This document shows positions 1 through 64,000 of a stretch of DNA of 64,000 nt, piece after piece. The translations under genes were made by a program, and so were the position numbers. This stretch comes from a virus: the IMG/VR virus record IMGVR_UViG_3300047476_000928, positions 1-64,000 of that record, one strand, 5' to 3'. The notes beneath the pieces are model-generated. The model did no database searches and was not told the origin of the DNA. It saw nothing but the letters and a program-made list of their open reading frames with translations. Every line of letters begins with the position of its first letter. The first letter of the stretch is position 1.

Positions 1-12
1 AAAAAAAATTCA

Positions 13-20
13 TATCTTTG
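13..20 (+). promoter_or_regulatory. Bacteroidota-type -7 box for the connector genes
   Basis: TATCTTTG matches the Bacteroidota sigma-ABfA -7 consensus TAnnTTTG and lies 22 nt before the ATG at 43. The -33 region falls outside or at the window edge and cannot be judged. Confidence 0.5.
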
Positions 21-42
21 GTTCAAATTAAATGTTTCCTAC

Positions 43-729
43 ATGGCAACGATTCTAATGAAAGATGCACACGACTTTATTCGTATGCAGATAAAGAAAA
101 ATAAGATGGGCTTTGTTAGTCCAGAGGATATAGACCGAGCAATTAATCGCGGCGTATCTGACTGGATGAGCGCTGTCGTGTTCAAATATAAAAGAACAGG
201 TAAGTACGAGTATGACCATTTACTTGTTAAAAGGGTACCTATTACTGTAACAGTTGCAAGCGGAGGTATTATGGATGTTCCTGCTGATTACGCAGAAGCA
301 TTGACTATTTATGTTGACAATGGAGGGGTTCAAACAGAGGGTACTATATATTCTTGGGATGAGTTTTTAGAGTTTCAAAATAGCAAAATATTAGCTCCTA
401 GTTTATCTTATCCTATTGCTACAATATTCATGAATGACCAAACTGTCCCAAAGGTTCAGTTTTCTCCGGTACCTACAACAGGAACTTATTCATATACTCT
501 TGTTTACATGAGAAAGCCGACTAAAGGTACATTTGGATACACGGTTAATAGCTCAACAGGAACTATTGTTTATAATTCAGGTACCACAACAAACCTTGAC
601 TTAGACGATAGATACTTCTCAGACATTGTAACTAGAGCTCTTATGTATTTAGGAATCAGCTTAGGAGATACAAATACTGCATCAACAGAGCAATTGAAGG
701 ACATTAATCAAAAAAATGACGAGCGATAA
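43..729 (+). CDS. Head-tail connector (ring/adaptor) protein
   Basis: 228 residues. The start is helical, followed by a beta-rich middle and a C-terminal helical stretch with the pattern LDDRYFSDIVTRALMYLG. This layout is common in podovirus and crAss-like connector or ring proteins that sit under the portal. It opens a run of three similar-sized genes (228, 214 and 252 residues) that leads into the tail nozzle, which is the expected order. The stop overlaps the next start by one base (TAATG), so translation is probably coupled. Assignment rests on size, pattern and position; exact function is inferred. Confidence 0.6.
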   Translation: MATILMKDAHDFIRMQIKKNKMGFVSPEDIDRAINRGVSDWMSAVVFKYKRTGKYEYDHLLVKRVPITVTVASGGIMDVPADYAEALTIYVDNGGVQTEGTIYSWDEFLEFQNSKILAPSLSYPIATIFMNDQTVPKVQFSPVPTTGTYSYTLVYMRKPTKGTFGYTVNSSTGTIVYNSGTTTNLDLDDRYFSDIVTRALMYLGISLGDTNTASTEQLKDINQKNDER

Positions 730-1373
730 TGGCAACTACTAAGAATATATTATCGGAACAAATACAACGCATTTATGCGCGTTTTATTGACAAGAATAAC
801 GTGTCTGATGCAATTGATTTGCGTGAGATTAAATTGTTAGTAAATCAGTCAATCAATAAGGTATTAAAGCTACAGGTCGCTGAGTCATTTAAAGCTGGTT
901 TGGTTGATGTACCTAAATGTAATTTAATTGAATACACTTGCGCTGTAACGTCTGATTCAGGTAACAGCAGAGCTTATATTACATTGCCTGCTATTCCTAT
1001 TACATTGCCAATGGATATGGGTATCTGGTCTATTGCGGCACCAACTGCTGCAATGAACCCTTACATCCCAATTCCTGCACAAGATGTACTTGTATTTCAA
1101 GGAACAAATGTATCAGCTCTTGAGCAGCAAATTGGATATTATGTACAAGGCAAATTAGTTTACTTTACTAAGGATATTACATTGTCAGCTAACGGCTCAA
1201 TCACATCTGTTAAAGTAAACCTATTAGTATCAGACTTTAGCGTTATTAACGATAATGATTTGCTGCCTATTTCTCCAGAGGTTGAAACAACTATCATGGA
1301 GGATGTTTTAAATACATTAGGAGCTGGTAAAATTTCTCAAGTTGAGTTACAAACGCAACAGTCAAAACAGTAG
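729..1373 (+). CDS. Second connector/ring protein
   Basis: 214 residues. The N-terminal helix carries Ile/Leu heptads and a conserved-looking INKVLKLQ segment. The middle is beta-rich and proline-rich (residues about 90-120), and the C-terminus contains PEVETTIMEDVLNTLG. It is coupled to the preceding gene by a one-base overlap and followed 6 bases later by the third connector gene. I infer a tail adaptor layer from the neighbourhood; the sequence gives no catalytic motif. Confidence 0.5.
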   Translation: MATTKNILSEQIQRIYARFIDKNNVSDAIDLREIKLLVNQSINKVLKLQVAESFKAGLVDVPKCNLIEYTCAVTSDSGNSRAYITLPAIPITLPMDMGIWSIAAPTAAMNPYIPIPAQDVLVFQGTNVSALEQQIGYYVQGKLVYFTKDITLSANGSITSVKVNLLVSDFSVINDNDLLPISPEVETTIMEDVLNTLGAGKISQVELQTQQSKQ

Positions 1374-1379
1374 TAATAG

Positions 1380-2138
1380 ATGAAGACTAAAGCATTAAAT
1401 ATCATTGTAAGGGAGGCTCTTTTAGACAGAGGTCTTCCTATGCACTATTATACAAGATACCTGCACAACGGATTGCGTATATTAGATGAACTTGCTAACG
1501 ATTTTAATATGGGTAATATTAAGATGGTAGAGCTTGATGTTACTTCATATAACCGTGCAATATTGCCTGCCGACTATGTTGATTTTATTGATGTATCGGC
1601 AAAAAATGGAGAGCGAGTATTACCTATGGAAAGAGAGCGTACGTTGAACAAGATGTACAATTACGATTCACAGGGAAATAAAATCCCTTATCCTTCTAAC
1701 CTAAGTGTAAATTATGATGCTGAAATTAACTACAACTTGATTTCAGGCAGCAACAATATGAATACTCGTGGAGAGTTAGTTGGTCGCTATTATGGAAGAA
1801 AGCGTTCTCCTAAGTTTACGTTTGATATTGACGAGACTAACCAAGAGATTGTATTTAGCAATGATATGCTATTATCAAAAGTTACATTGGTTTACATGAC
1901 AACTGGTGTATCTCGTTCTTCTGCTAACGTAGTTACACCTTATGCTACTGATGTCATTATTAAGTATATTGAAATGAAAGCATTGAAGGCTGAGGGAGCT
2001 GCAGTTGGTGCGCAACAGTTAGCTGAAATGGCTTACAATAATGCAAAACGAGTATTCCGCTCACGCATGAATGCAACAGACTATGCTACTATTTTAGGTC
2101 AGATTAGAAATGGTATTTACGGTAGCTTAAAGAACTAA
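1380..2138 (+). CDS. Third connector protein (adaptor-like)
   Basis: 252 residues. The N-terminal region has GLRILDELANDFNMGNIKMV, then a segment LPADYVDFIDVSAKNGERVLPMERE, and the C-terminal third is helical (IIKYIEMKALKAEGA). This is typical of the adaptor/connector family encoded just before the nozzle in podovirus-like phages. Its stop is 32 bases before the nozzle start, and the gap repeats the 8-mer CAATTAAC. Function is inferred from pattern and order. Confidence 0.55.
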   Translation: MKTKALNIIVREALLDRGLPMHYYTRYLHNGLRILDELANDFNMGNIKMVELDVTSYNRAILPADYVDFIDVSAKNGERVLPMERERTLNKMYNYDSQGNKIPYPSNLSVNYDAEINYNLISGSNNMNTRGELVGRYYGRKRSPKFTFDIDETNQEIVFSNDMLLSKVTLVYMTTGVSRSSANVVTPYATDVIIKYIEMKALKAEGAAVGAQQLAEMAYNNAKRVFRSRMNATDYATILGQIRNGIYGSLKN

Positions 2139-2170
2139 CAATTAACAAGGCTCATTTTAACAATTAACAA

Positions 2171-5100
2171 ATGGCGAAGGTAACTCTCAGAGCATCAGGA
2201 GGTTTGAACGTAGACGTAAGCCCGAATAATTTACAAGAAGGGGATTATGTTGATGCTTCGAATATTATATTTGATACAGGTAAAGATGGTGGAGCTGGAG
2301 CTGTTCGTATGCTTGAGTCTATTAAGACAACAGGCATATCATTTACTGAGACTGTAGTTAGGAGCTTTCAAAATTATGATGGCAAGATATATGTATTAGT
2401 AAATGGCGGCACAACTGCTTCTATTTATGAGCTACCAAATCCTGTTTCATCTACTACTAAGACATTAGTTCTTACATATACACATGGAATCACAACTGAT
2501 TTCGTGCCAGATATTAAAGTAATCGGCACTACAATAGTGTGGAACTATGCAGAGTCTGGAACTATCCTTTCTTACCCACTCACAAGAGGTTATGGTACAA
2601 CACCTACATTAGACGACTTAAAGATTCAAAAGAAGACGCCTAATAATGTTGTATCTATTGTTAAGAGCACAACAGGAACTGTTAGTGGATTTTTAGAGGC
2701 AAATGACTTTCAATTTGCATCTCGCTATCAATATGATTCAGGCGAGTTTTCTGTGCTATCTAATTACTCTCAAATGTACAAAGGAGAGAAAGGTACGACA
2801 GCATACACGTTTACATTTAATTTCACGGGAGCTCCAACTTATGTTTCTACGTTAGAAACTTATGTGCGAATCGGTAGCAATGGTACTTGGCGCAGAATGG
2901 ATACTCGTGCCAAGAATGACACTACAGCATTAAATTGGACTGGAGATATATACGAGAGCTTAGATTCACTATCATCGGCAAAACCATTTGATGCGGTACC
3001 ATTAAATGCTGCGCATATTGAAATCGCACAAAACAGAATCTTCTTAGCTAATATCAAAGACGATTACGATATTGATAAGGTTAACACTGTAGATAAGATT
3101 ACAATTTCAGTAGCAAGTGGCAATGGGTATGAATTAGGCTCAGGAGACTATACAAGTTATTTAGGAGCTTCAAAAGATTCTACTAGCTCAGAAACAGGTA
3201 CATATTATAAGCCTTTTGCAAACAACTCTACATACGGCATTGGTATTGCATTCTATGATGATGCATTAAAAACCCGCGGAGTAGAAAAGTATCAGAAGTT
3301 CACTACTGGCAAGTTTGCTTATCCTATTTTACCTACAATCAATATTCAGTTAGCTTCTGGATGGGTAGCCCCATCTTGGGCAAAGTATGCACAACTAGTA
3401 TATACTAAGAATATATCTAAATCTTATGTTTACGAAGGATTTGCAAGTAGCATATTCTTTGAGATGAACGATAAGACTATTGCTCAAAGTTTAACAAAGG
3501 ACCAACTCAAAGATGTTAACTATTTGGTAGTTGACCTTATGGGTATGTTTAAGGCTGGTAAATTGTACACGTTTGTAGAAAACGACAAAATATCAATTAA
3601 CACCCCTAACGGTGTATTAGATTTAAACGTATCTCAGCAATTCAACAACTTTGTGTACTGCAAGTATTCTGGAGGCGAGATGACTAATCCATTGGTTCCC
3701 AATCCAAGTTTATTGTATTTCGAGATTTACTCTCCTAAAGCAGAAACAGAGGAAGAATCTTTGTTATTCTATGAATATGGTAGCTTAATGCCAATTGCAG
3801 GTTGGACCGCATCTTCTACTATTGCAGTATCTGGAGGGGGTACTATTAATACAAATAAGCTTATTGGAGATATGGTGTTTAGTAAGATAAGTGTACCCAC
3901 TTATTCTACATCGCCATTTATCATTAGCTTAGTTAAAGATTCAGCAGGTACAATCTTAGAAGATGTCGTAGTAGCAAACGATTGCGCAATGACATCTGAA
4001 ACACTTACTGCATATTATAGCTCTTCGAGTAATACTAAGTTTAATCAAAAGTCAGAATTATCCCCTACGTTTAGTAGCACATTTGCAACAAACGACGATT
4101 CAACAGGAGCTGTTGTTGACGGAAATTCTGCTATTAAATTCAGTGGTTCATTTGAGGCTGGCTTACAAGAGGTTGGAGTTAATAAGATTACATTAATGTT
4201 TGACCTACAGGTTACTGAGAACATTACATTACTATCAGTACCTAATCCAAACGCAAGTGTTAATTATAGAGTTTACGCGCAAGTATATAAGGTTCCATTT
4301 GATTTTGCTGCTAATACATATTTAAAGGCAGCTAAATTTGGCTCAGAGTATTTATGTATTGATAAGTATGTTCGCTCTTTTGGAACTCCAGCAACAGTTA
4401 CATACACTGTTGACCCGTATTACATTGAGTTATCATCTCAAGCTAATATCAATCCAAAGGATAAATTTTATATTGTACTGCGCTTAGAGACGGCTGTAAC
4501 AGGAGATGTTCAGACATCTAACATTACAGTAGCTAAAAGAGCCGCCGGCAGTTACGGGGTTTCATTTAGGTTTGTTGGCGATAAGCTTCCTGTTAAAGAG
4601 AAGACTATCTACAATCCAGATACCAAGATGAATACTACCGATTCTAAGTTTATAATTCGGAGTATATCTAACGCCACTGCAAATCAGCAATGGAACACAT
4701 CTGCCGGCAAAGCATCACTTAAATCAATAGATACTGTATCTGCTAGAAGAACAAACGCTATACGATATTCTGGTAGCTACATTGCTGGTACAAAGGTAAA
4801 CTCAATAAACTCATTCTTTGCGCTAGACAGTAACGAAGTACCTATTGAGAACGGAGAGATTGTATCACTACAAAGAGCTTCAAGACTACAAGGAAACGGA
4901 GCAATGTTGTTGGCTTTATGTAAGCGTGAAACGTCTTATGTGTTCTTGGGAGAACAACAATTGACTCAAGGTAATAACGCATCAATACGAGCTCTTACCG
5001 CTAACATGATTGGTACAATCCGTAATATGGGTTCTAATCTAGGATTACAAGATAAGATATCTGTAATGAATTACAAGGGTACAATCTGGTGGTGGGATGA

Positions 5101-5830
5101 CTTTAATAAGAAGGTATGTAAGTACACAGAAAACGGAATTGAGATTCCTAGTGATATGGGATTGCGTTCTTATTTTTTAGCAAAAGGAGGAGACGGTAAT
5201 AGTGCTAGATTTGCGTATGACCCATTCTATAATATGTGCTTTATTGGATTTACATCAGATGGCACATCAGCTGGCTTCTCAGATAATCTTAAAAGATGGA
5301 TATCATTCTACTCTTTTAGAACAGGTCATTCCGAGAGCTACGGAGATAAGATGATTTTGTTTAAGGATAATGTAGTTTACAAGTCCCTACAGGGCAACAA
5401 AAATGACTACAATTCATTCTTTGGCACATCATACAATTCTACTATATCATTTGTAATGAATACCAGATACCCAGTAAATCCTCTCAACATTGCTGTTTGG
5501 CACGAGATGAATGTTATCAACTGGGCAAAAGCGGCAGACCCAAGCGGAGAGAAGAATTACGTAAAGGATGGGTTGCTTCAAATAAACATAACAAATGAAA
5601 ACAATCAAGCTACACAGATATTGGAATCTAACTTCATTGTAGAGGATAATAGATTGTACGCTCACGTTATGAGAGATACAAATACTCCAAATGTAGATAA
5701 TCCGCTAATTCAAGGAGATTACATTGTTGGGTATCTAAATAAATTTGTTGTAACTTTAAAGGACAAAACTCAAAGCATGCGAGTAAATTCAATTGATGTT
5801 GAGGTAAGTCCAGTTTCAGGACATTCTTAA
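2171..5830 (+). CDS. Tail nozzle / tail-stabilisation protein (T7 gp12 / crAss muzzle type)
   Basis: 1219 residues. The N-terminus, with SGGLNVDVSPNNLQEGDYVDAS at about 9-30, is the opening typical of phage nozzle and stabilisation proteins, which fold as beta-propellers and close the tail tube. The body is almost entirely beta-strand, rich in Thr, Ser, Tyr and Asn, without a signal peptide or coiled coil. Near residues 900-1000, ETSYVFLGEQQLTQG and a later TIWWWDDFNKKV segment suggest a second propeller-like part. It follows the connector genes and precedes the internal virion proteins, the expected order in podoviruses. No enzymatic motif was seen. Confidence 0.75.
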   Translation: MAKVTLRASGGLNVDVSPNNLQEGDYVDASNIIFDTGKDGGAGAVRMLESIKTTGISFTETVVRSFQNYDGKIYVLVNGGTTASIYELPNPVSSTTKTLVLTYTHGITTDFVPDIKVIGTTIVWNYAESGTILSYPLTRGYGTTPTLDDLKIQKKTPNNVVSIVKSTTGTVSGFLEANDFQFASRYQYDSGEFSVLSNYSQMYKGEKGTTAYTFTFNFTGAPTYVSTLETYVRIGSNGTWRRMDTRAKNDTTALNWTGDIYESLDSLSSAKPFDAVPLNAAHIEIAQNRIFLANIKDDYDIDKVNTVDKITISVASGNGYELGSGDYTSYLGASKDSTSSETGTYYKPFANNSTYGIGIAFYDDALKTRGVEKYQKFTTGKFAYPILPTINIQLASGWVAPSWAKYAQLVYTKNISKSYVYEGFASSIFFEMNDKTIAQSLTKDQLKDVNYLVVDLMGMFKAGKLYTFVENDKISINTPNGVLDLNVSQQFNNFVYCKYSGGEMTNPLVPNPSLLYFEIYSPKAETEEESLLFYEYGSLMPIAGWTASSTIAVSGGGTINTNKLIGDMVFSKISVPTYSTSPFIISLVKDSAGTILEDVVVANDCAMTSETLTAYYSSSSNTKFNQKSELSPTFSSTFATNDDSTGAVVDGNSAIKFSGSFEAGLQEVGVNKITLMFDLQVTENITLLSVPNPNASVNYRVYAQVYKVPFDFAANTYLKAAKFGSEYLCIDKYVRSFGTPATVTYTVDPYYIELSSQANINPKDKFYIVLRLETAVTGDVQTSNITVAKRAAGSYGVSFRFVGDKLPVKEKTIYNPDTKMNTTDSKFIIRSISNATANQQWNTSAGKASLKSIDTVSARRTNAIRYSGSYIAGTKVNSINSFFALDSNEVPIENGEIVSLQRASRLQGNGAMLLALCKRETSYVFLGEQQLTQGNNASIRALTANMIGTIRNMGSNLGLQDKISVMNYKGTIWWWDDFNKKVCKYTENGIEIPSDMGLRSYFLAKGGDGNSARFAYDPFYNMCFIGFTSDGTSAGFSDNLKRWISFYSFRTGHSESYGDKMILFKDNVVYKSLQGNKNDYNSFFGTSYNSTISFVMNTRYPVNPLNIAVWHEMNVINWAKAADPSGEKNYVKDGLLQINITNENNQATQILESNFIVEDNRLYAHVMRDTNTPNVDNPLIQGDYIVGYLNKFVVTLKDKTQSMRVNSIDVEVSPVSGHS

Positions 5831-5841
5831 TAATTAATAAA

Positions 5842-6708
5842 ATGGGCAAAGGCTTATTAGAATTTTTCAAAAGTGGAGCAGCGGGCGCAGATAGTGGTAT
5901 CTTATCAAAAATATCTGGCGCAATGGATACGTATGCTAATCCAATTGGCGTTGGTCTTCAAGTTATTGGAGGAGTAGGCAAGATGATTGGTGCTAGCCGC
6001 CAAAAAGCCGAAGCTGAAGCTCAATTAGAGAGAGCTAAGGCATTTGGTATATCTCAAAAAGATAAGCTAACTAAAGGCTATTCTGGGCTTCTTAATCAGG
6101 CAAATGCGTTAGAAACCTATAAGGGCGACCTTAGTGGATACACAAAGGCTGAGCAGCAAGCTGAAATGAATAAGCGTAACGCTTTATCAGGAAGAAGTGC
6201 GTCAGAAGCTATCGCTCAAGAACAAGCTGCTAAAACATCTGCTAATGCATTAGCTGCTGGTCGATTAGGCGCTAAATCTGGAACCGACTTAATGACTCTT
6301 GCTATGCTTACGCAAAGCGGAGAAAACGAGCAAATGCAAAACATTGCAGCAAACGCTGACCAACAACGTATGCAAATGAGATTACAAGCTGAAAGCAACC
6401 TATTAAATACATTAGGGCAAACAGCTGCCGCTCAAACACAAATTGGTCAAGCAGAGTTTCAATCTCGTTTAGGTAAGCAAAATGCTATCTTAGGATTAGG
6501 TCAAAGTCAATTAGGCGCCGAGATGGATTTAGCTCAAAATACATTTGCCCAAGAACAAGCCGCTTCAGCAGCTATTGCCAACGCATCAGCAGCTATGTGG
6601 GGTGGTGGTGCAGATGTACTTAGCTCAATCGGAACAGGATTAACAGGTTATGCTGCGCAAGAAAAGCAAATGCAGAATTATTTAAGAATGAGAGGCGCAA
6701 TGGCGTAA
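5842..6708 (+). CDS. Internal virion / DNA-ejection protein, Ala-Gln rich
   Basis: 288 residues. The first 50 are glycine-rich and amphipathic (GVGLQVIGGVGKMIGAS). The rest is almost pure alpha-helix rich in Ala, Gln and Glu, including AEAEAQLERAKAFGISQ and repeated LGQ/QSQLG segments, ending in a Gly-Ala patch. This composition resembles T7 gp14-type or P22 gp7-type ejection proteins that line the head interior and enter the host envelope with the DNA. It lies between the nozzle and two further internal-protein genes. Inference is from composition and order only. Confidence 0.6.
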   Translation: MGKGLLEFFKSGAAGADSGILSKISGAMDTYANPIGVGLQVIGGVGKMIGASRQKAEAEAQLERAKAFGISQKDKLTKGYSGLLNQANALETYKGDLSGYTKAEQQAEMNKRNALSGRSASEAIAQEQAAKTSANALAAGRLGAKSGTDLMTLAMLTQSGENEQMQNIAANADQQRMQMRLQAESNLLNTLGQTAAAQTQIGQAEFQSRLGKQNAILGLGQSQLGAEMDLAQNTFAQEQAASAAIANASAAMWGGGADVLSSIGTGLTGYAAQEKQMQNYLRMRGAMA

Positions 6709-6745
6709 TCATATAAAGACACAGCACAATTACAATAACAATACA

Positions 6746-8239
6746 ATGGCTCAAAATTCATTTGTTTACGACCCATCTGCTAGCATTAAAGAAGGCTTTA
6801 AAGATATTTCAACAAATATCGGCTCGGCATTCTCTAATATTATTGCACAAAAGCAACAAGACTTAGCTTTAGCAGATAAGGTATTTCAAAACTTAGATGC
6901 TATCAAAGAGGAGACAGCGGCTATTGGTTCACAAAGAATCAATCAGGCTATTAAAGGATTGACAGCTGCTGCACCAAATGCTATGTTTAAAGATGGCAAA
7001 ATTGACTATGAGGGGATGGGTAAAATTATGAGCGGTGTTAGTCAAGTAAAAACGCTTAAAAACTGGTGGTCGCAAGTAGGCGAGCTTAAAAAGCAGGCAT
7101 TACAACTAGGAACAGCTAGTGTTAAGGATATGACCAATTTCTCTTCTTATGTATCTCAGATTGACCCATTAATCGCAGAGAATGAAGGTGGTAGCCTTGA
7201 TGACTTAAAAAAGAAGTTATCATCATTGTTTGATAGCCATTTAGACTATACAAACATGGCTAGAGAAAAGGTTACTTCACTTTTCCCAGCAGACAAATAC
7301 GTTGGCGAAATGGAGAATGAAAAGAAAGGTATTACAGAGTATTCGTTTACAGGACCAAAGGGTCTATTAGAGTTTAACAAAAAGACATTAAAGCCTGAAT
7401 TAGCGGCACCAACAATCTTAACTGACCCTGCGACTAATAAACCAATTTTAGATGCAAATGGTAAGCCTCAATTAGTATCAACTTTAGACAAAGTAAAAGG
7501 GGCACTAACACAAGGAGACCCTGCATTCTTTGATAAATATCGCAATCATTTTGGGTTATCAAAGGCATTGGTTCCAGATGATGTTGTCGCAAAGCAGGTA
7601 TTAGAATCATTTGCTACCGCTCCTGCATTTAAAGAGACAAAATCTTTTGAGAAAATTCAAACTGAAAAGAATGAGTTAAAGACATCTACTGTTCAAGCTG
7701 AAAATATTGAAACAATAACAAAGCTTAAAATTCAAGAGATGCAAGCTAGCATCAAATCGTCATTAGAAAGAGCTGGTTATTATAAATCTAAAAAAGAAGG
7801 AGTAGGGGCTGGCGGTAATATGCCAAAAGGAGCGGTTATTCCTCGTGTTACAGAGAAAGACAAAAACGGAAGCAGACATGTTAGCTTGACTTCTCCTGTA
7901 ACAATTACAGCTACAGGCTCATATAAATACACTGCAAACTGGGATAAGAAGCCTGTTAATTTTGAGGTATCTAGAATTACGGTTGATGCCAAAGGAAGAA
8001 TTTTTGCCAAAGGAAGTGTTAAAACTGGCGCAATGGGCTCAAAAGGAGAAGTTAAAAATATTATGCTATCTAATTCTGATTACGAGGACTTCTTATCAAA
8101 ATTGGGTGGCATGTCTGATGCAGAAAGATATTCAAATGCATATACGCTTAAAAATGGACTTGGACTACCTAATGTTCCTCCAACATACTTAAAATTACCA
8201 CAGGATAGCACTCCTGATAATGACTGGGAAGTTCAATAA
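6746..8239 (+). CDS. Internal virion protein (second ejection protein)
   Basis: 497 residues, mostly helical and soluble. The N-terminal 60 residues have amphipathic SIKEGFKDISTNIGSAFSNI; the middle has long Lys/Glu-rich helices (about 310-345); the C-terminal 140 residues are beta-rich with a short SKKEGVGAGGNMPKGAV linker. It lies between the Ala-Gln-rich ejection protein and the giant ejection protein, as gp15 lies between gp14 and gp16 in T7. There is no enzymatic motif, and the role is inferred from this synteny. Confidence 0.5.
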   Translation: MAQNSFVYDPSASIKEGFKDISTNIGSAFSNIIAQKQQDLALADKVFQNLDAIKEETAAIGSQRINQAIKGLTAAAPNAMFKDGKIDYEGMGKIMSGVSQVKTLKNWWSQVGELKKQALQLGTASVKDMTNFSSYVSQIDPLIAENEGGSLDDLKKKLSSLFDSHLDYTNMAREKVTSLFPADKYVGEMENEKKGITEYSFTGPKGLLEFNKKTLKPELAAPTILTDPATNKPILDANGKPQLVSTLDKVKGALTQGDPAFFDKYRNHFGLSKALVPDDVVAKQVLESFATAPAFKETKSFEKIQTEKNELKTSTVQAENIETITKLKIQEMQASIKSSLERAGYYKSKKEGVGAGGNMPKGAVIPRVTEKDKNGSRHVSLTSPVTITATGSYKYTANWDKKPVNFEVSRITVDAKGRIFAKGSVKTGAMGSKGEVKNIMLSNSDYEDFLSKLGGMSDAERYSNAYTLKNGLGLPNVPPTYLKLPQDSTPDNDWEVQ

Positions 8240-8244
8240 TTTAG

Positions 8245-8252
8245 TATCTTTA
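8245..8252 (+). promoter_or_regulatory. Weak -7 box before the giant virion gene
   Basis: TATCTTTA differs from TAnnTTTG at the last base and lies 22 nt before the ATG at 8275, the same spacing as the promoter before the first connector gene. No clear -33 TTTG is present. Confidence 0.35.
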
Positions 8253-8274
8253 CAAAACACTATACTTATAAGTA

Positions 8275-11200
8275 ATGGCTAAAAATCGGCTTGTAAAAAA
8301 TAAAAAGACTGGTCAATACGGAGTTTACAATCCGTTCAATGACACAGTAACACCAATTACATCTGATATGTCTCTAGTTAAGAATACTAGAGGTCAATAT
8401 GGATTCAAGAAAGGTAATGAAATTTTTAGTATAGATGAGATGCCTGAAAGCGTTAATCTAGAGGAAACTTTTAAAAAAAAAGTCGATACGGTATCATCTT
8501 CCGCGACAAGTTCTACGGATTCTACATCTGATTTCTATAAACCAGTAGGCGTAGAAGCGGTTGATACAAAAGAACCTAAAAAGCAAATAGAAGCTAAGCA
8601 AGCTGCTAAACAAGAGGAAAGCCAAAGATACATTGATATATTTGGCTTAACTCGTTTAGACTATTCTGGTCTACAGAATTATGGTTCATTAGGGGAACTA
8701 GCCGCAGACGCATTAGACGTTCCTGCTAACCTTAGCAAGGCGTTTGTTCGTGGCGTATCTAATGGTAGAATCAATCAAGCCATTATGGATTATGCCAAGG
8801 ATGGCGAAACTATGGACTCTGATTTAATTGCAAGGTTAATCAAAGAGAACAAGACAAAGACAGGCTCCACCTACTTAAAGACATTGCAGGAGAAGGGTGT
8901 ATTGCAGACAGATGATTTATCAGCTGTTGGTGGTATTGCGGAGACTATCATGGAATCCATGGGTAGCATGTTGGGTACTGTAAAGGCTGGATTTCAAGGA
9001 GCTATCGTAGGAGGTTCTACTGGTCTAGCAACTGGTGCAGCAGCCACTTCAATCGGAGGACCCGTAGGTGCAGCCTTAGGAGCTGTTGGTGGAGCAACAG
9101 GTGGAGCAGTTTCAGGTTTCGCAGGATTTACGTCATACGCTAACGAATACGGAAGTACAATCGTACAGGCTCTTACAGAAAAAGGCTACGACTTAACTGA
9201 TAAAAACTCAGTAGAAAAAGGGCTTAAAGATAAGTCTGTAATGGACTCCGCCAAAGAGAAAGCAAACACAAGAGGTTTGACTGTTGGAGCATTTGATGCA
9301 ATCACAGCGGGTTTAGCAGGTAAAGGAGCTAAATTAGCTGTCAATATTGCTCGTGGTTCAGCTGCGAAAGTAGGTAAAGAATTAACTAAAGCAGGTGTTA
9401 AAAGAATTGCTGGAGCTACAGCTCTTGGTATCGAATCCACAATGGGTTCTGTCGGAGAGGCAATGGGTCAATTGGCTACCGAAGGAAAGATTACCGACTA
9501 CGATGCTGTTGCATTAGAAGGTATTGCTGAAATCGGTAATGCGGGACCATCTACTGCATTTGCAATGTATAAATCAGGTCAGATTAACAGCGACCTTAAT
9601 CAAGAGAATCAAGCTAAAATCGAATCTTTAAAGAAAGCTAAGGAAGCAATTCCTGCTGACAATGAGGCTTCTTTAAATGCTATTGATAACAAGATTTCTG
9701 CATTAGAGAAAGAGAATAAGAATCGCAACAAGGCAATGACTTCTGCGCTTCAAGTAGCTCCTGTGCCAGCAACTAAACGTGTGATTGAGTTAACAGACTC
9801 TATCCTAGAATTAGAAGCTACATTAGAGGCAATTAAAGACGGCTCTCGTACAGACGTTTCTCAAGAAGCCAAGAAGGCAATGTGGGATTCGTTAAACGAT
9901 ATGATTGCTGAGCGCGATGAAATTCGCCAAGAGATGTTGAAGGCATCTGAGACTGAAGCTAAATTAGCAGCAGCTCCTGAGAAGCCAATGATTCCTGTTG
10001 TGAATATTAAACCAGTAGGACAGCAAGCTAAAGAGGGGGAAGTATTACCTTCTCCTGTTCCACAAAACAATGCAACGCAGTTGGCTAAAGACACCCCATT
10101 AGAGGTTAAAAAGGTTGAAGAACCAGTAATGTTCTCTACCAAGTTTGATGACGAAAAATCATTAAAGCAAGGTACTGCATACAAGGTGTCTCAAGGAGAG
10201 AACAACTTTGGGACAATCATTGAGCACGACAATAATGGAGAGAAAGAATTTGTCTTAGCGGAAACTGGCAAGAAGTATTCATCATTAGATGATGCTAAGT
10301 TTGCATTACAAGAGAAGCTAACTGGAGAGCGTGTGTCTGAAATGGACCGTGTAGGAATTGACCGTATTAAGGTTGAGGGTAATCTTGCTAACAAGCCAAT
10401 ATTTATTGGAGACCCTGCAAATAACAACCAGCTTGACATGGAATCAAAGGGAGCTATACAGAAAGCTGTTAGAGCCCTTAGAAGCGTTAGTAATGCTAAT
10501 GTGTATTTGTATGGCAATGCAGCTGATTACGCAAAAGGTATAGCGCATGCAACAGGTCAAACTGCAAGCGATGTAGCTAATCAGGCTGGCAAATCTAACG
10601 CTCAAGTAGTTGATGCTAACGGAGAAAACAGTATCCACATTAACTTGGAGAAAGCAGACGTTACAAGTCTTTCGCACGAAGTATTCCACGGAGCATTATT
10701 AGGTCTTGCTAAAAAAGACCCTAACGCATTTATTACGATGCGTGATAAGATTCTTGATAGAATCAGTGAGAAGCAATCGTTAATGGTTACTAATCCAGAC
10801 GGCACCAAAGCAAAGGTTTCTGCTAAGGAATACTTATTAGATTTTCAAAAAAGATACAGCGGTCCCGAATATACAGAAGCTGACAGAGCAGAGGAGTTCT
10901 TGTCAGAACTTGCTGGGTTAATGAGCTTAGAGGATAATAATGTAGTTAAGGATAAAACCCTATTAGAGTCTATTAAGCTTACTATTAAGGATGTATTGAA
11001 GAAATTCAATGTCGAATTTGATTCGCTTAATGAGCTTCAGGAAACAGAAGATTTGGTTCAGTTCTTTAAGGATTTTAACCGTTCTGTAAAGACTGGAGAG
11101 TCTATTAATTTAAGCAGAGTTCAAGGTATTCAAGGAGTTGCTCCAACGGCTGCTCAACCTGCTACACAGCCTACTGCTCAAGTGCAACCTTCAATTCCTG

Positions 11201-14200
11201 CCACCAAATTTAAGGAAACGAAATCAGGTGGACAAGAAAGCGAATTAGTGCCATTGTTGACAATAAAGCGCGAGGAAAACTTTAAGCTATCTGATGAGGT
11301 AATATATGGTAAAACTAAGATAGATAAGAAAGGTAACGCTACGACGGAATTTTATACCAAGTTTAGCGAAGACAAAATACCTGTAAGCGGAAAGACTATA
11401 TACTACGATAACGAAAACAACAAATTTAACCAATATAGAAAAGGTAAAACAGGTCAAAATGGAGAAGGAGGAAAGTCGTTAAGTGATTTTGAAAATGATT
11501 ATGGTATTCCGTTTGATGAAGTGCTAAAAGGATTAGGCATAAAGCTTAAAGACAACGAAGAGGTATTAAATTTCAGAGTTGATAAGGAGTCAATTGAAAT
11601 GCACCCTGTATCAGGAAAATTGAAAAAAGTGCACGGAAAGGTAGCTATTATACCTAAAGGCACTAATGGGATGAAATCAAAAGATACATATATTAGCTAT
11701 TACACACCAAAACTAAAATACACAGATGCCATTACAGGAATTTCAACCGCTCAACCTGAAGCAGGAGCCGTTAAAGAAAGCGCTACAACAAGACCTGAAG
11801 GAGCGAAAAAGAAAGAGCCTATTGCTAAGGTTATTTCAAGAGCTGCAGACAAGGCGCAAGAATCAGTAAAAAAGACTAAGGGTAATAGAAAGCCTATCTC
11901 TGAAAGAGTTCCAAAGGTAGAAGGTATTATCGGTCAAGCTTTAAGAATTGAGCCAGCATCTGCTTACGACCTTGCTTTACAATACTTTATCGGAGGGGGT
12001 AGAGTTTTAAGGGGCAAAGTAACAAATGGCTCAAAGCCAGACCCCCATACATTAATTACCTTGTTTACAAGACCTAGACAAGGGTATTATGTTGCATCAG
12101 AAAAAGAGATGGCTAGCCGTGGATTTTTAACAAAGAAAGACGGATTACTAATAACAGAGATTGCGCATAAGTTATGGGAAAGCCAAGCTAATGAATACCT
12201 TGGATTGGAGGAATCAGAAATGCGAAGCGCAGTTGAAGCTGTATTGCTTGACCATACTACTACATCTAGTATGGCAAAAGATATTATTTCTAGACATGGC
12301 AATCCTGAGCAACGAGCGCTTATCAGCGGAGCGAATGATATGCCGGGTCTTAGTGAATATGAAATGTTTGTAGCTGGTCAAATAGCTAATGAATTTGGAG
12401 TATCCGTTGAAGAGGTTATTGAAAACCCAGAAAAGTTTGTTAATAAGGATGAACTAGAAGGTATGCAAGAAGATATGCTTACTGCATTCCAAATTCTTGA
12501 TGAGCTTCAAGACGACGAGGCAATCAAAGAATATCTAGGCATATCTGCACCAGAAGACCTTTTCTTGGACGAATTGGTAGCAGAAGCTGCTAAGCCAGAG
12601 AAGACGCTTCAGGAGAAGAAAGCTGACCTTGAAAAGCAGATAAAAGCTAAGAAGAAAGAATTAGCTGCAGCTAATAAGACTAAAAAGGAGATGGGTGGCA
12701 TTGGTCAAACATCTCTGGTTGAAGGAGTACAAACTACTATTGTTGCTCCTGATACAATGAAGCTTTATGAAAAGATTAGAAACTTAAAAGGGGAAATTGA
12801 AGACCTTAATAGTCAATTAGGAAAAATTGAATCAGCTATTGAATTTAAGGAGCGCAAGACAATAGATGCTTTTGCAGATGTTGTCGAGCAGAAGGTAGAA
12901 GAAAATGCACCTGAAGTTGCTCCATCAAATGAGGAGGATAAGCCACAATGGCTTATTGAGCAAGATGCAGAATATGCATTAAGAGATAAGGAGGACCTTG
13001 AGTTAATGAGACTTAGTGATGAAGTTTATTACGCTAAGCAGCAAATTGCTGGAGATAGGGATACAGATGTTGCCATTAAGAACTACAATGAAGTAAAAGC
13101 TAAAAGAGATGCTTACGAGAGTGCGGTAAATAAAAGAAGACAGGACAGGGAAGATGCAATAGATATTCAGTCGCTAATTGATGACGAAATTAATAATAGC
13201 GAGAATCCAAAATATGAATATGCGGAAGACTTTAAAAAGAGTCCACTATTAGCCGCATATAAGCATGCGCAAGACCTGCTTGAATATATTTCTAGTAGCG
13301 ATTATGTAGAATATCAAGTTAAAACAGGATACCAAACCAGAGAGCAGGCTATAAAGGACCAAGAAAATGGCATAGCCAATTGGGGAAAAAGAGTCTTTTT
13401 ACTGGAGACCGCTATTGTTAAGGAATCTATGGCGGAGCAGGCTGCTAAAACAGAACCTGCTAAAGCGGAGCTATCTAAAAAAGAAAAAGAAATAAAATCT
13501 CTTGAGGAGGAAATCAGACAATATGAGCTTGAAATCGAAGATGCCACAGAAGAGATTGAGAACACTAATTACAATTATCGTGAAGCAGTAGATGAGATTA
13601 AGGCTGAGAAGAAAGAACTTGCTGCTTCTTCATTAGATAGAGAGACAAAAGCTGAGCAAAGAGAAGAATTGGACGCTAGGTTAGAAGATGTAGCTGACGA
13701 AAGAGATACCTATATCGAACAATATAAGGACACTATTGCTGAAGCAAAAAAAGAGATTAAGGCTTTACAGAAGAAGATTGACAAATTATCTGTTAGGCAA
13801 AAATTCCAATTATCGGGCGACAAAGTAGAGGTGTTAAATAAATCTGGCATTGCAAATATCTTTACATCCAATCCTAGCCTTAGCAAGATTGGCACTCAGG
13901 AGCAGTATAAAAAATACATCAGTTCTATATTCCCCGAAAGCCTCATAGATAACATAGTATGGAGAGCCCAAAATGATAAGGGTCTTAGAAGGCACGCTGG
14001 AGTATATTTCTCAGCATACAAATCTTATGCAGATAATTACGGTAAAGCATATAATGTGCCTACAAAGCCGTTTATGTTGGATATGAAAAATCCAAAGGAT
14101 TTATTTATTCATCACAAAGAGAGTAAAAGATTTGCAGAAAATATTGTTGATGACGTAAAAATTAGATTTGATGAAATTCCACCTAATGATATTGCTTTGT

Positions 14201-17046
14201 TAAAAAGCAAAGGGTATGATGGTGCGTTTGTTAACCTTGAGGAGTTTAAAGGATTCCATGAAGAGGAGAAGCCGGGTATAGAAATTGTTGCATTTGATGC
14301 TGAACAGATACACGCATTAGGGGATGAAAAAGATGCGAAAATGTTTGCAGATTATGTATTTTCAAATCCAACCATTAAATCACAACTTGAAGGTCCACAG
14401 ATATCTCCTTTCCAAAAAGCTGACCCTACATATAAGTATCAGCTATCTGGCACAGAGGCTTCATTAAAACTGATTGATGAGGTTAGAAAGAAATACAATA
14501 TGCAACACACCGCTGAGGAGATGGGTATTGTAAAGAAAGGTATGCGCGCAACAGAAGGTATTATTTCTAATAATATCGTTACACGAGTATTGAGTAAAGG
14601 TAGTGTTGCTGTAAATAAGATGTTCTCTAATGATAAGGCAAATAAGCTTTTAGGAAAGCCGTTTGCTGGGTTGCAGAATTACATAGCAAATAACGTAAGA
14701 AAAGGTCTTGGTAGCCAAAATGCTGCTGCTGCAAACGCATCTGCTATTGCAGTTTCTTTGATACAGAACCTTGGTTCAACAGAAGGATTCCAATCTGCTA
14801 GAAATAAGCTAAGCGGAGGCAAGAGTGTTGCTAAGAATCAGTTATGGCAATTAGGTAAGGAGCTTAATGAGATGATTAATAACGACAAGGTTGCGTTGCG
14901 CAGAGTACACTCGTTATTGGACCCTGAAGCATTTGAGGATATTACAGACCCTACATTGCCAGACAGCAAAGCAGACTTATCGTTTGCAGAGTTGCGCTTA
15001 TTCAATGTATTGCGCGACATGAATGATTTCATTCACGAGTGGCACTATAGAAATGGATTCTTAGGAACAGGAGAGCAAGCTGACGCTTTATATGAGAAGA
15101 ATAAGGGTTCTTATTTTGCTCGTATGTATAATGAGATAGAAACAGAAAGATTCGGAGAACTATACGATGCTTTAGCAAAGCTTCCTAATGCGGCTGACTT
15201 CTCAATGTTTAAGGAGCGTAAGAACTTCTTGGATGTTACAGAAAACCTAACACTAAAAGAAGACCCAATCTACATCACTACAAAGCGATTTGGACAGATG
15301 ATGCAGAATCAGGCTATCTTAGAGTTCTGTGATTATGTAGCTAAGAGTAAAGATTACAAGATTTACAAGAACAAGGAAGACATTCCTGCTTCAGCAGTAA
15401 GCAACTATCGCTTATTAGCTCCTAAAAAGGGCGGCGGTAAAGTATATGGTCCTCTTACAGGAAAATATGTACCTGATATTGTTGCACAACAACTACAGGG
15501 CATTGAGTTCTCAAATCAGGCTATTAACTTAACATACCAAGCCGCTAAAATATTTGATAAGACATTTGCTCGTCAGGTATTAAGTAAAGCAAAGACCGTT
15601 TGGAACCCACTTACAAGAGCAGGTAATATTACAATGAACTTTGTGTTTGCGTCACTTGCTGGCGTAGACCCTATTACATTGCTTAAAAACAGACCTGCCG
15701 CTAAAGAGTCATTAGAAAGCTATGATTCTTATGCAAGAGATTTGGATGCAAATGGATTGCTTGGCGTGTCTATGGGTAAGGAGCTTAATGAAGAGAAAGA
15801 TAAGAATGCAAAGATTGTATTAAGAGATGCAGCTAACAGATTACTAAAAAGAGAAGGCAAGGCAACGTCAGAGGTGGAGTTACCTGCAAGCGAAAAGAGT
15901 AAATTCAGAAAGATTGCATCTGACTTAGACGATATGCTTACAGAGTCTTATGGCAAATCAGATGACGTTGCTAAGGTTGCTTTGTATAAAAGTTTGGTGG
16001 ACGATTACGGCAAGACTCGTGAAGAGGCAATTAAGATTGTGGCAGGTAGCATGCAGAACTATAATACAGTTGGTAAGGCTTACGATTATGCATCTAAGAC
16101 GGTAAACAGATTCGTTAAGTTTAAGGCTGACTCTGCTCGTATCTTATATAACTCATTTAAGGACAGACCATTAAATTTAATGGCTACGCTTGGAATGTAT
16201 TTAGCTGCACAAGCTCTTGCATCTAAGATATCTGGAGAGGATGAAGAGGAACGCAAAATCCGCGAAGAAAGACCATATACTAATAAGATTAAGATTGGTC
16301 CCGTTACTATATCCCTTACAATGAAGTTTGGAGATACAGAAGTTAACGTAGCTCGCTACTTAGCACCTTACTCTGTTTATGACGCTGGATATGATAGCAA
16401 TTGGCTAAAAGATGCTTCAACGTACTTGCCAGTGCAATACGATGAGCATACATTTATTGCTGTAAATGACCCATTAATTGGACCAATAGTAAACTTAGCG
16501 GCAGATAAAGACTTCCGTGGAATGCCTATTTCAGACCCGGGAAAAACACCTTTCATAGAAAAGACCGTTACGGACGGAGAAGCTTTTTGGAATAGAGTTG
16601 CATTTGCAGGAAGAAACTTTGGAGCTCCATACTACGGATGGGGAGAGAATCTTATTGCGGCTGCTACTGGGGATAAAGATTACTATGGTCGCTCAAGAAG
16701 TATGTCAGAGGCTATCCTTAACACTGTAATCAAAGTTCAGACTGTTAATAACGAAACGCTTCAGCGTTCTTATGAAGGAGCACTTAGAAAATTAGATAGA
16801 GACATTGACAACATTGGTAAAACTATCAGTCATAAGGCAAATGAGAAAGCTGAAAATATCAGTGAAGAAGCCTCTAAAGAGGGAATGACAGATGCACGAC
16901 TAGAAAAGTATATCGCTAACCAAGAGCGGATATTCATGAAATTCTATGAAGAGCAGCAAAAAGAGGGCGATAAAAAAATTATGGAATTACAAAGAGTGCA
17001 AGGAGTCTTAGGTAAACTACAAGAAATCAAGGACCGTAAAAAATAA
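8275..17046 (+). CDS. Giant polyvalent ejection protein with zincin and ADP-ribosyltransferase-like domains
   Basis: 2923 residues in one uninterrupted frame. From the N-terminus: a Lys-rich start; a glycine-zipper hydrophobic segment at about 228-280, likely membrane-active; helical linkers; a metallopeptidase-like HEVFH at 801-805 inside SLSHEVFHGALLGL; Pro/Ala/Gln linkers; a beta-rich domain about 1000-1160; long Lys-Glu coiled coils about 1440-1850; and an ART-like domain about 1850-2060 with WR at 1896-1897, FS at 1912-1913 and YDGAFV. The last 850 residues are a helical large-polyvalent-protein-type C-terminus (NPLTRAGNITMNFVFASLAG). Families are polyvalent proteins (zincin, ART-PolyVal). 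Position equals T7 gp16. Activities are predicted, not shown. Confidence 0.75.
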   Translation: MAKNRLVKNKKTGQYGVYNPFNDTVTPITSDMSLVKNTRGQYGFKKGNEIFSIDEMPESVNLEETFKKKVDTVSSSATSSTDSTSDFYKPVGVEAVDTKEPKKQIEAKQAAKQEESQRYIDIFGLTRLDYSGLQNYGSLGELAADALDVPANLSKAFVRGVSNGRINQAIMDYAKDGETMDSDLIARLIKENKTKTGSTYLKTLQEKGVLQTDDLSAVGGIAETIMESMGSMLGTVKAGFQGAIVGGSTGLATGAAATSIGGPVGAALGAVGGATGGAVSGFAGFTSYANEYGSTIVQALTEKGYDLTDKNSVEKGLKDKSVMDSAKEKANTRGLTVGAFDAITAGLAGKGAKLAVNIARGSAAKVGKELTKAGVKRIAGATALGIESTMGSVGEAMGQLATEGKITDYDAVALEGIAEIGNAGPSTAFAMYKSGQINSDLNQENQAKIESLKKAKEAIPADNEASLNAIDNKISALEKENKNRNKAMTSALQVAPVPATKRVIELTDSILELEATLEAIKDGSRTDVSQEAKKAMWDSLNDMIAERDEIRQEMLKASETEAKLAAAPEKPMIPVVNIKPVGQQAKEGEVLPSPVPQNNATQLAKDTPLEVKKVEEPVMFSTKFDDEKSLKQGTAYKVSQGENNFGTIIEHDNNGEKEFVLAETGKKYSSLDDAKFALQEKLTGERVSEMDRVGIDRIKVEGNLANKPIFIGDPANNNQLDMESKGAIQKAVRALRSVSNANVYLYGNAADYAKGIAHATGQTASDVANQAGKSNAQVVDANGENSIHINLEKADVTSLSHEVFHGALLGLAKKDPNAFITMRDKILDRISEKQSLMVTNPDGTKAKVSAKEYLLDFQKRYSGPEYTEADRAEEFLSELAGLMSLEDNNVVKDKTLLESIKLTIKDVLKKFNVEFDSLNELQETEDLVQFFKDFNRSVKTGESINLSRVQGIQGVAPTAAQPATQPTAQVQPSIPATKFKETKSGGQESELVPLLTIKREENFKLSDEVIYGKTKIDKKGNATTEFYTKFSEDKIPVSGKTIYYDNENNKFNQYRKGKTGQNGEGGKSLSDFENDYGIPFDEVLKGLGIKLKDNEEVLNFRVDKESIEMHPVSGKLKKVHGKVAIIPKGTNGMKSKDTYISYYTPKLKYTDAITGISTAQPEAGAVKESATTRPEGAKKKEPIAKVISRAADKAQESVKKTKGNRKPISERVPKVEGIIGQALRIEPASAYDLALQYFIGGGRVLRGKVTNGSKPDPHTLITLFTRPRQGYYVASEKEMASRGFLTKKDGLLITEIAHKLWESQANEYLGLEESEMRSAVEAVLLDHTTTSSMAKDIISRHGNPEQRALISGANDMPGLSEYEMFVAGQIANEFGVSVEEVIENPEKFVNKDELEGMQEDMLTAFQILDELQDDEAIKEYLGISAPEDLFLDELVAEAAKPEKTLQEKKADLEKQIKAKKKELAAANKTKKEMGGIGQTSLVEGVQTTIVAPDTMKLYEKIRNLKGEIEDLNSQLGKIESAIEFKERKTIDAFADVVEQKVEENAPEVAPSNEEDKPQWLIEQDAEYALRDKEDLELMRLSDEVYYAKQQIAGDRDTDVAIKNYNEVKAKRDAYESAVNKRRQDREDAIDIQSLIDDEINNSENPKYEYAEDFKKSPLLAAYKHAQDLLEYISSSDYVEYQVKTGYQTREQAIKDQENGIANWGKRVFLLETAIVKESMAEQAAKTEPAKAELSKKEKEIKSLEEEIRQYELEIEDATEEIENTNYNYREAVDEIKAEKKELAASSLDRETKAEQREELDARLEDVADERDTYIEQYKDTIAEAKKEIKALQKKIDKLSVRQKFQLSGDKVEVLNKSGIANIFTSNPSLSKIGTQEQYKKYISSIFPESLIDNIVWRAQNDKGLRRHAGVYFSAYKSYADNYGKAYNVPTKPFMLDMKNPKDLFIHHKESKRFAENIVDDVKIRFDEIPPNDIALLKSKGYDGAFVNLEEFKGFHEEEKPGIEIVAFDAEQIHALGDEKDAKMFADYVFSNPTIKSQLEGPQISPFQKADPTYKYQLSGTEASLKLIDEVRKKYNMQHTAEEMGIVKKGMRATEGIISNNIVTRVLSKGSVAVNKMFSNDKANKLLGKPFAGLQNYIANNVRKGLGSQNAAAANASAIAVSLIQNLGSTEGFQSARNKLSGGKSVAKNQLWQLGKELNEMINNDKVALRRVHSLLDPEAFEDITDPTLPDSKADLSFAELRLFNVLRDMNDFIHEWHYRNGFLGTGEQADALYEKNKGSYFARMYNEIETERFGELYDALAKLPNAADFSMFKERKNFLDVTENLTLKEDPIYITTKRFGQMMQNQAILEFCDYVAKSKDYKIYKNKEDIPASAVSNYRLLAPKKGGGKVYGPLTGKYVPDIVAQQLQGIEFSNQAINLTYQAAKIFDKTFARQVLSKAKTVWNPLTRAGNITMNFVFASLAGVDPITLLKNRPAAKESLESYDSYARDLDANGLLGVSMGKELNEEKDKNAKIVLRDAANRLLKREGKATSEVELPASEKSKFRKIASDLDDMLTESYGKSDDVAKVALYKSLVDDYGKTREEAIKIVAGSMQNYNTVGKAYDYASKTVNRFVKFKADSARILYNSFKDRPLNLMATLGMYLAAQALASKISGEDEEERKIREERPYTNKIKIGPVTISLTMKFGDTEVNVARYLAPYSVYDAGYDSNWLKDASTYLPVQYDEHTFIAVNDPLIGPIVNLAADKDFRGMPISDPGKTPFIEKTVTDGEAFWNRVAFAGRNFGAPYYGWGENLIAAATGDKDYYGRSRSMSEAILNTVIKVQTVNNETLQRSYEGALRKLDRDIDNIGKTISHKANEKAENISEEASKEGMTDARLEKYIANQERIFMKFYEEQQKEGDKKIMELQRVQGVLGKLQEIKDRKK

Positions 17047-17050
17047 GGAT

Positions 17051-17200
17051 ATGATACGCAAGGTAAAAGGAGGTTACAAGTTAACCTCCAAAACAACAGG
17101 AAGAAATCTAGGCACAGCTAAAACACTAGCTGGTATCAAGAAACGTGAAGCGCAGGTGCAGATGTTTAAGCACATGGCTGCAAATAAAAAGAAAAAATAA
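17051..17200 (+). CDS. Small basic phage protein
   Basis: 49 residues, starting MIRKVKGGYKLTSKTTGRN and ending in a Lys run; very basic, with the pattern KREAQVQMFKHM. Many tailed phages carry a short protein of this pattern near structural genes, and its function is not known. It starts 4 bases after the giant ejection gene stops, so it is probably on the same transcript. Confidence 0.75.
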   Translation: MIRKVKGGYKLTSKTTGRNLGTAKTLAGIKKREAQVQMFKHMAANKKKK

Positions 17201-17203
17201 TTG

Positions 17204-17211
17204 TAACTTTG
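17204..17211 (+). promoter_or_regulatory. -7 box before the Dps-like gene
   Basis: TAACTTTG fits TAnnTTTG exactly and lies 16 nt before the ATG at 17228, just after the stop of the small basic gene. There is no obvious TTTG at -33. Confidence 0.5.
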
Positions 17212-17227
17212 GAAAAATAATACTACT

Positions 17228-17695
17228 ATGGCGAATCTAATTGAAATGCAAAAAGCTAGAAGAGCTTCTCAAGCATTTGGAACACTAATGAGCGATTACT
17301 CACAGCCTGCTGGCGAAAGCGGAGAAAAAGAATCTCCACAAGAAGAGTTGCTATGCGAGATGCTTGAGGCATCAGCACAAGCTAAGGTATTTCACTGGCA
17401 AACAAGTTCTTTTGCAGAGCACGAGGCTATGGGAGAGTTCTATGATGGGTTTAATGATTTGATGGATAAATTCATTGAAGCATACCAAGGATGCTATGGT
17501 CGTATTATGGTTGGTTGCGACATGGAAGTTAAGCCATATACAATGGATGCCCCTGTTGCGTTTTTAACTTCATTTAAAGAGTATATCTCTACTGGAGCTA
17601 GAATGTGCGTACTTGGCAACTCAGCATTGTCTAACATCCTAGATGAAATCAATGGATTAGTAGAGCAAACTTTATACCGACTAACTTTTAAGTAA
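17228..17695 (+). CDS. Dps/ferritin-like phage protein
   Basis: 155 residues. After a polar first 40 residues comes a four-helix pattern with FHWQT (His56), AEHEAMGEFYDGFNDLMDKF (about 63-82) and a later helix ending in LVEQTLYRLTF. Spaced His, Glu and Asp on paired helices, with the HWQ motif, resemble Dps/ferritin-like proteins and the phage family often called DUF5856. Known relatives bind iron or DNA, or are uncharacterised. Here it lies among virion and lysis genes behind its own -7 box. Whether it keeps a di-iron or ferroxidase site is unclear. Confidence 0.65.
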   Translation: MANLIEMQKARRASQAFGTLMSDYSQPAGESGEKESPQEELLCEMLEASAQAKVFHWQTSSFAEHEAMGEFYDGFNDLMDKFIEAYQGCYGRIMVGCDMEVKPYTMDAPVAFLTSFKEYISTGARMCVLGNSALSNILDEINGLVEQTLYRLTFK

Positions 17696-17696
17696 T

Positions 17697-17843
17697 ATGA
17701 AAAATGGGTTATACGCTAATATTCACGCTAAGCGGAAACGAATTGAAGCTGGTTCTGGAGAAAAAATGAGAAAAGTAGGGGCTAAAGGCGCTCCTACTGC
17801 AAAGCAATTTAAGCAGGCGGCAAAGACTGCTAAGAAGAAGTAA
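17697..17843 (+). CDS. Small basic phage protein
   Basis: 48 residues, beginning MKNGLYANIHAKRKRIEAGS and containing GEKMRKVGAKGAPT before a Lys-rich tail. This pattern recurs in many tailed phages, but I know of no function. The start lies one base after the Dps-like stop (TAATATG), so translation is probably coupled. Confidence 0.75.
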   Translation: MKNGLYANIHAKRKRIEAGSGEKMRKVGAKGAPTAKQFKQAAKTAKKK

Positions 17844-17854
17844 ATCAGATAAGC

Positions 17855-19588
17855 ATGAATGTATTAGATTTAATAGATGACACTGACAATAAATCTGGTC
17901 AGACTGTTGGTTCTACAGGTCAATCAAATCCAACTGACTTTACATTCATATCTCCATACAAAAGAGATGGTGGTATGTCTCCTGACAAGCAATTTTTAGC
18001 TCAAAGTCTGGGTGGCGTACTCAATAAAGTATCATATATTGGAGCAAATAAGGTGTTTGCGGATAGAGTTTCTTCTCAAATCCAAGCTAGTCAGCCTGCT
18101 AATCAAAATAAAACAGGTTTATTGGATGTAGCAAAAGCTGTTGCTTCTGTAGTTTTAAATAAACCAGATAGCACACTTGAAAATATAGTAGAAGTAGCTG
18201 ACCCAACAGGTATGTCATCATGGGATGATGTATTAAAGTCTGCTATAAATACAGGTATGTCAGGAGAAACTGCATTAGAAGTTGCTGGTGCAATACCTTT
18301 CTTAGGTAAAGCTAAAAAAGCAGGGCAGCTTATAGATATAGTTTCAAAGGGCTTGCCAGTGACAGCTAGACAAGCTAGAAACTTAAATGCTTCCGTCGGA
18401 GCATTAAAAGCTGTTGGTAATTATGGTCCAAATGCAGGAAGAGCAACGGATGCAGTTCAGGCAGTAGCTCAATATAGGGAACAAAATAAAGGAGCTAAAT
18501 CATCAAATCCAAAGGCATCTAATATAATTGCAAGTGGGGATTCTGCTAACCCTAGCACTAATAATCCCGCAATGGCTAATTATGTTGGGAAAGACTTTGA
18601 AAAATTTGTTAAGCGTCAATATGATGATAAGATAAATCAATATTTTATTGATTTTGTTAAAAATAGCAATGAAAAAATAAGCAAAGAGGACGTTGATGGC
18701 ATTAAAAAGGACTTTATAGACTATATTAATTCGCCAGAATATGCCAAAAGGCAAGCTATGAATCCAGACGTGTTTCAGTCAAGCAATCCAGTTGATGAAA
18801 AATTCCAGCAAGATTTTGCAGAATTTGCTGCTAAATCAAAAAGAGATAAAAGGGGCGATTTGGTACGAAATGTAGCTTCTAATATAGTTAGTGGAGATAA
18901 ATTTGTTGGCGATTTTACGCCACTACAAGGTACCGCTGGCTCACTAAATCTTTCAGAAAAATTACCCCTATCGGTATTAGCTCACGAAGCTGGTCACAGC
19001 AATATATATTATAACATTCCTCTTACTGAAGAGCAAAAGTCATTAATGGCTAAAAACAATGGTGTTCTGCCTGAAGATGATAGAAGATATATGCCAGAGG
19101 CAGAAGCTTCAGATATTGTGAATTCAAGTGAATATTATAAGACAACAAAGGGTAGAAGCTTAAATGATACAGCAAAAGATGTTAGCCCATTCTTAAATCA
19201 AAAAGAAGTAGATAAGTTTATTAAATTAGCTAAGCCAATATTTACTTCTGATATGGCTAAGTCTGATAGCGCATTTTTACCAGAAAGCAGATGGGCTAAT
19301 GACCCACATATGGATAAAGATAGCCTTCGTCCAGCAGAATTTGCTAATGAGCAGTATGGAGATTTAATGGGCATTAGAAAGCTTCTTTTAAAGAATGGAA
19401 TAACTAAATCATTTGGAGAAGATTTAGATGATGAAAAAATGCAAAAGGCTATTAATAATACTGAAATTACAAAAGACCCTTTATTTAGGAGATTCTACCG
19501 CAGATATGGAAAAGACAATATCATTGAATTGAACAATACAATTGCAATGGAAGTGCCAGTTAAGACAAGTAAAATTCAGACAGCATAA
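17855..19588 (+). CDS. Virion-region zinc metallopeptidase-like protein
   Basis: 577 residues. The N-terminal 130 are polar; about 135-180 is an amphipathic Ala/Gly-rich segment (TALEVAGAIPFLGKAKKAG). A low-complexity Asn/Ser linker near 225 is followed by a helical domain, and then LSVLAHEAGHSNIYYN with the zincin motif HEAGH at 377-381. A downstream Glu in FANEQYGDLMGIRKLL (about 490) could be the third zinc ligand. It is the second zincin-like protein in this block after the giant ejection protein. A virion or lysis role is inferred; a MuF-type or toxin-like cargo is an alternative. Confidence 0.6.
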   Translation: MNVLDLIDDTDNKSGQTVGSTGQSNPTDFTFISPYKRDGGMSPDKQFLAQSLGGVLNKVSYIGANKVFADRVSSQIQASQPANQNKTGLLDVAKAVASVVLNKPDSTLENIVEVADPTGMSSWDDVLKSAINTGMSGETALEVAGAIPFLGKAKKAGQLIDIVSKGLPVTARQARNLNASVGALKAVGNYGPNAGRATDAVQAVAQYREQNKGAKSSNPKASNIIASGDSANPSTNNPAMANYVGKDFEKFVKRQYDDKINQYFIDFVKNSNEKISKEDVDGIKKDFIDYINSPEYAKRQAMNPDVFQSSNPVDEKFQQDFAEFAAKSKRDKRGDLVRNVASNIVSGDKFVGDFTPLQGTAGSLNLSEKLPLSVLAHEAGHSNIYYNIPLTEEQKSLMAKNNGVLPEDDRRYMPEAEASDIVNSSEYYKTTKGRSLNDTAKDVSPFLNQKEVDKFIKLAKPIFTSDMAKSDSAFLPESRWANDPHMDKDSLRPAEFANEQYGDLMGIRKLLLKNGITKSFGEDLDDEKMQKAINNTEITKDPLFRRFYRRYGKDNIIELNNTIAMEVPVKTSKIQTA

Positions 19589-19902
19589 TGTTATCAAGAG
19601 ACTCAATAAAAGCAAAATTAGAGCGTTATGGTTTATCGGGAGTGAATAAACCTAAGCGTGATACACATAATGGTAAATCTCACGTTGTGTTAGCAAAAGA
19701 TGGCGACAAGGTTAAGCTTATACGTTTCGGTCAAGCAGGCGTTAAGACCAATCAAACTGTTGGTCAACGTGAAGCTTTTAAGTCTCGCCACGCAAAGAAC
19801 ATTTCAAAAGGCAAAATGTCGGCAGCTTATTGGGCAAACAAAGTTAAATGGAGCCCAAGCAAGACAGCATCATCATCTAAAAAATGGGTTAAAGGCTCTT
19901 AA
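19588..19902 (+). CDS. Small basic phage protein with RFGQ / SRHAKNI signature
   Basis: 104 residues. KSHVVLAKDGDKVKLIRFGQ at about 28-47 is followed by FKSRHAKNISKGKMSAAYWANKVKW. This combination is a recurrent small phage protein, which I recall being annotated as DUF6321-like (not checked); function unknown. Its ATG overlaps the preceding stop by one base and the hydrolase gene starts 5 bases after it, so it lies inside a tight operon. Confidence 0.7.
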   Translation: MLSRDSIKAKLERYGLSGVNKPKRDTHNGKSHVVLAKDGDKVKLIRFGQAGVKTNQTVGQREAFKSRHAKNISKGKMSAAYWANKVKWSPSKTASSSKKWVKGS

Positions 19903-19907
19903 ATAAA

Positions 19908-21347
19908 ATGGCATCTATCCTAGACACAGTTACTGCACCTGAATCTGTAATAGAGCAAACTACTACAGCTCAGACTACAGCACCAAAGGTGGTTCAGCCT
20001 ACATTGGTAAATGCTGGCTCACAAATTACCCCAAGCCCAGAGAAAAAGAATCTTGTAGGTCAGCTTAGTTCTGTATTGCCAAGATTAACTTATTATGGTC
20101 CAACTGAATTTCATACTAAGGTTGGGGATGGATGCAGTAGAATTGCCGCTTCGACAGCTCAGCAATTGTACGGAATTTATGACCCTACAAGTAGAGAGGA
20201 TGCTTGGTATGCTAAAAAATCTGTATTAGATGCAGGAGGTAAAGAGGTATGGAATGAGTCTATGAAAAATGATTACAGTAAGATGCAAATAGGCACTTAT
20301 GTAAGTTTAGATAGACCGGGAATAATACATGATTTTGATAGGTCCAGCAATAAAAAATACACATTAAATGATAACGAAAAAGTAGAGCACAGGGGCATTG
20401 TTGTAGGCTTTGATAAAGATGGAGTACCATTAATCAAACATGGTTCATCTTCTGGAAATACAGTAGTTCAACGTATAGACAAATTAAAACTACCTGATTA
20501 TCCTTGGTCATATACAGCCAAAAGCGCATATACACCTTCTTCTATTATGGGCAAAGAAATTGTAGACAAAAGATTCTACACTAAACCAGAAGAGGCTGAT
20601 AATCTTCAGTATATACCCGCTCAATCTAGTGTGGCAAAAATAAACGCTCAGCAGATTGGTAACAAAGGGCTAACCCCAATGAACCAGAAGCCCAATAACG
20701 GTTCTGAAAACGAAATAAAATTCATGACAGCTTTGAATAATAACTTATCAAAGCAAATGCAGATTCTTGGACTAAAGAAAAACGAGGCTAACTTGATTGC
20801 AAAGGTTGCCTTTGGCGTATTTCACAATGAATCAGAAGCTGGCACATCATCATTTCCTATCGGATTAAAAATGCTAGGTTCTACATTAGCTAAGGCTACC
20901 CGCATGAGAAATGCTAATCCATCATTAAGTGACGTTCAATTTAAGTTTGACACGCTTATAAGTAACGCAGATGGCTCTACAAGTAAAATAGGGAAAAGCC
21001 TATTAGAATTAGGGGTAAATAAGGAGGGATTATCAGATTGGACTCATCATAGAGACGATTATAACGATGAAGTTAACGCTGTTGCGGCTTCTGCAGCTGA
21101 TGCGCTTGCTAAGATTAAAGCTAATCCTGAGAAGTTTAAATATGATGCAAAGAACCAAACTGTATTCGGCAATATTCCATTAGGTGTAGCATTAGCCGCA
21201 GCATATAGTAAAGGTTTCTCTGCTATAACAAGTAAAGAGTCTTTAATGAAACCTGATGATAAAGGAAGAGTTCCTTTTAATTACGGGACAAATGCTATGA
21301 AATGGGGCGAGCGAATCAAAGTAACTCCAAAGCAAAAATCTAAATAA
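19908..21347 (+). CDS. Two-domain cell-wall hydrolase / endolysin-like protein
   Basis: 479 residues. A Thr/Pro-rich lead-in (1-45) is followed by a papain-like (NlpC/P60 or CHAP type) domain: Cys76 in GDGCSRIAAST and His161 in EHRGIVVGFDKDG, then LIKHGSSSGNTVVQ. After a linker (about 245-265), the C-terminal domain has AKVAFGVFHNESEAG and, near the end, PLGVALAAAYSKG, which resembles a helical lysozyme or transglycosylase fold with a candidate Glu in FHNESE. The substrate would be peptidoglycan. There is no signal peptide, so it needs a holin or acts from the virion; it sits at the end of the virion block. Confidence 0.6.
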   Translation: MASILDTVTAPESVIEQTTTAQTTAPKVVQPTLVNAGSQITPSPEKKNLVGQLSSVLPRLTYYGPTEFHTKVGDGCSRIAASTAQQLYGIYDPTSREDAWYAKKSVLDAGGKEVWNESMKNDYSKMQIGTYVSLDRPGIIHDFDRSSNKKYTLNDNEKVEHRGIVVGFDKDGVPLIKHGSSSGNTVVQRIDKLKLPDYPWSYTAKSAYTPSSIMGKEIVDKRFYTKPEEADNLQYIPAQSSVAKINAQQIGNKGLTPMNQKPNNGSENEIKFMTALNNNLSKQMQILGLKKNEANLIAKVAFGVFHNESEAGTSSFPIGLKMLGSTLAKATRMRNANPSLSDVQFKFDTLISNADGSTSKIGKSLLELGVNKEGLSDWTHHRDDYNDEVNAVAASAADALAKIKANPEKFKYDAKNQTVFGNIPLGVALAAAYSKGFSAITSKESLMKPDDKGRVPFNYGTNAMKWGERIKVTPKQKSK

Positions 21348-21349
21348 TT

Positions 21350-21817
21350 TTGACTGAACAAGTAGAATATATTAGGTATTGTCAGATTTGCGGAAAGGCA
21401 ACTAAATACGCATCTAAATACGAATACAATAGAGCTAATAAGAACAAGACTAATTGTAAGACTTGCGCTTATAAAAGCTCTGTTAGAAAGAAGAAGTATC
21501 AGCTTATCCCTATTGGATGGTTTGATGCTAAAAAGAGAAGGGCAGTAGAGCGTAATAAAGAATGGGATATTACAATAGAATATGTCTGGCGTATATATCT
21601 CAAACAGGGTAAGGTATGCGCCTTATCAGGATTGCCACTAGATTTTGATGCAGAGAGCGACAATGGGACCGTGTCAATAGATAGGATTAAAAACGAAAAA
21701 GGATACGTCAGGCGCAATATTCAGTTAATCCATAAGGATTTAAACTACATGAAATATGTGTATGACCAGAAATACTTTATAAAAATGTGTAAATTAGTAG
21801 CTGAAAAGCATAAGTAA
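21350..21817 (+). CDS. HNH endonuclease with N-terminal zinc ribbon
   Basis: 155 residues, start TTG two bases after the previous stop. Cys11, Cys14, Cys36 and Cys39 form a zinc-ribbon pattern. The C-terminal half has VCALSGLPLDF, SIDRIKNEKGYV (109-120) and RRNIQLIHKDLNYMK, the signature of a phage HNH family in which an Asp-containing SIDR replaces the first HNH residue pair. Such nucleases are free-standing homing enzymes or packaging-associated nicking enzymes. It lies far from the terminase, so a selfish nuclease is more likely. Confidence 0.75.
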   Translation: MTEQVEYIRYCQICGKATKYASKYEYNRANKNKTNCKTCAYKSSVRKKKYQLIPIGWFDAKKRRAVERNKEWDITIEYVWRIYLKQGKVCALSGLPLDFDAESDNGTVSIDRIKNEKGYVRRNIQLIHKDLNYMKYVYDQKYFIKMCKLVAEKHK

Positions 21818-21828
21818 ACACTCTCATC

Positions 21829-22104
21829 ATGGCAAAAAGTAAATCATCTCAGTATTACGCAACGCACCCAGAAGCTCGTGCTAAAAAGCAGGCATATCAG
21901 AGAGAGTATAACAAACAAGCTTCTCAGGTTAAGAAGCGCGTAGAGCTTACTAAGATTAATCGCGAAAGAGGCACTTATGGCAATGGAGATGGTAAGGATG
22001 CCGCTCACACAAAGAAAGGTATAGTAATGAAAAAAGCCTCCGTTAATAGAGGCTCTAAATCAGATATGCCGGGCGACCGTCGTGCTAGGGGTGGGAAGAA
22101 ATAA
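21829..22104 (+). CDS. Small, highly basic phage protein
   Basis: 91 residues, strongly positive, beginning MAKSKSSQYYATHPEARAKK with RERGTYGNGDGKDAAHTKKG in the middle. Similar short basic proteins occur near the structural or lysis genes of many phages, with unknown role. It is the last plus-strand gene of the left virion block. Its 3' end overlaps the convergent minus-strand gene by 20 bases and carries the terminator of that opposing operon. Confidence 0.75.
   Translation: MAKSKSSQYYATHPEARAKKQAYQREYNKQASQVKKRVELTKINRERGTYGNGDGKDAAHTKKGIVMKKASVNRGSKSDMPGDRRARGGKK
22029..22054 (-). terminator. Rho-independent terminator of the minus-strand early operon
   Basis: On the minus strand AGCCTC pairs with GAGGCT around an 8-nt loop, followed by TTTTTT. 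It lies 30 bases beyond the stop of the last minus-strand gene, inside the coding end of the convergent plus-strand gene. Confidence 0.8.
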
Positions 22105-22405
22105 CTTCATAGTACCCTACAAACACTATATTACCCTTATACTTTACATATACATTCGAATCACTTAGAGTTGGATACCAATCCGTTATTTCAACGGGGG
22201 TGTCTTGCTTGAATTTTGCTAAGCACTCAATATACTCTACCTTGTTTTTAATAACCGCTGTAAGTGTAATCCATCTTTCGGTGCTCTTTTTTACAGCAAA
22301 TAGAATCCCTTTGGATTCAACAATATCTCCCGCCATTGGTCTTGTTCCACCATCTTCTGCTCTAATAGCAATAGTAACATAATGCCTGTTTCTTAAATCA
22401 ATCAT
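22085..22405 (-). CDS. Hypothetical early protein, beta-rich
   Basis: 106 residues, unrecognised. It is beta-strand rich (YVTIAIRAEDGGTRPMAGDI, RWITLTAVIKNKVEYI), suggesting a small barrel. It is the last gene of the minus-strand array; its start overlaps the stop of the nuclease gene by 4 bases. Confidence 0.6.
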   Translation of the reverse strand: MIDLRNRHYVTIAIRAEDGGTRPMAGDIVESKGILFAVKKSTERWITLTAVIKNKVEYIECLAKFKQDTPVEITDWYPTLSDSNVYVKYKGNIVFVGYYEVISSHP

Positions 22406-22932
22406 AATTGTATAAAGTCTTCTTCGTATAATACCTTCTTATTTAATTCAATCTTTCGTGGTGCGCGATACATATCTAATACATCAAGCGCCTTGACTAT
22501 ATAGCAATCAAATTCAGCGTTTGGCTTAACAATAACAAGCGCAATAGTTTCATCTTCAGTGGGCGATATTACCAGTGGGTCGTTAGGTTGAAATACCCAT
22601 GAGTTGCTGTAAATCTTGGAATCCATGCAAGACTTAACATGCAACGGAGATGACCCGTTTACAAACAAATCTGCTTCATAAGACTTCTGTTTGGCTTCAT
22701 AGATAAGAATGTCAGGAGATGAGCATTTTTTACCCTTACTTATTAAGTAGTTATATACCGCAAACTCAGCCATCTTGCCTAGGTATATATCCGACCTTAC
22801 TTTGTTTTCATCTGTTTGGTTTCGGCTTGAATACATATCCTTGTTGGTATGATATACCTCACTAGAAAACAATGTACACAACCGCTCCTGATAATTACTT
22901 GGAGCGATAAGCCTTAGTTTCTTTGGTTGCAT
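22402..22932 (-). CDS. PD-(D/E)XK-type nuclease-like protein
   Basis: 176 residues from the ATG at 22932; an upstream ATG at 22950 would add six residues and deepen the overlap with the RusA-like gene. Residues 52-64 (GKMAEFAVYNYLI) carry Glu56; SSPDI has Asp74; ADLF has Asp88, followed after a beta turn by HVK (98-100). This E...D...D...xVK order fits the restriction-endonuclease-like fold. It sits in an overlapping set with the RusA-like gene, consistent with DNA processing. Substrate and specificity cannot be read from the sequence; a restriction-like or host-DNA-degrading role is equally possible. Confidence 0.55.
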   Translation of the reverse strand: MQPKKLRLIAPSNYQERLCTLFSSEVYHTNKDMYSSRNQTDENKVRSDIYLGKMAEFAVYNYLISKGKKCSSPDILIYEAKQKSYEADLFVNGSSPLHVKSCMDSKIYSNSWVFQPNDPLVISPTEDETIALVIVKPNAEFDCYIVKALDVLDMYRAPRKIELNKKVLYEEDFIQL

Positions 22933-23305
22933 AAGAGATAATATGAACAATTAATTTGTAGTTCTTTTTCCCCATCGTTTCGTCAGGGTAAATTGATATG
23001 CCTTTGCAGAATTTCTTCGAGTCATCAACTATGTAATGATTCTTCTTCATAGTATCCTCTGCAATCTTAATCATAGGTATCGTATTGCTTGCATCTAAGC
23101 GACTATTGAAGTACAATGTAATCATATACTTGTCTATCTTTTTTGTGCGCTTAGGGAGCAGTTTAAGAAACAGGTTAGTCCAAAACTCTTTCTCTTTGAT
23201 TCGGTATGAGAAGTGGCGATTGGCGTACCATTTATTAAGGGACAGGTCAACCCCGTCCCATTCTAATTCTATCCTTGCAATTTCGTTTGTTTCAATAGGT
23301 TCCAT
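22895..23305 (-). CDS. RusA-like Holliday junction resolvase
   Basis: 136 residues. N-terminal SLNKWYANRHFSYR (22-35) is the substrate-binding strand-helix of RusA-like enzymes. RLDASN (69-74) supplies the first Asp and an Asn, and IVDDSKKF (92-99) the acidic pair and lysines typical of this fold. The family resolves four-way junctions and D-loops in the cytoplasm as a homodimer; phages use it to clear branched DNA before packaging. Overlaps of 14 and 38 bases with neighbours show it is part of the early operon. Confidence 0.75.
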   Translation of the reverse strand: MEPIETNEIARIELEWDGVDLSLNKWYANRHFSYRIKEKEFWTNLFLKLLPKRTKKIDKYMITLYFNSRLDASNTIPMIKIAEDTMKKNHYIVDDSKKFCKGISIYPDETMGKKNYKLIVHIISYATKETKAYRSK

Positions 23306-23507
23306 TAACAGCTAATAGGTTAGGGTTAGTTTCAATCGCTTTGATAAAATCTTCAATCATGTTCCTAGTGTACCTGATTGGCTTTGTATTGCAATATTCA
23401 ATCAATCCCCTATTCCTTAAATTTCTAAGGTGTCGCTTGCTAATACCGAGCATTGTTGCTAGCTCAGTATCAGTGTACAACACCTTATCTAATGTTAGAT
23501 GAATCAT
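23292..23507 (-). CDS. MerR/excisionase-type helix-turn-helix protein
   Basis: 71 residues from the ATG at 23507, one base after the upstream stop (TAATATG); a further upstream start at 23531 is possible. TDTELATMLGISKRHLRNL is a MerR/HTH_17-type recognition unit, followed by the wing KPIRYTRNMIEDFI, close to proteins that bind DNA as excisionases or small regulators. With no integrase in the window, a regulator is the better guess. It lies directly downstream of a Cro/CI-like HTH gene. Confidence 0.7.
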   Translation of the reverse strand: MIHLTLDKVLYTDTELATMLGISKRHLRNLRNRGLIEYCNTKPIRYTRNMIEDFIKAIETNPNLLAVNGTY

Positions 23508-23508
23508 A

Positions 23509-23736
23509 TTATCTAAACTTTTTCTTATCAATAGTTACCGTTACATCAAGCGATATAGGGTATCCGTTACTAGCGAGATTTACAACAATCTTGTTTAACA
23601 GGTTAAATCCAATAGTCCGTGTTCCCGATTCCAATCCTGAAATCTGCTGAACAGAATTAACGCCTGCGCGTCTTGCGAATTGAGCCTGTGTCATACCAAG
23701 CTCTGTTCTAATTCTTTTTACTAAGTCTTTTTTCAT
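23509..23736 (-). CDS. Cro/CI-like helix-turn-helix regulator
   Basis: 75 residues. RIRTELGMTQAQFARRAGVNSVQQISGLESG (8-38) is a canonical HTH_3 domain, followed by a short strand pair (ISLDVTVTIDKKK) that may dimerise. It probably represses or times phage transcription. Its start lies inside the end of a 45-residue gene, with GAGAAAGAGA just before the ATG as a possible weak ribosome site. It is paired with the MerR-like protein one base downstream. Confidence 0.8.
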   Translation of the reverse strand: MKKDLVKRIRTELGMTQAQFARRAGVNSVQQISGLESGTRTIGFNLLNKIVVNLASNGYPISLDVTVTIDKKKFR

Positions 23737-23845
23737 TCTCTTTCTCTTGTTGAAATTTTAGCTTTGCTTTAGCTATTTTTTCCTTGTGATAGTTTTCTAA
23801 AAATAAATGCGCATTATAGAATGCTTGATTAAATTGTGTTTCCAT
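23708..23845 (-). CDS. 45-residue hypothetical protein, helical and basic
   Basis: Begins METQFNQAFYNAHLFLENYH and continues as a Lys/Glu-rich helix ending in RLSKKN. Its 3' end overlaps the start of the HTH regulator by 29 bases, and a hairpin lies just upstream of its ATG. It fills an otherwise empty 150-base gap. No family is recognised. Confidence 0.5.
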   Translation of the reverse strand: METQFNQAFYNAHLFLENYHKEKIAKAKLKFQQEKENEKRLSKKN

Positions 23846-23860
23846 TTTGTTTAGGTTTAT

Positions 23861-23882
23861 AAGGGGGAAATTAATCCCCCTC
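23861..23882 (-). terminator. Hairpin between early genes, possible weak terminator
   Basis: AGGGGGAT pairs with ATCCCCCT around a 4-6 nt loop. On the minus strand it is followed by TTATAA rather than a clean U-tract. It separates the 156-residue gene from the 45-residue gene and could be a partial terminator or an RNA-processing site. Confidence 0.45.
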
Positions 23883-23885
23883 ACA

Positions 23886-24356
23886 TTATTTAATTGTAGC
23901 TCTTACCGTGGTAGAACTTGTACGAACAGGCGGGAAGTATTCCACTAACTCTCCTGTCTCTTCATCTAGCATAGTAGCCTTTTCTTTAAGACCCTTTGCA
24001 AAAGCCTCAATAGTTTTCAGCTTTTCATTCTCTCGCTCTACGATAGCCTTTTGCTTAGCCCATGCAGGAGATGCAGAATAGTCTGCCTTCGAGCCCGACT
24101 CAACAACTTTAAGGTCAACGCTGTTTACTTGCGATTCCTTTCTATCGTAATTACTTAATTCGTTGATAGCATGAGGTATTAAACCCTTCTCCATCTCTTG
24201 CAATATGAATATGAACTTTCTGCAAAGCGCTAAATCATTTAGCACGTCGCCGCCATTGAACGCTATATCCTCCAAATAGGAGCTGACCATTGAGGTCATT
24301 TGCTCCTTATTAGAGTGTACGATTTGGCTTTTCTTTAATTCGGCTAGTTCGTTCAT
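23886..24356 (-). CDS. Hypothetical protein downstream of the SSB-like gene
   Basis: 156 residues from the ATG at 24356, one base after the SSB-like stop; a longer reading from 24542 would run inside that gene and looks artefactual. Mostly helical with a Lys/Glu coiled-coil segment AIVERENEKLKTIEAFAKGL (about 110-130) and an MLDEETGELVEYFPP turn near the end. Genes of this kind often accompany phage recombination or ssDNA-binding proteins, but no domain is recognised. Co-transcription with the SSB-like gene is very likely. Confidence 0.6.
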   Translation of the reverse strand: MNELAELKKSQIVHSNKEQMTSMVSSYLEDIAFNGGDVLNDLALCRKFIFILQEMEKGLIPHAINELSNYDRKESQVNSVDLKVVESGSKADYSASPAWAKQKAIVERENEKLKTIEAFAKGLKEKATMLDEETGELVEYFPPVRTSSTTVRATIK

Positions 24357-24357
24357 A

Positions 24358-25059
24358 TTACCAAGGTAAGTCATCAGTTGCCTCATTACTAAACTCTGCA
24401 AATTTAGGAGCAGGTACTTCTTCTGCATGTACTGCAACAGCAGTCTGCTCAGTAGGAGCTTGTGCTCTTTTCTTGAAATACTCAAGCAACTCATCGTCAA
24501 GCGCATCTGCCTTAGCTGATTCCTTTGCATCAATTGGCGCACCCAATGTAAACACTGGTACAGAATACTTAACAGAGCCTTTCTTTAAATCAAGTGCTGA
24601 GTTTACATCAATGTAATTGCCTAAGAATTTATTGCGATTCTCTTTTGAGAAATCGGACCAGTGCTGTAATATTGCACCCCCGATTGAGATGTTGACTAAT
24701 TCTCCGTCAATCATTCCGTACATGCTCATATTGTACTTGCCACCAATCTCTTTGAGTTTAAGTTTGATGTCAGCATACAAGCCCTTAATCAATTCGCCAC
24801 CTTTAAATGAGCGAACTACCAATGGTTCATTCTTAACCGATGTTACTTCATTAGAATAGATTGACGATTGGGAAGCATCGTGGAATCCTTTGATTGAAGC
24901 AAAATCGCGGAAATGAATGATTCTAACAGGTAACTTCAATGGAACATTTACCTTTTTCTCTCTGTCATAATAAGAGAAACATTTGTCGTTAGACGACCAA
25001 GTAACATACTTTGTTACTGGAGATTTGACAGCTTCGCTGTAAGCTTCTGCTCTTGCCAT
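24358..25059 (-). CDS. Single-stranded DNA-binding protein-like
   Basis: 233 residues. The first 170 are beta-rich with a conserved-looking SIYSNEVTSVKNEPLVVRSF and a central IGGAILQHWSDFSKENRNKF. The C-terminal 45 are low-complexity Ala/Pro/Glu, ending in the acidic tip EATDDLPW. A flexible linker plus DDLPW/F is the hallmark of SSB proteins, whose tip recruits replication partners; the N-terminal part would be the DNA-binding fold but does not match classic bacterial SSB by eye. It has its own promoter (25096-25103). Assignment rests mainly on the tail and context. Confidence 0.55.
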   Translation of the reverse strand: MARAEAYSEAVKSPVTKYVTWSSNDKCFSYYDREKKVNVPLKLPVRIIHFRDFASIKGFHDASQSSIYSNEVTSVKNEPLVVRSFKGGELIKGLYADIKLKLKEIGGKYNMSMYGMIDGELVNISIGGAILQHWSDFSKENRNKFLGNYIDVNSALDLKKGSVKYSVPVFTLGAPIDAKESAKADALDDELLEYFKKRAQAPTEQTAVAVHAEEVPAPKFAEFSNEATDDLPW

Positions 25060-25095
25060 AATTGTATTTGTTTGGTTATTTGTTTAATTACTTAG

Positions 25096-25103
25096 CAAAG
25101 GTA
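25096..25103 (-). promoter_or_regulatory. -7 box of the SSB-like transcript
   Basis: On the minus strand TACCTTTG fits TAnnTTTG and lies 36 nt before the ATG at 25059. The leader carries AACCAAACAAA, a motif seen before many genes of this phage. The -33 position has only a weak TTGC-like match. Confidence 0.65.
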
Positions 25104-25157
25104 ATACATTGTATTTAGAAAAGCAATATGTTTATATAAATATTTTCAAAATATTTT

Positions 25158-25182
25158 AAAAAGTGCGTTTAGAGCAAACTGA
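25158..25182. repeat. Direct repeat copy 1, GTGCGTTTAGAGC core
   Basis: A 21-bp stretch (A5 then GTGCGTTTAGAGCAAA), followed by YTGA, recurs in the same orientation at 42322-42346. Here it lies between an early-operon terminator and the SSB-like promoter. It has no coding role; a protein-binding site or recombination junction is possible. Confidence 0.7.
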
Positions 25183-25210
25183 TAGGGGGAAAGTATGGGG
25201 GTTATGCTCT

Positions 25211-25243
25211 TAAAGAAAAATACCCCGCATAGCAGGGTACTTT
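25211..25243 (-). terminator. Rho-independent terminator after the MazG-like gene
   Basis: On the minus strand TACCC pairs with GGGTA (one internal mismatch, then GC/GC) around a 3-nt loop, followed by TTTTTCTTT. It lies 24 bases after the stop of the MazG-like gene and separates that transcript from the SSB-like unit. Confidence 0.75.
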
Positions 25244-25266
25244 TAGCAATCGTCCATAAACAAAGT

Positions 25267-25671
25267 TTATCTGTGCCAATTATATTTCTTTCTTATAATT
25301 GGTTCCTCATCGGTATAGGTTTCGTTTGGTTTCGGCAATGTTGTATATACAACTCCTGTGCCATTTGTTGTAGTGGTAGTAGTTCCTGACTTTTTAGGTA
25401 CCCATGTAAGGATGTGCTTTTCTTTCATCATCTTATGAGCATTCAAATATTCTTCCATTGCAAGTATATCTTTTTTCAATCGCTTTAAATATACAGCCAT
25501 ATCTAATGCCTCTTCGTAAGCGTGCTGTACCCAATCAGAAGCGACTAAGTCTTCCCTATCCATTGTTGTTCCGTACTTCTTTAGCCCTAGTTCGGCTCTA
25601 CTTGCTATATCTTTTATAACATCAAAAACAATGCTATCTGTAAATGTTGTTGTTTCCTTATTTGATTCCAT
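25267..25671 (-). CDS. MazG-like nucleotide pyrophosphohydrolase
   Basis: 134 residues. RAELGLKKYGTTMDREDL (25-42), followed by DWVQHAYEEALDMAVYLKRL (46-65), matches the all-alpha NTP pyrophosphatase family used by phages. EE at 53-54 and Asp57 would bind Mg2+. Relatives hydrolyse dNTPs or alarmones to monophosphates. The C-terminal 45 residues contain a Thr run (about 97-102) and look like a disordered extension. Only part of the usual metal site is visible by eye. The gene start overlaps the end of a homing endonuclease by 14 bases. Confidence 0.6.
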   Translation of the reverse strand: MESNKETTTFTDSIVFDVIKDIASRAELGLKKYGTTMDREDLVASDWVQHAYEEALDMAVYLKRLKKDILAMEEYLNAHKMMKEKHILTWVPKKSGTTTTTTNGTGVVYTTLPKPNETYTDEEPIIRKKYNWHR

Positions 25672-26173
25672 GATATACCTTATATTCGATTAGTTTATTG
25701 TAAGCTATTTCTTCGGAGCTAAATGCCCCAATCATTTTTTTTGAAGTTCCATTTTGTATTTGAGCAATCCATTTTCCTGCAGTTTTGCAAAAATGAATAT
25801 TACTATATTTACTTGTTTTGCATTTAAGTAGGCTTCTATGTATAGTATTTTCCCTATGCGTATTCCATTCTAGATTGCTTACTAAGTTATTTGCTTTGTT
25901 ACCATCTATATGATTTACTGTCTTCTTGTTTAATGGATTACCTATAAATGATTCCGCAACAATTCGATGTACTTTATGAATTTTTCGAGTTCTATTTATA
26001 GTTAAAGTAACTGTAACATATCCATCTTTATCAAAAGAACCAGTTAAAATCTTTTCGTTTAAGATTTTTTTACCGCCTTTAGGGTGTAAGGTTTCTCTAT
26101 TTAATGACTTTATTTCCCCTGCAGAGCTAACTTCGTATAGCCCTTCGTATCCTTTTATTGGAACCCACTTCAT
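25658..26173 (-). CDS. NUMOD4-HNH homing endonuclease
   Basis: 171 residues from the ATG at 26173, one base after the upstream stop. WVPIKGYEGLYEVSSAGEIKS (3-23) is NUMOD4. VHRIVAESFI (68-77), VNHIDGNKANNLVSNLEW (86-103) and THREN give the HNH nuclease core. The tail (about 124-160, IHFCKTAGKWIAQIQ, IGAFSSEEIAYNK) is AP2-like DNA binding. Free-standing homing enzymes of this type cut phage DNA lacking the gene and copy themselves across. It fits between two genes with almost no extra bases. Asn and Lys codons are more frequent than in neighbours. Confidence 0.9.
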   Translation of the reverse strand: MKWVPIKGYEGLYEVSSAGEIKSLNRETLHPKGGKKILNEKILTGSFDKDGYVTVTLTINRTRKIHKVHRIVAESFIGNPLNKKTVNHIDGNKANNLVSNLEWNTHRENTIHRSLLKCKTSKYSNIHFCKTAGKWIAQIQNGTSKKMIGAFSSEEIAYNKLIEYKVYHGIK

Positions 26174-26174
26174 G

Positions 26175-26528
26175 CTATTCAATATTATAATCCTTCAATA
26201 TATCTGATATTTTAGTTGCGCATTCAATTTTCTTATCTTCTTCGATTAGCTCTAATTTAAGTGCTACTTCGAACAAGTAGTCTGCATGGATAGACGCATT
26301 AACGAATTGGTCTAATATAAGGCTAGTATCTCCTGAGGATTCAGCTTTCATTAAAACATCCACTTGCTTTTCTAGCTCGCCTACAAGCTGATTAGTTAAG
26401 GATTTTATCTTTTGGTAGTTAAACTTTGATGCTACCACCTTTTCATCAATAAAATCTCTTAATGATTGGCAGTGAGCGTAATAGCGAAGCATGTCGCGAA
26501 TCTCTTGGTCGGTTAATGGTCTTTTCAT
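26175..26528 (-). CDS. Hypothetical helical protein
   Basis: 117 residues, entirely helical (REMEL-type heptads from 35 to 60 with VGELEKQVDVLMKAES), no recognised domain. A homing endonuclease begins one base beyond its stop. Before that insertion it may have been directly coupled to the MazG-like gene. Confidence 0.6.
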   Translation of the reverse strand: MKRPLTDQEIRDMLRYYAHCQSLRDFIDEKVVASKFNYQKIKSLTNQLVGELEKQVDVLMKAESSGDTSLILDQFVNASIHADYLFEVALKLELIEEDKKIECATKISDILKDYNIE

Positions 26529-26540
26529 CTGTTTGGTTGG

Positions 26541-26792
26541 TTAAAAAAAATCTGCATACATAAGCACTGGTGCGTTCTCTACATAAGGCAAACTGCGCAC
26601 TACATTGTATTCAAAGTGGTCAATTGCATCATCAAGCTCCATACCTTCATCAATTAGAACCTGAATCATATCGCCTACACAATACACTAATTTAAAATCA
26701 GTTGTCATCCCAATTACTGCTTCATCAAAGCCATCTGCTTTAACAAACTCCATGTCAGGGTAATTGTCTAGTATTTCTTGTAGTTTGCTCAT
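26541..26792 (-). CDS. Small acidic hypothetical protein
   Basis: 83 residues, acidic, with alternating strands and a helix (DEGMELDDAIDHFEYNVV at about 50-67). It resembles small phage proteins of unknown role. It is the first gene after a promoter and a hairpin with a U-tract (26803-26828), so its expression may be attenuated. Confidence 0.6.
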   Translation of the reverse strand: MSKLQEILDNYPDMEFVKADGFDEAVIGMTTDFKLVYCVGDMIQVLIDEGMELDDAIDHFEYNVVRSLPYVENAPVLMYADFF

Positions 26793-26802
26793 TCTGCTTG
26801 GT

Positions 26803-26828
26803 TTAAAAATTGCCCGTCTTTCCGGGCT
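26803..26828 (-). terminator. Leader hairpin with U-tract, candidate attenuator
   Basis: On the minus strand GCCCG and CGGGC pair around a 6-nt loop, then AATTTTT. It lies between the promoter at 26867-26874 and the ATG at 26792, so it can stop transcripts before the first gene. An upstream AGGGC could pair with GCCCG as an alternative fold. Confidence 0.45.
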
Positions 26829-26866
26829 GTCATTAATTCTCCAATGCCCTAATTCTTAGGACAGAA

Positions 26867-26874
26867 CAAAGGTA
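26867..26874 (-). promoter_or_regulatory. -7 box of the 26.8-kb early transcript
   Basis: Minus-strand TACCTTTG matches TAnnTTTG; a TTG-like -33 element lies about 20 nt upstream. It sits in the 88-base gap between two minus-strand genes and would drive the genes from 26792 down to the terminator at 25211. Confidence 0.65.
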
Positions 26875-26880
26875 TGTAAA

Positions 26881-27135
26881 CTAAATGATTTTGTCAACAA
26901 TTGGTTTACAATTTTCTATAAATATTTTAAACTCTCGTAGTCTAGCATAAGCTGCTTGGCGCTCTCTGCCTCCTCCGTGGGCTATTCGGTCAATATTTAC
27001 ATCAACAAACTGCAAGTCATTGGTAATTATCTCTCCGACTTTAATGCGCAATTCTTTTGGCTCGGTATTATCTTCTAGGTACTTCTTGCCCCATTCGATC
27101 GCCATAGCATAATATTTTTCGCTATCGTTGCTCAT
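26881..27135 (-). CDS. Hypothetical helical protein
   Basis: 84 residues with an Arg/Gly turn HGGGRERQAAYARLREF around 53-69 and otherwise helices. No family recognised. Its ATG overlaps the upstream gene's stop by 14 bases; it is the last gene of the transcript above the promoter at 26867. Confidence 0.55.
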   Translation of the reverse strand: MSNDSEKYYAMAIEWGKKYLEDNTEPKELRIKVGEIITNDLQFVDVNIDRIAHGGGRERQAAYARLREFKIFIENCKPIVDKII

Positions 27136-27364
27136 CTTTTTCTGCGTTAAATTTATCTAACAGCTTATTAAACTGAGCTACATTTATTTTAACCCAGTTC
27201 TTGCGAAGCAGGTATGCTTCAATGCGGTCTTCTGCTGAACCTAGCAACCAACGGCGCTTGCCTTTATTAGTATAGTAATCTTGGTTAAGCTCATTGTAAT
27301 CAATTTCTACAATCTCCGTTGATTCGGGGTTGCGGTAGTATTTAAGTGAGATTTTCTTTTTCAT
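27122..27364 (-). CDS. Hypothetical small basic protein
   Basis: 80 residues, Lys/Arg-rich, starting MKKKISLKYYRNPESTEIVE and containing KGKRRWLLGSAEDRIEAYLLRK, perhaps a nucleic-acid-binding surface. No domain recognised. It overlaps its upstream neighbour by 4 bases and the downstream one by 14. Confidence 0.55.
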   Translation of the reverse strand: MKKKISLKYYRNPESTEIVEIDYNELNQDYYTNKGKRRWLLGSAEDRIEAYLLRKNWVKINVAQFNKLLDKFNAEKDEQR

Positions 27365-27588
27365 TTTCTTGTTAAACTATCATTATCTAATTCTTCCATT
27401 AATTCCATCCAAAACATGTTATCATATAGTCTACTATAATTGATAACTCTGTCTACGGCAAACATTGCCATCTCAATTGCATCTGCTTTGTTAAGGTTGT
27501 ATGATTGCTCTAATTCCTTAATCATGCTGACCTTCATTTCTTTTGGTGTCATGCTCATAACTTTATCCTGATTGAAAATATTATCCAC
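27361..27588 (-). CDS. Hypothetical helical protein
   Basis: 75 residues, helical, with MTPKEMKVSMIKELEQSYNL near the start and an acidic C-terminal helix (MFWMELMEELDND). No family recognised. Its start lies inside the end of a 44-residue gene. Confidence 0.55.
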   Translation of the reverse strand: MDNIFNQDKVMSMTPKEMKVSMIKELEQSYNLNKADAIEMAMFAVDRVINYSRLYDNMFWMELMEELDNDSLTRK

Positions 27589-27689
27589 GACAAAGTGATT
27601 GACGTAGGTAATGTTGTGAAGCCCACGCGTACTCTCACGCTAGGTAATACTTCGATGAATCGTCTTGTGACGTAAAATTGTGCTTTCAT
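27555..27689 (-). CDS. 44-residue hypothetical protein bridging two genes
   Basis: Starts at an ATGA overlap with the stop of the zinc-finger-like gene and ends 34 bases inside the following gene. Basic first half (MKAQFYVTRRFIEVLPSVRV), hydrophobic second half (TLSWIIFSI). The coupled start is the main support; composition alone would not be convincing. Confidence 0.4.
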   Translation of the reverse strand: MKAQFYVTRRFIEVLPSVRVRVGFTTLPTSITLSWIIFSIRIKL

Positions 27690-27961
27690 AACTCTGTTGC
27701 TAATGGGTTTCTATTAAATTTTCTAATCTCTCGTGCTCTTTGGTTTTTTCTTCTTTCGATTTCGGTAGCATCATATATCTTAAACCAGTTGTTGGTTAGT
27801 AGCCTTAATGATAACTTACTCTTGCAATCGCAGACAAATGCCATTTGAAACATAATACCTCGTTCATCAAACTGCTCTATCAGATTGGTATCCGAGTAGT
27901 CTTTGTTGCACACGGGGCAATTCAAATGATTCCGTGTTATTAAAGGTTTTCTATTTGCCAT
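27686..27961 (-). CDS. Small zinc-ribbon protein
   Basis: 91 residues from the ATG at 27961; an upstream in-frame start at 27997 would lengthen it by 12 residues into the previous gene. CPVCNKDY and later FVCDCKS form two Cys pairs, a zinc-ribbon pattern. The C-terminus is Arg-rich (RRKNQRAREIRKFNRN), which may contact nucleic acid. No family name can be given. It overlaps the upstream gene by 11 bases. Confidence 0.6.
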   Translation of the reverse strand: MANRKPLITRNHLNCPVCNKDYSDTNLIEQFDERGIMFQMAFVCDCKSKLSLRLLTNNWFKIYDATEIERRKNQRAREIRKFNRNPLATEL

Positions 27962-28163
27962 AAGTTTCATTATAATATTGTTCTGCAAATTCATCATTCC
28001 CTAATCCATTATCATTAATTTTAAAGGCTTCCATTATCTGCTCTTTCTCCATTTGTTTGGCTTGTTCGAATAAATCTCGATATGGTGTACCTCTCCATCT
28101 AATATCTTGGTTTTGTCTTATCTTATCAAATAACCATTCTACTGCCGTTTGTTTAGTTTCCAT
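27951..28163 (-). CDS. Hypothetical small protein (EWLFDKI type)
   Basis: 70 residues: TAVEWLFDKIRQNQ, an aromatic turn, then FEQAKQMEKEQIMEAFK. Short proteins with EWL...I...F..AK.ME..QI are common in Bacteroidota phages and prophages; function unknown. It overlaps both neighbours by 11 bases. Confidence 0.65.
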   Translation of the reverse strand: METKQTAVEWLFDKIRQNQDIRWRGTPYRDLFEQAKQMEKEQIMEAFKINDNGLGNDEFAEQYYNETYGK

Positions 28164-28344
28164 TGTCTGCCCATTTTTTAAGTTCGTCTACTGTTTTAAT
28201 TAATTCTTCTATACTCTTTTGCCTTTCTTTATTTTGCCTTTCAGATAGCAAGCCACTACAATTAAGCAAAAATTCATTCCACCTTTCTTCTTGAGTATAT
28301 TGATTGGCTTTCTGCTTGCGAATAAGTTTTTTAAGTATGCCCAT
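28153..28344 (-). CDS. Hypothetical helical protein
   Basis: 63 residues, Lys/Arg/Gln-rich helix (LIRKQKANQYTQEERWNEFL) followed by LLSERQNKERQKSIEELI. No domain recognised. It is embedded in the tightly packed early array. Confidence 0.55.
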   Translation of the reverse strand: MGILKKLIRKQKANQYTQEERWNEFLLNCSGLLSERQNKERQKSIEELIKTVDELKKWADNGN

Positions 28345-28348
28345 TGTT

Positions 28349-28531
28349 TTATCGTTTAAATAAAGCTGGTTGTTTTTCTTCTGGGAAATGTCTATAACCT
28401 TTTAAGTCATAGGTAATGTATTGACCATTTCTAAATTCAACTATTATATGGTTTTCTAAATAATCTATTACTCCATTACCATATCTTTCGTCATAAACTC
28501 TATCACCTCTTCTAAATGTTATATCAGCCAT
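28349..28531 (-). CDS. Small SH3-like barrel protein
   Basis: 60 residues: RRGDRVYDERYGNGVIDYLENHIIVEFRNGQ, a five-strand pattern like the small SH3/KOW-type barrels (CarD or UvrD C-terminal-like) that contact nucleic acid or polymerase. The fold assignment is from pattern only; the partner is unknown. Confidence 0.6.
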   Translation of the reverse strand: MADITFRRGDRVYDERYGNGVIDYLENHIIVEFRNGQYITYDLKGYRHFPEEKQPALFKR

Positions 28532-28542
28532 TGTCTTGTTGT

Positions 28543-28800
28543 TTAGAAAATTTTTTTTATATGTTGAAATATTGACTGAGGTCTTTCCCAGTTTTTATAC
28601 GCATCCTCTACCGCCTCTTCAAAATATTTTTTGAAGTAAGGAACTGCTGTGGGATAATCTTTGAAGAAATTTGCTAATCCAATATAATCTTGTAGATGAT
28701 ATAGTTCTCCCTGCGAATTACTATTAAATATTCTTTCTTGGTACTCTTCAATATCAAGAATTTTTAACGCTTCCTTAAATGTCATTTGTTTATTTTCCAT
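28543..28800 (-). CDS. Hypothetical small helical protein
   Basis: 85 residues, no recognised domain, rich in aromatic residues (YFKKYFEEAVEDAYKNW at about 58-74). The start lies 11 bases inside a lipoprotein-like small gene. Confidence 0.5.
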   Translation of the reverse strand: MENKQMTFKEALKILDIEEYQERIFNSNSQGELYHLQDYIGLANFFKDYPTAVPYFKKYFEEAVEDAYKNWERPQSIFQHIKKIF

Positions 28801-28960
28801 TGTACTTTAAGTTTGGTAAATACTGCGGGTTAAAAACGCCAGTATGTGGTTGATGATTGATTGAATACGATGCCGTTAGCTTCTCTACACTTACGGGCTT
28901 TGGCGGTTCTGCTACCTCGCAGGATGCGCACAACATTGTTAATGCTAATATTCTATTCAT
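28790..28960 (-). CDS. 56-residue lipoprotein-like protein
   Basis: Begins MNRILALTMLCASCEVAEPP, a short signal-like hydrophobic run with Cys11 and Cys14 as possible lipidation sites, then a polar Pro-rich tail. The start overlaps the upstream stop (ATGAATAG) and the stop overlaps the downstream ATG by 11 bases, so it fills a 152-base gap exactly. It is perhaps envelope-located; the lipobox is imperfect, so lipidation is a guess. Confidence 0.6.
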   Translation of the reverse strand: MNRILALTMLCASCEVAEPPKPVSVEKLTASYSINHQPHTGVFNPQYLPNLKYNGK

Positions 28961-29207
28961 ATAAATACTTTTCTATTCCGTCTAATAAACCTTTAAATGT
29001 CTTTGCATAAACTCGTGAGAACTTAAATGGCTTATGCTTATCATACCATTCTTGTTCCATTTCTCGCATCTCTACCACGCAATAGTGGCTTTTAGAGCTA
29101 GCTTTCATAATTAATACATTAAGAGAGCCATCAATGTTCTTGCAAGGAATACCTTTCTCCCGAAGGTACTTCTTTACTCTGTTGGATGTAATTGCTCTAT
29201 GAGTCAT
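28953..29207 (-). CDS. Hypothetical early protein
   Basis: 84 residues with an N-terminal basic helix (RAITSNRVKKYLREKGIPC) and a mixed C-terminal part containing EMEQEWYDKHKPFKFSRVY. No family recognised. It overlaps the upstream gene by 11 bases and the lipoprotein-like gene by 8. Confidence 0.55.
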   Translation of the reverse strand: MTHRAITSNRVKKYLREKGIPCKNIDGSLNVLIMKASSKSHYCVVEMREMEQEWYDKHKPFKFSRVYAKTFKGLLDGIEKYLYE

Positions 29208-29478
29208 CGCTATCTCGTGTTAAAAAGAATACATCAATAACAGCTCCAATTGGAACTACATTTTCTGTTCTCTTGTCGGTAAATAATCCTAAATACCCTT
29301 CGCTACTCTGCATTAAATTGTAGTTTCGATTAAGATATCCTACAAACTCGCTAATCATTAGCTTGTTACTAGCAAACTGGTTAATGGTGTACTGACCGCC
29401 ATCTTCCACTCCTCGGTCGTATGCTTCTTTAAGCAAATCTTTGACCTCGTGATTCAAATCATCTAATCTGTCTTCCAT
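29197..29478 (-). CDS. Hypothetical early protein
   Basis: 93 residues. The N-terminus is helical and acidic (DDLNHEVKDLLKEAYDRG); the C-terminus is beta-rich, ending in VIDVFFLTRDSDDS. No family recognised. It starts 10 bases after the RecB-like nuclease stops. Confidence 0.55.
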   Translation of the reverse strand: MEDRLDDLNHEVKDLLKEAYDRGVEDGGQYTINQFASNKLMISEFVGYLNRNYNLMQSSEGYLGLFTDKRTENVVPIGAVIDVFFLTRDSDDS

Positions 29479-29488
29479 ATTTGTTTAG

Positions 29489-30250
29489 TTATTTTTTAAA
29501 AAGCAATGCAATTACATCCATGTAATCCTTACATTCAATTACTTGGAATTTCTCATTCTCTTCATGTATCCATACCAAATACAATCTTCCAATCTTCAAA
29601 TTAGTATTCTTCTCAATGATGTACTTGTATAAATTTAGCTGTAACGAATAAGCTTCATATTCGCATTCTTGGATAAAATTGATAGGCGCTTTAAATCGCT
29701 TACCAAACTCAGACTTCATCCGTATCTTTCCATTTGTCTTGTAATCCCAAATTTGCAGTTCCCCCATTTTTTCATTCCACATCAGCTTATCAACCATACC
29801 GCCGATACCCATTTCTGCATCTCCAATCACTAGCTCCATTGCAATAGGAACCAACGATTTAGAAGCCTCGTTATAGAACTCAATAAACATTCTAATACAT
29901 TCATCCAAGCGCTCCTTTATTACATCTTCGCCAAACTTATTAACGGCAATAGATTCATCGTATGGAAATACCTTGTTAGCCCAATAGTTCTCTGCAAAGG
30001 CGTGTAGTAGTGTACCTTTGATTGATGCAAAATCACGCTTATAATCCCATTCCGCTAGCAATACCTCTGGCTCAACGCCTTTCTTCTTAGCAGATAGCTT
30101 TGCCATTTTCTGCGCATCAAACTTCTCTTTAAGTGTACCAATAAATGTAGTACCCGATACAAGCTCCTGCTCTCCAATAAAATACTTGTGAGGCTCATCA
30201 TAATACTTGATGTGCTTAAACTTGGCTAACTCTTTGTATATCATATTCAT
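29489..30250 (-). CDS. RecB/Cas4-type PD-(D/E)XK exonuclease
   Basis: 253 residues. KGTLLHAFAENYW (78-90) gives the GxxxHxxxE start of the RecB-like fold; GIGGMVDKL around 147-155 the Asp; LQIWDYKTNG around 165-174 the Asp-x-Lys catalytic strand; and YSLQLNLYKYIIE around 200-212 the conserved QxxxY helix. The family degrades or trims double-stranded DNA and often pairs with phage recombination. It is the second gene after the DnaB helicase, behind a 32-residue Cys-rich gene, so it probably works in DNA replication or repair. Confidence 0.8.
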   Translation of the reverse strand: MNMIYKELAKFKHIKYYDEPHKYFIGEQELVSGTTFIGTLKEKFDAQKMAKLSAKKKGVEPEVLLAEWDYKRDFASIKGTLLHAFAENYWANKVFPYDESIAVNKFGEDVIKERLDECIRMFIEFYNEASKSLVPIAMELVIGDAEMGIGGMVDKLMWNEKMGELQIWDYKTNGKIRMKSEFGKRFKAPINFIQECEYEAYSLQLNLYKYIIEKNTNLKIGRLYLVWIHEENEKFQVIECKDYMDVIALLFKK

Positions 30251-30251
30251 A

Positions 30252-30350
30252 TTAGTTTCTCTTTAATAGACATATTGGGCGACCCTTAATCTGCAACCCC
30301 TTGCAACAGAGGTCGCCACAATAGTCTGCTTTGTTTAACCCCTTAAACAA
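30252..30350 (-). CDS. 32-residue Cys-rich mini-protein after DnaB
   Basis: Starts at TTG one codon after the helicase stop, in the same frame, and ends two bases before the nuclease start. It contains ADYCGDLCCKGLQIKGRPIC, four Cys in C-x3-CC-x10-C arrangement, with basic flanks, suggesting a tiny zinc-binding or disulfide protein. It could also be a readthrough extension of DnaB. No family is known to me. Confidence 0.5.
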   Translation of the reverse strand: MFKGLNKADYCGDLCCKGLQIKGRPICLLKRN

Positions 30351-30353
30351 ATA

Positions 30354-31793
30354 TTAAAATGGCTGTATTGATACACCTGCATCAAAGTCAACCTTTATCT
30401 TATTAATTTGCGAATCTTGGTAGGTTATTCCACTCTCAACAAATCGAAATAGCTCTGATTCATCGTCCGCAATTCTATTGGTTTTAACATCAACATATCT
30501 TACAATGTCGCCCACATTCCCATCTCTGTTTTTAAGTATCGTGTACTTCAATGTATTGTCCATAGGAGCCACTGCTTGACCGCTTGCTTTTGCATCTACA
30601 TACTTGTAGTAATCATCACGATACAATCCAATTACCACAATAGCATCCTGCTCAATGTTACCTGATGAACGCAAGTCAGACAGCTGTGGCACACGGCTAG
30701 TACGCTTCTCAATATCTCTTGACAGCTGTGATAAGCAGATGATTGGAATACCTAGCTTTCTAGATAACTTCTGCATCTTGTTACTTACAGACGAAACCTG
30801 CGCAAAATCGCTTTGGTCTTTAATCTGAACATCACGGATAAGCTGTAAATAATCTACTACAACCATATCAATCTTGTTCTTTCTGCATTCGCCTGCCAAT
30901 AGCATTGACAAGTAATTAACATCTCTGTTATCTGAATCGTAAAAGAACAAAGGCAACTCTTTTAACATCTTTGCCTTGGACGCTTTAATCTTTTTAACAT
31001 CCTCCTGCGTAATCCGATTTGCTTTTAAATCAGAATAGTTGTACTCGCTAATCTCGCTTGAAATGTATCTGTATAACAGCGATTCCTTCGGCATCTCTAA
31101 TGACAAAAACAAAACCCTCTTACCTGATAAACAAGCGTATTTAGCATGCTCTAATCCTGCAATAGTTTTTCCCATTCCGGGTCTAGCTGCAATAATACTA
31201 ATACCTTCTTGCCACCCGCCTAACGCATAGTTTAGCTTTCTAGAACCTGTGTCAATGCCACTGAATTTCAAATTACCTGCGTTGGTTTCCAGTTGGGCAA
31301 TTACTTTATCGTACACTGACCCAATAGTAGTTACTTCTTCGGATACTGCTTCATCTGAAAGTTTAGCCATGCCATTGTCAAGCGTTTGCATCAAGTCAGA
31401 TACCTCTGCTCCCGCAGTTAGCTTTGATTCAACAGCTAATACCATTTCTGATATATTACGCTTTGTTTCTAGCTCTTTTAACTCGGCGCACACCGCAGGT
31501 AAGTTAAAGGTACGCTTTGGTAGCATCGTTAGGATTCTAGTAGCATCAATGCCAAACTCTGATTCCTTTGATTTAAGCCACCGAAAAACATCGTAACGAT
31601 TGAATGTACCTTTTTCAGCAGAAAGTGTAACACACGCTAAATATGAAGCTCCTAGTAGGTCTTGCGTAAAAGTATCCTTACTGATAATCTTTTTAGCATC
31701 TATAATTGAATGCGGGTGCTCCAAAATGTAGGCGATAACATCTTCTTCTAGTAGGTTATCCATTAACTCCAATCCTTTTCTTTTCTTTACCAT
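30354..31793 (-). CDS. dnaB: DnaB-family replicative helicase
   Basis: 479 residues; an internal ATG at 31763 (MDNLLEEDVIAYIL) is an equally good start. The N-terminal helical domain is followed by the RecA-like core: Walker A ARPGMGKT (203-210), FLSLEMPKESLLYRY, Walker B VVVDYLQLIRD, then LSQLSRDIEKR and SDLRSSGNIEQDAIVV as sensor and arginine-finger regions. A hexamer unwinds DNA at the fork. The start overlaps the stop of the iteron-containing initiator gene by 7 bases, consistent with loading by that protein. It is the only replicative motor seen. Confidence 0.95.
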   Translation of the reverse strand: MVKKRKGLELMDNLLEEDVIAYILEHPHSIIDAKKIISKDTFTQDLLGASYLACVTLSAEKGTFNRYDVFRWLKSKESEFGIDATRILTMLPKRTFNLPAVCAELKELETKRNISEMVLAVESKLTAGAEVSDLMQTLDNGMAKLSDEAVSEEVTTIGSVYDKVIAQLETNAGNLKFSGIDTGSRKLNYALGGWQEGISIIAARPGMGKTIAGLEHAKYACLSGKRVLFLSLEMPKESLLYRYISSEISEYNYSDLKANRITQEDVKKIKASKAKMLKELPLFFYDSDNRDVNYLSMLLAGECRKNKIDMVVVDYLQLIRDVQIKDQSDFAQVSSVSNKMQKLSRKLGIPIICLSQLSRDIEKRTSRVPQLSDLRSSGNIEQDAIVVIGLYRDDYYKYVDAKASGQAVAPMDNTLKYTILKNRDGNVGDIVRYVDVKTNRIADDESELFRFVESGITYQDSQINKIKVDFDAGVSIQPF

Positions 31794-32497
31794 GTGTCGG
31801 GTATGTCTAATTCAAATCCTTTTGTGTCGGCGGGCGCTCCGCCAGTTTCTTTTCTTTTTTCTTCTAGTGGGTTAACGATTACTTCATCTTCCCAAACTTT
31901 ATGCTTCAAATATCTTTCAGGGTCTTTGCGATATACTGCTTCGGGTCTAGCTCTTGTGTAGTATGGTACTGCTATTAGGATTGCATCCTTTTCTGATTCC
32001 TTTAATCTACTCCATTGCTTTCTAGTATTTTCCTTTCCTACCTTCTTTCCGTACAGCTCCCAAAACTCATCAAACCTATCGTCTTTTTTACTACTCTCTT
32101 TATTGCTATTATCTTTATTACTAATATGGGTTAGATTATCCAATGTAGGAAAATCCAAGGTTGGAAAATCCAAGGTTGGATTATCTGATGTAGGGATTTC
32201 TTCTAAAACCTCTAATGGACAGCTAGAAAGCTGATAAGAGTAGATTAAATGCCCCTTGTTATTTCTGCTTTGTGTGCGAGTTAAGTATCCCGCCTTTTCT
32301 AATTCGATAAGCGCCATTCTTATCGCTGTAACCCCCTCCTTTGTTTGTAAACTAATACGCTCTGCACTAAAATCCCAACTCGCAGGTTTCGATTGGATAT
32401 AAGCGTACACTCCCTTTGCTTTAAAGGTTAAATCCTTGTTGTTAAGCAAGTCATTAGGTACTACCCCGAAATTATTCTTAATCGTTACCTTTGCCAT
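31787..32497 (-). CDS. Replication initiator / helicase loader (winged-helix, O-like)
   Basis: 236 residues. VTIKNNFGVVPNDLLNNKDL then FKAKGVYAYIQSKPASWDF (25-45) and TAIRMALIELEKAGYLTRTQ form a winged helix-turn-helix like phage initiators. At about 103-125 the chain carries PTLDF PTLDF PTLDN, encoded by 15-bp DNA repeats that look like iterons. The C-terminal half (FDEFWELYGKKVGKENTRKQW) resembles initiator/loader proteins that contact DnaB. In lambda the O gene likewise holds the origin. It overlaps DnaB and the gene before it. Confidence 0.75.
   Translation of the reverse strand: MAKVTIKNNFGVVPNDLLNNKDLTFKAKGVYAYIQSKPASWDFSAERISLQTKEGVTAIRMALIELEKAGYLTRTQSRNNKGHLIYSYQLSSCPLEVLEEIPTSDNPTLDFPTLDFPTLDNLTHISNKDNSNKESSKKDDRFDEFWELYGKKVGKENTRKQWSRLKESEKDAILIAVPYYTRARPEAVYRKDPERYLKHKVWEDEVIVNPLEEKRKETGGAPADTKGFELDIPDTW
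32140..32194. repeat. Iterons inside the initiator gene, candidate replication origin
   Basis: Units every 15 bp on the plus strand: CCAATGTAGG, CCAAGGTTGG, CCAAGGTTGG and CTGATGTAGG, with A/T-rich 5-bp spacers (AAAAT, AAAAT, ATTAT). The two central decamers are identical and near-palindromic. A flanking AT-rich block (32080-32140) could melt. Location in the initiator gene matches lambda-type origins. Confidence 0.6.
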
Positions 32498-32718
32498 TTT
32501 TGCGCCTCTGTTATATCATTCGATAAAGCAACTATGTTTTCTACCAATGATTCAATATTTTCCATTATAAAGCTGTACCCTTCCATTTCTTCACTGATGC
32601 AAGAAAGCACTCGTGTATATTGGTTAAGCTCCTGCTCCATTTCTCTTTTGATTAGCTTGTTGCAGGCAATGTATGCCTCCAAATGCAACCTAGTCATCTC
32701 ATTAAATTCTTGTGCCAT
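32485..32718 (-). CDS. Hypothetical helical protein, first gene of the replication transcript
   Basis: 77 residues from the ATG at 32718; an upstream in-frame extension to 32793 would cross the structured leader and is unlikely. All helical: MAQEFNEMTRLHLEAYIACN, then EMEQELNQYTRVLSCISEEM, with coiled-coil character. No domain recognised. Its ATG directly follows the U-tract of a leader terminator, so its translation and that of the initiator (13-base overlap) may be controlled by that structure. Confidence 0.6.
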   Translation of the reverse strand: MAQEFNEMTRLHLEAYIACNKLIKREMEQELNQYTRVLSCISEEMEGYSFIMENIESLVENIVALSNDITEAQKWQR

Positions 32719-32818
32719 ATAAAAAATAAACCCCCACATCCGTTGCGAAGATAATGGGGGTAGTTTCAGGGTACTCCTGAATCCTAGTGGCAAGTCCGCA
32801 ACTACCTGCCACTAGGTA
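32719..32818 (-). ncRNA. Candidate structured leader RNA / attenuator or small RNA
   Basis: A -33/-7 promoter at 32826-32856 predicts a start near 32818. The transcript would hold three hairpins in order: CCTAGTGGCA/TGCCACTAGG (32783-32816), TTCAGG/CCTGAA (32765-32781) and ACCCCCA/TGGGGGT (32730-32761), the last followed by TTTATTTTTTAT and then the ATG at 32718. The loop of hairpin 1 (GGTAGTTGCGGA) can pair with AACTACC just 5' of hairpin 3 and with TTCGCAAC in its loop. I infer an attenuator or small RNA; no known family is recognised. Confidence 0.6.
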
Positions 32819-32825
32819 TGAACAT

Positions 32826-32856
32826 CAAAAGTACAAACAATTTGTTTATTTAGCAA
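32826..32856 (-). promoter_or_regulatory. Bacteroidota promoter of the leader RNA / replication transcript
   Basis: Minus strand TTGC at -33 (32853-32856), 19-nt spacer, TACTTTTG at -7 (32826-32833). The plus-strand promoter at 41611-41641 has the same TTGC-N19 architecture. The predicted start falls 1-2 bases before hairpin 1 of the leader RNA. Confidence 0.7.
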
Positions 32857-33121
32857 TATGAGTGATGCTAATTATATTCCGTGAAGGAATCCCGATAGTA
32901 CCTGTCATATTATGCGGGCTTCTGAATACAATAGTTCTGTCGTCATCTGTGCTATACAAATAGATTGATTCAATTTCATCTTCTAAATTCCCCAATCTGT
33001 ACTTAATTCTGTACATCCAATCTACGCCTAACTTTTTAGGGTCAAATTTTAAATCCTCTACCTTGTAGATATTAATTACCTTGCCCGTAATGGACAATGC
33101 TGTTCTCAATAAACTTCTCAT
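32846..33121 (-). CDS. Hypothetical beta-rich protein
   Basis: 91 residues: RSLLRTALSITGKVINIYKVED, then WMYRIKYRLGNLEDEIESIYL, mostly strands. No family recognised. Its 3' end overlaps the -33 element of the next promoter. Confidence 0.55.
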   Translation of the reverse strand: MRSLLRTALSITGKVINIYKVEDLKFDPKKLGVDWMYRIKYRLGNLEDEIESIYLYSTDDDRTIVFRSPHNMTGTIGIPSRNIISITHIAK

Positions 33122-33136
33122 GTTTCTCTCTCTTAA

Positions 33137-33508
33137 TTATTGTGCTAACTCGTCTAATGGTACTTGAATCTCGTATTGAGCTAATGTCCTATTTCCAGAC
33201 TTCGCATATACCTCTTTGTAATCGGTAACTCGTGCTGTAATATGACCGCTCTTACTTAAAGTAACATTGATGTATTTAGTAACGGGCTTGGCAAATAGTA
33301 CCAAATCAAATCTATCCATTCCATTTGAAGGATACTTCCCCCTACTGTCCCATTGCATCAATGCTGTTTCTAATTTACCTAGGATGACTAATCCATTTTC
33401 GTCTTGAATTGCTCCTGCAATCGTAACTTTTTGCCCGCCTCGTGTTAGTATGTCATACTTTCCACTTAAATACAAGTTGTAATCAAATTCAATCGGTAAT
33501 CTGTTCAT
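33137..33508 (-). CDS. Hypothetical protein, small barrel-like phage family
   Basis: 123 residues. FDYNLYLSGKYDILTRGGQKV and a later RFDLVLFAKPVTKYINVTLSK suggest two similar beta-rich halves. Proteins with the opening DYNLYLSGKYDILTRGG pattern are frequent in Bacteroidota phages and conjugative elements, where the function is not known to me. No catalytic residues seen. Confidence 0.6.
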   Translation of the reverse strand: MNRLPIEFDYNLYLSGKYDILTRGGQKVTIAGAIQDENGLVILGKLETALMQWDSRGKYPSNGMDRFDLVLFAKPVTKYINVTLSKSGHITARVTDYKEVYAKSGNRTLAQYEIQVPLDELAQ

Positions 33509-33520
33509 TTTGTTTTTTGT

Positions 33521-33745
33521 TTAAAAGGTTTGTTTAAATCTTACATTCTTAATACCAAGTTCATCGTAGAATATCGTGTCTATTTCATCTGAAAATACCT
33601 CGTTTTCAGGGTATCCTGATATGACAATAGGCTTAAAGCTCTCGTAATTACTTGGTGTAATTTGTGGTGTCTTTTTCTGTGTCATGTACACTATTAGAAC
33701 CATTGTTGCTAGCGCTATTACGCTTATGATTTTCTCTAATTTCAT
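33521..33745 (-). CDS. Small single-pass membrane protein
   Basis: 74 residues; MKLEKIISVIALATMVLIVY is an N-terminal membrane anchor, the rest a polar domain rich in Asp/Glu/Tyr. It overlaps the next upstream gene by about 98 bases. It could be an envelope or superinfection protein. Confidence 0.55.
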   Translation of the reverse strand: MKLEKIISVIALATMVLIVYMTQKKTPQITPSNYESFKPIVISGYPENEVFSDEIDTIFYDELGIKNVRFKQTF

Positions 33746-33914
33746 CTGCTATATCGTTTCTTATTCCGTATAAATGAGAGGATACCATTAAGACAAGTAT
33801 CATTAATAAAACCCCCATTAAAGCTATCATTTTAGCCTCGTCAGTAGTTGTTATAACACATTGCGCAATAAAGTAGGCAATGGAAAAAATTGATATTATT
33901 TGTATTCCTCTCAT
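33648..33914 (-). CDS. Small two-pass membrane protein
   Basis: 88 residues from the ATG at 33914, one base after the previous stop (the in-frame TTG at 33923 would overlap it). Hydrophobic segments: ISIFSIAYFIAQCV and IALMGVLLMILVLMV, then a polar tail. It shares about 98 bases with the next gene in another frame, an unusually long overlap for this phage. Confidence 0.55.
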   Translation of the reverse strand: MRGIQIISIFSIAYFIAQCVITTTDEAKMIALMGVLLMILVLMVSSHLYGIRNDIADEIRENHKRNSASNNGSNSVHDTEKDTTNYTK

Positions 33915-33915
33915 G

Positions 33916-34170
33916 CTATCCAAATTTTACCTTTGTTTTACGTTCTACATACTCTATAATCCTTTCGGTTACTTCATCGTTATTATCAAGCGCTTCATCT
34001 AGTAAAGCCCTGAAATGATAAGGATTAATTAAGGGCTTATACATCTTTGTACTTGCTCCAACTACGCCTCCGCTTAAAAAATGTAGCGTTAGCCAATTAT
34101 TCTTTATCGTTACGCCAACAGAATCTATCGAATCGTAATCCTTTCTGTTTGTTACTCCAAATATCTTCAT
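33916..34170 (-). CDS. Hypothetical protein
   Basis: 84 residues, mixed strand and helix (SVGVTIKNNWLTLHFLSGGV, then LLDEALDNNDEVTERIIEYV). No family recognised. The ATG overlaps the stop of the 28-residue membrane mini-gene (ATGA). Confidence 0.55.
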   Translation of the reverse strand: MKIFGVTNRKDYDSIDSVGVTIKNNWLTLHFLSGGVVGASTKMYKPLINPYHFRALLDEALDNNDEVTERIIEYVERKTKVKFG

Positions 34171-34253
34171 AGTACAAAAATTAAGTAGTATAAAAATCCA
34201 ATCGCAAATGCCATGCAGGCAATAAATTCGGTGTGTTCTTTTAGTTTAAGCAT
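34167..34253 (-). CDS. 28-residue membrane mini-protein
   Basis: MLKLKEHTEFIACMAFAIGF followed by a hydrophobic end (LYYLIFVL): one membrane helix filling nearly the whole protein. The ATG overlaps the upstream stop (ATGCTTAA) and the TGA overlaps the downstream ATG (ATGA), closing a 75-base gap exactly. Confidence 0.5.
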   Translation of the reverse strand: MLKLKEHTEFIACMAFAIGFLYYLIFVL

Positions 34254-34500
34254 CTTTTAATACAATGTTTAGTTTAACTGAATGACTTGACTGAATATCA
34301 TCTGCATCGTAAATGCTTACTGAAAATTCCGTGTCGTAGTAGAAATGGATATCGTAAACCTTATCTCCAAATTCAAATGACGACCACTCGTCTAGTAAAG
34401 TTTCTACTACAATCTCAATCTCCTGCTGTGTGTTCCCAACCTTGCTAGAAACATAAGCTATGCCCGTGAACGGGTTTACAATTACATTAAACTTTGCCAT
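34246..34500 (-). CDS. Hypothetical beta-rich protein
   Basis: 84 residues from the ATG at 34500 (MAKFNVIVNPFTGIAYVSSK); a longer reading to 34524 would extend into the upstream gene. Mostly strands, with acidic turns. The start overlaps the upstream stop by 14 bases. Confidence 0.55.
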   Translation of the reverse strand: MAKFNVIVNPFTGIAYVSSKVGNTQQEIEIVVETLLDEWSSFEFGDKVYDIHFYYDTEFSVSIYDADDIQSSHSVKLNIVLKDA

Positions 34501-35158
34501 TGTCAGTAGTGATATTAAGCTCATTTAATACGTCATCAACCACTTCCTTTGCACCAGCCATTGTTTCACGGCGTCTGATACCATTCCAATATTCAAAGCC
34601 TTCTTTTGAGGCAAAGAATGCGAATGCGCAACTGATGAAATCGCTGAACGAATCATATCTGCTTTCCAAGTATTGATTGTATTCGTTTTCCGTTCTGAAT
34701 GCTATGTAATTATCTTTAAACTTCTCCTGCTCCTCCTGCGATAATTCAGCTAAACATTCCTTACCTAGATAAGCGCCTGAATCTCTAAATCTGCCTGACT
34801 CTGAATCGTCAGAAAACAAATCCTCAACAGCTTCGATTATCTTTTTGGTTACAGCCTCCTTTACTTTGGATAGTTTAGTGTCAATAATTTCCTCCAAGCA
34901 TTCGCTTAAATCCTTGCCATCAAATGCCTTATTAACAATACCTTCCCAATAATCTCTGCCCATTTGGCTTTTATCCCAACGGAAACTAGATGCTAGCATA
35001 TCCGCCATATTTAGGAACTTGCCCTCCTTAATTGTGTTGATTTTTTCAGCTTCGCCGATTGGCTCTAAATCAACCATAGCATCAATTAGATTTTGCTGAA
35101 CATCTTCGGGTAACATAGCGATTAGCTCGCTTCCTGATAGTAATTTAGTCTTTTTCAT
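34487..35158 (-). CDS. Hypothetical protein with repeated WxxF...KEG..FW modules
   Basis: 223 residues, helical and acidic. Two related segments occur: ADMLASSFRWDKSQMGRDYW (about 52-71) and DFISCAFAFFASKEGFEYW (about 173-191). The same pattern, F-x-x-[AS]F-x-[FW]-x3-KEG-x2-[FY]W, appears in the N-terminal part of the amidoligase encoded 3 kb away on the other strand. Similar motifs recur in proteins of several phages, usually unknown. Its function is not recognised. It has the AACCAAAC-type leader before the start. Confidence 0.6.
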   Translation of the reverse strand: MKKTKLLSGSELIAMLPEDVQQNLIDAMVDLEPIGEAEKINTIKEGKFLNMADMLASSFRWDKSQMGRDYWEGIVNKAFDGKDLSECLEEIIDTKLSKVKEAVTKKIIEAVEDLFSDDSESGRFRDSGAYLGKECLAELSQEEQEKFKDNYIAFRTENEYNQYLESRYDSFSDFISCAFAFFASKEGFEYWNGIRRRETMAGAKEVVDDVLNELNITTDNGKV

Positions 35159-35242
35159 ATTGTTTTTGTTTGGTGTTTAAAATTACTTATTTAATGCCGT
35201 ATGCTAGAAATTAGTAGACGAAACGGCGAATTGTGTAGACGA

Positions 35243-35449
35243 CTACTCTTCTGCGTGCGCTATACATAGTAATATTAGCTTATCAACTTCATACGGGTCT
35301 ATATTCTCATCTACTTGTGAACAATAGTCATTCCATACATTAAACTCCATTTCGTCTCTGTAAATATTTACAAAAAATCCTTCGGGCTTAATATTATTCC
35401 AACCTTTGTTGGCAATCTCTGTTTCAATGTTACTCGTTATTAATTTCAT
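35243..35449 (-). CDS. Hypothetical acidic protein
   Basis: 68 residues, acidic, with aromatic turn FFVNIYRDEMEFNVWNDY and helix VDKLILLCIAHAEE. No family. It is followed by an 84-base gap without a clear gene. Confidence 0.5.
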   Translation of the reverse strand: MKLITSNIETEIANKGWNNIKPEGFFVNIYRDEMEFNVWNDYCSQVDENIDPYEVDKLILLCIAHAEE

Positions 35450-35450
35450 G

Positions 35451-35684
35451 TCAGTATTTGTTTATGGGTATTCGGTACTCTCCGCTTACATCATCCTGCT
35501 CTTTGGTAATATGCACTACAATCATTTTCTTATTGTAATGGATAGGAACTTTGCGCTTAACCTCGGCGAAAACCTCCTTAATGTTTCGGTAATTGCCGTT
35601 ATAGAAACCTACAACAAAATTGCCTTCGGTATCATAAGCCTTTACCTTAACATTGTCTGTGGTAGCCAGCTTCATCTTACTCAT
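35451..35684 (-). CDS. Hypothetical beta-rich protein
   Basis: 77 residues from the ATG at 35684 (MSKMKLATTDNVKVKAYDTE); the upstream in-frame start at 35717 would lie inside the previous gene. Strand-rich first half and a helix NIKEVFAEVKRK. No family recognised. Confidence 0.5.
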   Translation of the reverse strand: MSKMKLATTDNVKVKAYDTEGNFVVGFYNGNYRNIKEVFAEVKRKVPIHYNKKMIVVHITKEQDDVSGEYRIPINKY

Positions 35685-35946
35685 CTGAATTTTTATTAGT
35701 CCAAATTGTAGTGTCATTATAAATGCTAAAAAGCTCCTTCGTGGGTTGCCCGTGATTTTCTTTTACCGATAAAGGTTCTGCTGTATCGTAAAGCGTTTCA
35801 TAATATGTCATGTCAGGATAATCGCCTGATTTTGCCATTTGCAAAGCCTTTTCTAGTGCCATGTTGTAGGTGTCTGCTTCTACTTCAAAGTTTGCTCGCT
35901 CCCACATCGTTACTTTCGTGTCTACAAAAAAATTAAATGTTGCCAT
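35677..35946 (-). CDS. Hypothetical protein, alpha-beta small fold
   Basis: 89 residues. FVDTKVTMWERANFEVEADT followed by a helix (MALEKALQMAKSG) is a pattern seen in several small phage proteins; function unknown. It overlaps its two neighbours by 8 and 14 bases. Confidence 0.55.
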   Translation of the reverse strand: MATFNFFVDTKVTMWERANFEVEADTYNMALEKALQMAKSGDYPDMTYYETLYDTAEPLSVKENHGQPTKELFSIYNDTTIWTNKNSDE

Positions 35947-36196
35947 GTTCGTTATTGTTTAAGGGTTTATGGTTTAAATGACTGCGACTTCCGTTATTGT
36001 AAAATGTCCATGTATCGGATTCATCGCTTTCTAAATCTAATGCTACTTCAATGTTAGTTAATAGCTCGCCTATTGCTTCTGATTCTCCAATGCTAATGCA
36101 GTTACTCATCCGCTGTCTTAAAAGCTCTAAATCGTCTAATGCTAGATTGATTCTGCGGTCTATCATTGGTTTTGAATATGTATTTAATGTTCTCAT
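35933..36196 (-). CDS. Hypothetical helical protein
   Basis: 87 residues: MIDRRINLALDDLELLRQRM, then ISIGESEAIGELLTNIEVAL, then a polar tail with HLNHKPLNNNEHGN. No family recognised. Its ATG overlaps the first early gene's stop by four bases. Confidence 0.5.
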   Translation of the reverse strand: MRTLNTYSKPMIDRRINLALDDLELLRQRMSNCISIGESEAIGELLTNIEVALDLESDESDTWTFYNNGSRSHLNHKPLNNNEHGNI

Positions 36197-36462
36197 TGTT
36201 TTTCGCTTTTAAGTCTTTCGTAAAATTCTGATGCAATCCACTCGTAGATGTCATTGTTAATCTGCTCAAATATCATCTCGCTATTCACACAATTATCCAA
36301 TATGTCATCCACATCTGCTTCATCTAGCATATAATCGGTGTCATTGTTAGCGTTATACCTATCAAGGTTATCGTAAACATCTTTTCTGCACCACAGCGCT
36401 TGTGTGGCGTAGCCTCTGCGAAGTAATTCGTCAGTTAATTGCTTGGTCGTGTAATTTTCCAT
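36193..36462 (-). CDS. First gene of the minus-strand early region, hypothetical
   Basis: 89 residues from the ATG at 36462; a longer frame to 36645 would run through the promoter and is rejected. TTKQLTDELLRRGYATQALWCRKDV and an acidic DEADVDDILDNC segment; no domain recognised. It sits 68 bases downstream of a promoter at 36530-36561 and opens the minus-strand array. Confidence 0.55.
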   Translation of the reverse strand: MENYTTKQLTDELLRRGYATQALWCRKDVYDNLDRYNANNDTDYMLDEADVDDILDNCVNSEMIFEQINNDIYEWIASEFYERLKSEKQ

Positions 36463-36529
36463 TGTTTTTAAAGGGTTAAGTGAAAATGGGTTTTCCCTTT
36501 TAGCAAAATAGCTGTGCGAAAACCTGATA

Positions 36530-36561
36530 CAAACATACAACAAAAAGTTTATCTGTGTCAA
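36530..36561 (-). promoter_or_regulatory. Promoter at the head of the minus-strand array
   Basis: Minus-strand TTGACA (36556-36561) acts as the -33 region; TATGTTTG (36530-36537) is the -7 box, with a 20-nt gap after TTGA. The leader contains AAAAGGG AAAA CCCATTTT, a weak hairpin. Confidence 0.65.
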
Positions 36562-36645
36562 TAGTCTAGGTAAAAATTCTTGATATAGTACAACAGATTC
36601 TTTATTCTTCGCATATTTATTTTCATTTCTGCATATAAAAATCAA

Positions 36646-36911
36646 ATTTCCAAAAAGGCAGTAGCTTTAAAGTTTTCCGAAAAACAAATAGCTCGGCGCG
36701 GTTCACTCTCAACAATCACACTCATCGGGCGCAAGCGGGCGGATGCGGGGCGGGAGCAGAATGCAGAGCAGAATGCCCTGCAAAAATCGATCGGGGCGGG
36801 CGCACGGCGGGGAGCAGAATGCAAAGCAGAAAAGCCCTGCGGTTCATGTAATGGCGTTTTTTACTACCTGAAAGCCCCGCCCCTTATAAGGATAAAAAAA
36901 CCTGCAAAACA
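36646..36911. other. GC-rich intergenic spacer with a duplicated segment
   Basis: No convincing gene (a minus-strand frame at 36642-36824 is rejected). GC-richer than the flanks. A segment beginning GGAGCAGAATGCA at about 36752 recurs at about 36812, about 30 bp each, both ending GCCCTGC. It lies between divergent promoters and at the edge of the cassette, so it may be a recombination junction. Confidence 0.5.
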
Positions 36912-36944
36912 TTTGTTTTATATATCTGCGGGCGCTATATTGCG
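36912..36944 (+). promoter_or_regulatory. Promoter of the amidoligase cassette
   Basis: TTTG (36912-36915), 20-nt spacer, TATATTGCG (36936-36944, one mismatch to TAnnTTTG), followed by the ATG at 36967. It is divergent from the early-operon promoter. Confidence 0.6.
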
Positions 36945-36966
36945 TAAACTTTAAAAATCAAACAAT

Positions 36967-37212
36967 ATGAAAAACTCAAAAAAACCCCGTTACAGCGCTT
37001 TATACCGCTTTTTTTCCGCCATTTCGGCGCTTGCTATTGTTTCGCTCGCTGGATATTTAATCAGCTACGGCGCTATTATTTACGCCTTCGCCGTTCTACT
37101 TATGGGCTTTTTAATCCGCAATTTTGTGCTATTGTGCGCCCGCCAAGATGAAGACATAGAAAGAATGCAGGCAAAAGACGATTTCATCAAGAGAGACCAA
37201 TTTTTTTACTAA
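36967..37212 (+). CDS. Small two-pass membrane protein
   Basis: 81 residues. A basic N-terminus (MKNSKKPRYSALYRF) leads to two hydrophobic helices (about 16-34 and 38-54), then a charged cytoplasmic-looking tail (RQDEDIERMQAKDDF). No family recognised. First gene of the GC-richer cassette, next to another membrane protein and an amidoligase, so it may anchor or transport the product of those enzymes. Confidence 0.6.
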   Translation: MKNSKKPRYSALYRFFSAISALAIVSLAGYLISYGAIIYAFAVLLMGFLIRNFVLLCARQDEDIERMQAKDDFIKRDQFFY

Positions 37213-37232
37213 TCATTTTAACCCCTTGAATT

Positions 37233-37337
37233 ATGGTACAATTTGAAAACATGGAATTCGAAAACGAAACGGCGCTACATGAATGGCGCTTGCTTTTCGA
37301 CTTTGATTATTTTATTGATTATTATTCACAAGTTTAA
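37233..37337 (+). CDS. 34-residue acidic mini-protein
   Basis: MVQFENMEFENETALHEWRL then an aromatic-acidic end (LLFDFDYFIDYYSQV). It is preceded by the cassette leader TTTAACCCCTT 6 bases before the ATG. The longer overlapping frame at 37243-37527 has no such leader and is rejected. Confidence 0.45.
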   Translation: MVQFENMEFENETALHEWRLLFDFDYFIDYYSQV

Positions 37338-37351
37338 ACCCCAGTACAAAA

Positions 37352-37630
37352 ATGAAAAATGCAGAAAAAACACCCCGCAACCCGATCCGCACAAAAGCAG
37401 ATTTGAACCACCTTGCAAGAAAAGCAGCAGACCACCAAAGACGCCTCCGCCTATATGGTCAGGCGTTCCTAATGTTTTGGGGCTTCGGCGTATTCTTTAC
37501 GGCGCTTTTCAGCGCTTCACAGCCTGAAAATAATGACTTTGCCCGAGACTTTGAATTTTTAGCCTTATTCGGGCTGTTGGTCGGTTCTTTCGGCTTCGCT
37601 TGTTTCTACAATGACAACAAAAACAACTAA
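37352..37630 (+). CDS. Small two-pass membrane protein
   Basis: 92 residues: a basic N-terminus with Arg/Lys/His (RKAADHQRRLRLYG), two hydrophobic helices (FLMFWGFGVFFTALF and FLALFGLLVGSFGFACF), short polar end. It follows the TTTAAACCCC leader. It resembles the 81-residue protein in layout but not in sequence. A role beside the amidoligase is possible; a holin-like or anchoring function is an alternative. Confidence 0.6.
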   Translation: MKNAEKTPRNPIRTKADLNHLARKAADHQRRLRLYGQAFLMFWGFGVFFTALFSASQPENNDFARDFEFLALFGLLVGSFGFACFYNDNKNN

Positions 37631-37650
37631 CAATTTAAACCCCTTAAATC

Positions 37651-39756
37651 ATGAACTTACAAAAAATTAACACAGCTATTAATTTTTTCGAGGCTATGCC
37701 CGCAGACCTTCAAGAGCGCTACATAGATGCGCCCTTCAAGCGTATAGAATTAGACGAAACCCGATATGAATGGGATGAATTTATAAACCAGTCGTTTACA
37801 TGGAGCGACACAAAAGAGGGGCACAATTTTTGGAGCGCCGTGCATCATATGACAGACCTTTCGCAATATGAAGCCGTAAAATTCAAGACACTTGAAAAGC
37901 CGATACGGGAGCACCTGAAAAACATAAGCGCAGAACTGCGGGCGATATTGTTTGACCAATACAAAAGCTACCTAACAGACAGCGAGCTAAATAACTTAAT
38001 TGCGCAATTTACAGCAGGAGAAAAGAACGGGCACCTAGACGGGAAAACAACATGGTATGACTATATGGACAACCAAAACACCTACACATACCCAAGGGCT
38101 TTTTGGCGTGAATTGAGCACCGCTACAAGCTACGAGGCTGTAAATGTTCTTTCGTCGTATCAGCTCGAAGAAATAGAAATACACGGCGGGGGCAAAGCCC
38201 GCAGGTGCGAGCTAATTAAATTGAGCGCCCAACACTACGGGGAAAACGCCTACACAGCTAAACGCCTTGCGACCGATTCGGATAGCGGGGCAATACTTGA
38301 AGCAGATTTGTTGGAATACTACGACCGAGAAGCAAACAAGCGCAGAAGCCATAAAAGCATATTAGAAAAGACTTTGGAGCGTAACGGCTTCAATGTTCCT
38401 ATGGTCGTTTATTGCCCACGGCATAAAATGCACATGGACAGCCGTATCAGTTACCGATATGGCGTAGGAATAAACTACGAAACAGGACAGCCCGAAGCTA
38501 TTGAGCTACACTCGCACGCCCTTGTAAGAAGCCAAAACGGCTTCCGTTTTTCTGCTTCAATATCAGAGCTAGAAGCGAGCGAGCACCTTGTTTACGTCAA
38601 TCACAAGGAATACGAGTACAAGGTTTATATGATAATTCAAAGTAGTTCCGTTTATTACGATATTGTTACGCAAAAATACTATTTCGAGGACGTAAACCCA
38701 TGGCGGGAATATATGTTTTACGGAACAGCAGGAGCGCCCTGCAAGTACATTAAAATAAATTCAGACAATCAAATCCCGATTGCCTTTGAATATTTCGGAC
38801 AGCGATTTGCGCCAGTGCATACCCAAGCACGGGGCAGTTATTCGGCGGTTTGGTATTTCAGCAGAGAGAGCGCAGAAAATGCGGGGCTAATTTTGAACAC
38901 GTGCCCAAGTTGTGGCAACCTGCATAGCCAATATCATGACATTGAAGAATGCGAGCAAGCTAATTTCACAAATGAGCGTTACAGCTACCACAGCCAAAAG
39001 CCCCGCTACATTTCAAGCCGTAGCGAGTTTAAAATAGGCGTAGAAATTGAAAAGGAAAGTTTCAAGGGAGCACGCCACAACAATCGGGAAATATTCCGCT
39101 CCTTCGGGTGGGTCAAAGAATCAGACGGAAGCCTTGACAGCCGTGTAGGTTACGAGCTTGTTTCGCCTGCCTTCGGTTTATTTGGTAATAACCTGATAAA
39201 AGAAGCGGAAAAATTAGAAGCTAAATTTCCGAGCCTAATAAACGGCGAAACCTCGAAAGCCTGCGGGGGGCATATCCATTTTTCAAGAGCCAACACAAGC
39301 GGAGCGGATACGCTCGAAATGTATTGCGGATATTTACCTTTGTTGTATGCGATTTATAAGACCAGAACGAAAGCGAGCTATTGCGCAGGAAAAGAAAAGG
39401 ATGAAATGAAATACAGCCGAGACAAATACCAAGCCGTTAGGGTTTTAGATAACCGCATAGAATTTAGAATTTTCCCCGCCGTAAAGAATGTTTCTACGCT
39501 TGCATGGCGCATCGAATTGCTCCGCTACATGGCAAAGAACCCGACCGCTTCGCCCGTTCAGGTAGTTAATGACTTATGCGACAAGCGCACGAAATTGCAC
39601 AAGCTATTTTTGGAGATATTCACGGAGAAAACAATCTACGCCCGTGCTATTGACACGCTTAACATGGCGCAGAAATACGACCGCAATTATTACAATATTG
39701 ATTTTTCAAAAGAGCGCACGGCAATAGCCAAGAAAGCAGAAAAGACAAAAGTTTAA
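37651..39756 (+). CDS. Amidoligase (Amidoligase_2-type) with N-terminal phage modules
   Basis: 701 residues. Residues 1-170 carry two W/F-rich modules (FINQSFTWSDTKEGHNFW; TYTYPRAFW) shared with a gene on the other strand. The middle has Cys/His pairs CPRHKMH and CPSCGNLHSQYHDIEEC like a zinc ribbon. The C-terminal amidoligase core has KIGVEIEKES (Glu465, Glu467), DGSLDSRVGYELVSPAF (from 492), the signature CGGHIH (538-543) and NRIEFRIF (601-608). The family is ATP-dependent, glutamine-synthetase-like, joining carboxylates to amines. It is followed by a glutamine amidotransferase, a known family pairing. Substrate unknown. Confidence 0.8.
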   Translation: MNLQKINTAINFFEAMPADLQERYIDAPFKRIELDETRYEWDEFINQSFTWSDTKEGHNFWSAVHHMTDLSQYEAVKFKTLEKPIREHLKNISAELRAILFDQYKSYLTDSELNNLIAQFTAGEKNGHLDGKTTWYDYMDNQNTYTYPRAFWRELSTATSYEAVNVLSSYQLEEIEIHGGGKARRCELIKLSAQHYGENAYTAKRLATDSDSGAILEADLLEYYDREANKRRSHKSILEKTLERNGFNVPMVVYCPRHKMHMDSRISYRYGVGINYETGQPEAIELHSHALVRSQNGFRFSASISELEASEHLVYVNHKEYEYKVYMIIQSSSVYYDIVTQKYYFEDVNPWREYMFYGTAGAPCKYIKINSDNQIPIAFEYFGQRFAPVHTQARGSYSAVWYFSRESAENAGLILNTCPSCGNLHSQYHDIEECEQANFTNERYSYHSQKPRYISSRSEFKIGVEIEKESFKGARHNNREIFRSFGWVKESDGSLDSRVGYELVSPAFGLFGNNLIKEAEKLEAKFPSLINGETSKACGGHIHFSRANTSGADTLEMYCGYLPLLYAIYKTRTKASYCAGKEKDEMKYSRDKYQAVRVLDNRIEFRIFPAVKNVSTLAWRIELLRYMAKNPTASPVQVVNDLCDKRTKLHKLFLEIFTEKTIYARAIDTLNMAQKYDRNYYNIDFSKERTAIAKKAEKTKV

Positions 39757-39831
39757 CCCGATCTAAATAGTACCAGTACAAAGCAGAATTTAAACAACAA
39801 TTTTAAACAACAATTTTAAACCCCTTTTATT

Positions 39832-40860
39832 ATGTGTATAGCAATTTTAAACACCCCTAATGTAACATTTCCAAAATCAGTTATTAAGACATGTTGGGAA
39901 AACAACGGCGATGGCGCAGGCTTAATATGGACAAATACAAAACATAAGACCTTGCACACCTTCAAAGAACTTGACAGCGTAGAAGCTTATTACGCCAAGT
40001 ATATCGAAATCCGCAGGAAGCACCCGAAAAGCAAAGTAGTTCTACATTTCCGCATCAGCACAAGCGGGGGCGTAAACCTACACAACACGCACCCATTCAG
40101 CGTAAATAAAAACCTTGCTTTTGTTCACAATGGCGTAATAAGCGAGCTAAACGGAATAGATGCAAACCGCTCCGATACAAACCTCTTTAATCTGCGAGTT
40201 TTACAAAATTTGCCCGCAGGTTTTGAGCGTAACGAGGCAATTGCCAACCTAATAGCCAAGTACATCGGACATAGTAAATTAATCTTCTTAAACGCCTTAA
40301 ACGAGCACACAATTATAAACCCAAGTTTAGGCAAAACAGACCCGACCTATTCGGGCTGTTGGTTTTCAAATAGCACCTATAAGCCTAGCGCCTATTATGA
40401 TTATGGCGGGAAGCAGATAGCAAAGGGAAGCACCTACAAAGCGCCCGCCGTTCCGGCATACAACGCCAGTGCTTCGAAGGTTTACCGGTATGGCGATGTT
40501 TGGAACGAAACCCTACAACAATGGGAGCGCCCAACATACCAAGCGCCCGCACCAAGCCCCGCCGTAAAGCATTGGGATAGCAAGGCAAACGATTGGAAAG
40601 CGCCCGCACCAATTAAGACACAAACGGCGCAACCCGTAGACAATCCGCTTGATTATGATTTTGACGAGACCGACCCAAGTTTTGACCCTGATAAACTTTC
40701 CGACGATGCTTGGATAGAATGGCAATTACTAACAGCATCAGAACGGAGAGAACTGCGAGAGCTACGGAATAAGCCAACCAACAGCCTAACGGCTACGGAA
40801 TGGCAGACCCTGAACGCCTACGAGCTCATAATTGACCAAGCCACCTACGGGGATTATTAA
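39832..40860 (+). CDS. Class II glutamine amidotransferase (Ntn hydrolase)
   Basis: 342 residues. MCIAIL places the catalytic Cys at position 2. VLHFRISTSGG (71-80, Arg74), NTHPF (about 87) and AFVHNGVISE follow in the order of class II GATases, and RSDTNLF fits the substrate loop. It releases ammonia from glutamine for a partner enzyme, here most likely the amidoligase just upstream. The C-terminal 150 residues are Pro/Ala-rich with two APAxP...VW/W-x-N units, then an acidic tail. Leader TTTTAAACCCC before the ATG. Confidence 0.85.
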   Translation: MCIAILNTPNVTFPKSVIKTCWENNGDGAGLIWTNTKHKTLHTFKELDSVEAYYAKYIEIRRKHPKSKVVLHFRISTSGGVNLHNTHPFSVNKNLAFVHNGVISELNGIDANRSDTNLFNLRVLQNLPAGFERNEAIANLIAKYIGHSKLIFLNALNEHTIINPSLGKTDPTYSGCWFSNSTYKPSAYYDYGGKQIAKGSTYKAPAVPAYNASASKVYRYGDVWNETLQQWERPTYQAPAPSPAVKHWDSKANDWKAPAPIKTQTAQPVDNPLDYDFDETDPSFDPDKLSDDAWIEWQLLTASERRELRELRNKPTNSLTATEWQTLNAYELIIDQATYGDY

Positions 40861-40880
40861 CAGCCCCGCCCAACAGCGAA

Positions 40881-40908
40881 AGCCCTGCAAATCTGCGGGG
40901 CTTTTTTT
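40881..40908 (+). terminator. Rho-independent terminator of the amidoligase cassette
   Basis: AGCCCTGCA pairs with TGCGGGGCT around AATC, then a run of seven T. It begins 20 bases after the amidotransferase stop. Confidence 0.9.
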
Positions 40909-41610
40909 ATGGCTTCACCCGATCGCCACAACGCCAACAAAAGCAGAAACAAAGCGGGCTAATTATTCCCAGTACAACGCCCTCCAAAACCGCCCCAAAT
41001 TCAAACGATAAACAGCACGGCAATACAACAGCACAGCAAGCAGGACAAAAGCCCAACAGACCGCAAAGGATAAAGCCGTAGCGCATTAGATGCAATAGCA
41101 GGACACTGCGACCGCAGTAACTGCAAAGCGGAAAGGATGCAACAGCAGGAACTGCGATACATCACGGCAATAGATTAGACAGCACGGCACGGCAATACAT
41201 TAGACAAATGATTTTCGCAGTTTTGTTCGGCAGGTTATTTCATTATTCCAACCCGCCACACAGCACCGACAAAACAAGACACCGAAAGCCCAGTACACCC
41301 CGACCCACGGGCAAAATAGGAAACGCCAGCGCAGAAAGTGCCCAAACAGCCCTGAAAAAGCGGTTTTTCGTTTTGCAAAGCCGACCCCACCCCCTTTGAT
41401 GTAGCCGTTTTCCTTTATTTTTTCGCGGGCTATGGAAACAATATATAACCTTCCACGCACAACTACGCAGTCCAAATTTTGAAACGCAAAAAGCCGACCC
41501 ACTCGGTATTGTAAACAGATACATGCCACTTAGCTACCACTTATACAGAAGTACCTGCTACCACAGAAACCGCCCCAACCGCACGGATAAGCGGTATAAC
41601 GCATCTAAAA
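40909..41610. other. About 700 bp without genes, GC-richer, with degenerate repeats
   Basis: No frame looks coding; overlapping minus-strand frames of about 100 residues are Cys- and Phe-rich and rejected. Degenerate direct repeats include ATGCAATAGCAGGACACTGCGA near 41090, matched by ATGCAACAGCAGGAACTGCGA near 41137, and CACGGCAATA three times (about 41018, 41163, 41187). CCAGTACA occurs at about 40969 and 41289, and twice more in the cassette. It lies between a terminator and the next promoter; it might be a packaging or replication site, or imported non-coding DNA. Confidence 0.5.
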
Positions 41611-41641
41611 TTGCGAATAAGAATAATATGTAGTAGTTTTG
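41611..41641 (+). promoter_or_regulatory. Promoter before the GroES-like gene and terminase block
   Basis: TTGC (41611-41614), 19-nt spacer, TAGTTTTG (41634-41641). The ATG follows at 41671 with the leader ACCAAACAA. It has the same layout as the leader-RNA promoter at 32826-32856. Confidence 0.75.
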
Positions 41642-41670
41642 GCTAACAAATACCAAACAATTTAATTACT

Positions 41671-42312
41671 ATGCTACAATACGACATTAAGCAGTCGCCA
41701 CCTAATACTGTAATTGTAGAGGTTGGGACAGCCATTGATGACACAGTTACATTCGGTAAGTTAACGATTCATATTGACCCACTATTCAATCCTACCCACT
41801 ACGCAAGAATCTACGGCAGAGTAGTGGCTGTACCAGACAGTCAACCCGTAACAGAACATGGCGTAGCAATTGACGATTATGTCAAGACAGGAGACCTTAT
41901 TTACTTCCACTATTTAACGACTAATGATGAAGCGAACTGTATCTACGGGAACTATTATAAAGTACCTTATTATTGGATTTTTTGTGCTGTTAGGGACGGG
42001 AATATTCATCCTGTTGGAAGCTGGACTCTCTTGGAGAAATATGTTGAGGAGAACTTTGACACAGTGGAAGTTAATGGTCAACGGATGGAAGCTACTTTAA
42101 GTGCATCTGGCTTAGTAACAGGTGTGTTTAAGAAGCCTTCTCAGAAGTATGCAACAGTAGCTCATATTGGTAAACCATTGCGTGGGGAACCAGACCTTGG
42201 ATTGCGTAAAGGAGATAAAGTGATACTTGATAAAAACAGCAACTTTGAGAACGAAATTGAAGGTAAAAAATATTACACTGTAAAACAGGAGTATATTATA
42301 GGAAAAGCATAG
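41671..42312 (+). CDS. GroES-like co-chaperonin
   Basis: 213 residues with two barrel-like halves. The C-terminal half has ATVAHIGKPLRGEPDLGLRKGDKVIL and EIEGKKYYTVKQEYIIG, the pattern of GroES (GDKVLL ... GEEYLLLREDDILG). The N-terminal half has DDYVKTGDLIYFHYL and a mobile-loop-like segment. T4 gp31-type proteins replace host GroES to fold the major capsid protein. Placement just before terminase, portal and capsid genes supports capsid folding. It is longer than GroES, so a fusion or duplicated form is possible. Confidence 0.6.
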   Translation: MLQYDIKQSPPNTVIVEVGTAIDDTVTFGKLTIHIDPLFNPTHYARIYGRVVAVPDSQPVTEHGVAIDDYVKTGDLIYFHYLTTNDEANCIYGNYYKVPYYWIFCAVRDGNIHPVGSWTLLEKYVEENFDTVEVNGQRMEATLSASGLVTGVFKKPSQKYATVAHIGKPLRGEPDLGLRKGDKVILDKNSNFENEIEGKKYYTVKQEYIIGKA

Positions 42313-42321
42313 ATTTTGTTA

Positions 42322-42346
42322 AAAAAGTGCGTTTAGAGCAAATTGA
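42322..42346. repeat. Direct repeat copy 2, GTGCGTTTAGAGC core
   Basis: Identical over 21 bp to 25158-25178 and followed by TTGA (CTGA in copy 1). It lies ten bases after the GroES-like stop and next to an inverted copy of the initiator iterons, so this gap collects pieces found elsewhere in the genome. Confidence 0.7.
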
Positions 42347-42350
42347 ACTT

Positions 42351-42446
42351 CATCAGATTATCCAAGGTTGGATTTTCCAAGGTTGGATAATCTAACCTTA
42401 TATAGTAATAAAGATATAGCAATAAAGAGAAAGTAATAAAAAGTAT
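42351..42446. repeat. Inverted partial copy of the initiator iteron region
   Basis: Read on the plus strand it aligns with the complement of 32190-32085: CATCAGATTATCCAA matches CATCAGATAATCCAA. Two CCAAGGTTGG units with a five-base spacer follow, one 15-bp unit is missing, then TAATCTAACC and AGTAATAAAGAT..ATAGCAATAAAGAGA continue. The frame of the gene is not kept, so it is non-coding here. It could be a second initiator-binding site or a relic of recombination. Confidence 0.75.
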
Positions 42447-42620
42447 ATAACCGAAAGGCGGAAAACCGCCGCGAAGCAGGAAGACGAAGTCTCTCCTAAA
42501 TGACAAGTCCCCTTTAGGGGATTTAGGGGAATGTAAGTCAGATAAACTAATAAGCAGTTCGCCGTAGCGAAAGCAACCCCCCTGTTCCGCTCGCCCCCCT
42601 TCGCAGTTAAACGTAAAGAC
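42447..42620. other. Hairpin-rich spacer upstream of the terminase genes
   Basis: No gene. Small hairpins in order: GGCGG-AAAA-CCGCC (42457-42470), GAC-GAA-GTC (42483-42491), CCCCT-T-TAGGGG (42509-42520) and TTCGC-CGTA-GCGAA (42558-42571). No U-tract follows any of them. A packaging site or structured 5' leader of the terminase operon is possible. Confidence 0.4.
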
Positions 42621-43181
42621 ATGGCATTATTTAACGAATCCGATTTTGCAGAGTGCTGCATCCCAATCTTTGGAAAGGATATCCATAAGGACAAATCTGT
42701 CACGCAGATATTTGGTCGCATACCTGCTGACCAGATTCCGCTAATCAGGTACATTGCTTTGATGTATGACCAGAAGTCTCCTATGCGATTAAAGATTTCT
42801 GACATACAGCTTCGTAAGGAAGAGTGTTACGAGATGTCTGAGCTCAAAGAACCAAAGGATGAAATCTTTGATTTAAGCCACGATAATATACTCGTCTATA
42901 TCAATGCCTACCTGAAGCATCAATCGTCTAAGATATGGGCAGTAATGACTGCTAACGAGGAAGTGTTGTGGCAGTATCAGCAAGAACTTTTAACTCCGAT
43001 TGTCAATTACAAGAATGACAAGGATAAGTTGCAAGCTTTGGAAATTAAGACTAAGCTGATGCAGGAGTGCGACGCAATCATTAAGCGCATCGAAGCTTAT
43101 GAGGAGAAGATATTTGGAGACAATATTGACAAGAAGAAAGAGATATTAAATTTAACGCCTGAATCAATAGCAAATGTATAG
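42621..43181 (+). CDS. Terminase small subunit (by position)
   Basis: 186 residues, mostly helical, with FDLSHDNILVYINAYLKHQSS in the middle and a C-terminal Lys-rich coiled coil (IKRIEAYEEKIFGDNIDKKK). Stop overlaps the large terminase start by 8 bases. No strong small-terminase signature is visible by eye; assignment rests on location, size and coupling to the large subunit. The small subunit normally recognises phage DNA for packaging. Confidence 0.55.
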   Translation: MALFNESDFAECCIPIFGKDIHKDKSVTQIFGRIPADQIPLIRYIALMYDQKSPMRLKISDIQLRKEECYEMSELKEPKDEIFDLSHDNILVYINAYLKHQSSKIWAVMTANEEVLWQYQQELLTPIVNYKNDKDKLQALEIKTKLMQECDAIIKRIEAYEEKIFGDNIDKKKEILNLTPESIANV

Positions 43182-45177
43182 ACAACACCGATACGGCAGC
43201 AAGCAGAATATCAACGGGATTGTAGTAACGATTCCGCCAAGCGGAACTGTATATAATATTCTGACTAACCAGTGGGAGAAGCGGGATATATTCAGGCGTT
43301 CTGCTAAAAAAGAAAACCAATATTGGGAGAGACCTTTACCACCAGATAATTATGAAGCTAAGCGAAAAAAGGAAATTGCTGCGCAAAAGACCAATCCGGA
43401 CTACTACAACCCAGAACTCCAAAACTACAGAAACCAAGAATGGGATAGGCGCCTTAATGGTTTTTGGTTTTATAATAACGGAGTGCCTACTTATGTTACT
43501 GGGTTACATTATTTTTACTTGGTTCATTGGAAAATTGACATAGGCTACCCGCATTTCCGTATGACGGACGTGCAGTTCTTCTATTTCCTTGAATACGTTA
43601 TGCAGGACCCTAACTGTCTTGGTATGATTGAGGTAACAAAACGTCGTCAAGGAAAGACAATGCGTGCGGGTGCTTTTCTGTTTGAGCTGACATCGCGCAG
43701 CAAAAACAAAAATGCTGGTATTCAGTCTAAGACATTTGAGGACGCTAAGGAGAACGTATTTGCTAAGGGCGTTATTATGCCGTTTAAATATTTGCCCGAT
43801 TTCTTTGTGCCAATCTATGACACAGAAAAAGGTCAAACCCCAAAAGGAGAACTAAGATTTTTTAAAACAAACAAGCGTGGCGCTAATGACGACATTTTTA
43901 CTGAAAAGGTTGAGCTGGAATCAAGTATTACTTTTAAATCAGCTGATAAATTTGCTTATGACGGTATGAAGCTACATCGCTATTTGGCGGACGAGGCAGG
44001 TAAAACCAAGAATGTGGATGTGTATGACAGGCACCAAGTCGTTCAGTTTTGTTTACAGCAAGAGGAAAACATTATTGGAAAAGCGCTTTATACGACTACA
44101 GTAGAGGAAATGGAAGATGGAGGGGCATCTTTCAAGGAATTGTGGTTAGCTTCCAATCAAGAACAGCTTGACGGAAACGGCAGAACAAAATCTGGTTTAT
44201 ATCAATACTTTATGCCAGCCTACAAAACTTTGTTTTACGACCAATACGGTTTTGCAGACGAAGAGAAGGCGAAAGAGTATTATATGAACGCTAGAGCAGC
44301 TTTACAAGACGACCCGCGAGCTTTGGCATCTTATATCCGTAAAAACCCGTTTACCATACAGGAGGCATTCTTCTCTGAAGCAGATAGCTGTTTGTACGAT
44401 GCACTTGCGATTAATAAACAATTGGAGACAATAGCGTGGGTTGACGAAAAAGAATTATATTTGCGCGGAGAATTCATGTGGGATAAGGGTGTTCGTGATA
44501 GCAGAGTAATTTTTAAAGAGACCTCTAATGGCAAATTCTTGGTACACAAGAAGCTGAACGTGTTAGAGGATTACAATTACAATGATGTCCAAGAATACGG
44601 CACAAAGAAGGCGCCAAAGCATGCTACTAAGTTTGCAATGGGCGTTGACCCTTTTGACCACTCAATTATTACCAGCAAAGGTTCCGATGGAGCATGTTAC
44701 GTATTTCGCAAATACGATGCAACAGATGAGCTTAGCGAAACCTTCTTGGTTGAATATCTTAACAGACCTGATACGGCAGAGATATTCTACGAGGACATGA
44801 TTAAGCTAGTCCACTTCTTTAGCTGTCAAGCACTAATTGAGGACCAGAAGATTGGATTGATTAAGTATTTTGAGGCTAGGGGTTACGAGCGTTTCTTGTT
44901 TAGAATACCAAATTCTGCGAAATATGGTATATCTGCTTCACAGAAAACGCACCAACAGATAGCTGAGCAAACGGAGATTTATATAAATGAAAATTTACAT
45001 AAAGTAATTTTTAAAAATCTTTTAGAGGACTGGTTGACGTTTGATATAAAAAATACAACTAAATTTGATGCGGCGATGTCAAGTGGTTACACATTGATAG
45101 CCGCAAGTGGGTCTAAGTTTGCGCAAGCTGCTAAGCCAGAACAGAAATTATACGATGTAAGGGAGATATTCCTATAA
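43174..45177 (+). CDS. Terminase large subunit
   Basis: 667 residues. ATPase: EVTKRRQGKT (153-162) is the Walker A, LADEAG (271-276) the Walker B with Asp273 and Glu274. The nuclease half starts at MGVDPFDH (Asp492), with FYEDMIKL and ALIEDQK supplying further acidic residues of the RNase H-like fold. The enzyme pumps DNA into the prohead and cuts concatemers. It overlaps the small-subunit gene by 8 bases, and the portal gene starts 5 bases later. Confidence 0.9.
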   Translation: MYRQHRYGSKQNINGIVVTIPPSGTVYNILTNQWEKRDIFRRSAKKENQYWERPLPPDNYEAKRKKEIAAQKTNPDYYNPELQNYRNQEWDRRLNGFWFYNNGVPTYVTGLHYFYLVHWKIDIGYPHFRMTDVQFFYFLEYVMQDPNCLGMIEVTKRRQGKTMRAGAFLFELTSRSKNKNAGIQSKTFEDAKENVFAKGVIMPFKYLPDFFVPIYDTEKGQTPKGELRFFKTNKRGANDDIFTEKVELESSITFKSADKFAYDGMKLHRYLADEAGKTKNVDVYDRHQVVQFCLQQEENIIGKALYTTTVEEMEDGGASFKELWLASNQEQLDGNGRTKSGLYQYFMPAYKTLFYDQYGFADEEKAKEYYMNARAALQDDPRALASYIRKNPFTIQEAFFSEADSCLYDALAINKQLETIAWVDEKELYLRGEFMWDKGVRDSRVIFKETSNGKFLVHKKLNVLEDYNYNDVQEYGTKKAPKHATKFAMGVDPFDHSIITSKGSDGACYVFRKYDATDELSETFLVEYLNRPDTAEIFYEDMIKLVHFFSCQALIEDQKIGLIKYFEARGYERFLFRIPNSAKYGISASQKTHQQIAEQTEIYINENLHKVIFKNLLEDWLTFDIKNTTKFDAAMSSGYTLIAASGSKFAQAAKPEQKLYDVREIFL

Positions 45178-45181
45178 AATT

Positions 45182-47494
45182 ATGAACGATAATACAATTG
45201 GACGCGGCAACGGGTTCCCATCCCACACAGTAGAATCTTCGCAGAAAGATAAGAACTGGATTGCTAAATACATTAAAGCCGCTTGGAGCGAGTTTACCAC
45301 ATACTATCCTAACCAGATGTATAATGGTCGCGATAAGTATCATGAGATTAAACTCTACATGAATGGTAAACAGTCTGTCAGCAGATACAAAAAGCTATTA
45401 CAGCCTCGCGAAGTAGCTAATGAGGACCAATCATGGATTAATATTAACTGGGATATTCTCCCAATTATTCCAAAGTTCCGCCGTATTGCGTTATCTACGC
45501 TAATCAAGTCAAATTATGACATCTCTATTGATGCAATTGACCCGTTAGCGCAGGACGATAAAGACAAGTTCTATCGTGAGAATGCCGCTAAAATTGCATT
45601 GCGGCAAGAATTTGAAAAGCAAGGCATGGATAAGGAAGAAGTTCCAGCGCCAGATATTGATGCCAAATCAATTACAGAGCTTGATATGTATATGAACTAT
45701 TCATACAAGCATCGCATGGCAATTGAACTTGAGCAGGCTATTGAGCTTATAATGAATCTAAATAAGTTTGAAAATGAGCGCGCCAAAGTAATTGAAGACA
45801 TTCATGATTTAGGAATGGGTGGTTATCGCGAATATTTTGATGCTACAGGAGCAATTAAGATTAAGCGCGTAAATCCAATGAATATGATTATGTCATATAC
45901 AATGGACCCGACATTTAGAGATATCCAATACATTGGAGAGGTTAGCGAGTACACATTGCCTGATTTAAAGCAATTAGCTGGCGACCAGATTACTGAAGAC
46001 GAATATCTTGCTATTGCAGAAAAATATACAAACAACAAAGCGAATCCGGGCTCTGTTCGTGACTTAAACTCGTCATACGATAAGAATTACGACGGTTTCC
46101 GTATTCGTGTATTGGAATTAGAGTTCTTCTCTTACAACTCAATGATATTAGAGGAGCGTGTTAATTCTAAGGGTAACAAAGTTGTTGGTCGCGCTGCAAA
46201 GATAAAGAACGGCAAAGGAGATAAGAAATACACAAAAACTGATTACAAGGTTGTTTATACAGGTAAGTGGGTTATAGGGTCTGATATTTTCTTTGATTGC
46301 AAGTTAGCTACAAATATGAAGCGAGCTAAATCGTCAATGACAGACACAACACTTAGCTATCATATCGTTGCTCCGCATATCTATCAAATGGCTACCTATT
46401 CATTAGGAGACCAAATGAAGTCCATTGCTGACCAAATTCAGTTGGCATGGTACAAGCTTCAAAATGTTATGCTTCGCGCAAGACCGCGTGGTATTATGAT
46501 TGAGCTCGGTGCGCTAGAGAACGTACCATTAGGCAAGGCAGGTCGTGCATTAAAGCCTATGGAAATTATTGATTTGTATAACCAAACGGGTAATCTCGTA
46601 TATAGAAGATTAGATGACCAAGGTCAGGCAAGTAATTATAAGCCTATTGAAGAGCTTAATAATGGTATCGGAAGCGAAGCTACCGAATACTTTAATATTA
46701 TTAAACAGAATATTGATTTACTTAGGGATATTTTAGGATTCAATGAGATTACGGATGGTTCAACGCCAGACCCTCGTATGCTTAATGGTGTAGCTCAATA
46801 TGCTAGCGAGTCTACTAACAACTCACTTGATTACATCAAGCGCGCTGAAAGAGATTTGATGGAAAGATTATGCTATGATTTAACATTGCGCATTCAGGAT
46901 TCTGCGGCATCAGGTAAGATTGAAGGGTATGTAAGAGCATTAGGAAGCTCTACAGTTCAGTTCTTTAAGCTTGACCCTAATGTATCTGCTCATGAATGCG
47001 GATTAGTTATTAGAGAGAAGCCTAATAAGTTTGAGCAGGAGAAATTTGCACGACGAGTTGAGCAGGCTATTGCTAGTAACCAGATTACCTTAGCAGACGC
47101 TATGATGGTTGAAAATCTTACTAATATCAAGTATGCTGAGGTTTTATTAGCATACAAGATTAAAAAGAACCAAGAGGAAATTCAACGTAGAGCAATGGAG
47201 CAACAGCAAATGAATGGACAAATTCAGATGCAGTCAGCTCAGGCAGCAGAGCAAGCTAAGCAGCAAACTATGGCACTTGAAGCGCAACTTAAAGAGCGTT
47301 ATTTGCAGCTTGAAAAACAGCTTGAATCACAGTTGCTTGCTATGAAACTTCAGAATGAAGCATTGATTGAACAAGGCAAGATTGAGGGCAAAATTAACAC
47401 ATCTAAAATCGAAGCTGATTCACGTGAATATATTGCTCAAATCAAAACTTCTGCTGAAAAATTAAAGCAGTCAACAAAAGAAAAAGAGAAATAA
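45182..47494 (+). CDS. Portal protein
   Basis: 770 residues. Helix-rich N-terminus (KNWIAKYIKAAWSEFTTYYP), central mixed region with FDATGAIKIKRVNPMNMI, then wing- and stem-like helices (SLGDQMKSIADQIQLAWYKL, LRDILGFNEITDGSTPDP). The last about 110 residues form a Gln-rich coiled coil. This matches portals of podovirus-like Bacteroidota phages. A dodecamer would form the DNA channel. It lies between the large terminase and the scaffold. Confidence 0.85.
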   Translation: MNDNTIGRGNGFPSHTVESSQKDKNWIAKYIKAAWSEFTTYYPNQMYNGRDKYHEIKLYMNGKQSVSRYKKLLQPREVANEDQSWININWDILPIIPKFRRIALSTLIKSNYDISIDAIDPLAQDDKDKFYRENAAKIALRQEFEKQGMDKEEVPAPDIDAKSITELDMYMNYSYKHRMAIELEQAIELIMNLNKFENERAKVIEDIHDLGMGGYREYFDATGAIKIKRVNPMNMIMSYTMDPTFRDIQYIGEVSEYTLPDLKQLAGDQITEDEYLAIAEKYTNNKANPGSVRDLNSSYDKNYDGFRIRVLELEFFSYNSMILEERVNSKGNKVVGRAAKIKNGKGDKKYTKTDYKVVYTGKWVIGSDIFFDCKLATNMKRAKSSMTDTTLSYHIVAPHIYQMATYSLGDQMKSIADQIQLAWYKLQNVMLRARPRGIMIELGALENVPLGKAGRALKPMEIIDLYNQTGNLVYRRLDDQGQASNYKPIEELNNGIGSEATEYFNIIKQNIDLLRDILGFNEITDGSTPDPRMLNGVAQYASESTNNSLDYIKRAERDLMERLCYDLTLRIQDSAASGKIEGYVRALGSSTVQFFKLDPNVSAHECGLVIREKPNKFEQEKFARRVEQAIASNQITLADAMMVENLTNIKYAEVLLAYKIKKNQEEIQRRAMEQQQMNGQIQMQSAQAAEQAKQQTMALEAQLKERYLQLEKQLESQLLAMKLQNEALIEQGKIEGKINTSKIEADSREYIAQIKTSAEKLKQSTKEKEK

Positions 47495-47498
47495 ATTA

Positions 47499-47506
47499 TA
47501 GATTTG
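47499..47506 (+). promoter_or_regulatory. -7 box before the scaffold gene
   Basis: TAGATTTG fits TAnnTTTG, 22 bases before the ATG at 47529; the leader has AATCAAACCAAACAA. No clear -33 element. Confidence 0.5.
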
Positions 47507-47528
47507 CATAATCAAACCAAACAATACT

Positions 47529-48617
47529 ATGGCAGAGCCAATTAATTTAGATGATTTATTGACGGAAAATATCGTTGATGATACACAACCGAGAGACATC
47601 ACGCCTGAGTCAGAAAAAGTTACTAATGATGATATTAGCGACGAAGATGAAGGATTTGATAACAATCTTGGGGATGATTCTTCGCAAGAGGAGAATCTAA
47701 TTACAGAAGAAAATGAGGCTGAGGAAGAGGAAATCATTCTAGGGAATGTAAGCGATGAGGAGTCAGAACAGGTGTCTGATGATACAGAGTATTCTTTAGA
47801 AGATGAGGTTCAGCAACCGCAAGCCACAGAATACCAATTCAAGGACGACTTCATTAAGAAAGCCGTAGAGTATTACGAGACGTATGGTACTTTACAACCA
47901 TTCTTAGAAGCCACAAGCGTAAATTACGATGCTATGTCGGATGTTGAGTTACTTAAACTCAAGTTTGACAAAGAAAACAGTGATTTAAGCGAAAAAGCGC
48001 GAGCTAGGCTGTTTGAAAGAGAACTTGAAAAATACAACCTTGATTCCTATGATGAAGACGAAGCTGAGGTCGGTAACGCGTTATTACAGCGAGATGCTAA
48101 CAAGTTACGGAAGAGCTTTAAGGATGAACAAAGTCAGTTCATTCAGTCTATTCAACCAGTATCAAGAGAGGAACAAGCACCTCAGTTAAGTCCAGAAGAA
48201 ATCGCTGCTCAGCAGGAAGCTAGCCGCAAGATTGTCGAAAGGGGTATTTCTGGGGTAGTGAAAAACAACTTAATTAAAATTGACGCAGGAGGAGAGAACT
48301 TAAACTATCAGATTGCAGATACGAGTAAGGTTGTTGATTACGCGCTAGACTCAAACAAGTTTCTGTCTTCATTTGCTAAAGACGGGGCTATTGATTGGGA
48401 TAAATGGACAAAAGTGGTTGCGTTCGCTGAGAACCCAACATTGTTTGTATCAGAATTGATTAAGCACGGAAAGTCACTAGGACGTAAAGCAATGGAGACG
48501 GAGTTGAAAAACGCCACTCCTAATATGACTTCAAAGGATGTAGTACAGAGCAATGAATTTAACAGCCCTTACGAAAATCCTGTAGAGTTCTTAAAGGGAA
48601 TGACTGTTAGAAAATAA
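47529..48617 (+). CDS. Scaffold / head-assembly protein
   Basis: 362 residues. The first 95 are extremely acidic and disordered (runs of Asp/Glu), then helical segments with LSPEEIAAQQEASRKIVERG, and a compact C-terminal part ending EFLKGMTVRK. The acidic lead, its position just before the capsid gene and its size fit scaffolding proteins that guide capsid assembly. No protease motif is visible, so removal from the head must use another route. Confidence 0.65.
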   Translation: MAEPINLDDLLTENIVDDTQPRDITPESEKVTNDDISDEDEGFDNNLGDDSSQEENLITEENEAEEEEIILGNVSDEESEQVSDDTEYSLEDEVQQPQATEYQFKDDFIKKAVEYYETYGTLQPFLEATSVNYDAMSDVELLKLKFDKENSDLSEKARARLFERELEKYNLDSYDEDEAEVGNALLQRDANKLRKSFKDEQSQFIQSIQPVSREEQAPQLSPEEIAAQQEASRKIVERGISGVVKNNLIKIDAGGENLNYQIADTSKVVDYALDSNKFLSSFAKDGAIDWDKWTKVVAFAENPTLFVSELIKHGKSLGRKAMETELKNATPNMTSKDVVQSNEFNSPYENPVEFLKGMTVRK

Positions 48618-48644
48618 GTTATTCACAATTAAATTTTTATTACA

Positions 48645-49976
48645 ATGGCTATTGGAGCAGGTAATATTGACCGTACCTTTTTGTCTACGGTTTCATTTAC
48701 AAACACGTTAGAACAACGTGAAATTTTAAAGGATGTATTAGACATCTATGATGAAGAAGCGTCTATGCTTGACGTATTAGATTGGACTGGTAAAGCTAAG
48801 GCTACAGCTCAAACTGAATACTTCACAGTGCAGAACAACTTCTTGTATGCTACAGCTACAGTTAAAACTCCGGGTACTTCTGCGGGTTCTGCTGGTGCTT
48901 CTGTAGATATCACTTGCGTAGGCTCAACTTCTGTTAAGCCAGTAGTTGGCGAGTTAATCTTGTTTGCTAACGGTGTTGTAGGTTATGTTTCAGCTATTTC
49001 TTCTGCAACTGACTTCGTTATCACTGTTAAGCCTGTTAACTCTGCTGATGCTATCCCTGCTGTTGCAACTGGAGCGAAATTATCTTTCTTCTCTAACGCA
49101 TACGCTGAAGGAACTGCATCTAACCAAATGCGTAAATCAGATTTGATTAAGCGTTCAAACAAGTTACAAATCTTCAAAACTAAGACTTCTATCACTGATA
49201 TCGCTTACGGTTCTAAGATTGAAGTTGAGTTTAAAGGAAAGCCTTACTACTTCTTAAAGCAACAACATGATGCATATTTAAAGCACCGTATGGATATTCT
49301 TTATGCTATCTTGTTCGGTCGTGAGTCAGCTGGTTTGACTGATGCTGCTGGTAACGCTATCAACACAACTCGTGGTTTGCGTGACACTATCGTTAACGCA
49401 GGTGGTATTACTTCATCTGTAGCTACAGGTGGTACAGTTGCATTGTCTGACTTGTCAGCTTTGTCTCGTTTGATGGATGCTAACCGTTGCCCTTCAGAAT
49501 ACTTGTTATGGGCTGGTGCTGATTTTGATAACGCTTTTGATACTACTATCACAGCGGCTACTCAATTTGTTAACGGCGCTATCAACTACGGTTCATTCAA
49601 TGGTAAGAAAGACGTAGCAATCGCTTTGGGTGTTAACTCAATCGCTGCTTACGGACGTACTTTCCACAAGAAGCGTTTAAATGCATTATCTCATCCACAA
49701 GTTACTTCTACAGCAACTAACGTAAACTACACTAAAGAGGCTTACTTAGTTCCTGCTGGAAAGATTAAGGTTGAGCAAGGTGGTGGACAGGTAGACCGCA
49801 TGATGGTTCGTTACCTAGAAATGCCTGAAGGATTGAACTCTCGTTTCCGTGAGAAGATGTTGGGTGGTTTAGCGCCAACTCCAACTTCTGATACTGATAC
49901 TTTGGACATCGTTTACACTTCAATCGAAGGATTGGAGACTGTAGGTAATGACCACTTCGTTAAGTATTCAATCTAA
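48645..49976 (+). CDS. Major capsid protein (HK97 fold)
   Basis: 443 residues. An N-terminal helix precedes a beta-rich region (about 70-150) that may be an insertion domain. The core has NKLQIFKTKTSITDIAYGSK, YFLKQQHDAYLKHRMDILYA, and near the end YLVPAGKIKVEQGGG with RMMVRYLEMPEGLNSRF. Codon use is more uniform than in neighbours, with frequent GCT, GGT and GTT, as expected for the most abundant protein. A strong terminator follows immediately. Confidence 0.9.
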   Translation: MAIGAGNIDRTFLSTVSFTNTLEQREILKDVLDIYDEEASMLDVLDWTGKAKATAQTEYFTVQNNFLYATATVKTPGTSAGSAGASVDITCVGSTSVKPVVGELILFANGVVGYVSAISSATDFVITVKPVNSADAIPAVATGAKLSFFSNAYAEGTASNQMRKSDLIKRSNKLQIFKTKTSITDIAYGSKIEVEFKGKPYYFLKQQHDAYLKHRMDILYAILFGRESAGLTDAAGNAINTTRGLRDTIVNAGGITSSVATGGTVALSDLSALSRLMDANRCPSEYLLWAGADFDNAFDTTITAATQFVNGAINYGSFNGKKDVAIALGVNSIAAYGRTFHKKRLNALSHPQVTSTATNVNYTKEAYLVPAGKIKVEQGGGQVDRMMVRYLEMPEGLNSRFREKMLGGLAPTPTSDTDTLDIVYTSIEGLETVGNDHFVKYSI

Positions 49977-49988
49977 TTTGAGTAAACT

Positions 49989-50017
49989 AAGGGGGAGGGA
50001 AATCTTCCCCCTTTTTT
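49989..50017 (+). terminator. Terminator after the capsid gene
   Basis: AAGGGGGA pairs with TTCCCCCTT around a short loop (GGGAAATC), then TTTTTT. It begins 13 bases after the capsid stop. It probably sets high capsid mRNA relative to downstream genes. Confidence 0.85.
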
Positions 50018-50039
50018 AATAAAACCAAACATAATACAA

Positions 50040-50855
50040 ATGAAAGCATCAGAATATAATCAATTTTCGCCTGCGCTTAAAAAAACAATGAAGCCTGACG
50101 AAAGAGCAACGTATCGTATCTTAAATGTCAAGCCAGATAACGATAATCCCGGAAAATTTTTAATGCCATCTGCATATCAGATTCGTCCTACTGACGTCGT
50201 TTACGACAAAATGAAGAACGACTTTGTTACGATTGCAGCAATTGAGCGTCAAGACAATGATGGTAATCCAGTGTTTTTGAACATTGTATTTACATCAGCA
50301 AATATGGGCTACCTATTTTTAAATGGAAGTAACCCTGTTCATCAAAAAATATATCAATACTTAGAGCTATCCAATTACAACGAATCTAATAAGGATAGAA
50401 ACATGGAATATGAAGCAGTCTTTTATCGCGTAGATAATAAAAAAGAAGCGATGGAAGAGCGGCAAATGCGTAAATTAATCGTAAAAGCTGTTAATATTGC
50501 ATTAGATTTAGATGACAAAAAAGCCAAAGAGGTAGCATTAGCACTAGGTATTGATGCTGAATCAATGGAAGAGATTAGAAACTTGCTAGAAGATTACGCA
50601 GGAGATGAGCCAGAAGAGTTCATGGCTGTAGTAGAGCGCTCTTCATTAGAAAGCGAAAGCGTACTAAAAGAAGCTATCAAGCAAGGAATTATTAAGAATA
50701 ACGTACAAGAAAGCGCATTTATGTGGGCTGAAACAGAGAAGGAAATCTATAAGTACAAGAAATCTGCTGGTAAAAACTACGTTAAGGAATTAGCTGAATA
50801 CCTAGAAGAGAACAATCCTAATGAGCTAAATGCCATTAAGACCCGATTGGGGTAA
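50040..50855 (+). CDS. Head-region hypothetical protein
   Basis: 271 residues. N-terminus beta-rich with NFSPALK-like opening and RPTDVVYDKMKNDFVTIAAI, then helical acidic segments (KAKEVALALGIDAESMEEIR, DEPEEFMAVVERSSLES) and a Lys-rich C-terminal coil. No known family. It lies between two terminators, directly after the capsid gene, so a head-decoration or virion role is likely but unproven. Leader AAACCAAACA before the ATG. Confidence 0.55.
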   Translation: MKASEYNQFSPALKKTMKPDERATYRILNVKPDNDNPGKFLMPSAYQIRPTDVVYDKMKNDFVTIAAIERQDNDGNPVFLNIVFTSANMGYLFLNGSNPVHQKIYQYLELSNYNESNKDRNMEYEAVFYRVDNKKEAMEERQMRKLIVKAVNIALDLDDKKAKEVALALGIDAESMEEIRNLLEDYAGDEPEEFMAVVERSSLESESVLKEAIKQGIIKNNVQESAFMWAETEKEIYKYKKSAGKNYVKELAEYLEENNPNELNAIKTRLG

Positions 50856-50903
50856 ATCCGACAACAGGATAGATTGTTTTTTGTTTGGTTTCGGTTGATT
50901 AGA

Positions 50904-50937
50904 AGGGGCTGCATATTGCGGCTCCTTTCTTTTTTTA
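50904..50937 (+). terminator. Terminator at the end of the head block
   Basis: AGGGGCTGC pairs with GCGGCTCCT (two G-T pairs) around ATATT, followed by TTTCTTTTTTT. It lies 48 bases after the head-region gene and just before the tail-fibre promoter. Confidence 0.85.
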
Positions 50938-50950
50938 TAATAAAAATAGT

Positions 50951-50958
50951 TATCTTTG
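50951..50958 (+). promoter_or_regulatory. -7 box of the tail-fibre transcript
   Basis: TATCTTTG fits TAnnTTTG and lies 23 bases before the ATG at 50982; no clear -33 TTTG. It immediately follows a terminator, so fibres form a separate late unit. Confidence 0.65.
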
Positions 50959-50981
50959 GAGAAACTTATAATTGTCATATA

Positions 50982-53900
50982 ATGCCGGCAAATTTCAGCG
51001 TCCAATTTATTGTAAACGAAAAAACCCAATCACGGGTTTTGAAGTTAACTGATGCATCAAGTGGTTTTACGTTAGCTAAAGGTAACTTTTCTATAACATT
51101 CCCAGATGGTTCTACGAGAATCAAAACAGATTTTACGAGCCCTGATATTTCAGCTCCATTGGCGAATATTAGCATACCAGCGGTATTAGACACTAATAAT
51201 AATGTAATTACAGGGACATACAAGATTGATTTTGTTGCATTAGACGCATCAAATACATCTTATTCATCGTCAAAATCATTTGATTTTAACTGGGTTAAGC
51301 CATCAAATGGTATAACAAATTTGTCGGACGTATTAATACCTGAAGTTAAGTATCAAGATACAACATCGTATTCCCCAATAGGCAGCTTTACAGGTTCGGT
51401 AACAAGAACATTATCAGCATCATTTCCAACTACATCAGAGGCATCTGGCGGTTCAGTATCTACTGTATCGTCAAATTTAATTGATATGGTTAGCTCTGGT
51501 AAGTATTACGATGGAACATACACTCCTACTTCAGATGTATTAGTTAACTATACTCATAGCTCAAATTCATGGTTAACAATAAGCTATATTGAATTATTTA
51601 CTAAGACATTCTTAATAAAGCGTTGTCCAACTCAAATTGACCTTATAAATAAAATAAACACCTACAGGGGTGTGATTGAAGCATATAAGGAGAAAAACGA
51701 TACTCAATTTAATATACTAAGCGAGCAATATGATTTAGCTATTGCATTATATTCGCATGTAATTGCAAGATATGAAACATCTACTCAAGATGGCTCCGAA
51801 GGTCAATTAAGAGAGTTGCTTTCTATTTTAGAGCCATATTCAACATCATATACGCCACAATTAACAAGGATGCTTCCGTTTGAACTTGCTTCTACGGGCT
51901 CAAACTCGTTTAGCATATCTGACGGAACAAATACTGACCAAATACCACTTGGAAGCATTCTTACATTGTCTTCAGGTAATCCAGCATTAACTATTGGTGT
52001 TTCTAACAATTTAGTTACATATACGCCTACATTTGGTACAGCTATTAACACATTTGCGCAAGGTAATGATTCTCGCTTCCATAGCGCTGTAACTATTGGA
52101 ACAGCTAACGGTCTTTCTTTGGCTTCTCAGGCACTTTCTCTTGCCGCTGCGACATCTAGTTCATCTGGAGCAATGAGCGCAGCAGATAAGGCAAAATTAG
52201 ACGGTATTGCTGCTGGTGCAAATACAGGTACGGTAACAAGTATTGGAATTTCAGTTCCTTCTGCTTTTACAGTAAGTAATTCTCCTGTAACAACTAGCGG
52301 GACAATCAATATTTCTGCTACAGGTAATCCGCTTCAATACATTACTGGAGCTGGAGCTTTAGCTACATTAAATACAGGCGCAGTTCCTGAAAGTGGTAAT
52401 TTGTACTTCACAAATACTCGTTCTCGTTCTGCAATCTCTGTATCAGGTAGCTTGTCTTATGATTCTGGAACAGGGGTTATTTCATATACTACACCTAGCG
52501 AAACAGACCCTGTATTTACAGCATCGGCTGCGTTTGGAATTTCTTCTACTAATATCAGTAACTGGAATACAGCTTACGGATGGGGAAATCACGCTTCGGC
52601 TGGATATCTAACTTCATCCTTAGCGTCAACAACATATCAGCCATTAGATGCAGATTTAACTGCTATTGCTGGATTAACAGGCACTAGTGGATTATTAAAA
52701 AAGACTTCGGCAAATACTTGGAGCTTAGATACAAATACTTACCTAACCTCGTTTACGGAGACAGACCCAATTTTTGTTGCGTCTGCTGCCTATGGTATTA
52801 CTAATACTAATATTAGCAATTGGAATACGGCATACGGTTGGGGAAACCACGCCTCCGCAGGATATTTAACATCAATTAATTCTTCTCAGATTACAACCGC
52901 TTTAGGTTACACTCCTGAGAATGCTGCTAATAAAGGTATTGCAAACGGATATGCAAGCTTAGATGGTGCTGGATTAGTTCCTTCTACGCAGTTGCCTTCT
53001 TACGTTGACGATGTATTAGAGTATGCTGATTTAGCATCTTTGCCAGCAACGGGTGCGACAGGTAAGATTTATGTTACACTTGATACAAACAAGATTTATC
53101 GCTGGAGTGGAACTGTTTACGTTGAGATTAGCTCATCTGCTGGTGGCGGTGGAACGTGGGGTAGTATCATTGGTGCGCTATCAAATCAAACAGATTTGCA
53201 GGCTGCTTTAGATGCTAAACAAAATTCACTTGGATTCACACCTGTAACTAACGCTCGTACTTTAACAATTAACGGCGTTACATACGATTTAACAGCAAAT
53301 AGAAGCTGGACAGTTTCTGGAACAATGCCTGCTGGCGGAGCTGCTGGACAAATCTTATCTAAGATTGATGCTACAGATTACAATACTCAGTGGATTGATA
53401 ATTATGCTGAGCAAGTAAAGCATAGCGTTAAACTTGGAGCAACTATTGCAAAAGGTAAGGCTGTTTACGTATCAGGTGCTGACGGGACTAATATGATTGT
53501 TTCTGCGGCATCAAATGCTTCAGAGGCAACTTCCTCAAAAGTTCTTGGATTACTAGAAACTGGTGGAGTAACAAATGATATTGTAAAAGTTGTAACAGAA
53601 GGTCTTGTTGCTGGATTAGATACATCTACCGCAACAGCAGGAGACCCTGTATGGTTAGGTACAGGAGGCAATCTTATATTTGGCTTAGCTAACAAACCCG
53701 TTGCTCCAGCTAATTTAGTGTTTATTGGTGTCGTAACTAGGGTTCAATCTAACAATGGTGAGATTTTTGTTAATGTTCAGAATGGATTTGAATTAGATGA
53801 ACTTCACAATGTTTTGCTTACATCTGAGGCTAATAAAGATTTAATTTACTACGATAACGCAACTAGCCTCTGGAAAAATGCTCAACTTTCAACTGTACTT

Positions 53901-56165
53901 GGATATACACCTGCAAACGACTCTGCTGTAGTTCATATTGCTGGAGCAGAAACTATTACAGGAACTAAAACATTTAGAGGTAGCTCTACCAATGAAACTC
54001 CCACATTAGGGGCGAATATATTGTCATCTTCAGGGTGGGCTACAGGGGTAACTGGTTGGACAGGAGACTACACTAACGGATGGACAGTTGTTGGTTCTGG
54101 CTCAAGTCCAATGACAAATACGCAGACTGCGGTAAGCAATACATTCTATGTATTATCCGTAACAGCAACAACATCCGTATCTGGAAAATATTTGAGCATA
54201 ACATTTGGAGGCGGCTCATTCTTTGCATATTTTGCTTCAACAGGAACGCAGACTGTTAATGTAGAAGGCTTAACAACCTCAACTGGCACATTATCAATTT
54301 CTGCATCTGGTTTTGATGGAACAATTTCTGCAATAAGCTTTAAAACAAGAAATAGCACATCGTTGCCAATTGCTACATTTGCTTCGTCAACTGGGCTTAA
54401 TCCAATTGATGTAAGAGCTGATAATGTAAGCTCAAGCAATAATATGTTTATTGGATTTGATGCTGGTAAAAGTGTATATCTTACCGCAAATTCAAATTTA
54501 GGTATTGGGTACAATGTCTTAAAAACATTGCAGAATGGAATACAAAACATAGGAATTGGTTCTTCTGCATTAAATGCAAGTATTACAGGCTCAGGAAATA
54601 TAGGAATTGGCGTACAGGCTCTTTCTTCTTCTATATCAGGTCAATTTAATATTGCCATTGGTACAATTGCATTATCATATAATAAAGCATCGTACAACGT
54701 AGCTATTGGTTCTTCTGCCGCTTACAACAATACGACTGGAACATATAATGTTGCTCTTGGATTTAATACAATGTATGGAGCATCAAGCTCTACAGCCGCT
54801 TATAACACTGCATTAGGAGCTGAAACATTATATAATATAGCATCCAATTCAAATAACGTAGCTGTTGGATATCGGTCATTGTATAGTTTAGCTGGGTCAA
54901 ATGGGAATAACGTATCTATTGGATATCAAGCTGGTAGATATATTTCAGGTGGCTCAACTGCTGCTACAGATATTGCTAACTCAATTTTTATTGGACATAG
55001 TGCGTATCCGTTAGCAAATGCACAGACTAACCAAATTGTTATTGGACACGCTACCGTAGGCAATGGGTCAAATACGGTTACAATTGGAAACTCTTCAATT
55101 ACGGCAAACTACTTTAGGGGTTCTATAAATGGAGGTTCGTTTGTAAAAAGCGGCGGAACTTCATCGCAATTTTTAAAAGCAGACGGCTCTGTTGATTCAA
55201 GCACTTATCTAACTTCATTTACAGAAACAGACCCAATTTATATAGCTAGTTCTTGGTACACTACAACTAATAACGCAAGCAACTGGGATACAGCTTATGG
55301 TTGGGGTAATCACGCTTCAGCAGGATATTTAACAACATCTACTGCGGCATCTGCTTACCAACCTTTAGATGCTGACTTAACTGCTATTGCAGGGCTTGCT
55401 GGAACAAGTGGTTTCTTAAAAAAGACAGCAGCTAATACTTGGAGCTTAGATACTAGCACTTACTTGACAAGTATTTCTTCACTTGACGTAACAAATGCTT
55501 TAGGATATACCCCTGTAACAAATGCTCGTGTATTAACAATTAATGGAACTGCATTTGATTTGTCAGCGAACAGAAGCTGGACAATTAGTGCTGGAACTAC
55601 ATTAAATGGAACTGGATTTGTAAAAGCATCAGGAACTACAATATCTTATGACAATAGCACATACTTTCCTACAAGTGGTGGAACTATAACTGGTAATGTA
55701 ACAATAAGTAAGGCTAGCCCTTATTTAATTTTAACAAATACAACAACTGGAACATCAGGTCAAATATATCAAAGTGGCAATGATTTTTTTATACAAAATC
55801 CATCAACAGGTTGGCTTTATCTTGGCAATAGTACCAACACTTATGTATATGGGAATTTTTATGTTACAGGAGCTATTACAGAAGCATCAGCGTTGCGTTA
55901 CAAAAAAGATATAAAAGTGATTGAATCTGGATTAGATAAAGTTCTTAAAATGCGTGGCGTTTCTTATGTCAAGAAAGATAACGAACAAAAAGAGATTGGT
56001 GTTATAGCAGAAGAAATGAATGAAATTATGCCTGATGTAGTAAATAAAAACAAAGAAGGTCAGGTTGAATCAGTTTCATATAGTAGATTAACTGCAGTGT
56101 TAATTGAAGCAGTAAAAGAACAACAAAAGCAGATTGAAGAATTGAAAAGTTTATTAGGTAAATAA
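50982..56165 (+). CDS. Tail fibre with beta-helix repeats and S74 chaperone domain
   Basis: 1727 residues from the ATG at 50982; a longer in-frame reading from 50874 crosses the terminator and promoter and is rejected. The N-terminus is beta-rich with SVQFIVNEKTQS and a small helical part near 220-290. It then carries repeats such as ISNWNTAYGWGNHASAGYL (three or more copies) and YQPLDADLTAIAGL (two). YadA-like units (GSGNIGIGVQALS, NVAIGSSAAY) follow around 1190-1330. The C-terminus is an S74 intramolecular chaperone: SALRYKKDI with Ser1636 at the cleavage point, then SYSRLTAVLIEAVKEQQ. It would bind host cell-surface glycans or proteins as a trimer. Confidence 0.9.
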   Translation: MPANFSVQFIVNEKTQSRVLKLTDASSGFTLAKGNFSITFPDGSTRIKTDFTSPDISAPLANISIPAVLDTNNNVITGTYKIDFVALDASNTSYSSSKSFDFNWVKPSNGITNLSDVLIPEVKYQDTTSYSPIGSFTGSVTRTLSASFPTTSEASGGSVSTVSSNLIDMVSSGKYYDGTYTPTSDVLVNYTHSSNSWLTISYIELFTKTFLIKRCPTQIDLINKINTYRGVIEAYKEKNDTQFNILSEQYDLAIALYSHVIARYETSTQDGSEGQLRELLSILEPYSTSYTPQLTRMLPFELASTGSNSFSISDGTNTDQIPLGSILTLSSGNPALTIGVSNNLVTYTPTFGTAINTFAQGNDSRFHSAVTIGTANGLSLASQALSLAAATSSSSGAMSAADKAKLDGIAAGANTGTVTSIGISVPSAFTVSNSPVTTSGTINISATGNPLQYITGAGALATLNTGAVPESGNLYFTNTRSRSAISVSGSLSYDSGTGVISYTTPSETDPVFTASAAFGISSTNISNWNTAYGWGNHASAGYLTSSLASTTYQPLDADLTAIAGLTGTSGLLKKTSANTWSLDTNTYLTSFTETDPIFVASAAYGITNTNISNWNTAYGWGNHASAGYLTSINSSQITTALGYTPENAANKGIANGYASLDGAGLVPSTQLPSYVDDVLEYADLASLPATGATGKIYVTLDTNKIYRWSGTVYVEISSSAGGGGTWGSIIGALSNQTDLQAALDAKQNSLGFTPVTNARTLTINGVTYDLTANRSWTVSGTMPAGGAAGQILSKIDATDYNTQWIDNYAEQVKHSVKLGATIAKGKAVYVSGADGTNMIVSAASNASEATSSKVLGLLETGGVTNDIVKVVTEGLVAGLDTSTATAGDPVWLGTGGNLIFGLANKPVAPANLVFIGVVTRVQSNNGEIFVNVQNGFELDELHNVLLTSEANKDLIYYDNATSLWKNAQLSTVLGYTPANDSAVVHIAGAETITGTKTFRGSSTNETPTLGANILSSSGWATGVTGWTGDYTNGWTVVGSGSSPMTNTQTAVSNTFYVLSVTATTSVSGKYLSITFGGGSFFAYFASTGTQTVNVEGLTTSTGTLSISASGFDGTISAISFKTRNSTSLPIATFASSTGLNPIDVRADNVSSSNNMFIGFDAGKSVYLTANSNLGIGYNVLKTLQNGIQNIGIGSSALNASITGSGNIGIGVQALSSSISGQFNIAIGTIALSYNKASYNVAIGSSAAYNNTTGTYNVALGFNTMYGASSSTAAYNTALGAETLYNIASNSNNVAVGYRSLYSLAGSNGNNVSIGYQAGRYISGGSTAATDIANSIFIGHSAYPLANAQTNQIVIGHATVGNGSNTVTIGNSSITANYFRGSINGGSFVKSGGTSSQFLKADGSVDSSTYLTSFTETDPIYIASSWYTTTNNASNWDTAYGWGNHASAGYLTTSTAASAYQPLDADLTAIAGLAGTSGFLKKTAANTWSLDTSTYLTSISSLDVTNALGYTPVTNARVLTINGTAFDLSANRSWTISAGTTLNGTGFVKASGTTISYDNSTYFPTSGGTITGNVTISKASPYLILTNTTTGTSGQIYQSGNDFFIQNPSTGWLYLGNSTNTYVYGNFYVTGAITEASALRYKKDIKVIESGLDKVLKMRGVSYVKKDNEQKEIGVIAEEMNEIMPDVVNKNKEGQVESVSYSRLTAVLIEAVKEQQKQIEELKSLLGK

Positions 56166-56166
56166 T

Positions 56167-57162
56167 ATGGCATCATTAAAGAATACTACTATAAATGATA
56201 CTGGACATCTTACGTTACCTGTAGGCACAACTGGTCAACGCCCATCTCCTGCAAATGGAATGATTAGATTTAATTCTGACTCAGGACAAATGGAATCTTA
56301 CGTTGATGGAGCTTGGAGAACTGTTAGTGTAGATTATACTATTGAATTTGTACTGGTCGCTGGAGGTGGAGCTGGAGGAGGAGGTAGTAATGGTGGCGGC
56401 GGCGGAGGCGGTGGTGGAGTTATTATTAATAGCGGAACACTTGTTTCGCCAGGAACGGCGTACTCTATAGTTATTGGAGGTGGTGGAGGTGCTGTTATTG
56501 GAAGTGGAGCTAGAGGAAATCAGGGAGGTAATAGTACGGCATTTGGATTTACAGCCATTGGTGGAGGAGGTGGAAACGCTAACGGAAACTGGGGCGAAGC
56601 TCAAAATGACGGAGGCTCTGGTGGCGGCGGAGGTCGTGATACAGTTTGGGGAGATAGATTTTCATTTGGGTACGGGACTGTTGGTCAAGGTAATAATGGT
56701 GCTGGCGCTTTTAAGGGAGGTTATGCTTCTGCTGGTGGAGGTGGAGGGGCTGGAAACGGTGGTTATACAGGTGGAGATGACTTAAATGGAAGATATGACC
56801 CGATATCTTGTGGAGGCGAGGGTGCTTTAATTAACTGGACTGGGACTAATTTTTATTATGGTCCTGGTGGTGGAGGAGCTTTTGAAAACGCATACGGAAA
56901 TGCAAATGGTCCTGCTCCTGGCGGAAAAGGTCTTGGTGACGGAGGCGGATATGGCGCTACAAATCAAGCAAGCCCAACATCTGGGACAGCAAACAGAGGT
57001 GCTGGAGGAGGTGGAGCTAAAAGTAGTTGGTCTGGAGCAGGCGGCTCAGGCAGATGTGTTATAAGATATGCAGGACCTCAACGCGGCTCTGGCGGAACAG
57101 TTGTTTCTTATGGAGGATATACTGTTCACACATTCGACGGAACTGGAACTTTTACAGCATAA
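56167..57162 (+). CDS. Glycine-rich adhesin with shared anchor (copy 1)
   Basis: 331 residues. The first about 55 residues (MASLKNTTINDTGHLTLPVG ... ESYVDGAWRTV) are nearly the same as in the next two genes and act as an anchor module. From 60 to 310 the chain is poly-Gly/Ser/Asn segments alternating with short strands, like glycine-rich phage adhesins that form sandwiched polyglycine helices. It ends VVSYGGYTVHTFDGTGTFTA. It starts two bases after the main fibre gene and probably contacts the host receptor. Confidence 0.75.
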   Translation: MASLKNTTINDTGHLTLPVGTTGQRPSPANGMIRFNSDSGQMESYVDGAWRTVSVDYTIEFVLVAGGGAGGGGSNGGGGGGGGGVIINSGTLVSPGTAYSIVIGGGGGAVIGSGARGNQGGNSTAFGFTAIGGGGGNANGNWGEAQNDGGSGGGGGRDTVWGDRFSFGYGTVGQGNNGAGAFKGGYASAGGGGGAGNGGYTGGDDLNGRYDPISCGGEGALINWTGTNFYYGPGGGGAFENAYGNANGPAPGGKGLGDGGGYGATNQASPTSGTANRGAGGGGAKSSWSGAGGSGRCVIRYAGPQRGSGGTVVSYGGYTVHTFDGTGTFTA

Positions 57163-57164
57163 TT

Positions 57165-58217
57165 ATGGCAAGTTTAAAAAATACAACAATTAACGATACA
57201 GGCTTTATTCAGCTTCCTTCTGGAACTACAGCTCAAAGACCCGCTGGAGTTAATGGAATGATGCGCTATAATACTACATTAGCAGCTATTGAAATATACA
57301 ATGGGGCGACATCTAGTTGGAATACATTAATTAGCGGAGGTTACACTGTAGACGTATTAATTGCTGCTGGCGGCGGCGGTGGAGGAGCAGGTGGTACTAT
57401 TTGGTATGGAGGAGGAGGCGGAGGCGGCGCTGGTGGTCTTCGAGTTATTAGCAATATATCTGTGGCTACAAATACAGCATACCCTATTGTAATTGGAGCA
57501 GGAGGCTGCGGCTCTCAGACTAATAGTCAAGGAACAATTTATTGGGGGTCTAACGGAGGAAACTCATCTGCTTTTGGATACACATCAACAGGTGGAGGAC
57601 ACGGCGGCAGTTTTAACGGAGAAGGACCTTACTGGTATGGTCAAGATGGAGGCTCAGGTGGAGGTGCTGGTCGCGATAAAACATCAGGCAACGGAGCAGG
57701 TATAGCTGGACAGGGTTACAGTGGAGCTACAGCTTATGCTGGCGGATATGCTTCTGCTGGCGGCGGTGGTGGTGCTGGAGGCGCAGGCTATCAAGGTGGC
57801 GCTGACGGACAGGGTCAATATGTGTCTGGATTGCAGTCTGCTGGAGGCATTGGCTTATATTATGATTGGACAGGTAGTGGTATATATTATTGCGGAGGAG
57901 GAGGAGGCTCTTGGTCATCACCTGTTGGTGGCGTTGGTGGTGTTGGTGGAGCTGGCTACAATAATGGAGGCGGCAACGGAAGCGGGAGTCAATCTATCGG
58001 AGGAACTGCTGGTTTAGCCAATAGGGGTCAAGGAGGTGGAGGCGCTCACTCTAATAAAGGAGATAATGGCGGATACGGTTCTACTGGTTTTGCAGGAGGG
58101 TCAGGAGTAGTTTTAATTAGATACTTAGGACCTCCAAAAGCAAAAGGAGGTATTATTACTCAGTATAATGGATACACTTGTCATCAGTTTAATGGTTCAG
58201 GAAACTTTATAGCTTAA
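57165..58217 (+). CDS. Glycine-rich adhesin with shared anchor (copy 2)
   Basis: 350 residues from the ATG at 57165; a longer frame from 57027 would lie within copy 1. The anchor (MASLKNTTINDTGFIQLPSG, ending EIYNGATSSWNTL) is followed by a different glycine-rich body (about 65-330), with more Tyr and Trp than copy 1 (TIWYGGGGGGGAGG). It ends YNGYTCHQFNGSGNFIA, parallel to copy 1. Two tandem adhesins with the same anchor but different receptor parts could broaden host range. Confidence 0.75.
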   Translation: MASLKNTTINDTGFIQLPSGTTAQRPAGVNGMMRYNTTLAAIEIYNGATSSWNTLISGGYTVDVLIAAGGGGGGAGGTIWYGGGGGGGAGGLRVISNISVATNTAYPIVIGAGGCGSQTNSQGTIYWGSNGGNSSAFGYTSTGGGHGGSFNGEGPYWYGQDGGSGGGAGRDKTSGNGAGIAGQGYSGATAYAGGYASAGGGGGAGGAGYQGGADGQGQYVSGLQSAGGIGLYYDWTGSGIYYCGGGGGSWSSPVGGVGGVGGAGYNNGGGNGSGSQSIGGTAGLANRGQGGGGAHSNKGDNGGYGSTGFAGGSGVVLIRYLGPPKAKGGIITQYNGYTCHQFNGSGNFIA

Positions 58218-58221
58218 TATT

Positions 58222-58401
58222 ATGGCATCTTTAAAGAATACAACAATTAACGACACAGGCTTTTTGCAATTGCCAGCAGGCTCAAATGCACAACGACCTT
58301 CTGGCTCAAATGGAATGATTAGAGTAAATACAAACACAACACCCTATGTTCTTGAAATATATAAATCAGGGGCTTGGAGAATTTTAAAAGTATTATCATA
58401 A
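58222..58401 (+). CDS. Anchor-only third copy (59 residues)
   Basis: MASLKNTTINDTGFLQLPAG ... GMIRVNTNTTPYVLEIYKSG, closing with AWRILKVLS. It has the anchor of the two glycine-rich adhesins and stops where their receptor part would begin. The ending is clean and the next gene overlaps its stop by one base, so it may be functional rather than broken. Confidence 0.75.
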   Translation: MASLKNTTINDTGFLQLPAGSNAQRPSGSNGMIRVNTNTTPYVLEIYKSGAWRILKVLS

Positions 58402-58799
58402 TGGCACATTTTGCACAAATAGACGAAAATAATATTGTAGTACAAGTTGTAGTTATTGGCGACGAATACGAGAATAGAGGACAAGAGTACCTAGCAGAAG
58501 AACTTGGATTAGGTGGAACTTGGCTAAAAACATCTTATAATACAAGAGCAGGGGAGCATATTTTAGGAGGAACTCCTTATAGGAAAAATTATGCAGGAAA
58601 GGGAGATAGATACGACCCTGATTTAGACGCGTTTATACCTAAATGTCCTTATCCATCTTGGGTTGACATTGATTTGGATAAGTGTATTCATATACCTCCC
58701 GTTCCTATGCCCGAAGTTTTGCCTACTGACAATTTCTATTACAATTGGGATGAAGAAAGTCAGCAATGGGTTAAGTACGAAAACAGCACTAATTATTAA
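58401..58799 (+). CDS. Tail-associated hypothetical protein (MAHFAQID family)
   Basis: 132 residues from the ATG at 58401, overlapping the previous stop by one base; an in-frame start at 58374 is less likely. MAHFAQIDENNIVVQVVVIG, then GTWLKTSYNTRAGEHILGG, YRKNYAGKGDRYDPDLDAFI and PYPSW. This protein, with MAHFAxxDxNNxV, TSYNT and RKNYAG, is very common in tail regions of aquatic phages, role unknown. It is probably a fibre accessory or head-tail component. Confidence 0.75.
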   Translation: MAHFAQIDENNIVVQVVVIGDEYENRGQEYLAEELGLGGTWLKTSYNTRAGEHILGGTPYRKNYAGKGDRYDPDLDAFIPKCPYPSWVDIDLDKCIHIPPVPMPEVLPTDNFYYNWDEESQQWVKYENSTNY

Positions 58800-58811
58800 T
58801 AAAAAATACTT

Positions 58812-58819
58812 TACCTTTG
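58812..58819 (+). promoter_or_regulatory. -7 box directly before the second S74 fibre
   Basis: TACCTTTG fits TAnnTTTG and ends 6 bases before the ATG at 58826, so a transcript from it would be nearly leaderless. No clear -33 element. Confidence 0.5.
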
Positions 58820-58825
58820 CTTAAT

Positions 58826-60799
58826 ATGGCACAAATACCTGATAATATAGTTTCAATAATGATGGTTGACAATGCTGGTGCAGTAGTTTCTGTGCCGCTA
58901 GACCAATTTATTGCACAGGCATCATCTAAATCTACTCAATTAGAAACAAAGCCTTCTAAGGCAGAATCTAATGCTCAACCAAGCGTAACAAATGTCAATA
59001 CAGAAACAACCGTACTTCTGTCTATTGATGCCGACGAGAACTATATACCAAAAGTTAACTCAAATAAGGATAACTTAGAAAATTCTGTATTATTTCAGTC
59101 AGGCAGAAAGATTGGCTTGAATAACACTAATCCTCGTTTTGATTTCGACGTATTAGAGGGCTCAATAAACATTGACAGTATTACAGGTTTAAATGGCTAT
59201 AAATTAAACGGGTATAATTTAGCCTACGCTAATTCATCTTTAAATACTATTTACCTAGGCGACACAACATATAAGTCTATAGATATAAATACATTATACC
59301 TATCAGGAGCAATACAATCACCAGTATTAACATATAATAAGCTACTTCAGGTTCAACCAGACGGGAAAGTTGTCACATATACAGTACCATCTGTAAATTC
59401 AGTCATTTTTAGCGACGGAGACAAGCTGGTTGGGGATGCGACAAAGCTGTCTTGGAATGCATCTACAAGTATCTTAAATGTAACTGGATACGCAAAAGCG
59501 AGCACAGGTGTATATACTTCGGCAATTGGAGAATATACAGCAGGCAATGGTGTTAACGCATTAAACACTTGGACATTTGCGTCTAATGTAAATATACCAG
59601 CAACACCTACTAGCCCAACCCATGCAGCATCAAAAGAGTATGTTGATAATACTGCATTAACAGGATTGAAGCTCGGAGCTTCTGTATTAACCGTATCGGT
59701 GTCAGATATTAGTCTCAGCGGACTTTCTGCTGTTAATGGATACACTCCTATATCTGGGGACAGAATACTCGTTATAGGGCAAACAAATGCGACGCAAAAT
59801 GGTGTTTATATAGCAAGCTCTTCAGGATGGTCAAGAGCAACAGATTCTGATTCAGATGCAGAATTACGCGGATATCAATATTTGGTTACTGCTGGAACAA
59901 ATGCAAACTTTAGATACGGTAATACAAACCAGTCTACAATATCAGTAGGTTCTACAAATATTACCTACCAAGCAATTTCTGCTGGCGAAACAGACCCAAT
60001 ATTTACAGCTTCTCCGTCATTTGGAATTACAAATACTAATATAACGAATTGGACAACTGCTTATAATAGGTCCCCTGTATCATTAGGTTTCTCAGGGACA
60101 TCTACTAAAACGCTTACATTAACAAAGCAAGATGGCTCAACACTTACAGCTTCATTTGGATTAACAACATCCGATATAACAGAAGGTTCAAATCTATACT
60201 ATACAGATGCGAGAGCTAGAGGTTCAATTAGCTTGACAACTTCAGGGACATCTGGAGCTGCAACATATAATAGCTCAACAGGCGTACTCAATATTCCGCA
60301 ATATCAAGGCGGAGTTACCTCTATTACAGCTGGCGCAGGAATATCTGTTAATGCTTCAACAGGAGCAGTAACAATTACTAATACTATTACAAATACAAAT
60401 CAGCTAACAAATGGGGCTGGATTTTTAACTGCAGAATCAGATACATTGCAATCTGTAACAAGTAGAGGCGCATCAACTTCTGTAGCGATAACTTCTACAA
60501 GCACGATTTCAGCAGTAGGTGGATTTTTTGAGTCATCTGATATTAGATTTAAAAATGTTTTAGGTACCAATCCAGAAATTGATGTATCTAAAATTGATAC
60601 TATCAAATATATGCGCACCACATACGAAAAGGATAAAATCAGATATGGTTATTCTGCGCAAGATGTATATGAAATTTTACCTGAATGCGTAAATAATGAC
60701 GGAATATCTTTATCAATTAATTACACAGATATTCATACGTTAAAAATTTTACAACTAGAAAAACGCGTATTAGAGCTAGAGGCTAAATTAGGTATATGA
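58826..60799 (+). CDS. Tail fibre with S74 chaperone domain (second)
   Basis: 657 residues from the ATG at 58826 (MAQIPDNIVSIMMVDNAGAV); an upstream in-frame TTG would overlap the -7 box. Beta-rich repeats: a KEYVDNTALTGLKLGA stem, a GYQYLVTAGTNANFRYG segment, and NITNWTTAYNRSP units like the larger fibre. C-terminal S74: SSDIRFK with Ser571 before the cut, then KIRYGYSAQDVYEILPECV and a coiled end. The S74 domain trimerises fibres and then releases itself. Its stop overlaps the next gene by 4 bases. Confidence 0.85.
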   Translation: MAQIPDNIVSIMMVDNAGAVVSVPLDQFIAQASSKSTQLETKPSKAESNAQPSVTNVNTETTVLLSIDADENYIPKVNSNKDNLENSVLFQSGRKIGLNNTNPRFDFDVLEGSINIDSITGLNGYKLNGYNLAYANSSLNTIYLGDTTYKSIDINTLYLSGAIQSPVLTYNKLLQVQPDGKVVTYTVPSVNSVIFSDGDKLVGDATKLSWNASTSILNVTGYAKASTGVYTSAIGEYTAGNGVNALNTWTFASNVNIPATPTSPTHAASKEYVDNTALTGLKLGASVLTVSVSDISLSGLSAVNGYTPISGDRILVIGQTNATQNGVYIASSSGWSRATDSDSDAELRGYQYLVTAGTNANFRYGNTNQSTISVGSTNITYQAISAGETDPIFTASPSFGITNTNITNWTTAYNRSPVSLGFSGTSTKTLTLTKQDGSTLTASFGLTTSDITEGSNLYYTDARARGSISLTTSGTSGAATYNSSTGVLNIPQYQGGVTSITAGAGISVNASTGAVTITNTITNTNQLTNGAGFLTAESDTLQSVTSRGASTSVAITSTSTISAVGGFFESSDIRFKNVLGTNPEIDVSKIDTIKYMRTTYEKDKIRYGYSAQDVYEILPECVNNDGISLSINYTDIHTLKILQLEKRVLELEAKLGI

Positions 60800-62973
60800 G
60801 TGCTTGGTCAACAATGAATGTAGATAAGATTGTTACTTACGCAGATTTAGCGGCAGCTATTTCTTCGGGCGACTTATATCAAAAAGCTCCATTTACTTCT
60901 ACGGCAAAAGGTATTAAAAAATCTGACATAGATGCGTATGTTTTTATAAATACATCAAATACGTTTTATGTATCTCATACGGCAAATCAATTGCTACCAA
61001 GAAAGGCAATTACAGGCGTATTCCCTACATACAACTTAAACTTAACAAGCTCCGCCTCCCCAACTACAGTTACCGCAGGCAACAATGTTACATATACTGT
61101 AAATGTAAGAAATGATGATTCATACGCTACGTCTACTCCAGTTCAAATTGTATTTACATTTGCGGCTAATACATCATTCTCAAGTATATCTGTAACAGCA
61201 GGAGTAACATATACATATTCTGCTGGAACACTAACAATTACTAGTGCAATAGCAGCGGGAGCAACAGTTGTTATTACTGTTGTATGCTCAACCACTAGAC
61301 CAACATCAGATGGCAGTGGAACACAAGCTATTCCATTAAAAGCGGAATACACGGCAACCAATTTCACAATTACTGAACCATACTTGCAATGGGCAATATT
61401 TGAGGTAGAGAAGATTGCAAGAGAAAACGATGGTACAACGCAGATTACATCTGGCAACGTAGCTTATAATCAGACATTTATATACTTTTTAAGAGTAAGA
61501 AGTTTAACAGCTTCCCCTTTATATCCATCAGATGTAACACTTACAGATACGCTTCCATCTAATCTTACATTTGTTGGATTTTACAATACGTCAGGTTGGA
61601 CAACAAGCTATAACTCTACAACAAGGGTTGCGACACTATATAAGGCAGGACCTTTACATGGGTCTATTTTTAATACTTTTATTTCGCTTGGCATAAGAGT
61701 TACAGCATCCGTACAAAGTGTTACTCTTAATAACTCATTTACGGCATCCGCTACAAACGCAAATAATAAGACAAGTGCAAACCTTGCTTTAAATGTAGGC
61801 TTTAATACATCGCCAATACTAACAGACCAAGGATATTCAACTTGTTCTTCTTGTGTAACATATACTGTTTTTAGAGATACTAATGTTAACTCATCTACAT
61901 ATAATCAATATTATGTAAATGGCTCTAGCGTAGGAACCACTGCTGCAAGCAATGGTGCTTGCGACTACTCATCTCAGTACGAAAATACATATCAAATATT
62001 ATGTGTTGGATGTAATTCATACTTTGTTTATGCGCACAATTACTCAGCAAAACCTTGCTATGGCGGAGCGCCATACCAAGTAAATGGTGTTGACTATTAC
62101 TATAATCCAGCAACAGGAGCCTGCAATACAAGTGCTGATTATTCTATCAATGTTGGCATTATGTGTACTTCTGGCTGTGTAGAATATACTGTTTATAAAA
62201 ATCAAAATGCGTGCTTCAATGGATATCAATATTATTCAAATGGGGTTGCATACGAAAATAATCCGACAACAGGAGCTTGTTCTTCTTCGGCATATTATGC
62301 ACAATATATAGGGCAAACTTGCATAGATTGCCAAAATTATAGTGTATATAAAAATGTTAGCAATTGCTTTTTTGGCGACCAATGGATGGTAAATGGTATA
62401 ACTTATTCAACTCAGCCAACTTTGGGAGAATGCAATACCACGCCAAACATACAAAGCCAAGGATATAGCACTTGCGAATCTTGCCAAACATATACAGTTT
62501 ACAGAGACATATCAACAGCTTGCTCTCCTACCAAGAATCATTATTTCGTAAATGGAGTCGACAAAGGCTTAGAAGCACCTGCATCTGGAGCTTGTTACTA
62601 CGGTCAAAATCTTGTATTTCAAGGATATAATACCTGTATAAGCTGTGTTCCGTATGGTGTATATAAGGATACAAGCTTGTGCTCGTCTACTTATAATCAT
62701 TACTTTGCCAACGGAACAGACTTAGGAGAAGGCGCTCCTTCTGGTGCAGATTGTGCATGCTGCGAGGAAATATCTATCTCAAACAATAGTGGAAGTGAGG
62801 CATATATTGAATGGCTACCTTGTTCAGCAGGAAGCAATACAAGCTACTGGTTACAAGACGGGGAGACTATATATTTCTGTAGAAATACAAATGCTTCGTT
62901 CAATACAGGTGGACTTGGTTACTCTGCTGGAGGCGCTTGCTCATACAATGGATACACTATATATACAACATAA
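60796..62973 (+). CDS. Adhesin with DUF11-like and Cys-rich repeats
   Basis: 725 residues. The first 75 are a fibre-type lead-in (MSAWSTMNVDKIVTYADLAA). About 75-340 are two immunoglobulin-like repeats of the DUF11 type (NVTYTVNVRNDD ... TFIYFLRVRSLT). From about 345 to 655 there are six Cys repeats, each with a pair like TCSSCVTYTVFRD or SCQTYTVYRD, then an aromatic turn and VNG. They resemble the Cys-rich repeats of Bacteroidota surface proteins (DUF5977-like). The C-terminal 70 form a separate module. It has no signal peptide, so it must be assembled on the virion. Confidence 0.75.
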   Translation: MSAWSTMNVDKIVTYADLAAAISSGDLYQKAPFTSTAKGIKKSDIDAYVFINTSNTFYVSHTANQLLPRKAITGVFPTYNLNLTSSASPTTVTAGNNVTYTVNVRNDDSYATSTPVQIVFTFAANTSFSSISVTAGVTYTYSAGTLTITSAIAAGATVVITVVCSTTRPTSDGSGTQAIPLKAEYTATNFTITEPYLQWAIFEVEKIARENDGTTQITSGNVAYNQTFIYFLRVRSLTASPLYPSDVTLTDTLPSNLTFVGFYNTSGWTTSYNSTTRVATLYKAGPLHGSIFNTFISLGIRVTASVQSVTLNNSFTASATNANNKTSANLALNVGFNTSPILTDQGYSTCSSCVTYTVFRDTNVNSSTYNQYYVNGSSVGTTAASNGACDYSSQYENTYQILCVGCNSYFVYAHNYSAKPCYGGAPYQVNGVDYYYNPATGACNTSADYSINVGIMCTSGCVEYTVYKNQNACFNGYQYYSNGVAYENNPTTGACSSSAYYAQYIGQTCIDCQNYSVYKNVSNCFFGDQWMVNGITYSTQPTLGECNTTPNIQSQGYSTCESCQTYTVYRDISTACSPTKNHYFVNGVDKGLEAPASGACYYGQNLVFQGYNTCISCVPYGVYKDTSLCSSTYNHYFANGTDLGEGAPSGADCACCEEISISNNSGSEAYIEWLPCSAGSNTSYWLQDGETIYFCRNTNASFNTGGLGYSAGGACSYNGYTIYTT

Positions 62974-62977
62974 TGAT

Positions 62978-63008
62978 TTGTAACAAATTTTGCCTAAATT
63001 TGTTACAA
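62978..63008. repeat. 13-bp perfect inverted repeat overlapping a -7 box
   Basis: TTGTAACAAATTT and AAATTTGTTACAA flank TGCCT. The right arm contains TAAATTTG (62995-63002), a TAnnTTTG box for the gene starting at 63023. No U-tract follows on either strand, so it fits an operator or RNA-processing site better than a terminator. Confidence 0.65.
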
Positions 63009-63022
63009 CCAAACAATACACG

Positions 63023-63286
63023 ATGAGCAAATTCTTGACTATCATTCAAGCTTGGGGAACTGCTATGTTCCATACAAAAGAGCAAAAGCAGCTCGCTGAA
63101 AACAGAAGCAAAATATGCAACACATGCCCTTCATTACAGGAGGTGGACGTAAAATCGCTAACAGGCTCACTAGTTAATAACTATTTTCAATGCGGAGCTT
63201 GTGGATGCCCTATTGCGGCAAAAGTATATACATCGCCTGATGTACCTAAAGAACAAAAATGCCCTCAAGGCAAATGGGAATTGTAA
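63023..63286 (+). CDS. Small zinc-ribbon protein
   Basis: 87 residues from the ATG at 63023 (MSKFLTIIQAWGTAMFHTKE); an in-frame TTG at 62990 would lie inside the inverted repeat. ICNTCPS and CGACGCP form paired Cys ligands, with QKCPQGKW at the end adding a fifth. The pattern is frequent in phages (DUF6171-like); role unknown. The leader has AACCAAACAA. Confidence 0.65.
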   Translation: MSKFLTIIQAWGTAMFHTKEQKQLAENRSKICNTCPSLQEVDVKSLTGSLVNNYFQCGACGCPIAAKVYTSPDVPKEQKCPQGKWEL

Positions 63287-63305
63287 CAAATAAGACAAAT
63301 ATATA

Positions 63306-63503
63306 ATGAAAAAATTCGTAAAAATTACAACAAGAGAAGGCGAAGCTATTCTTAGGAGCTGGATTGATGTAGAAAAAATTGCTCAAATTTCGCAAAATTC
63401 AATTACTCAAGCAGGGCAGAACGAAGGAACTATAATATTTGCAGATGGCGTAACTATGCAAATTATTGCTTTTGATGAAACTATTGACTCTTTAAATAAA
63501 TAA
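63306..63503 (+). CDS. Hypothetical small protein
   Basis: 65 residues, compact alpha-beta pattern (SWIDVEKIAQISQNS, GTIIFADGVTMQIIAFDET). No family recognised. It starts 20 bases after the zinc-ribbon gene and is followed by another gene 13 bases on. Confidence 0.5.
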   Translation: MKKFVKITTREGEAILRSWIDVEKIAQISQNSITQAGQNEGTIIFADGVTMQIIAFDETIDSLNK

Positions 63504-63515
63504 ACCAAACACACA

Positions 63516-63944
63516 ATGACACAAATTACATTAAAATTACACGAGATTCTTACTCTTGAAGCCGAGTTAAACGGATTCGTAAATCCACAGACAGGCGAAA
63601 GAGTATTAGAAGGCTTTTTGAAGGAGAAGCTTAACTTAGGCACCAAGTATCGTTTAACAAAATTATCGGAAGAGCTTAAAAAAGAAAAGGCTATTCTTGA
63701 TGGATTGCGCGAAGGTTTGATTAAAGAGCTTGGGGAAGAAAAGGATGGTCAGGTTTCAATTCCTACTTTTGAGGATAAGAAGCAAACCAAGATTAACCCT
63801 AAGTTCATTGAGTTTCAATCTAAATACACAGAATTATTAGATACGGATAAAGATATTGAATATACTCCACTAAGTATCTCTGATTTAGATAAGGTTGAAA
63901 GTAACGAGAATTACACAGTTTTATTTAAACTAGTTCAAGAGTAA
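63516..63944 (+). CDS. Hypothetical helical protein
   Basis: 142 residues. TLKLHEILTLEAELNGFVNP and FLKEKLNLGTKYRLTKLSEE, then a Lys/Glu coil KKEKAILDGLREGLIKELG, and an acidic LLDTDKDIEYTPLSISDLDK. No domain. The stop overlaps the next start by one base (TAATG); the leader is AAACCAAACACACA. Confidence 0.55.
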   Translation: MTQITLKLHEILTLEAELNGFVNPQTGERVLEGFLKEKLNLGTKYRLTKLSEELKKEKAILDGLREGLIKELGEEKDGQVSIPTFEDKKQTKINPKFIEFQSKYTELLDTDKDIEYTPLSISDLDKVESNENYTVLFKLVQE

Positions 63945-64000
63945 TGACAGATAGCGAATTGATTTTGCTAGGAGTAGTTATAGGGGCGATAGAGTTAAGC
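63944..64000 (+). CDS. Partial gene cut by the window end
   Basis: Nineteen codons visible: MTDSELILLGVVIGAIELS. The hydrophobic LILLGVVIGAI is probably a membrane helix, so a holin, spanin or other envelope protein is possible. The rest lies beyond the window. Confidence 0.5.
   Translation, partial: MTDSELILLGVVIGAIELS

Follow-up and report, generated by a model that had tools for sequence, protein, structure and literature searches.

Directly upstream of the replication operon in a phage genome we find a leader in which the loop of the first of three hairpins is complementary to the loop of an intrinsic terminator, and more than 150 other DNA records from uncultured phages carry versions of this leader in which both loops change together. 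The architecture, the covariation, the position and the promoter consensus can all be read from the sequences, and they suggest that phage replication is probably controlled here by an RNA switch that has not been described before. It is widespread and would stand at a decision point for phage DNA replication. No Rfam family matches it, and we found no description of it in the full-text literature, in a coverage outside which most subscription journals lie.

Results

Layout of the leader

On the minus strand of the window, by which we mean the whole stretch of 64,000 nucleotides analysed, a promoter of the Bacteroidota type precedes three hairpins, the last of them an intrinsic terminator, and the ATG of the replication operon follows, this interval running from 32833 to 32716 (Table 1). 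A sequence-only reading of this region had called the three hairpins perfect, which slightly overstates them, as there is a G-U pair in hairpin 1, and the stem of the terminator includes a U-G pair and one base left unpaired. Its observations that the U-tract of the terminator reaches the ATG of the first operon gene, and that an initiator and a DnaB helicase lie downstream, agree with the positions and gene assignments obtained here. The leader folds with -50.4 kcal/mol compared to -29.65 +/- 3.56 for shuffled sequences (z = -5.8; 0 of 200 shuffles). A promoter of its own, a structured leader and an intrinsic terminator before the first gene, the sequence features expected of an attenuator leader, are all present as judged by sequence consensus. 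The 77-residue product of the first gene is without a database match, and a search for close relatives through this gene, a neighbouring gene of 91 residues and the exact hairpin found none.

Table 1. Predicted features of the leader and of the genes that follow it, in window coordinates
Feature	Position	Strand	Details
Promoter	32826..32856	-	TTGC (32856-32853), 19-nt spacer, TACTTTTG (32833-32826)
Hairpin 1, 34 nt	32783..32816	-	apical loop with kissing strand GTTGCGG (32802-32796)
Hairpin 2	32765..32781	-	TTCAGG-AGTAC-CCTGAA
Hairpin 3, intrinsic terminator stem-loop	32730..32761	-	ACCCCCAT...GTGGGGGT; loop TCGCAAC (32748-32742)
Terminator U-tract	32721..32730	-	TTTATTTTTT
First operon gene, 77-aa protein	32485..32718	-	ATG 32718-32716; overlaps initiator gene
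Replication initiator	31787..32497	-	best match phrog_270 (replication initiation protein)
DnaB-type replicative helicase	30354..31793	-	after initiator

Promoters of the Flavobacterium/Bacteroidota type have the consensus TTTG/TANNTTTG, with the G of TANNTTTG at -5 (PMC6847099). The promoter proposed earlier (TTGC-N19-TACTTTTG) stands, and its -7 element fits the TANNTTTG consensus, but under the -5 rule (PMC6847099) its start at 32818 shifts to a predicted start near 32821, leaving about 5 nt up to hairpin 1. Of 118 relatives among the matches listed, 78 have TANNTTTG at a distance of 12-15 nt 5' of the hairpin, and TAHHTTTG or a sequence close to it is present in 115 of 116; the promoter type points to Bacteroidota as the putative hosts of the leader-bearing phages.

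Two partners had been proposed for the loop of hairpin 1. With the terminator loop it forms six Watson-Crick pairs and one G-U pair (GTTGCGG with TCGCAAC), a complementarity that is not significant when judged on the window's own sequence (p about 0.15) and that is supported by the covariation in the family. The second pairing, GGTAGTT with AACTACC, is real in the window (seven Watson-Crick pairs) but private to it; the corresponding segments form just 3-4 bp in 58 of 58 leaders among the matches listed, and we reject it as a family feature.

Covariation of the two loops

Searching with the window's initiator gave 31 viral contigs, and a search with an initiator alignment gave 80 matches, overlapping partly with those of the single-sequence query. 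In many of these relatives the stretch directly 5' of the initiator start has a promoter of the Bacteroidota type followed by one hairpin, a second, short one and a terminator, and the loop sequences differ between contigs yet are complementary inside each contig. Two scaffolds dominate: in type A the hairpin-1 loop is purine-rich (GTGAGAG, for example, which pairs with CTCTCAC), and in type B it is pyrimidine-rich (e.g. GTTCTCAC with GTGAGAAC). Leaders outside these two types have loop pairs of their own, such as TGAGGGA/TCCCTCA (L004), GTAGCGG/CCGCTAC (L080), TGGAACC/GGTTCCA (L061) and CCACCATT/AATGGTGG (L118, from a genome of Cruoricaptor ignavus). Among the matches listed, a short hairpin of at least 4 bp is possible at the place of hairpin 2 in 56 of 58 type A leaders, and in these 58 a linker of 16-21 nt separates hairpin 1 from hairpin 3. 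As a separate observation, the GTGAGAG-like hairpin-1 loops of type A (L130-L249) resemble the GTGAGAAC-like terminator loops of type B (L250-L283), and the converse likeness is also seen, i.e. the two scaffolds use mirrored strands.

We scanned IMG/VR with a pattern describing hairpin 1 of type A only, the terminator being absent from it, and obtained at least 120 matches. In 118 of the 120 listed, 7-8 nt of the terminator loop are a perfect complement of the hairpin-1 loop of the same match, and in those 118 the terminator sits just 5' of a start codon; the remaining two, where the complementarity is at most 5 nt, look like chance matches. A mechanical scan of 519 kb for a hairpin and a terminator with seven Watson-Crick pairs between their loops gave 44 matches, and in 42 of these an initiator gene follows directly; the reversed sequences used as a control gave 2.

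Positions 15, 16, 20 and 21 of the type A pattern are fixed by the search, and just the middle three kissing pairs are free. Over 58 distinct leaders among the matches listed, these are AU 29, GC 22, CG 6 and UA 1 at columns 17-75, GC 38 and AU 20 at columns 18-74, and GC 52 and UA 6 at columns 19-73, which amounts to 4, 2 and 2 pair types with zero mismatches. The type A covariation score is 0.356, compared to 0.119 when shuffled and at most 0.094 when slid. A similar picture holds for 20 type B leaders, where the kissing helix is 100% paired with double changes in 6 of 8 pairs. A leader tree built without the kissing columns, which has few columns and many unresolved forks, gives at least 9 coupled allele changes, with 7 of 7 loop alleles matched. 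The window and some relatives were mis-assigned by detectors optimising over every possible hairpin; our conclusions rest on the pair counts and on two scans, the one with the pattern and the mechanical one with its reversed control.

Covariation in related phages, which the sequence-only reading had named as a check, is thus found for the pairing of the hairpin-1 loop with the terminator loop. Arms diverging without compensation were not seen in the relatives, and the position before the initiator operon, noted earlier for the window, is conserved in them.

The type A model can be aligned to the whole of the window leader, with hairpin 1 again 34 nt long and its kissing strand in the same register, and the leader scores 17.7 bits with filters off; with default filters the model does not find it. 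All the features of type A (a first hairpin of 34 nt, a short second one, the terminator and a 7-nt pairing in fixed register) are found in it, though at this weak score, and on the strength of the alignment we regard it as a diverged, remote member of the kissing-loop family. The leader in L004 follows the plan of the window, with three hairpins, 7-bp complementary loops, a small gene and then the initiator, and we take it, from this arrangement, for another case of the plan in which a small gene stands in between. The initiator closest to that of the window (54%) belongs to L003, where a promoter and a terminator are present (3900-4000) and no hairpin 1 is evident.

Genomic context and distribution

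In the relatives among the matches listed, the distance from the first TTTT of the U-tract to the start codon is mostly 6-15 nt. An initiator usually stands first or second among the genes after the leader, with at least three initiator families in all; the kinds found are the family of the window, phrog_2562, the KYYLHD type (a weak phrog_2562 match) and phrog_6251/1701. The interval between leader and initiator sometimes holds small accessory genes or HNH endonucleases, and a small gene stands there both in the window (the 77-aa gene) and in L004. Another gene of the window, MADITFRRGDRVYDERYGNG (28349-28531, minus strand), is related to a small accessory gene directly behind the leader in L133 (6884-7069) and L177. 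The initiators at L130:8087-8800, L131:8325-9029 and L160:1397-2047 have unlike N-terminal domains and a common C-terminal tail (GTSAARMEALRKW-like), and the gene following them is also common (LVGLRGxNxPTxEEK); one reading of this side observation is a modular initiator whose N-terminal domain may be swapped.

Searches of 19 whole records found exactly one leader, A or B and never both, in 18. The exception is a 59-kb contig (G398) with two type A leaders (L286 and L287) 31 kb apart before different initiators; the loop allele is identical in both replication modules, and the contig is possibly a chimeric assembly.

Leaders with other promoter types are found before initiators of the same family (L289, L290, L292, L293 and L288), and these contain segments of 8-9 nt complementary to the interior of the terminator. 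For L087, L091/L293, L292, L289 and L290 this complementarity of 8-9 nt has p values of 0.002-0.06, with the terminator of L290 mis-assigned by the script, and is suggestive only of possible convergent attenuators.

Comparing the window region and the type A and B leaders to INPHARED with blastn gave no match among named phages. In the Bacteroides and Parabacteroides phages VA7, PDS1 and C1_85S2P the initiator is directly behind the upstream genes, with no space for such a leader. The type A model found nothing in 395 Bacteroidota genomes, a set without a positive-control genome, so that this result shows little. We thus found no cultured phage with a type A or B leader in INPHARED, or with a type A leader in the 395 genomes.

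Discussion

How the leader might act

We consider it fairly likely that the leader is a transcriptional attenuator of the initiator operon in which the kissing loop sets termination. The interpretation as an attenuator or small RNA, already made in the sequence-only reading, gains support from the covariation and the conserved position before the initiator; from these we infer the regulation itself, namely that the leader is transcribed, that kissing alters termination, and the direction of this effect. The transcript would begin at the base of hairpin 1; this hairpin and hairpin 2 would be the first to fold, and the terminator hairpin would form just before the operon start codon; a terminated transcript would be a structured RNA of about 100 nt and a read-through transcript the replication mRNA. 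As the space from the terminator to the ATG could not accommodate a promoter, initiator synthesis from the leader promoter would need read-through, and as hairpin 1 pairs with the terminator's own loop, an effect on termination would be the simplest function, with a 7-8 bp kissing helix between the two loops setting how often the terminator is effective. In the direction that we prefer, kissing at an early stage would delay or strain the terminator and thereby allow read-through. This is suggested by geometry, where an estimate, as distinct from a model, has two 11-12 bp stems and a 7-bp kissing helix spanning roughly 85-90 angstrom, compared to a linker of 16-21 nt that also holds hairpin 2. 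The ends of the linker would be too far apart without an opening of hairpin 2 or of the feet of the stems, which would favour either a switch, with kissing set against the full terminator plus hairpin 2, or kissing between molecules.

We put this cis-acting attenuator first and a trans-acting RNA for replication control or immunity second, the latter being possible and distinctly less probable. The terminated RNA of about 100 nt would then accumulate with genome copy number and kiss nascent leaders of the same allele; more termination would turn initiator synthesis off, as in plasmid copy control but with the RNA encoded on the same strand, and the loop alleles would be incompatibility or superinfection-immunity types. 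The strained look of the intramolecular kiss fits such a role, as does the presence of one leader per record in 18 of 19. Near-identical initiators also carry different alleles and even different scaffolds: those of L132 (A, GTCGGAG) and L260 (B, CTTCTCAC) are 98.7% identical, and the N-terminal 150 residues are identical in L165 and L157/L217, and in L238 and L275, with alleles or scaffolds differing. Over four initiator trees there are at least 12, 15, 7 and 6 allele changes (at least 40 in total), with 10 swaps between A and B in one tree. However, ordinary phage mosaicism also swaps modules, and mosaicism with compensated drift would give the same allele pattern. Cognate loop duplexes average -11.3 kcal/mol compared to -2.2 for non-cognate ones, though some non-cognate pairs are strong in isolation (to -11.8), and two loops in one molecule could sequester each other. 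By analogy with plasmid incompatibility, allele reassortment together with cognate strength is the pattern expected of specificity determinants. That a self-complementary phage RNA made from the same strand shuts off the initiators of co-infecting or sibling phages by allele-specific kissing in trans is a doubtful proposal at present; if it were true, three variable loop positions would sort phages into incompatibility groups like those of plasmids. In any case, matched alleles that reassort among near-identical initiators raise a testable question, namely whether there is plasmid-like RNA copy control or incompatibility in dsDNA phages.

Two mutually complementary loops per RNA and conserved scaffolds would also suit an oligomerising structural RNA similar to the pRNA of phi29, whose loops would link molecules hand in hand and for which the place before the initiator would be secondary. 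One of the partners is the terminator itself, the placement before the initiator operon is near-universal and a packaging context was not seen, all of which make this very improbable. The leader adjoins the initiator gene and DnaB and might instead act as DNA, with cruciforms or single-stranded hairpins serving as an origin or initiator-binding site, though we give this equally little weight: the same leaders stand before different initiator families, the conserved promoter and U-tract belong to one strand, the stems tolerate G-U pairs, and the GC skew has no switch at 32.7 kb. An ordinary promoter and terminator with chance loop complementarity, which p of about 0.15 would allow for the window alone, is the least credible reading and is refuted for the family by the complementary loops in 118 of 120 listed matches, the 7 of 7 matched alleles and the 44 matches against 2 in reversed sequences.

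Comparison with known systems

The pRNA of phi29 is a phage RNA with two complementary loops per molecule. It serves a packaging motor, in which the loops link molecules, whereas in the leader described here one loop belongs to a terminator before replication genes. The Bacillus-plasmid (RF01691) and lactis-plasmid (RF01742) RNA motifs are associated with plasmid replication genes. Both are in a list of 104 candidate RNAs (PMC2864571) and differ from the phage leader, which is without an Rfam match, in hosts and structures.

By analogy, the closest systems in logic are the pT181/pIP501 attenuators and the CI RNA of P4. In the repC and repR leaders of pT181 and pIP501 a terminator-like stem-loop lies just 5' of the start codon and acts in copy-number control, and in pT181 an upstream segment, the pre-emptor, can pair with part of the terminator (PMC5703833). 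The likeness is that of a leader before an initiator gene with an upstream segment able to pair with the terminator. The trans signal of these plasmids is a counter-transcribed antisense RNA, whereas in the phage leader two hairpin loops encoded on one strand pair with each other, and the leader is carried by phages, under a promoter of the Bacteroidota type, instead of by plasmids. The CI RNA of P4 terminates transcription of the P4 replication genes and has been discussed together with IsrK of Gifsy-1 (PMC4825925). Here the likeness to CI RNA/c4 (RF01695) and IsrK lies in mutually complementary segments of a phage transcript and in premature termination ahead of replication or regulatory genes (PMC4825925), although the RF01695 covariance model (c4 antisense RNA) does not match the leader. 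P4 CI RNA arises by processing of the transcript and has seqA and seqC as its pairing partners, whereas in the phage leader it is a hairpin loop that pairs with the terminator's own loop.

Follow-up and report, generated by a model that had tools for sequence, protein, structure and literature searches.

We propose that a five-gene unit in the window (the whole 64-kb stretch of viral DNA analyzed here) encodes a two-subunit, glutamine-dependent amide synthetase, composed of an amidoligase and a glutamine amidotransferase (GATase), which an addressing half of the amidoligase and its membrane partners would direct to the host envelope, leaving the wall or envelope altered. We hold this complete reading with about even confidence. 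Conserved residues and structural models show an intact class II glutaminase site in the GATase and an intact glutamine-synthetase-like ATP/carboxylate site in the amidoligase. The two enzymes almost certainly cooperate, drawing ammonia from glutamine and fixing it onto an acid group in an ATP-driven step. The amide or isopeptide chemistry that the initial annotation had predicted for the pair is well supported by this evidence from residues and models, while the envelope modification it had suggested may serve to exclude competitors.

Layout and boundaries of the unit

Reading the 64-kb sequence located all five plus-strand open reading frames of the initial annotation, between 36967 and 40860. 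The features of the unit are as follows:

36889..36966, plus strand: candidate promoter/leader of the unit, from its identity with relative L011 and a promoter-like motif
36967..37212, plus strand: small membrane protein of 81 aa, with two hydrophobic segments predicted to begin at residues 15 and 40
37233..37337, plus strand: 34-aa peptide (MVQFENMEFENETALHEWRLLFDFDYFIDYYSQV) with homologues in relatives
37352..37630, plus strand: small membrane protein of 92 aa, with two hydrophobic segments predicted to begin at residues 38 and 67
37651..39756, plus strand: amidoligase, 701 aa, assigned from residues, predicted fold and PF12224
37651..38989, plus strand: N-terminal half of the amidoligase (~residues 1-446), mosaic and fast-evolving, with a phrog_16354-like 'EGxxFW' module and C418/C421/H429/C434
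38990..39756, plus strand: catalytic half of the amidoligase (~residues 447-701), a predicted glutamine-synthetase-like COOH-NH2 ligase
39832..40860, plus strand: class II (Cys2, Ntn-type) GATase, 342 aa, assigned from PF13230, fold and residues
40879..40908, plus strand: intrinsic terminator, 11-bp stem and T-run, from folding energy

The unit had been described as GC-richer and as having its own terminator and promoter. GC content is indeed 44.5% in the amidoligase and GATase genes vs. 38% for the rest, and the terminator is real and strong, with a hairpin at 40879-40904 (-20.9 kcal/mol, z -3.6) followed by a T-run. The promoter is a plausible candidate: the 36 bp at 36889-36923 are 83% identical to the DNA that precedes this cassette in relative L011 (locus L091), and we read the TTTG-N20-TATATTG within them as a Bacteroidota-like promoter element, whereas a sigma-70 promoter scan returned 16 matches vs. 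11 expected, little above chance. The host is probably a member of the Bacteroidota, as judged solely from a distant terminase similarity.

The phage of the window and eight relatives make up a group of nine. In the relatives, the unit lies on the same strand as the early/replication genes and adjoins them. A new observation is that the unit is inverted here relative to all eight.

The paired enzymes

We assessed the GATase by profile, by residue conservation and by predicted structure. It matched PF13230 at 25.5 bits (cut-off 23), and Cys2, R74, H99-N100-G101 and D115 were invariant among 90 GATases, a set whose seed patterns partly used HFR and HNG to find sequences, while Cys2 and D115 played no part. 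Its predicted structure matched the GlmS glutaminase, with EgtC as second-best. Beyond the catalytic domain, the C-terminal part is a low-complexity Pro/Ala-rich tail followed by C-terminal helices.

For the amidoligase, the profile evidence fell short of what the GATase gave: PF12224 (Amidoligase_2) scored 19.1 bits in a single-protein scan (E=1.3e-3; cut-off 22) and 22.1 bits in a whole-genome search in which neighboring segments were counted, while the protein of relative L045 reached 31.3 bits. We nevertheless read the match below the cut-off as a probable amidoligase, since residues and predicted fold agree. E465, E467, E502, H541, E604 and R606 were invariant in all 76 amidoligases compared, so that the catalytic residues named at the outset hold in homologues of both enzymes. 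The catalytic half was modeled with pLDDT mostly >90, and Foldseek placed it with glutamine synthetase, gamma-glutamylmethylamide synthetase, YbdK, Dop and PafA, the top PDB matches being glutamine synthetase (probability 1.00, E about 1e-4). Global TM-scores were low because the N-terminal half was modeled without confidence (low pLDDT, no usable structural model), and a sequence comparison of the protein with the PDB gave no match.

A single-sequence search with the 701-aa protein found no close relatives in viral contigs, phages, plasmids or genomes; its relatives, like the ~540 viral ones in total, were reached by profile searches only. In this wider family, the two genes adjoin almost without exception: an amidoligase lay next to the GATase in 75/75 testable viral loci found with the GATase profile, and a GATase next to the amidoligase in 75/75 testable loci found with the amidoligase profile (the two sets overlap). 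Gene order was reversed in five of the latter 75, and the pair is therefore not a frozen operon. Four loci that had seemed to lack an amidoligase (L039, L045, L054 and L078) proved to be a profile miss; the gene, with a long multi-zinc-finger N-terminus, lay one small open reading frame further upstream. Only 11 matches were found in ~85,000 cellular species genomes, with the pair kept in 9 of the 10 testable. Together, these counts mark the family as one that belongs essentially to phages and comes with an obligate partner.

Target choice and rival readings

Half of the amidoligase is a conserved enzyme and the other half a fast-evolving mosaic N-terminal module, an arrangement newly observed here. 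The phage module that had been recognized at the N-terminus is borne out by a match of residues 32-65 to phrog_16354 (E=5e-6); this module is fused to the amidoligase here and in L011, and is a free small open reading frame beside the pair in L027 and L032-L036. The zinc-ribbon-like middle of the initial annotation reduces to a single motif, C418-x2-C421-x7-H429-x4-C434. The N-terminal half evolves faster than the remainder, with omega at 0.25-0.40. Since this is below 1, we claim faster evolution, which could possibly reflect relaxed constraint, but no diversifying selection.

A two-pass gene lies directly upstream of the amidoligase, or with only a mini-gene between, in all eight relatives, and hence in 9/9 phages of the group vs. 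3/118 (2.5%) small early genes. Its sequence is poorly conserved among these phages, and the 81-aa protein had no sequence homologue among the fetched loci. The expected co-occurrence of membrane genes thus holds within this phage group and fails across the wider enzyme family, where the upstream gene encodes a one-pass protein, a lipoprotein, a gamma-glutamyl cyclotransferase or a soluble protein, and we reject the membrane partner as a general family trait. The acidic, conserved 34-aa peptide occurs in about five of the nine group members. It is free, 34 aa long and in the same place in L011, fused to the C-terminus of the two-pass membrane protein in L013 and L014, and present as a weaker copy in L017. 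The homologue in L011 and the fused forms show that this short frame is not a chance one. The fusion and the patchy presence weaken its candidacy as a RiPP precursor, and since it forms the tail of a membrane protein in two phages, an adaptor fits better than a precursor.

On the envelope reading, the GATase would hydrolyze glutamine and hand the ammonia to the amidoligase, which, with ATP, would convert a carboxylate to an acyl-phosphate and then to a primary amide. More tentatively, the variable N-terminal half, the two-pass proteins and the 34-aa peptide may recruit the enzyme to an acceptor on the inner side of the host envelope; a carboxylate on either a peptidoglycan precursor or an envelope protein is the likeliest candidate. 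The altered wall or envelope of the infected cell could then block competing phages or their lysins, or alternatively protect the infected cell until lysis. In favor of this reading are the pairing, the invariant residues, the predicted folds, the two-pass gene with its fusion to the peptide, the lipoproteins and cyclotransferase encoded upstream in the wider family, and the place of the unit beside early genes in the relatives. Against it stand the restriction of the membrane partner to this group, the weak conservation of its sequence, and the possible relaxed constraint on the N-terminal half. A broader version, in which a constant glutaminase and ligase domain are steered to host-specific envelope targets by an exchangeable 'address' (an N-terminal half that diversifies quickly and swaps modules, plus small membrane adaptors), seems to us rather improbable. 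The constant catalytic half set against a variable half is a concrete lead on how targets are chosen.

EgtC removes a gamma-glutamyl group in ergothioneine synthesis, and its place as second-best structural match of the GATase raises the prospect that the amidoligase couples an amine to glutamate at the gamma-carboxyl and that the presumed GATase is a hydrolase removing the gamma-glutamyl group later; the pair would then yield a small metabolite or an amine that is tagged for a time. Gamma-glutamylmethylamide synthetase and YbdK among the amidoligase fold matches are in keeping with this, as is a PF06094 gamma-glutamyl cyclotransferase directly upstream of the pair in four distinct relatives. 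However, the GATase resembles the GlmS glutaminase more closely in both sequence and fold, and the cyclotransferase is absent from the phage group of the window, so we regard an EgtA/EgtC-like pathway as unlikely. The Dop and PafA matches point instead to isopeptide ligation, PafA joining Pup in this way: a lysine amine would be coupled to the side chain of an acidic residue in a protein of the host or the phage, or the conserved acidic peptide encoded alongside would be cross-linked or amidated as a precursor. The obligate GATase, which suggests ammonia as the nucleophile, and the patchy, adaptor-like occurrence of the peptide make this quite unlikely.

The position of the unit beside early/replication genes in relatives, and of the pair near primase/helicase genes in OM43 and Stenotrophomonas phages, would suit amidation of a carboxylated base or nucleotide that protects phage DNA or feeds synthesis. 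Yet a partial survey found no base-carboxylating or DNA-modification gene among the genes examined, and membrane and lipoprotein neighbors fit badly; we give this reading a very low probability. An equally low one goes to a metabolic pair that shifts glutamine/glutamate pools in infection with no specific envelope or protein target. Authors working on OM43 and other phages place the genes among the auxiliary metabolic ones (PMC10580990), but the fast-evolving, module-swapping N-terminal half and the obligate pairing suggest a specific acceptor.

Comparison with known systems

Phage amidoligase/GATase cassettes and superinfection exclusion were already proposed for phiEco32 (Iyer et al. 2009), and the idea of envelope modification and exclusion was repeated for RIO-1-like and OM43 phages (PMC5498523, PMC10580990). 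Although the idea dates from 2009, our literature search found no experiment on the amidoligase/GATase family, and no demonstrated target or peptidoglycan change for the phage cassettes.

Among cellular systems, PafA/Dop (Pup ligase/deamidase) and glutamine synthetase share the fold superfamily of the catalytic half but act on other substrates, with no glutaminase partner. MurT/GatD peptidoglycan amidation follows a similar two-gene, glutamine-dependent logic (PMC3267633); MurT has a Mur-ligase fold and GatD is a different amidotransferase, and the likeness is a functional analogy with no homology to the pair described here.

In the OM43 phages MEP401 and MEP402 (Zobellviridae), an unrelated phage group, the two genes are likewise adjacent and in the same order, with no annotated ATP-grasp or cyclotransferase in the fetched neighborhood, and the GATase is 36% identical over residues 1-184 and shares the catalytic residues. 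In contrast, the upstream genes differ, no two-pass membrane protein was seen, and the N-terminal half of the amidoligase is unrelated.

The 'peptidoglycan modification cassette' of phiEco32, RIO-1, LUZ24, tf and PSA-HP1 (Iyer 2009; Hardies 2013; PMC5498523, PMC3890496) shares with the window an early-region amidoligase and class II GATase, and a predicted change to envelope peptides and phage exclusion. It additionally has an ATP-grasp ligase, a second COOH-NH2 ligase and a gamma-glutamyl cyclotransferase. An ATP-grasp ligase is present in L039, L045, L054, L086, L087 and L090, whereas the record of the window and its eight relatives had no RimK-type ATP-grasp (by the RimK profile, which a very divergent ATP-grasp could escape) and no PF06094 cyclotransferase, for which the positive control was detected. 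PF14395, for the second COOH-NH2 ligase, gave no match, and none in the controls either. Without the ATP-grasp and cyclotransferase genes, in place of which the window and its eight relatives have two-pass membrane partners, the unit is a minimal variant of the known phage cassette, and this 4-kb form, with two enzymes, two tiny membrane proteins and a 34-aa peptide, offers a compact test object for the targets of amidoligases.

Genomic setting and orientation of the cassette

The full IMG/VR virus record is 65,914 bp, most of which is covered by the window. Its terminase, portal and head proteins have distant (~30%) relatives in Flavobacterium and Cellulophaga phages of the podovirus type, which makes a Bacteroidota host probable. 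The five ORFs of the initial annotation are all present, in a unit lying between the early and late regions:

~22-36.6 kb, minus: early/replication genes (DnaB etc.)
36967-40860, plus: five-ORF unit (81-aa membrane protein, 34-aa peptide, 92-aa membrane protein, 701-aa amidoligase, 342-aa class II glutamine amidotransferase [GATase])
37217-37226, 37333-37342, 37634-37643 and 39815-39824: TTTAA(A/C)CCCC leader, a few bases 5' of ATG
40879-40908, plus: strong terminator 3' of the unit
from ~41.7 kb, plus: late genes, beginning with a GroES-like gene and terminase

All but one of the cassette genes have this leader, and the window contains a single other copy, at 30334. It is not a Shine-Dalgarno sequence.

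We compared this layout with eight relatives of the same phage group (L011-L018), whose terminases are 77-79% identical. In all eight, the unit lies divergently, on the opposite strand to the GroES-like gene; in the four for which we made a gene-by-gene comparison, which share an identical gene order, it heads the early region. In the window, the unit and the GroES-like gene (41671-42312) are on the same strand. The unit has been turned round or re-acquired together with its likely promoter, because, compared with L011, the outer flank beside the early genes is unmoved while the 36 bp upstream of the unit's first gene travel with it. Both flanks (36746-36844 and 41012-41206) are non-coding, GC-rich DNA with imperfect short direct repeats, GGGGAGCAGAATGCA... 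and CACGGCAATACATTAGACA, which are possibly traces of rearrangement or regulatory sites.

Elsewhere, the GroES-like protein has 213 aa, of which ~135 are extra N-terminal residues, and the late region contains one ORF of 2923 aa (8275-17046). A GC-rich ORF with strong GC skew (56167-57162) encodes a glycine-rich, GGGG-repeat protein and is overlapped in a different frame by a second long ORF (57027-58217); both products are probably tail or adhesin proteins.

Two enzymes encoded as a pair

The GATase exceeded the Pfam cut-off for GATase_4 in a profile scan, a profile built on its relatives retrieved the GlmS glutaminase from the PDB, and its predicted structure resembles those of GlmS glutaminase (E 9e-7) and EgtC (E 5e-5). 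The amidoligase matched PF12224 marginally (22.1 bits with neighbouring segments); its C-terminal 250 residues have a confidently predicted fold matching glutamine synthetase, gamma-glutamylmethylamide synthetase, YbdK, Dop and PafA. Across 77 aligned amidoligases and 90 aligned GATases, scored wherever the region was present, the expected catalytic residues were all invariant; the GATase motif had been used in part to find the GATases, and Cys2, D115 and all amidoligase positions had not. H543, the second His of the proposed CGGHIH motif, is His or Asn across the aligned amidoligases.

A GATase profile search returned 540 viral relatives, 80 of whose loci were fetched. By profile, an amidoligase lay close upstream in 71 of these (including one with a 687-bp gap and another truncated at the contig boundary). 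In four more, whose amidoligase has a long multi-zinc-finger N-terminus, it lay upstream at a distance of one additional small ORF; contig ends cut the neighbourhood in the remaining five. The reverse search by amidoligase profile, whose loci share contigs with the first set and are not independent of it, placed the GATase downstream in 68/80 loci, with an overlapping start in a further 2/80, and directly upstream, in reversed order, in 5/80 (L114, L117, L120, L142 and L182); four loci cannot be scored and one starts at a contig edge. Because both gene orders occur, the natural reading is that selection maintains co-inheritance of the two genes. The family is viral: 84,980 cellular species genomes gave only 11 matches, mostly on short contigs, and the amidoligase adjoined in 9 of 10 testable cases.

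In four loci (L039, L045, L054 and L078) the amidoligase N-half is long and multi-CxxC, with many zinc fingers, and a tiny ORF separates it from the GATase; the first three also have a gene for a RimK-like ATP-grasp protein several ORFs upstream.

Membrane partners and a mosaic amidoligase

The co-occurrence of membrane genes held in the phage group: a small two-pass protein lies directly upstream of the amidoligase, or beyond the mini-gene for the 34-aa peptide only, in 8/8 relatives, compared with two such hydrophobic segments in 3/118 other small early genes. Sequence homologues of the window's own two membrane proteins were not detectable among the eight. L011 encodes a free 34-aa homologue of the peptide; in L013 and L014 the peptide is fused C-terminally to the membrane protein, and L017 has a weaker copy inside another small ORF. 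Through these fusions, peptide and membrane protein are tied to one function.

The amidoligase itself evolves at two speeds. Between L013 and L014, identity is 92% in the catalytic half, 96% in the GATase and 91% in the GroES-like protein, and only 68% in the N-half; for L015 and L017 the corresponding values are 77%, 82%, 82% and 43%. In the N-half omega (Nei-Gojobori) is 0.25-0.40, compared with 0.10-0.14 in the catalytic half and 0.07-0.13 in the GATase; these values show faster N-half evolution and do not prove positive selection. The N-half is also mosaic: the phrog_16354 'EGxxFW' module is part of the amidoligase in the window and L011, is missing from L012-L018, and is a free small ORF adjoining the pair in L027 and L032-L036. 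Several such phrog_16354-like 'EGxxFW/QGxDYW' ORFs stand in tandem on both sides of the pair at L027:4709-5163, L032:4485-5166 and the equivalents in L033, L035 and L036.

Predicted function and published cassettes

Established family enzymology and the pairing support a scheme in which the GATase would hydrolyze glutamine and the ligase would form an amide at the expense of ATP, with ammonia presumably passing from one to the other. The main rival is an EgtA/EgtC-like pair, that is, a gamma-glutamyl ligase plus a hydrolase. Envelope targeting, suggested by membrane/lipoprotein neighbors and precedent, is the weaker part of the amide-forming scheme.

The initial annotation's idea that the pair and its membrane partners could modify the host envelope, a peptide or phage components to exclude competitors is the prediction of Iyer et al. 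2009 for phiEco32-type cassettes, as cited in PMC10580990 and PMC11318856, and is thus already published rather than new. Such a cassette, called a 'peptidoglycan modification cassette' in PMC5498523, comprises amidoligase, GATase, ATP-grasp and cyclotransferase genes in PMC3890496; the papers found give its function as a prediction. Unlike several wider relatives, which have a gamma-glutamyl cyclotransferase or RimK-type ATP-grasp gene, the window's phage group has neither to a detectable degree, and by the tests made its unit falls short of full membership in the phiEco32 type. It is instead a minimal pair like that of the OM43 phages MEP401/402, to which the window's unit adds membrane accessories of its own.

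Follow-up and report, generated by a model that had tools for sequence, protein, structure and literature searches.

The window analyzed here, a stretch of 64,000 nucleotides, covers positions 1–64,000 of the IMG/VR virus record IMGVR_UViG_3300047476_000928, which is 65,914 bases long in full. The ends of the record share a 127-bp direct terminal repeat, so the map of the record is probably circular; a terminal repeat of 123 or 127 bp is also present in several relatives, and our guess is that it represents the assembly overlap of a circular map. The early arm of the window runs leftward, from the initiator gene into a gene for a DnaB-type helicase, and the late arm runs rightward, from a GroES-like gene across a 308-bp gap to a putative terS, the terminase large subunit gene and the portal gene. 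The features on which the analysis depends are as follows.

29489–30250, minus strand: exonuclease gene of the early arm (phrog_298, 4.4e-24; PF12705).
30354–31793, minus strand: DnaB-type helicase gene, adjoining the initiator gene (PF03796, 6.1e-62).
31787–32497, minus strand: replication initiator gene (phrog_270, 3.4e-23; DnaD-like families; predicted model).
32085–32130, minus strand: in-gene AT-rich block, after the repeats in the coding direction (aligned with the gap copy).
32138–32181, minus strand: three in-gene dyad units with 15-bp spacing (pattern scan).
41671–42312, plus strand: GroES-like (Cpn10) gene, upstream edge of the gap (PF00166, 7.2e-11).
42351–42446, plus strand: non-coding second site, resembling an origin module, in the gap that precedes the putative terS (85% match, conserved position).
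42360–42373, plus strand: gap dyad unit 1, ATCCAA-GG-TTGGAT, ATCCAAGGTTGGAT (pattern scan).
42375–42388, plus strand: gap dyad unit 2, TTCCAA-GG-TTGGAT, TTCCAAGGTTGGAT (pattern scan), 15 bp from unit 1.
42398–42450, plus strand: AT-rich block beside the gap repeats, a candidate unwinding element (limits set by eye).
42621–43181, plus strand: putative terS open reading frame, downstream edge of the gap (named from its position only).
43174–45177, plus strand: terminase large subunit gene (phrog_6681, 2.8e-85).

Family searches with the putative terS product gave no match, and the reading frame also precedes terL in relatives, at 59–71% identity. The nearest named terminases are approximately 30% identical and belong mostly to Flavobacterium and Cellulophaga phages. 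The early-arm exonuclease, together with a weak match to a RusA-like resolvase in the same arm, fits recombination-driven concatemers, but such genes are common in phages. Several other sequence elements were recorded around these genes. A 28-bp repeat, 93% identical between its copies, lies just before the gap site (42319–42346) and again between early-region genes (25155–25182), and is possibly a promoter-like or leader element. A C-rich stretch at 42566–42612, ahead of the terS start, is a candidate packaging or termination signal, and a GC-rich stretch of a similar kind precedes the terS start in all eight aligned sequences. A self-complementary stretch of 31 bp (62978–63008, 90% identical) is perhaps a terminator, and late genes carry internal repeats of 74–77% identity (52548–52874 with 55194–55463; 56146–56274 with 57145–57262 and 58202–58329).

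The original prediction described the gap sequence as an inverted, non-coding copy, about 95 bp long, of the complement of 32190–32085. The match is real, and those limits hold for both sites if one missing unit is allowed for. In the best local alignment, 42356–42442 pairs with the other strand of 32170–32085 at 85.4% across 89 columns (E 4.6e-20 in the search that started from the initiator gene), and the local score of the gap against its own initiator gene was 102, compared with a maximum of 30 in 500 shuffles. The gap copy overlaps neither the chaperonin-like reading frame, which ends at 42312, nor the next one, which starts at 42621, and is non-coding as proposed. The repeated unit is a 14-bp dyad, ATCCAA-NN-TTGGAT, with asymmetry confined to the central two bases. 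Three units and an AT block make up the site in the initiator gene (read on the plus strand, ATCCAATGTAGGAA at 32138, ATCCAAGGTTGGAA at 32153 and ATCCAAGGTTGGAT at 32168), and two units and an AT block the site in the gap, in agreement with the earlier observation that one 15-bp iteron is absent. A core decamer flipped relative to its flanks had also been noted; this is literally right, as the flanks are inverted and the core reads alike on the plus strand, but the core only seems flipped because the units are dyads that are asymmetric in their central two bases alone. The description of the copy as inverted stands for the map, where the gap site is on the plus strand; followed along the direction of the neighboring genes, both sites read iterons and then AT block.

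Within the initiator gene, the repeats and AT block encode residues ~92–137, a region of very low confidence in the predicted model, as expected for a disordered linker. The model comprises a predicted winged-helix-like N-terminal domain, this linker and a helical C-terminal domain, and its mean pLDDT of 66.5 permits a reading at the level of domains only. When the model was used in a fold search, nothing reached E 0.001; winged-helix proteins came closest, including the DnaD N-terminal domain at 0.019, which is consistent with an initiator-type fold for the predicted structure. A single sequence match to a solved structure (E 0.039) was treated as chance.

Relatives were collected by scanning for the terminase, which yielded 26 viral contigs at 72–79% identity among the best 80 of 271 matches, and for the initiator, which added G029 to give at least 27 relatives. 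Both sites could be read in 24 of the 27 and therefore, with the window, in 25 phages; G005 and G022 (gap array seen, no initiator match in the record) and G025 (which begins inside the terminase gene) were left out. In every one of the 16 records that are whole or long fragments, the in-gene module is copied in the same gap before the putative terS, inverted on the map and 5.8–10.6 kb from the initiator gene. The repeats themselves are quite different from phage to phage. Matches elsewhere in the genomes were short ones in G001, G017 and G029 (E 0.003–0.004); extra matches in G016 proved to be a repeated leader before genes rather than iterons, and one in G029 a contig-end repeat.

Nucleotide-level searches of a phage collection gave no match to the sequence, and a scan of genome contigs found no relative. 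Among 31 loci carrying relatives of the initiator, most of them short, and one Elemovirus genome, no second copy was detected, with one exception, a match of 26 bp in L008. This search is a weak one because L003, the locus of lineage member G029, was also negative, its copy lying beyond the locus. A terminase of this lineage was present in 1 of 27 initiator-relative records. In 14 loci with a terminase 35–37% identical and at least 6 kb of upstream sequence, the stretch before terL was not repeated; the same test recovered the copy in five of six lineage loci.

Each gap array was compared with the initiator gene of its own phage. Unmasked scores ranged from 54 to 143 and exceeded all 100 shuffles in each of the 25 phages. 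When AT blocks were masked and all gaps were scored against all initiator genes (25 × 25), the own-pair total was 1713, against a best of 1119 in 100,000 permutations, although the pairing and shuffle tests both leave relatedness within clusters in place. Single linkage at a score of 50, a threshold chosen by us, grouped the gap arrays into nine clusters. When each cluster was represented by a single phage, no pairing out of 362,880 except the true one had a total as high as that observed. With masking, the highest score in a row went to the own initiator in only 13 of 25 cases, and without masking in 12 of 20, the losses being mostly to near relatives that share repeats. Exceptions across clusters were also seen: the G013 and G026 gaps match another cluster's initiators better than their own, and G010, compared among cluster representatives, scores 27 with its own initiator and 29 with another. 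G013 (L047, L125) looks like a natural mosaic, with an in-gene array nearly that of G007 and a gap array like that of G026. A strict test for dyads with shared arms found 5-bp arms common to both sites in only 12 of 25 phages; imperfect units are frequent, which makes the test too strict, but we still count its result against the pairing. A partial Mantel test, run for 16 genomes with three neighboring proteins controlled, gave an r of 0.196, and 243 of 5,000 permutations were as high, so that support for covariation is weak once phylogeny is controlled.

Three phages, G018, G019 and G020, gave no phrog_270 match. Instead, where their gap array recurs there is a Lin1244_N/phrog_2562-type gene, an assignment that is direct for two of the records and made for G020 through 69% identity to one of those two, and all three gap arrays match this Lin1244_N-type initiator gene of their own phage. 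A comparison of profiles between the phrog_270-type and Lin1244_N-type protein sets gave nothing significant, and a predicted Lin1244_N-type structure was set aside at a mean pLDDT of 47. In these three mutually similar records, the gap site looks as if it has followed the initiator through an apparent replacement by another family.

We interpret the two sites as matched, initiator-binding origin modules, probably working like oriL/oriR of Bacillus phage SPP1. Published work on SPP1 describes an origin inside the initiator gene, composed of repeats and an AT-rich unwinding element, a second similar site ~12–13 kb away on the circular map, and one initiator, the replisome organizer G38P, that binds both (PMC6316719, PMC3485210). 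It is this arrangement, two modules of repeats plus AT block with one of them in the initiator gene, that leads us to read the gap site as a second origin module. The proposal that the copy might be a second initiator-binding site is supported, as a prediction, by the covariation over nine repeat clusters and the change of initiator family, and binding of both sites by the phage's own initiator is most likely and strongly supported by that covariation. The link to packaging or late transcription that was also suggested may exist; the place of the site before the putative terS is constant.

In the mechanism we propose, the initiator would bind both modules, one in the linker-coding part of its own gene and the other in the gap that separates the GroES-like gene from the putative terS; the AT block would be melted and DnaB, encoded by the neighboring gene, loaded there, which would make both sites usable in replication. 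By analogy with the proposal for SPP1, the initiator may, once bound to the second site, halt forks arriving from the first and shift replication toward concatemers, the packaging substrate. The sequences show the match, its position and its covariation, from which binding, melting, helicase loading, firing, fork stalling and control of packaging at the gap site are inferred. Selection for matching would hold the second site in step whenever the specificity of the initiator, or the initiator itself, changes. We suggest, tentatively and as less likely than not, that the origin could even be an obligatory pair in this lineage, such that a change in the initiator or replacement of its family entails rewriting of the non-coding site before terS to match. 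If so, the second site would be an essential link between the mode of replication and the start of packaging, and not a spare origin.

The AT-rich block bears on two other explanations. In the window, the gap block reaches 82% AT over its best 40 bp, a content equaled by only 0.43% of all 40-mers in the record; the proportion is at most 0.43% in 13 of 16 records, the exceptions being the three Lin1244_N phages (1.1%, 3.5% and 12.5%). Compared with its in-gene counterpart, the gap block has the higher AT content in 22 of the 25 phages, the same in one and the lower in two. This would suit a gap site that is the main origin, with the in-gene array secondary or regulatory, as would the larger number of units that several gaps have relative to the gene (seen in the sequences rather than systematically counted). 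We nevertheless regard this as unlikely: in the window the units number three in the gene and two in the gap, and in SPP1 the in-gene origin is the one that starts theta replication (PMC3485210). GC skew does not decide between them, with a clean step at neither site; at third codon positions, genes on the minus strand have more G to the left of the initiator gene than to its right (13/13 records), but in finer bins the skew declines gradually without a step at the site, and it was rejected as a sign of where firing occurs.

The gap site might instead bind the initiator without firing, and serve only to block forks or to control late (terminase) transcription. Its fixed place before the putative terS is compatible with such a role, and a barrier that stalls forks and starts concatemer synthesis is what has been proposed for SPP1 oriR (PMC3485210, PMC6316719). 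A mere operator would, however, have no need of an AT block, which is kept and is usually richer in AT than its in-gene counterpart, and a scan of the gap, limited to sigma-70-like promoters, found none. We consider this reading rather unlikely.

Linkage offers another account of the matching, in which the initiator gene and gap, ~10 kb apart, are swapped together as a whole module and no selection acts on the site. The similarity of gaps and that of linkers both track the identity of DnaB and Cpn10, and the partial correlation is small, as this account would have it. Linkage alone, however, leaves unexplained why sites are alike within a genome and different between genomes: the mean cross-site score within a phage is 58, compared with 17 between gaps of different clusters and 28 between linkers. 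G007 and G013, moreover, have near-identical in-gene arrays and different gap arrays, so the parts can move apart, and transfer of whole modules seems to us improbable as the explanation. The earlier suggestion of a relic, taken here as the decaying remains of a past duplication or genome rearrangement, has in its favor that the copy is shorter by one unit and non-coding, but is rejected as extremely improbable because relatives retain the copy in the same gap without decay, with a match to their own initiator in 25/25 phages and, in a separate search, the same inverted orientation in 16/16 records; the check for loss or neutral decay thus favors function.

Our preferred reading, a matched pair of origin modules, can be set beside known systems. 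Like SPP1 oriL/oriR, the window has repeats and an AT block inside the initiator gene, and the lineage has a second similar site at 5.8–10.6 kb in 16 of 16 records. Unlike that of SPP1, the second site of this lineage always lies before the putative terS and is inverted on the map. The initiators are of the phrog_270 or Lin1244_N type here, and that of the SPP1-like Geobacillus phage GBK2 is of phrog_16826; the sole match common to the window and GBK2 initiators is the broad, DnaD-like phrog_186. In GBK2, units resembling GTTGGTAAAANACCAAC are repeated inside the initiator gene (L204, 31150–31380), but a search for a second copy gave none; either such a search can overlook pairs that have diverged, or pairing is not general even near SPP1. 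The window iterons lie within the initiator reading frame, as do those of lambda in gene O (annotated in J02459). Unlike the window, with its second copy at 42356–42442, the lambda genome contains no second copy of the origin, the best match being 18 bp (E 0.13). Satellite phage P4, with ori and crr, has two separated sites that carry the same initiator-recognized repeats.

A literature search with little coverage of subscription journals found no paper on paired origins, either for this lineage or for Flavobacterium phages. Why a phage should keep two initiator sites is a question even for SPP1, where stalling of forks at the second site is no more than a proposal. The 25 genomes, which combine nine clusters of repeats and two families of initiator with a constant location, provide a natural experiment on this question, and a candidate binding site displayed twice per phage makes the DNA specificity of an initiator readable from sequence alone.
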